NCBI GenBank assembly: GCA_031277435.1
Contig: JAITMI010000351.1
Coordinates: 1-11,401 of the forward strand
Direction: 5' to 3'
Source of the DNA: Pseudomonadales bacterium
GTDB taxonomy: Bacteria > Pseudomonadota > Gammaproteobacteria > Pseudomonadales > Pseudohongiellaceae
DNA: 11,401 bases
Part shown: piece after piece, positions 1 to 11,401 of the stretch
How the letters are laid out: the number at the start of each line of letters is the position of its first letter
Position numbering within the stretch: the first letter of the stretch is position 1
Translations under genes and position numbers: made by a program
The notes under the pieces: model-generated
The model's input: only the letters and a program-made list of their open reading frames with translations
What the model was told of the DNA's origin: nothing
The model's database searches: none

Positions 1-1
1 C

Positions 2-400
2 TGCGCCGGCTGCCATGACGTGATGGACCCGCTGGGCCTGTCGCTCGAAAACTTCAACGCCATCGGCCAATGGCGCGACCGCGACAGCGATGCCGGCAAC
101 ATCCCCATCGATGCCAGCGGCCGTCTCGCCAGCGGCAAGCCGATCAACGGCGTGAACGATCTGCGCGCAGCCCTGGTGGCGCGGCCGGAGCAGTTCGCGC
201 AGGTGCTGGTCGAGAAGATGCTGATGTACGCCATCGGCCGCGGCATCGAAGCGCACGACATGCCGGCGGTGCGCGCCATCGTGCATCGGGCTGCCGCCGA
301 CGATTACCGCTTTTCCGCCATCATCGCCGGCATCATCGCCAGCGATCAGTTCCAGCTGATGTCGGTGCCGCAGGATGGCGCCGTGGTGGGGGCTCGCTGA
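2..400 (+). CDS. DUF1588/DUF1585 c-type heme protein, C-terminal fragment
   Basis: The reading frame is already open at the window edge, so only the last 132 residues are present and the true start lies upstream. The first visible residues are a heme-binding CAGCH motif followed by DVMDPLG, the pattern seen in the DUF1588 part of large multi-domain proteins (DUF1592/DUF1588/DUF1585) that resemble planctomycete-type cytochromes. The remaining residues, with MYAIGRGIE and a terminal SDQFQ-like stretch, fit the short C-terminal DUF1585 domain. The protein is probably periplasmic and binds heme covalently. Its enzymatic role is unknown. The stop is 28 bases before the next gene, a Tat-exported DUF1552 protein, and these two families are commonly neighbours, which supports one operon. 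Family assignment is confident; function is not. Confidence 0.85.
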   Translation, partial: CAGCHDVMDPLGLSLENFNAIGQWRDRDSDAGNIPIDASGRLASGKPINGVNDLRAALVARPEQFAQVLVEKMLMYAIGRGIEAHDMPAVRAIVHRAAADDYRFSAIIAGIIASDQFQLMSVPQDGAVVGAR

Positions 401-428
401 GCCGGGCCGCATAGAAGAGGAGAGAGCC

Positions 429-1748
429 ATGTATTTGAGCAAAAAATATCTGCCCCGCAGAACTTTTCTGCGCAGCGCGCTGGCCACCGTTTCCCTGCCG
501 CTGCTCGACGCCATGATTCCCGCTGGCACCGCGCTGGCGCAAACCGCCGCCAATGTACCGCCGCGGCTGGGTTTCATCTATGTGCCGCACGGCGCGGTGA
601 TGAGCAACTGGACGCCGGACAAAGTGGGCCGCGATTTTGAACTCAAATCGGTGCTGACGCCCTTCGCCAAGTACCAGGAGTATTTGACCATTGTGTCAAA
701 TTTGGAAAACCGGCGCGCTTACGGCCCGGTGCACGCCATCACGCCCGGCACCTGGCTCACCGGCGCCGCGCCGCGCGTCAGCCATGAACCGTTTGGCGGC
801 GTCACCATCGACCAGATCGCCGCGCAGCACATCGGCCAGGATACGCCGCTGCCCTCGATTGAAGTCGCCACCGAAGCTGGCGCTGGCGCTGGCGCCTGCG
901 ACCGCGCTTACGGTTGCAGCTACGCGGGCACGATTTCCTTCCGCACCCCCAGCACGCCGCTGCCGATGGAAAACAACCCGCGCAAATTATTCCAGACCCT
1001 GTTCGGCGTGGGCGACAGCGTCGCCGAACGCGAACGCATCGGCAAACAAACCGCCAGCATTCTCGACTTGATGCTGGAGGAAAGCGCCGCGCTTAATCAG
1101 CGGCTTGGCGCCGCCGACAAGATCGTGCTGGGCGATTACCTCGAAACCGTGCGCGAAGTGGAACGGCGCATCCAAAAAAGCGCTGAACATGATCTGTCGT
1201 ACATGGAACTGCCTGACGCGCCGCAAGGGATGCCCGGCGATTTCGACACCCTGCTCAACCTGCAACTCGATTTGATCGCGCTGGCTTACCAAGGCAATAT
1301 CACCCGCATCGCCAACATGATGGTGGCGGCGGAAGTGAGCAACCTCACTTACAACCAGATCGGGGTTTCCGACGCCTTCCATCCGCTGTCGCATCACCAG
1401 AACGATCCGAACAAAATCGCGCGGCTGTTGCGCATTCAGGAATATCACAGCACGCTCTTGGCCAAGTTCATCGACAAACTGGCCGCCCTGCCCGACGGCG
1501 ACAAGGGCACCATGCTCGACAATGCTTTGATTCTGTACGGCAGCAACATGAGCAATTCCAACGCGCATGACCACTGGCCGCTGCCTTCGGTCATCATCGG
1601 CAAGGCGGGCGGGCGTATCAAAGGCGGCCAGCACATCATGACCGCCGAGCGCACGCCGGTGTCCAACCTGATGCTGACTATTCTTGACCGCCTTGGCGTG
1701 CCGGTGGACGAGCTGGGCGACGCTACCGGCTTGATTGAGGAGGCATGA
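429..1748 (+). CDS. Tat-exported DUF1552 protein
   Basis: This is a 439-residue protein of the DUF1552 family, whose biochemical role is unknown. I start it at the ATG at 429, after a purine-rich AGAAGAGGAGAG ribosome site, and not at upstream in-frame codons that would overlap the previous gene. The N-terminus has a twin-arginine motif (PRRTFLR, residues 9-15), a hydrophobic stretch and a likely cleavage after ALA at 35-37, so export of the folded protein by Tat is expected. The C-terminal half carries the family's characteristic YGSNMSNSNAHDHWPLP (370-386) and a glycine-rich GKAGGRIKGG (391-400). The His/Asp/Asn cluster there could bind metal or an active-site ligand, which is inference. 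A short Gly-Ala run (GAGAGA, 151-156) comes from a triplicated GCTGGC DNA motif. The stop overlaps the start of the ankyrin gene by four bases, indicating translational coupling. Confidence 0.9.
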   Translation: MYLSKKYLPRRTFLRSALATVSLPLLDAMIPAGTALAQTAANVPPRLGFIYVPHGAVMSNWTPDKVGRDFELKSVLTPFAKYQEYLTIVSNLENRRAYGPVHAITPGTWLTGAAPRVSHEPFGGVTIDQIAAQHIGQDTPLPSIEVATEAGAGAGACDRAYGCSYAGTISFRTPSTPLPMENNPRKLFQTLFGVGDSVAERERIGKQTASILDLMLEESAALNQRLGAADKIVLGDYLETVREVERRIQKSAEHDLSYMELPDAPQGMPGDFDTLLNLQLDLIALAYQGNITRIANMMVAAEVSNLTYNQIGVSDAFHPLSHHQNDPNKIARLLRIQEYHSTLLAKFIDKLAALPDGDKGTMLDNALILYGSNMSNSNAHDHWPLPSVIIGKAGGRIKGGQHIMTAERTPVSNLMLTILDRLGVPVDELGDATGLIEEA

Positions 1749-3283
1749 GCGCGATGAAGCCCTCCATGAAACGCCCCATGAAATTTGCCATGAATTTTTC
1801 GTTCCAAAATACTCTGCGCGCCGCCATTCTTGGCGCGCTGTTTTTGAGCGGCAGCGCAATAGCGCAGGATGACGCGCAACAGGCGCTGCAACTCCTCAGC
1901 CAGGGCGACGCTTCCGCCGCCGGGGTCTTGCTCGCCAATGACGTCAACGCCGCGCAAAACGACGGCACTACCGCGCTGCATTGGGCGATTTATTATAACG
2001 ACGCCGATCTGGTGGCACGGTTGCTCAGCCGTGGCGCCAACGTCAACGCGCGCAATAATTATGACGCCACGCCGCTGTCGCAAGCCGCGCTTACCGGCAA
2101 CCCCGGCATTATTGACCAATTATTACGCGCTGGCGCGGACGCCAACGAGCGCGGCGCCGACGATCAAAGCGCCTTGATGATCGTGGCGCGCAGCAGCAAC
2201 GCCGCCGCCGCCAAAGTCTTGCTTGAGGGCGGCGCTGACCCCAACGCGGTGGAACGCTGGCGCGGCCAAACCGCGCTGATGTGGGCCAGCGCGCAGGCGC
2301 AGCCGGAAATGGTGGCGCTTCTGCTCGAAGCTGGCGCCGACCCCAACGCACAATCTTTACCGAACGATTGGGAACGCCAGGTCACCGCCGAACCGCGCAT
2401 GAAAGTCTTGCCGCCGGGCGGCATGACCTCTCTGCATTACGCCGCGCGCGAAGGCTGCGCCGAGTGCGCCGCGCTCTTGCTCGACGCTGGCGCCAGAATC
2501 GACCAAGCCGACCCTGATGGCGTCACGGCGCTGCTCTTGGCCACACTCAACGCGCAGTGGGACACGGCCAAGGTCTTGATCGAGGCCGGCGCCAATCTCG
2601 ACAAGTGGGATATTTACGGCCGCTCGCCGCTCTACGGTGCGGTGGATTACAACACCGTGCCGCACGGTGGCCGCGCTGACCGGCTTTCGGCTGATCTGAC
2701 GCCTAATATCGACATCATCCGCATGATTCTGGAACGCGGCGGCAATCCCAACTTGCAACTCAAACTCTTTCCGCCCTACCGCAGCCTGGGCGCGGATCGC
2801 GGCGCCGACGGCTTGCTACGCAGCGGCGCCACCGCGCTGTTTCGCGCCGCGCGCGGCGGCGACGCGGAGGCCACGCAATTATTGCTGGCGCACGGCGCCC
2901 TGGTGGATTTACCCAACGAAGACGGCATCACCCCGCTGATGGCCGCCAGCGGCTACCGCAGCAGCGGCGTCGATACCCGCGGCAAATTCCGCACCGAAGC
3001 GCAAGCCTACGCCGTGGTCAAACTGCTGCTGGAGGGCGGCGCCGATGTCAACGCCAGCGAAAGCTTCGGCCAAACCGCGCTCTTCGGCGCCGCCACCAGT
3101 GGCTGGAACACGGTAGTGCAACTCTTGGCCGACTACGGCGCCGACCTCGCCCACCACGACCAAGGCGACAGCACCCCCCTCGACGCCGCCCTCGGCCGCG
3201 GCAGCCGCATTGGCCGCGGCGGTGGCGGCGAGCAGCATGTGGAAACGGCGGCCTTGATTGAAAAATTATTGTCCGAAAAATAA
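1745..3283 (+). CDS. Exported ankyrin-repeat protein
   Basis: This is a 512-residue protein made almost entirely of ankyrin repeats. It has an N-terminal signal sequence with a basic, Met-rich start, a hydrophobic stretch around 24-38 and probable cleavage after SAIA (37-40). About ten repeats follow from about residue 44 to 510, recognisable by recurring TALHWA/TPL and LLEGGADPNA-type motifs (for example 76-101, 107-134, 175-202, 226-253, 259-286, 394-401 with 424-437, and 444-469). Two longer insertions interrupt the array (about 203-225 and 304-360). Ankyrin arrays bind other proteins, so this is probably a periplasmic scaffold or partner for the DUF1552 and heme proteins encoded just upstream. 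The ATG overlaps the DUF1552 stop (ATGA) and is preceded by GAGGAGG. In-frame ATGs a few codons downstream are possible alternative starts. The binding partner is unknown. Confidence 0.9.
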   Translation: MSAMKPSMKRPMKFAMNFSFQNTLRAAILGALFLSGSAIAQDDAQQALQLLSQGDASAAGVLLANDVNAAQNDGTTALHWAIYYNDADLVARLLSRGANVNARNNYDATPLSQAALTGNPGIIDQLLRAGADANERGADDQSALMIVARSSNAAAAKVLLEGGADPNAVERWRGQTALMWASAQAQPEMVALLLEAGADPNAQSLPNDWERQVTAEPRMKVLPPGGMTSLHYAAREGCAECAALLLDAGARIDQADPDGVTALLLATLNAQWDTAKVLIEAGANLDKWDIYGRSPLYGAVDYNTVPHGGRADRLSADLTPNIDIIRMILERGGNPNLQLKLFPPYRSLGADRGADGLLRSGATALFRAARGGDAEATQLLLAHGALVDLPNEDGITPLMAASGYRSSGVDTRGKFRTEAQAYAVVKLLLEGGADVNASESFGQTALFGAATSGWNTVVQLLADYGADLAHHDQGDSTPLDAALGRGSRIGRGGGGEQHVETAALIEKLLSEK

Positions 3284-3315
3284 TTGATGTTGATTACCAC
3301 TCCGTTTACCTCCAC

Positions 3316-3334
3316 GGCCCGGTCGAACCGGGCC
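3316..3334 (+). other. GC-rich hairpin upstream of the glycosylase gene
   Basis: A perfect 8-bp inverted repeat, GGCCCGGT / ACCGGGCC, with a CGA loop lies in the 65-base gap between the ankyrin gene and the glycosylase gene. It ends two bases before the GAGAGG ribosome site of the latter. No T-run follows on either strand, so it is not a classical intrinsic terminator. It could stabilise mRNA ends or limit access to the ribosome site; both are inference. Confidence 0.4.
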
Positions 3335-3348
3335 ATGAGAGGCCCGTC

Positions 3349-4050
3349 ATGACCCTCACCCCCTTCCGCGACATCATCGCCCTGGCCGAGGCGCGCAAAG
3401 GCGGCGCGCGCGAGCTGGCCAAGCGAGTGGGCGCGTCCAAGCCGCTCAGCGCGAAACGGCTTGCGGCGATTCCTGATGCGCGTTATCTCGCCATGATGAC
3501 CAAGTGCATCTTTCAGGCGGGTTTCAATTGGAAGGTGATCGAGCATAAATGGCGGGGCTTCGAGGAAGCATTTTACGGTTTCAACCCAAAGGGGCTGGCG
3601 CATCTTGCGCCGGAACAATGGGACGCCTACAGCGGCGACACCCGCATCGTGCGCAACCCCACCAAGATCCGCGCGGTGCTCGGCAACGCGAATTTCGTGT
3701 GGAATACCGCTGAACAATACGGCAGCTTTGGCCGCCGCTTCGCCTCTTGGCCGGCCAGCGACCAGATCGGCCTGATGGCCTGGCTGAAGCAGGAAGGCGA
3801 GCGATTGGGCGGCAATACCGGCATGTATTTCATCCGTTTCATGGGCAAGGACGGCTACATCATCAGCGCCGACGTCACCGCGCGCCTGCAAGCCAGCGGG
3901 CTTGCCATCGCCACCATCCCCAGCAGCAAACGCGATTTGCGCCAGGTGCAGGAGGCTTTCAACCAATGGCATGAGGAAACGGGCTTGAGTTATACCGAAT
4001 TGTCGCGCATTGCGGCGTGTTCGATTGGGCCGAACTATTTATCGGATTGA
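3349..4050 (+). CDS. Divergent 3-methyladenine DNA glycosylase I (Tag) family protein
   Basis: This 233-residue protein resembles DNA-3-methyladenine glycosylase I, which removes 3-methyladenine from alkylated DNA in the cytoplasm. The shared core is visible at QAGFNWKVIEHKW (56-68, matching QAGLSWITVLKKR of E. coli Tag as I recall it), then FEEAFYGFNP, IVRNPTKIRAVLGNA (100-114) and the helix-hairpin-helix-like GGNTGMYFIRFMGKDGY (154-170). Two Tag hallmarks look absent. The position of E. coli Glu38 appears to be Cys53, and the N- and C-terminal Cys/His zinc ligands are not seen. An extra N-terminal helix region and a C-terminal extension make it longer than the roughly 187-residue E. coli enzyme. 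It may be a Tag-like subfamily with altered activity. The ATG follows GAGAGG at 6-base spacing. The final codons lie inside the first copy of a 44-bp repeat. Confidence 0.75.
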   Translation: MTLTPFRDIIALAEARKGGARELAKRVGASKPLSAKRLAAIPDARYLAMMTKCIFQAGFNWKVIEHKWRGFEEAFYGFNPKGLAHLAPEQWDAYSGDTRIVRNPTKIRAVLGNANFVWNTAEQYGSFGRRFASWPASDQIGLMAWLKQEGERLGGNTGMYFIRFMGKDGYIISADVTARLQASGLAIATIPSSKRDLRQVQEAFNQWHEETGLSYTELSRIAACSIGPNYLSD

Positions 4051-4182
4051 CGCAGAGCGTCAATCCTGACGCCGCAGGCGCTTTATCGGACTGACGCGAA
4101 GCGTCAATCCTGACGCCGCGGGCGCTTTATCGGACTGACCCGGAGCGTCAATCCTGACGCCGCGGGCGCTTTACCGGGCTGA
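4037..4182 (+). repeat. Three 44-bp tandem repeats with nested inverted repeats
   Basis: Three consecutive 44-bp units occupy 4037-4080, 4081-4124 and 4125-4168, with a degenerate fourth start at 4169-4182. Each unit carries TGACGC, its inverse GCGTCA, then TGACGC again, so either of two overlapping hairpins could form, plus a small CGCC/GGCG stem. The first unit has a perfect TTGACGC-AGA-GCGTCAA stem, the second keeps six pairs, and the third has one mismatch. The first unit supplies the last codons and stop (TTA TCG GAT TGA) of the glycosylase gene. No transposase is nearby. It may act as a REP-like mRNA stabiliser or as a transcription attenuator before the heme-protein gene; the role is inference. 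Confidence 0.85.
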
Positions 4183-4262
4183 AACAAATTCCACTTTTAC
4201 ACAAAGCTTGCTGCACTTTTGCCATGTATCATTCGCGTTAAATTTTTTATGGAGCATTGCGC

Positions 4263-5591
4263 ATGTCGCCGTCTTTTTTGAAACGGATTTTGCCGTTCAC
4301 CGCGAGTCTGGCCTTGAGCGTGGGGCCTGCCGCTTCTCTGGCGCAATCGGCCTTGGGCGCGGAATATGAGGCCATCGGTTACGCCAAGGAGGCCACGCAC
4401 AATCCGGTGGCGCGTTTGCTGGCGCGGCTGCAAAGCGGTGAAACACAGTTAGAGTACAGCCCCACGCGCGGTTATTTTGATTCCTTCATCGCGGAACTGG
4501 GCATCGACCCAAGCTCGCAAGTATTGGTATTTTCGCCCACCAGTTTGCAATACCGGCTGATCAATCAACGCACGCCGCGCGGGCTGTATTTTGCCGACGA
4601 CATTTATATCGGCTTCGTGCAGCACAGCACTATCGTCGAAGTCGCCACCGAGGATGAATTGCTCGGCACGGTGTTCTACATCTTCAACAACGTCAAGGAC
4701 ACCACGCAGCCCTTGGTCCGCGAAAAAGATGGCCGCTGCCTGGTGTGCCACGACTCCAACGGCCTCGGCGTGGGCGGCGTACCGACGGTGATGGCGATGT
4801 CGGGCCTGTTCGATCAGCGCGGCAATCTCTTGCGTGATTTCAGCGCGGGCAACACCACCGATCAAACGCCGCTGGCGGATCGCTGGGGCGGCTGGTACGT
4901 CAGCGGCCAGCATGGCGCGCAGGGGCATCTGGGCAATGTTATTTTGAACGATGCGTCGCAATTGCCGCAAGTAGAGCAATTGCAACGCGGCAATCTCGAC
5001 AGCCTGGAAACCCTGTTCGATACCACGCCTTATCTACGCGCCACCAGCGACATCGTGGCGCTCTTGGTGCTTGAACATCAACTCACCGTGCAAAATCAGC
5101 TCACTTACGTGAAGTTCAAGGCGCCGATGGTGTTACAGCGCGCCGGCCACCCCGAAGCGCGCGACGCCGCTTCCTGGGACGCCTTGCCGCCCAATGGGCA
5201 GCGGGCGCTGCGGCGGATGCTCAACAAATTGGCGGATACCTTGCTGTTCGTCGATGCCGCGCCCTTCACTGAGCGCATCAGCGGCAACGCCGATTATGTC
5301 AACTGGTTCCAAAACCAAGGCCCGCGCGACGCGCAAGGCCGTTCACTGCGCGAATTCGATTTGAACACGCGCTTGTTCCACTATCCATTGAGTTATTTGG
5401 TGTTCTCGCCCAGCATTGATGCGCTGCCGCCTTACGCCAAGGATTATCTGTATCAAGAGCTCGCTTCCCGCCTGCAAAATGACGAGACGCTCGCCGCCAG
5501 CGAGCACGAACGCCACGCGGCGCTGGCAATTCTGGCCGCCATCAAGGATGATTTCGCGCCATACGCGGAGGCGGCGCGCGCGGTTGAGTAG
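4263..5591 (+). CDS. Exported monoheme c-type cytochrome-like protein of unknown function
   Basis: This 442-residue protein has a Sec-type signal peptide (basic KR at 7-8, hydrophobic core, likely cleavage after SLA at 25-27) and a single CLVCH heme-attachment motif at 159-163. That motif sits in the middle of the protein and not in a compact cytochrome c domain. Conserved-looking segments follow: SNGLGVGGVPTVMAMSG (165-181), DRWGGWYVSGQHG (206-218) and HLGN (222-225). The nearby histidines (217, 222) could provide the second axial heme ligand, which is inference. I recognise the pattern from uncharacterised exported proteins but cannot name a function. The ATG at 4263 follows GGAG at 8-base spacing; an in-frame TTG at 4257 has a poorer position. 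The nuclease gene begins 32 bases downstream, so the two may be cotranscribed. It could be a redox enzyme or an electron carrier. Confidence 0.8.
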   Translation: MSPSFLKRILPFTASLALSVGPAASLAQSALGAEYEAIGYAKEATHNPVARLLARLQSGETQLEYSPTRGYFDSFIAELGIDPSSQVLVFSPTSLQYRLINQRTPRGLYFADDIYIGFVQHSTIVEVATEDELLGTVFYIFNNVKDTTQPLVREKDGRCLVCHDSNGLGVGGVPTVMAMSGLFDQRGNLLRDFSAGNTTDQTPLADRWGGWYVSGQHGAQGHLGNVILNDASQLPQVEQLQRGNLDSLETLFDTTPYLRATSDIVALLVLEHQLTVQNQLTYVKFKAPMVLQRAGHPEARDAASWDALPPNGQRALRRMLNKLADTLLFVDAAPFTERISGNADYVNWFQNQGPRDAQGRSLREFDLNTRLFHYPLSYLVFSPSIDALPPYAKDYLYQELASRLQNDETLAASEHERHAALAILAAIKDDFAPYAEAARAVE

Positions 5592-5623
5592 CGCTGACGG
5601 CGCCCCGCCCAGAGGAGCCTGCC

Positions 5624-6223
5624 GTGTTCAAATTATTCTCGCTGTTTCGCCGCCGTAGCGCGTGGCGCTATCTCGTTCTTATACTGATCGGTCTCAGCAT
5701 TTACGAGTACCAGCAAAACGGCGCCGTTACCTGGTACGTCGGCCCGCTGCGCGAACTGCGGGAATTGTTTTACGACTACATCCCCGGCGCCGATGCGCCA
5801 AGCGAAACGCCGCCCGGCGATCTCAGTGGCCGCGTAACGGCGGTAGCCGATGGCGACACCTTCACCCTGCGCCTGCAAGGCCGCCGCGATTTGCGCGTGC
5901 GGCTATACGGCATCGACGCGCCGGAAAGTAATCAACCTTATGGTCCACAAGCGCGCGCCGCGCTCAGCGAGAAGCTGCTGGGCGAGGACGTGAATCTCGT
6001 GCTGCAAGATGTCGATAACTATGGCCGCCTGGTCAGCACCGTGTATTTTGAGGGCCGCGACATCAATCTGGAACAAGTGCAAAGCGGCCTCGCCTGGTGG
6101 TACAGCGATTACGCCCCCGACGACCGCGCCCTGCGCGACGCCGAAGCCGTGGCGCAACGCGGCAAAGTTGGCCTGTGGAAAGACGCCAAACCGGTTGCGC
6201 CGTGGGAGTGGCGGCGGCGCTAG
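5624..6223 (+). CDS. Membrane-anchored thermonuclease (SNase-like) family protein
   Basis: This 199-residue protein has one N-terminal membrane segment (about 15-27) after a basic start (RRRS), a linker, and a staphylococcal-nuclease-like domain from about residue 68. The catalytic pattern of the family is intact: DGDTFTL with acidic residues at 76 and 78, RVRLYGIDAPE supplying Arg93, Asp98 and Glu101, and DNYGR supplying Arg135. These match Asp21, Arg35, Asp40, Glu43 and Arg87 of the staphylococcal enzyme, a calcium-dependent phosphodiesterase that cuts DNA and RNA. The positively charged N-terminus predicts that the nuclease domain faces the periplasm. It starts with GTG, supported by AGAGGAG six bases upstream. 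The gene lies just after the exported heme protein and converges on yaiI with only 22 bases between. Family and active-site calls are firm; the physiological substrate is unknown. Confidence 0.9.
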   Translation: MFKLFSLFRRRSAWRYLVLILIGLSIYEYQQNGAVTWYVGPLRELRELFYDYIPGADAPSETPPGDLSGRVTAVADGDTFTLRLQGRRDLRVRLYGIDAPESNQPYGPQARAALSEKLLGEDVNLVLQDVDNYGRLVSTVYFEGRDINLEQVQSGLAWWYSDYAPDDRALRDAEAVAQRGKVGLWKDAKPVAPWEWRRR

Positions 6224-6245
6224 ACCTTCAGGTCCAATACTTTGT

Positions 6246-6695
6246 TCACTTGCAATACCGCGCCAACAAGGTATCCAGATGATTAGCGAATGCCTGACGG
6301 TCGCGTTGACTCAGCGGCGGCGGGCCGCCGCTTTGGATGCCGCTGGCGCGCAGGGTGTCGAGAAAATCGCGCATGTTCAGGCGGGGGCGGACGTTGCTTT
6401 CGGTCAATAATTCGCCGCGTGGGCTCAGCGCCAGCGCGCCTTTGGCGATGGCTTCGGCGGCCAGCGGAATGTCGCTGGTGATGATGAGATCGCCGGCTTG
6501 CGCGCGTTTGACGATTTCGTTGTCGGCTACGTCGAAGCCTTTGCCTACTTGCAAGCTGCGCAGGTTGCGTAGCGGGGGGATTTTTACCGCTTGGTTGGCA
6601 ACGAAGGTTATCACTACGCCGGTGCGTTCGGCGGCGCGGAACAGGATGTCGCGGATTACGCCGGGGCAGGCGTCGGCGTCTACCCAGATTTGCAT
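6246..6695 (-). CDS. yaiI: YaiI/YqxD family protein (DUF188, UPF0178)
   Basis: This 149-residue protein closely fits the DUF188 family, typified by E. coli YaiI at about 150 residues. The start at [11 protein letters not shown] is chosen because this motif opens family members; in-frame codons upstream would add an unrelated 22-residue tail. Family signatures are VDADACP (5-11), FVANQ (31-35), [13 protein letters not shown] (53-65), TSDIPLA (74-80) and [11 protein letters not shown] (91-101). The conserved aspartates (6, 8, 55, 58, 75) resemble the acidic metal-binding cluster of PIN/NYN-type nucleases, and a nuclease role has been suggested for the fold, but no activity is established here. 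It is predicted to be cytoplasmic. It is transcribed toward the nuclease gene. An inverted-repeat element lies upstream, between it and pqiC. Confidence 0.9.
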
Positions 6696-6755
6696 GTGTT
6701 TATCTCGAAATTGAAACCGGGCTACTCCTTTCCCTGCCGTCGCAAAACTTCTCCG

Positions 6756-6849
6756 TGTCATTCTGCGCGCAGCGAAGCGGAGTCGCAGAATCCACTAACA
6801 CCGTAAAATCAGGCACCGCATGGATTCCGCGACTGCGCGCGGAATGACA
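6756..6849. repeat. Inverted-repeat element with covarying hairpins (MITE-like)
   Basis: Two arms in opposite orientation, 6756-6794 and 6821-6849, each begin (read inward) with TGTCATTC and end with GAATCCA. Each arm is itself a hairpin. The left stem is ATTCTGCG/CGCAGAAT (6760-6767 and 6784-6791) and the right stem is ATTCCGCG/CGCGGAAT (6824-6831 and 6838-6845). The T-A pair in one stem is a C-G pair in the other, a compensatory change. The left loop is about 10 bases longer. Similar TGTCATTC...GAATCC repeats are widespread in bacterial genomes. No transposase is present. It occupies much of the 236-base gap between pqiC and yaiI, where it could form a strong transcript structure. Confidence 0.75.
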
Positions 6850-6931
6850 GCTGAGAAATAAATCGTCCTTTTGCGACATCCTCCGTAAACGGGGGGAGTT
6901 AAAACTTTGCGTGGGCTGACAAACATGATGC

Positions 6932-7522
6932 TCAACGCACATCTTGCAATTCCCCGCCAATATCCCGCGCCAACTGGTCGAGCAATTCGCGTAGTTGGCG
7001 CACCGCTTGCGGGTAGCCGTCGTCGCGCAGGGCTTGGCGTAAATTGAATTCACGGTTCAATACTTCCCTGCCCGCCGCTACGTCTACGATTTGATAACGT
7101 CCGCCGGCCACGACTTCGCTGGAATCGGTGGCGTGGAAGGCGTCGAGATAGAGGCGCAAGGCGTAGGTGGGCGCGGGCACGAAATCGCTGCCGCGCAGGA
7201 AATAGCGGTAATTGGGCGCTGCGGCGCGCAGGGAGCGGAGCAGGGCTTCGGGCACCGCCACGTCGAGACCTTCGGCCCACAGGTGGCTGCGTGATACTTG
7301 CAACTGATTATCGCCTTGCTGCAATACCAGACCCGATTGTTCCAGATATTCGGCCAGCGTGATGCTTTCCAGCACCAGCGCGGGCACGCTCGGGTCCACT
7401 GGCGCGGCGCTGGCGCCATCGCGGCCATTGAGCAAGTAATAACTAAGCTGTACCGGTTCGACGTTGATGCAGGCGCCAAGCAGCGCGCTCAATGACAAGG
7501 CCAGGGCAAGGCGGGCGTTCAT
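6932..7522 (-). CDS. pqiC: PqiC, ABC-type/MCE transport auxiliary lipoprotein
   Basis: This 196-residue protein is the lipoprotein member of the PqiABC lipid-transport system. Its signal peptide ends in a clear lipobox (LLGAC, with the modified Cys at 18), predicting attachment to a membrane by lipid. E. coli PqiC sits in the outer membrane, where it docks the PqiB needle. The mature part starts with the family pattern SYYLL (27-31), followed by PALVLESITLAEYLEQSGLV (47-66), typical of the DUF330/YmbA fold that binds a partner strand. The ATG overlaps the pqiB stop by four bases (ATGA), so translation is probably coupled. It is the last gene of the operon. No clear intrinsic terminator is seen immediately after it; a hairpin-rich repeat follows about 80 bases downstream. 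Confidence 0.9.
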   Translation of the reverse strand: MNARLALALSLSALLGACINVEPVQLSYYLLNGRDGASAAPVDPSVPALVLESITLAEYLEQSGLVLQQGDNQLQVSRSHLWAEGLDVAVPEALLRSLRAAAPNYRYFLRGSDFVPAPTYALRLYLDAFHATDSSEVVAGGRYQIVDVAAGREVLNREFNLRQALRDDGYPQAVRQLRELLDQLARDIGGELQDVR

Positions 7523-9252
7523 GGCTGTTTCCTCACAGGCTGCGCTTCGGCTGGCGGCGGCTCGGAGAACAAGAGCCTGCTGGGGCGCTGGCGCAGTTCT
7601 TCCGCCAGCGGGCGAAATTCATTCATCAGGTCGGTTACGGCGTTCAAGGTGCGCTGGATGTCGCGCGTGGCGCTCGATTCGGCGGAATAGGTATCGGCCA
7701 AGGTTTGCAGCGCGCTCAAGGTGGCGTCGAGCTGCCCCACCAGCGCGGTGCTGCGTTCGCTGGCCATGAGATCCTGAGTGGATTCGAGCAAACTTTGCAT
7801 CTGTTCCAGTGAAGTGGCGGCTTGGCGGGTGAGTTCGCTGATGCCATCGAGCGCGTTTTCAACCGGTAGTTCATTAAGTTTGACCAGCAAGGCTTCGATA
7901 CTGTTGGTGAAGCGGCTGATCGAGCCGTGGTCGGTGGGGATTATCGCGAGGCCGTCAAAATAATCCAGCTCGTCGCGCGCGATATTATTTTGGTATTGTA
8001 GTTCCACTTGCTGCTGCCCCACCAGAAAATTGCGTGAGCCGATGGTGGCGGTGAGGCCGGCGCGAATCCAGTTTTCGATGTCGGCGCGGGCGCGCGCGGC
8101 GCCGTCGGAGGTATCGGGCAGGCCGAGGCGGGCGGGCTGAATTTCGATCAGGATCGGCAGTTGCAGGCTGCGGTCGAGCAGGTTGCGGCCTTCGGGAATG
8201 TTGTCGGTGTCCACCACGCGGCCCACTGGCAGGCCGCGGTACATCACGCGCGAATCTTCGCTGAGGCCGCCCACGCCCACGCTGTCGCTCACCATGATCC
8301 AGTAGCGCAGGCTTTGCTGATATTGGTGATCTTCGATTTCGGCGCGGCTGCCGTACACGTAGAATTCGGTTTGCACGTTGACCGTGTCGCTGAGCGTAAC
8401 GCCCGGCGGATTGGCGAAGGACACCCCGCCCGAGAGCAGCGAATCCAAAGTGCCGGTTTCCAGGCGCACGCCGTCGCTGGTCAGTTCGGCCTGTACGCCG
8501 CTGGTTTTCCAAAAGCGCGTTTGCGGCACGATGAGTTCGTGGAACGGTGCTTCAATAAAGGCGTCGTAATAGGTGCGGCCATCCTCAAAGTCGTAACGCA
8601 CGTCTTCGATCTGGCCTACGTCGCGGCCTTGGTAATGCACGTGATCGCCTTCGGCAAACGAAAAATCACCGTCGGCCACCAGCGTGATGCGCAGCCCCGG
8701 CGTGCCGATGGGGGTGAGCGGCGGTTTGTCGAGGCCGGTGAATTCGCTGCTCATGCGCCGCGCGCCGCCGGGGGCGAATTCGATGTATTGGCCGGAAATC
8801 AAGGTATTGAGCCCCGATACGCCGGCCAGCGACACGATCGGCTGCACTACCCAAAAACGCGAATTTTCGGCCAAGAGGCCGCGGAAATTGCCGTGAATGC
8901 GCGCGGTGACGATGACGCCATCGAGCGTGTCGTTGAGCGTGACGTCCTCCACTTGCCCCACTTCCACATCGAGCGTCTTGATCAAGGTGCGGCCCGCTTC
9001 GATGCCCGCGCCGCTTTTGAAATGGATCGTCACCAGGGGGCCGCGGCCACGGTAATTGTCGAAGGCCATGCCGAGCGCCACCAGCAAGGTCACCAGTGGA
9101 ATCAGCCACAGCCCGGAAATGCGCCGCGGGCGGCGGATGCGCGCGGGGGCCGCGCCGTTTTGTTCTGAGATTTTTGTTTCAGAATTCTGGTTTGCGGAGC
9201 CGTTGTTTGTGGAGCTATTGTTTGTGGAACTATTGTTTTCAGGGCTACTCAT
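7519..9252 (-). CDS. pqiB: PqiB, MCE-domain intermembrane lipid-transport protein
   Basis: This 577-residue protein has one N-terminal membrane segment (about 47-64), three MCE domains (about 72-163, 187-280 and 317-421) and a long helical tail (about 448-560), the layout of E. coli PqiB (546 residues). In E. coli the protein forms a hexamer whose stacked MCE rings and helical needle bridge the periplasm and carry lipids between the membranes. MCE cues include VTIHFKSGAGIEAGRT near 74-89 and VMYRGLPVGRV near 336-346. I start at the ATG at 9252 and not at an upstream in-frame codon inside pqiA, since the extra residues look like pqiA shadow. The start overlaps the end of pqiA by eight bases. 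The N-terminal cytoplasmic tail is low complexity with about three NNSST repeats, making it longer than usual. Confidence 0.93.
   Translation of the reverse strand: MSSPENNSSTNNSSTNNGSANQNSETKISEQNGAAPARIRRPRRISGLWLIPLVTLLVALGMAFDNYRGRGPLVTIHFKSGAGIEAGRTLIKTLDVEVGQVEDVTLNDTLDGVIVTARIHGNFRGLLAENSRFWVVQPIVSLAGVSGLNTLISGQYIEFAPGGARRMSSEFTGLDKPPLTPIGTPGLRITLVADGDFSFAEGDHVHYQGRDVGQIEDVRYDFEDGRTYYDAFIEAPFHELIVPQTRFWKTSGVQAELTSDGVRLETGTLDSLLSGGVSFANPPGVTLSDTVNVQTEFYVYGSRAEIEDHQYQQSLRYWIMVSDSVGVGGLSEDSRVMYRGLPVGRVVDTDNIPEGRNLLDRSLQLPILIEIQPARLGLPDTSDGAARARADIENWIRAGLTATIGSRNFLVGQQQVELQYQNNIARDELDYFDGLAIIPTDHGSISRFTNSIEALLVKLNELPVENALDGISELTRQAATSLEQMQSLLESTQDLMASERSTALVGQLDATLSALQTLADTYSAESSATRDIQRTLNAVTDLMNEFRPLAEELRQRPSRLLFSEPPPAEAQPVRKQP
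9193..9237 (-). repeat. pqiB: 15-bp tandem repeat encoding NNSST in the PqiB tail
   Basis: Three 15-bp units (9237-9223, 9222-9208, 9207-9193) encode NNSST, NNSST and the diverged NNGSA at residues 6-20 of PqiB. Since 15 is a multiple of three, copy-number changes would alter tail length without breaking the frame. The region lies before the membrane segment, so it should be a flexible cytoplasmic tail. Confidence 0.7.
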
Positions 9253-10480
9253 GAGCTGCCTCGGAGGAAGTCCAGAACACGCGCGGATCGAGGCTGTGCG
9301 CGGCCAGCATGGTGAACCATACCATGCCGCCAAACGCCAGCGCCGCCGGGCCGGGCACCACGTTCATCAGGTTGCCCATTTGAATCAAGGCGGCCAGAAA
9401 ACCCACCACGAACACATCCACCATCGACCAGCGCCCGACGAATTCGGTGAAGCGGTACACGCTGGTGGCGGCGGCGGGCGATAGCAAACCGCGATGCCGC
9501 TGGCACAGCGCCAAGGCGGCGATCGCCACGAATTTGGCCGGCGGCACCAGGAGGCTGGCGATGAAGATGATGCTGGCGATCATATAGGACTGATTGTCCC
9601 ACAACAGCGCCACGCCGCCGGCGATGGTGGAATCGATGCTGCCGCCCACCTGCGTGGTGCGCATGATGGGCAGGAGGTTGGCTGGTATGTAGAAGATCAG
9701 GCCGGTGAGCCATAGGCTCCAGCAGCGTTGCAACGAACTTCTTCCCCCGCTTGCGGGGGAAGGTTGGGATGGGGGCGTGGTGGTGTCGAGGCCCCCTCCC
9801 CAACCCTCCCCCGCTTGCGGGGGAGGGTTGGGCCCGGTGGAAGGAGAGGGTTGGCGCAACAAGCGCCGAATACTCAGCCCAAGCTGATACTGATCCATCT
9901 GCGCCAGCGACAGCACCAAAAATAGAATGAACAATCCATAAAACCAGAACGACGGCCCCAGGCTCACCTGCGCCATCTTGGCGATTTTGACCATGCTGAT
10001 AAGAACGCTGAGAAAGAAAATCTCCGCCATGTTCCAGGCGCGCACGAAGGTGATGAAGCGCAGTAGCGCGACGCTGTAAGCGCCGGCCTTGCCGAGTTCG
10101 AGGCTGAGCGCCAGGGCGCCGAGCGCCAACAGAAAGCTTAGCGGCAAGCCGATCACCACCACGCACATGAAGGCGGCCAGCGTCCATTCGTGCAGGGTGA
10201 ACAGGGTGGAAATGGTCTCGCTCAGCGTCAGGTCGCGCTCAATGCCGGTGCTGACCAGATCGATGAAGTCAAACGCCAGGCTGGCGCCCAGGCAGATCAA
10301 GGCGCTGAGGCAAAACGCCACGATGCGCACGTTGGCCTGGCGCCGCCGGTGGCTCAACACGCAGCCGCAGCGCGGGCATTCCGCGCGCCGGCCTTCCATC
10401 AGCCCGCCAAGGTCCACCACCAGGCCGCATTCGTGGCACGGCAGGCAGGTGTCGGGCAAGGGCTGAGCGGCGGCATCCAT
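9245..10480 (-). CDS. pqiA: PqiA, inner-membrane protein with a repeat-filled central linker
   Basis: This 411-residue protein is close in length to E. coli PqiA (417). The first half has a zinc ribbon (C15-x2-C18 and C35-x2-C38) followed by several membrane segments and the family motif WNMAEIFFLSVLISMVKI (149-166). The second half has SLQRCWSLWLTGLIFYIPAN (249-268), then LLPIM, and FVGRWSMVDVFVVGFLAALI (348-367), matching the second PqiA domain. E. coli PqiA has another cysteine cluster between the halves. Here residues about 210-247 are low-complexity Pro/Gly/Ser sequence encoded by a palindromic DNA repeat, and no CxxC pair exists in the second half. PqiA is thought to deliver or receive lipid for the PqiB bridge. 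The start is ATG at 10480 and the end overlaps pqiB. The frame is intact, so the protein may still work. Confidence 0.9.
   Translation of the reverse strand: MDAAAQPLPDTCLPCHECGLVVDLGGLMEGRRAECPRCGCVLSHRRRQANVRIVAFCLSALICLGASLAFDFIDLVSTGIERDLTLSETISTLFTLHEWTLAAFMCVVVIGLPLSFLLALGALALSLELGKAGAYSVALLRFITFVRAWNMAEIFFLSVLISMVKIAKMAQVSLGPSFWFYGLFILFLVLSLAQMDQYQLGLSIRRLLRQPSPSTGPNPPPQAGEGWGGGLDTTTPPSQPSPASGGRSSLQRCWSLWLTGLIFYIPANLLPIMRTTQVGGSIDSTIAGGVALLWDNQSYMIASIIFIASLLVPPAKFVAIAALALCQRHRGLLSPAAATSVYRFTEFVGRWSMVDVFVVGFLAALIQMGNLMNVVPGPAALAFGGMVWFTMLAAHSLDPRVFWTSSEAAHE
9741..9854. repeat. Palindromic GC-rich repeat block inside pqiA
   Basis: The block contains a 10-bp perfect stem with a TT loop (CTTCCCCCGC at 9741-9750 against 9753-9762) and a 16-bp perfect stem with a TT loop (9799-9814 against 9817-9832). 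Both centre on the same CCCCCGC-TT-GCGGGGG core. The flanks 9762-9776 and 9791-9805 are also near-perfect inverses of each other around a 14-base spacer, so the two copies are related as an inverted pair. A further partial match (GGAGAGGGTTGG) ends near 9854. This kind of CCCTCCCCC...GGGGGAGGG repeat usually lies between genes. Here it is read through in the pqiA frame without a stop. No transposase is associated with it. Confidence 0.9.
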
Positions 10481-10574
10481 GGGGCGGGCGGTTCCTGGTC
10501 CTGGTTCCTATAGGAGAAGCAGGCGGAATTTTGCCCGAGCGCGGGCTTTGACGATAGAGGAAAGAGCGGGCGGC

Positions 10575-10901
10575 TCACGGCACGATGCCGAAAAACACCG
10601 CCAGCGAGCGGGTGACGGCCAGCATCTGTGCGTCGCTGAGCGAACCAAAGACGGCGCCGAGTTTATCCCGCCGCAGCGTCATTGCCTTGTCCACCTGTAC
10701 TTGCGAGGGCAGGAGCAGGCCGTTGGTGGCGCCGGGCTGCACGGTGATGCGCAGTAGCGGCGCGTCCACCAGCGTGCTGGACAGCAGCAATACCGTGACC
10801 GTTGCACTGAGGTTGAATTGATCGGCCTGAATCACCAGCGCCGGGCGGGGTTTGCCAAAGTCGCCCTGCAGGGCGACGCTCACCAGGTCGCCGCGTTTCA
10901 T
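10575..10901 (-). CDS. MazF/PemK-family toxin
   Basis: This 108-residue protein fits the MazF/PemK toxin family (E. coli MazF is 111 residues), which are mostly sequence-specific mRNA-cutting ribonucleases. The opening KRGDLVSVALQGDFGKPRPA (2-21) is the family's N-terminal pattern, with the G-D and K-P-R-P loop that helps form the active site. It is followed by LVIQAD and a mid-protein VTVLLLSST strand-turn, where the family's catalytic Thr/Ser lies. LPSQVQVDKAMTLRRDKLG (64-82) matches the C-terminal consensus. The ATG overlaps the stop of the antitoxin gene by four bases, so the toxin is translated coupled to and after its antitoxin. pqiA begins 94 bases downstream on the same strand. The target sequence cannot be inferred. 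Family call is firm. Confidence 0.9.
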   Translation of the reverse strand: MKRGDLVSVALQGDFGKPRPALVIQADQFNLSATVTVLLLSSTLVDAPLLRITVQPGATNGLLLPSQVQVDKAMTLRRDKLGAVFGSLSDAQMLAVTRSLAVFFGIVP

Positions 10902-11122
10902 TTGGCATTCAGGAGGTCGTTGAGCGCGGCCTCCAGAAAGTCTTGCAGTTCGCTATCGGCGGCATCGGCGGCGGCTGCCAGGGCGGATTGCCGGCGGCAT
11001 TCTTCCGCAAAGCCAGGTTGCCGGGTATCGGGCACCCAAATCTGCACCGGGCGCAAACCGGCGGCCCGGAGGGCGGCGCGGCGTTTTTGTACGCGCTGAC
11101 TAACGGATGCGGGCTGTGCCAT
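10898..11122 (-). CDS. MazE-type antitoxin (DUF3018 family)
   Basis: This is a 74-residue protein of the DUF3018 antitoxin family, partner of the MazF toxin encoded directly downstream. The motif GLRPVQIWVPDTRQPGFAEE (22-41), followed by RRQS, is the family hallmark. The basic N-terminal region (VQKRRAALR, 11-19) probably binds DNA, and the acidic C-terminal helix (SELQDFLEAALNDLL) probably wraps the toxin. I start at the ATG at 11122 because it has a good GAGAGGAAG ribosome site; an upstream in-frame ATG at 11206 would add 28 residues unlike the family. The complex is expected to repress its own promoter, and a 12-bp palindrome lies about 50 bases upstream. Overlap with the toxin is four bases. 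Confidence 0.88.
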   Translation of the reverse strand: MAQPASVSQRVQKRRAALRAAGLRPVQIWVPDTRQPGFAEECRRQSALAAAADAADSELQDFLEAALNDLLNAK

Positions 11123-11170
11123 GGGCTTCCTCTCTCGGTAGCGCTTCGCGCGGTTTTTGAGATCGCTCAC

Positions 11171-11182
11171 GTTACATGTAAC
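11171..11182. promoter_or_regulatory. Palindrome upstream of the antitoxin gene, possible operator
   Basis: GTTACATGTAAC is a perfect 12-bp palindrome 49 bases before the antitoxin start. Toxin-antitoxin complexes usually autorepress through palindromes near their promoter, so this is a plausible operator. I could not place a convincing -35/-10 pair for the minus strand around it, so the role stays tentative. Confidence 0.45.
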
Positions 11183-11264
11183 AATCCGTAAAGACAAGCC
11201 TCCCAAAAAAAAGGGGCGATGACAACAAAATTTGACATAAGTTCAACAAATTCTTGATCCGGAA

Positions 11265-11293
11265 TAGACATGCTCCGCTTGCACCTTTATAGT
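11265..11293 (+). promoter_or_regulatory. Sigma70-like promoter for the gene at the right edge
   Basis: TAGACA (11265-11270, five of six matches to the -35 consensus) and TATAGT (11288-11293, five of six to the -10 consensus) are exactly 17 bases apart. Transcription would start near 11300, giving a leader of about 85 bases before the ATG at 11385. Confidence 0.6.
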
Positions 11294-11316
11294 CAAGGGG
11301 CATTACCTAAAACCAA

Positions 11317-11346
11317 GAAGTAGAAGTAGAAGTAGAAGTAGAAGTA
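11317..11346 (+). repeat. Five GAAGTA hexamer repeats in a predicted leader
   Basis: Five perfect consecutive GAAGTA units lie between the predicted promoter and the ribosome site of the gene starting at 11385. They end 38 bases before the ATG. Perfect short tandem repeats are prone to slipped-strand copy-number change. Here they would alter leader length or structure and not a reading frame. Confidence 0.9.
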
Positions 11347-11384
11347 CAACAACTTTTCTTAATGCTACAAAGAGGGGACTCTTC

Positions 11385-11401
11385 ATGTTCAAACGCTCCA
11401 C
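11385..11401 (+). CDS. Start of an unidentified gene, truncated by the window
   Basis: An ATG at 11385 opens a frame reading MFKRS before the window ends. It is supported by a strong AGAGGGG ribosome site (11371-11377) at 7-base spacing and by an upstream sigma70-like promoter. The basic start would suit a signal peptide, but five residues are too few to say. A weak hairpin (AAGAG-GGGA-CTCTT, 11370-11383) places most of the ribosome site in its stem and loop. Confidence 0.6.

Follow-up and report, generated by a model that had tools for sequence, protein, structure and literature searches.

The window (the whole stretch of 11,401 nucleotides analysed here) belongs to G000, a metagenome-assembled genome of 2.13 Mb in 408 contigs that is 73% complete. 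Its minus strand carries a pqi operon in which pqiA (9245-10480) is followed by pqiB and pqiC. The features referred to below are:

9245..10480, minus strand: fused pqiA1-pqiA2 gene, a single 411-aa ORF for Paraquat-inducible protein A with two PF04403 stretches
9857..10480, minus strand: pqiA1-derived half, residues 1-208, with 72-74% identity to pqiA1 of the sister genome G005
10367..10438, minus strand: first zinc ribbon (retained), C15-x2-C18 ... C35-x2-C38, in nearly invariant columns, with model strands within residues 12-44
9734..9856, minus strand: 123-nt segment standing for 140 nt of G005 that hold the A1 stop, the GTG start of A2 and the zinc ribbon
9828..9856, minus strand: 29 nt between the conserved A1 end and the element, without counterpart in G005
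9740..9827, minus strand: REPIN-like element in frame, an inverted pair of G+C-rich palindromes around a variable middle
9744..9759, unstranded: palindrome core 1, CCCCCGCTTGCGGGGG, from the core search
9808..9823, unstranded: palindrome core 2, CCCCCGCTTGCGGGGG, from the core search
9731..9733, minus strand: TTG in frame at residue 250, preceded by GGGGGAAGAAG, where the A2 half may have a start of its own
9245..9733, minus strand: pqiA2-derived half without zinc ribbon, 78-80% identical to G005 pqiA2 where the two align
7519..9333, minus strand: pqiB, MlaD domains (PF02470)
6932..7522, minus strand: pqiC, PF03886 ABC_trans_aux lipoprotein

The pqiA ORF was free of internal stops across its 411 aa, and the frames of pqiB, whose true start is probably near 9252, and pqiC were open and matched their families. 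Elsewhere in the window, a PemK/MazF-like and MazE-like pair lies upstream of pqiA (10575-11206, minus strand), a tandem repeat of 3.3 copies of a 15-nt unit lies inside the N-terminal coding part of pqiB (9190-9238), and three 44-nt tandem units with internal inverted repeats (4038-4182) directly follow an Adenine_glyco-like ORF.

By sequence and fold, the window PqiA is a LetA/YebS-type protein. It has the two PF04403 domains and the LetA-like fold expected of a PqiA, matched 9n8w (LetA, YebS) in a phmmer search (E 4.2e-31), and its model shares the two-half fold of that single-chain protein (Foldseek TM 0.79/0.83). The N-terminal CxxC...CxxC is present (C15, C18, C35, and C38), while the linker between the halves holds no CxxC, as an earlier note on this DNA had observed. 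A second cytoplasmic zinc ribbon, a further mark of PqiA, is therefore lacking in the window, but this trait is not universal. In alignment, the YebS linker keeps a CxxC...CPRC ribbon, whereas the linker of the window protein is encoded by a repeat and predicted to be disordered. The AlphaFold model of the fused protein, built with 47 fused homologues and zero split ones, had a mean pLDDT of 88.6 with 293 of 411 residues at 90 or above; both membrane halves were mostly above 90, and linker residues 224-235 fell below 50.

The same note had described a palindromic repeat at 9741-9854 that is read in frame inside pqiA without stops, and this description holds, since the ORF is open and the block recurs in its own genome. 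The block encodes about residues 209-247 of PqiA, RQPSPSTGPNPPPQAGEGWGGGLDTTTPPSQPSPASGGR. Its extent needs correction: the recurring element is 9740-9827, and 9828-9854 lies outside it. With the 114-nt block as query, at least 65 own-genome matches were found at E<=0.001 (40 of 52 first-look candidates were scored), and the best other copies begin at query position 28. The outer part, query positions 1-27, was reached by a few weaker matches, mostly on the opposite strand, that extend to position 11, and no own-genome match covered positions 1-10. The palindrome core YCCCCGCNNGCGGGGR occurred 196 times in the genome at up to 2 mismatches as against 47 for the reversed control, the conserved half-unit GGGGGANGGYTRGGRWGGGG 45 times (both strands together) as against 0, and a related CTCCC-type core 18 times as against 0. 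Judged by eye, the 29-nt flank is similar to part of the CTCCC-type repeat and may be such a fragment.

Reading 41 elements of the genome gave a layout of palindrome, tail like AGGGTTGGGGAGGGGGC, variable middle, inverted tail, and palindrome, or of one half of this; 17 of the 41 were dimers. Five poly-C/G rows (three at L088, two at L091) had been dropped before this count, which is why contig C217 stands outside the 41 despite its listed match, and three more repeat sites beyond the 41 were fetched. The element is thus, as REPs and REPINs are, a short palindrome in many copies that forms inverted doublets with a variable spacer, and like REPINs it has conserved inner tails. The block was found in 2 of 29 genomes searched, G000 itself and G005, which belong to one genus, and a distant-mode search of a plasmid collection gave no match. 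No match to a RAYT, the Y1 tyrosine (HUH) transposase (PF01797), appeared in the host genome (73% complete) or in G005 (88% complete), a difference from REPINs that may be due to the missing sequence.

A study of GTAG/CGTC REPs describes palindromes of 20-40 bp, many of them inverted dimers and some inside ORFs, and proposes that intragenic copies are neutral in linkers or loops (PMC3733652). Set against these, the window repeat family has GTAG at a fixed outer offset of 6 in 7 of 56 units (same-letter shuffles: mean 2.2, at most 8) and the CGTC tag in 2 of 56. The 17 dimers offered 3.76 open frames each versus 3.77 in shuffles; no enrichment beyond composition was found, so the open frames imply no coding design. 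The RNA of 9730-9865 folds at -79.1 kcal/mol (z -5.75). At E<=1, the stretch 9600-10000 had 40 Rfam matches, none of them anywhere near its gathering score and nearly all of them microRNA hairpins, and an Rfam identity was rejected.

In the sister genome G005, the closest to the window at PqiA (72-79% identity), pqiA1 and pqiA2 are separate genes overlapping on GTGA: pqiA1 ends in ...RRLLAEQEQAA*, and pqiA2 begins on the GTGA with VKAPDCHDLLGCRVCGL...CASCG...NLQRC. Five more relatives (JAHEFT, JAPHSB, JAHEFS, G015, and G022) have the split arrangement, and all six split relatives of the window's clade carry the zinc ribbon CxxC...CxxC at the start of pqiA2. All four additional second-half ORFs recovered from the same order have the ribbon too (two in G024, one each in G034 and G030:C77; this check gave no result for G029, G035, and G036), while fused PqiA proteins of the order occur both with it (G026) and without it (G030:C83). 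PqiA is patchily distributed: a search of 37 genomes, among them G000, found a match in 11.

A tree of 74 sequences, calculated with the linker removed, grouped the window with G005 at support 100. The window's clade, also at support 100, has eight members: the window, the six split forms with ribbon, and P0001, a fused protein with neither ribbon nor repeat. Among 120 listed PqiA homologues, a linker-region CxxC pair was present in 60 and absent in 60, and the repeat peptide was in none. The searches for homologues of PqiA, and of the second case described below, were limited to proteins of 0.55-1.75 times the query length. For PqiA the lower bound lies at about 226 aa, above most split halves, and 3 of the 120 were shorter than 330 aa. 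As this limit excludes most split forms, how common fused forms are cannot be read from the counts. The earlier note had named repeat-free relatives without the ribbon as evidence against its reading. Such proteins exist (the 60 homologues, P0001 among them, and G030:C83), which makes ribbon loss a recurrent event for which the palindrome is not needed, but the nearest split relatives all keep the ribbon.

Between the conserved RRLL and LQRC there are 140 nt in G005 versus 123 nt (41 codons) in the window, and nearly all of the space between the conserved ends of A1 and A2 is taken up by the element and its 29-nt flank. On the simplest reading of these sequences, the element came to replace the pqiA1/pqiA2 junction and fused both genes. 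The proposal that a mobile palindrome had replaced a metal-binding module while keeping the frame stands in so far as the repeat occupies the ribbon site of the nearest relatives, with pqiB and pqiC intact. It is incomplete, because pqiA1 and pqiA2 are separate genes in the clade and the event both fused two genes and removed a module. Taking E. coli PqiA as the reference, as the proposal did, obscures the split state of the window's clade.

A second case lies at another junction of the same genome. On contig C184 of G000 (104-2392, minus strand), a zf-ChsH2/OB-fold protein and a thiolase are joined in frame via a repeat dimer into an ORF of 762 aa. Among the 10 other genus genomes, 9 have the OB-fold/zinc-ribbon protein and the thiolase as two distinct matches, and G003 had no thiolase match. 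Seven such junctions were read at the DNA level: in six, the first protein ends in EQGSKEW* and its stop lies across the start of the next gene (ATGGTGA); the G005 junction has its stop before the start. In G000 the junction holds the repeat dimer and about 80 nt, with the frame open throughout. Fused forms of this pair are found elsewhere too, as 112 of 120 listed homologues had both PF01796 and PF22691 (the length limit leaves out single thiolases), and four sequences read by eye had the same domain order. None of all 240 listed homologues (120 PqiA and 120 OB-fold/thiolase) contains the repeat peptide; three pattern matches in thiolase homologues were native thiolase sequence. Fused forms of both pairs elsewhere, together with the 60 ribbon-less PqiA homologues, make both fusion and ribbon loss look tolerable.

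The split state in sister and clade, the replacement, the single open frame, and the second case at another junction can all be read directly from the DNA. The course of events that I consider probable is as follows. A copy of the genome-resident REPIN-like palindrome would have arrived at the junction of the overlapping pqiA1 and pqiA2 genes, and a local loss of about 140 nt would have taken away the stop of A1 along with the start and the zinc ribbon of A2. As it happened, the replacement kept the reading frame and brought in no stop, so that pqiA1 and pqiA2 are read as one gene, and the fused PqiA is presumably made as a single chain. Its linker would be disordered, as the model suggests, and the protein may still function as a PqiA.

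Why such a fusion should persist may lie in translation. Short gene overlaps couple the translation of neighbouring genes, and one study reports that a spacing of ~20 nt almost abolished coupling in six gene pairs (PMC10666635). An 88-bp hairpin at a 4-nt overlap should likewise uncouple the two genes, while with the stop lost and the frame open both products would come as one chain, their halves held at a 1:1 ratio. The fusion may thus have survived because the covalent link replaces a broken translational coupling, and selection may have acted on those fusions that survived. Two fusions through this repeat in G000 are too few for statistics, and one element speaks against the idea of selection for fusion: it sits between a radical SAM gene and an NAD epimerase gene that are co-directional and non-fused (L090), where the genus proteins are just 24-37% similar to the flanking genes and give no clear orthologue.

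It is also conceivable, though unlikely, that the fusion exists on paper only, with A2 still begun separately, ribbon-less, or translated at a lower level owing to the hairpin. The element supplies the purine-rich GGGGGAAGAAG ahead of the in-frame TTG at residue 250, the RNA fold given above would suit a lowered translation, and the OB-fold/thiolase fusion has in-frame GTG codons downstream of the repeat. Yet no stop separates the two halves, so a ribosome coming from A1 should read on, and translation would presumably begin only weakly from a TTG that coincides with the second half's first membrane helix.

That pqiA is a pseudogene in the making, inactivated by the loss of its ribbon and open by luck, appears improbable. 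The genus can do without PqiA, as just 1 of the 10 other members searched, G005, had a match, and about one third of replacements keep the frame by chance. Against this, the rest of the pqiA frame as well as pqiB and pqiC are open and match their families, and half of the listed homologues are ribbon-less too. A comparison of the window and G005 with five outgroups showed no significant rate difference, with 14-18 window-unique versus 6-8 G005-unique sites in the A1 half (p 0.06-0.12 over the five outgroups, a trend only). The dN/dS values versus G005 were 0.12-0.18 (A2), 0.17-0.19 (A1), and 0.16-0.20 (pqiB), and mostly reflect the time before the fusion.

I give the same small chance to an ancestor of the window that was already fused and ribbon-less, with the repeat landing later in its linker. 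P0001 offers such a state within the clade, but the sister G005 and the other five split members have separate genes with a ribbon, and little of the gap between the conserved ends is left over beside the element and its flank. An assembly artefact, a refuter that the earlier note had allowed for, is very improbable. Repeats in so fragmented an assembly could have been collapsed or wrongly joined, and 10 of 13 contigs picked for near-end repeats (not a random sample) have the repeat within 150 nt of an end. But the window copy shares no exact stretch longer than 36 nt with any of 49 other own-genome loci compared (41 nt in the second case), and in each of the two fusions the right pair of genes flanks the repeat, correctly ordered and in frame. 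Exact matches of 36-41 nt lie below the usual final k-mers of assemblers.

The probable fusion by a resident palindrome has partial precedents. Rickettsia palindromic elements (RPEs) are palindromic repeats found in frame inside conserved proteins, and the accessible part of a review also describes in-frame MITE fusions, small repeats whose open frames fuse to other open frames (PMC2229807, PMC10969869 for RPEs; PMC2229807, Delihas review, for MITEs). As described there, MITE fusions join a repeat to one gene, whereas the window element joins two adjacent genes. Gene fusion is absent from the account of intragenic REPs in the available text of PMC3733652, where the term occurs 0 times. The parallel with RPEs drawn in the earlier note is a fair one in that the G000 repeat is in frame within several proteins (PqiA, an RND transporter, and the OB-fold/thiolase protein); unlike RPEs, it resides in a different host, and its window copy joins a pair of adjacent genes and takes the place of a metal-binding module. 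RPEs are not known to share sequence with the window repeat. In a literature search on repeats and fusion, with subscription journals mostly outside its scope, none of the papers listed dealt, judging by title and abstract opening, with REP-caused fusion of adjacent genes. Intragenic REPs and in-frame RPE/MITE fusions are already known; repeat-associated fusion at overlapping stop/start junctions appears to be new.

Whether REPs landing on the stop/start overlaps of coupled genes form a general route to bacterial gene fusions is a more tentative idea, possible but doubtful. If true, an insertion would break coupling unless the frame stays open, the survivors would be in-frame fusions of products that already cooperate, and the repeat would serve as a ready-made linker. 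Gene fusions are widely used for predicting protein partners, and the origin of a fusion is rarely visible at its junction. In G000 the fusing agent is still visible twice, and both products copy layouts that are found elsewhere without the repeat. The window PqiA also provides a natural test of whether PqiA/LetA-type transporters need the second zinc ribbon.

The repeat is common inside reading frames, with 19 of the 41 elements lying inside an ORF that has at least 25 codons on either side. The longest such ORF was Pfam-scanned at 13 of the 19; the remaining six ORFs, at most 155 aa, were left unscanned. A recognisable protein on both sides of the repeat was seen in three ORFs, namely PqiA, the 762-aa OB-fold/thiolase ORF, and an RND (PF00873) transporter. 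In this last one (contig C205 of G000, 1482-1505) the repeat peptide is in frame in the loop between the two halves, and no close orthologue of the gene spans the repeat site. Of the 28 elements listed for G005, the ORF of apolipoprotein N-acyltransferase (Lnt) alone was Pfam-scanned, and it holds a repeat cluster in frame after LNT_N (contig C24, 1494-1551). Beyond the genus, an acyl-CoA dehydrogenase-like ORF (identified by eye) of the alphaproteobacterial MAG UBA1002 has the repeat peptide in frame near its C-terminus (~3001-3207). The linker of a naturally fused OB-fold/thiolase protein (P0121, residues 138-155) contains RPERVEGSFDKHR, which I take to be the peptide of a different bacterial repeat.
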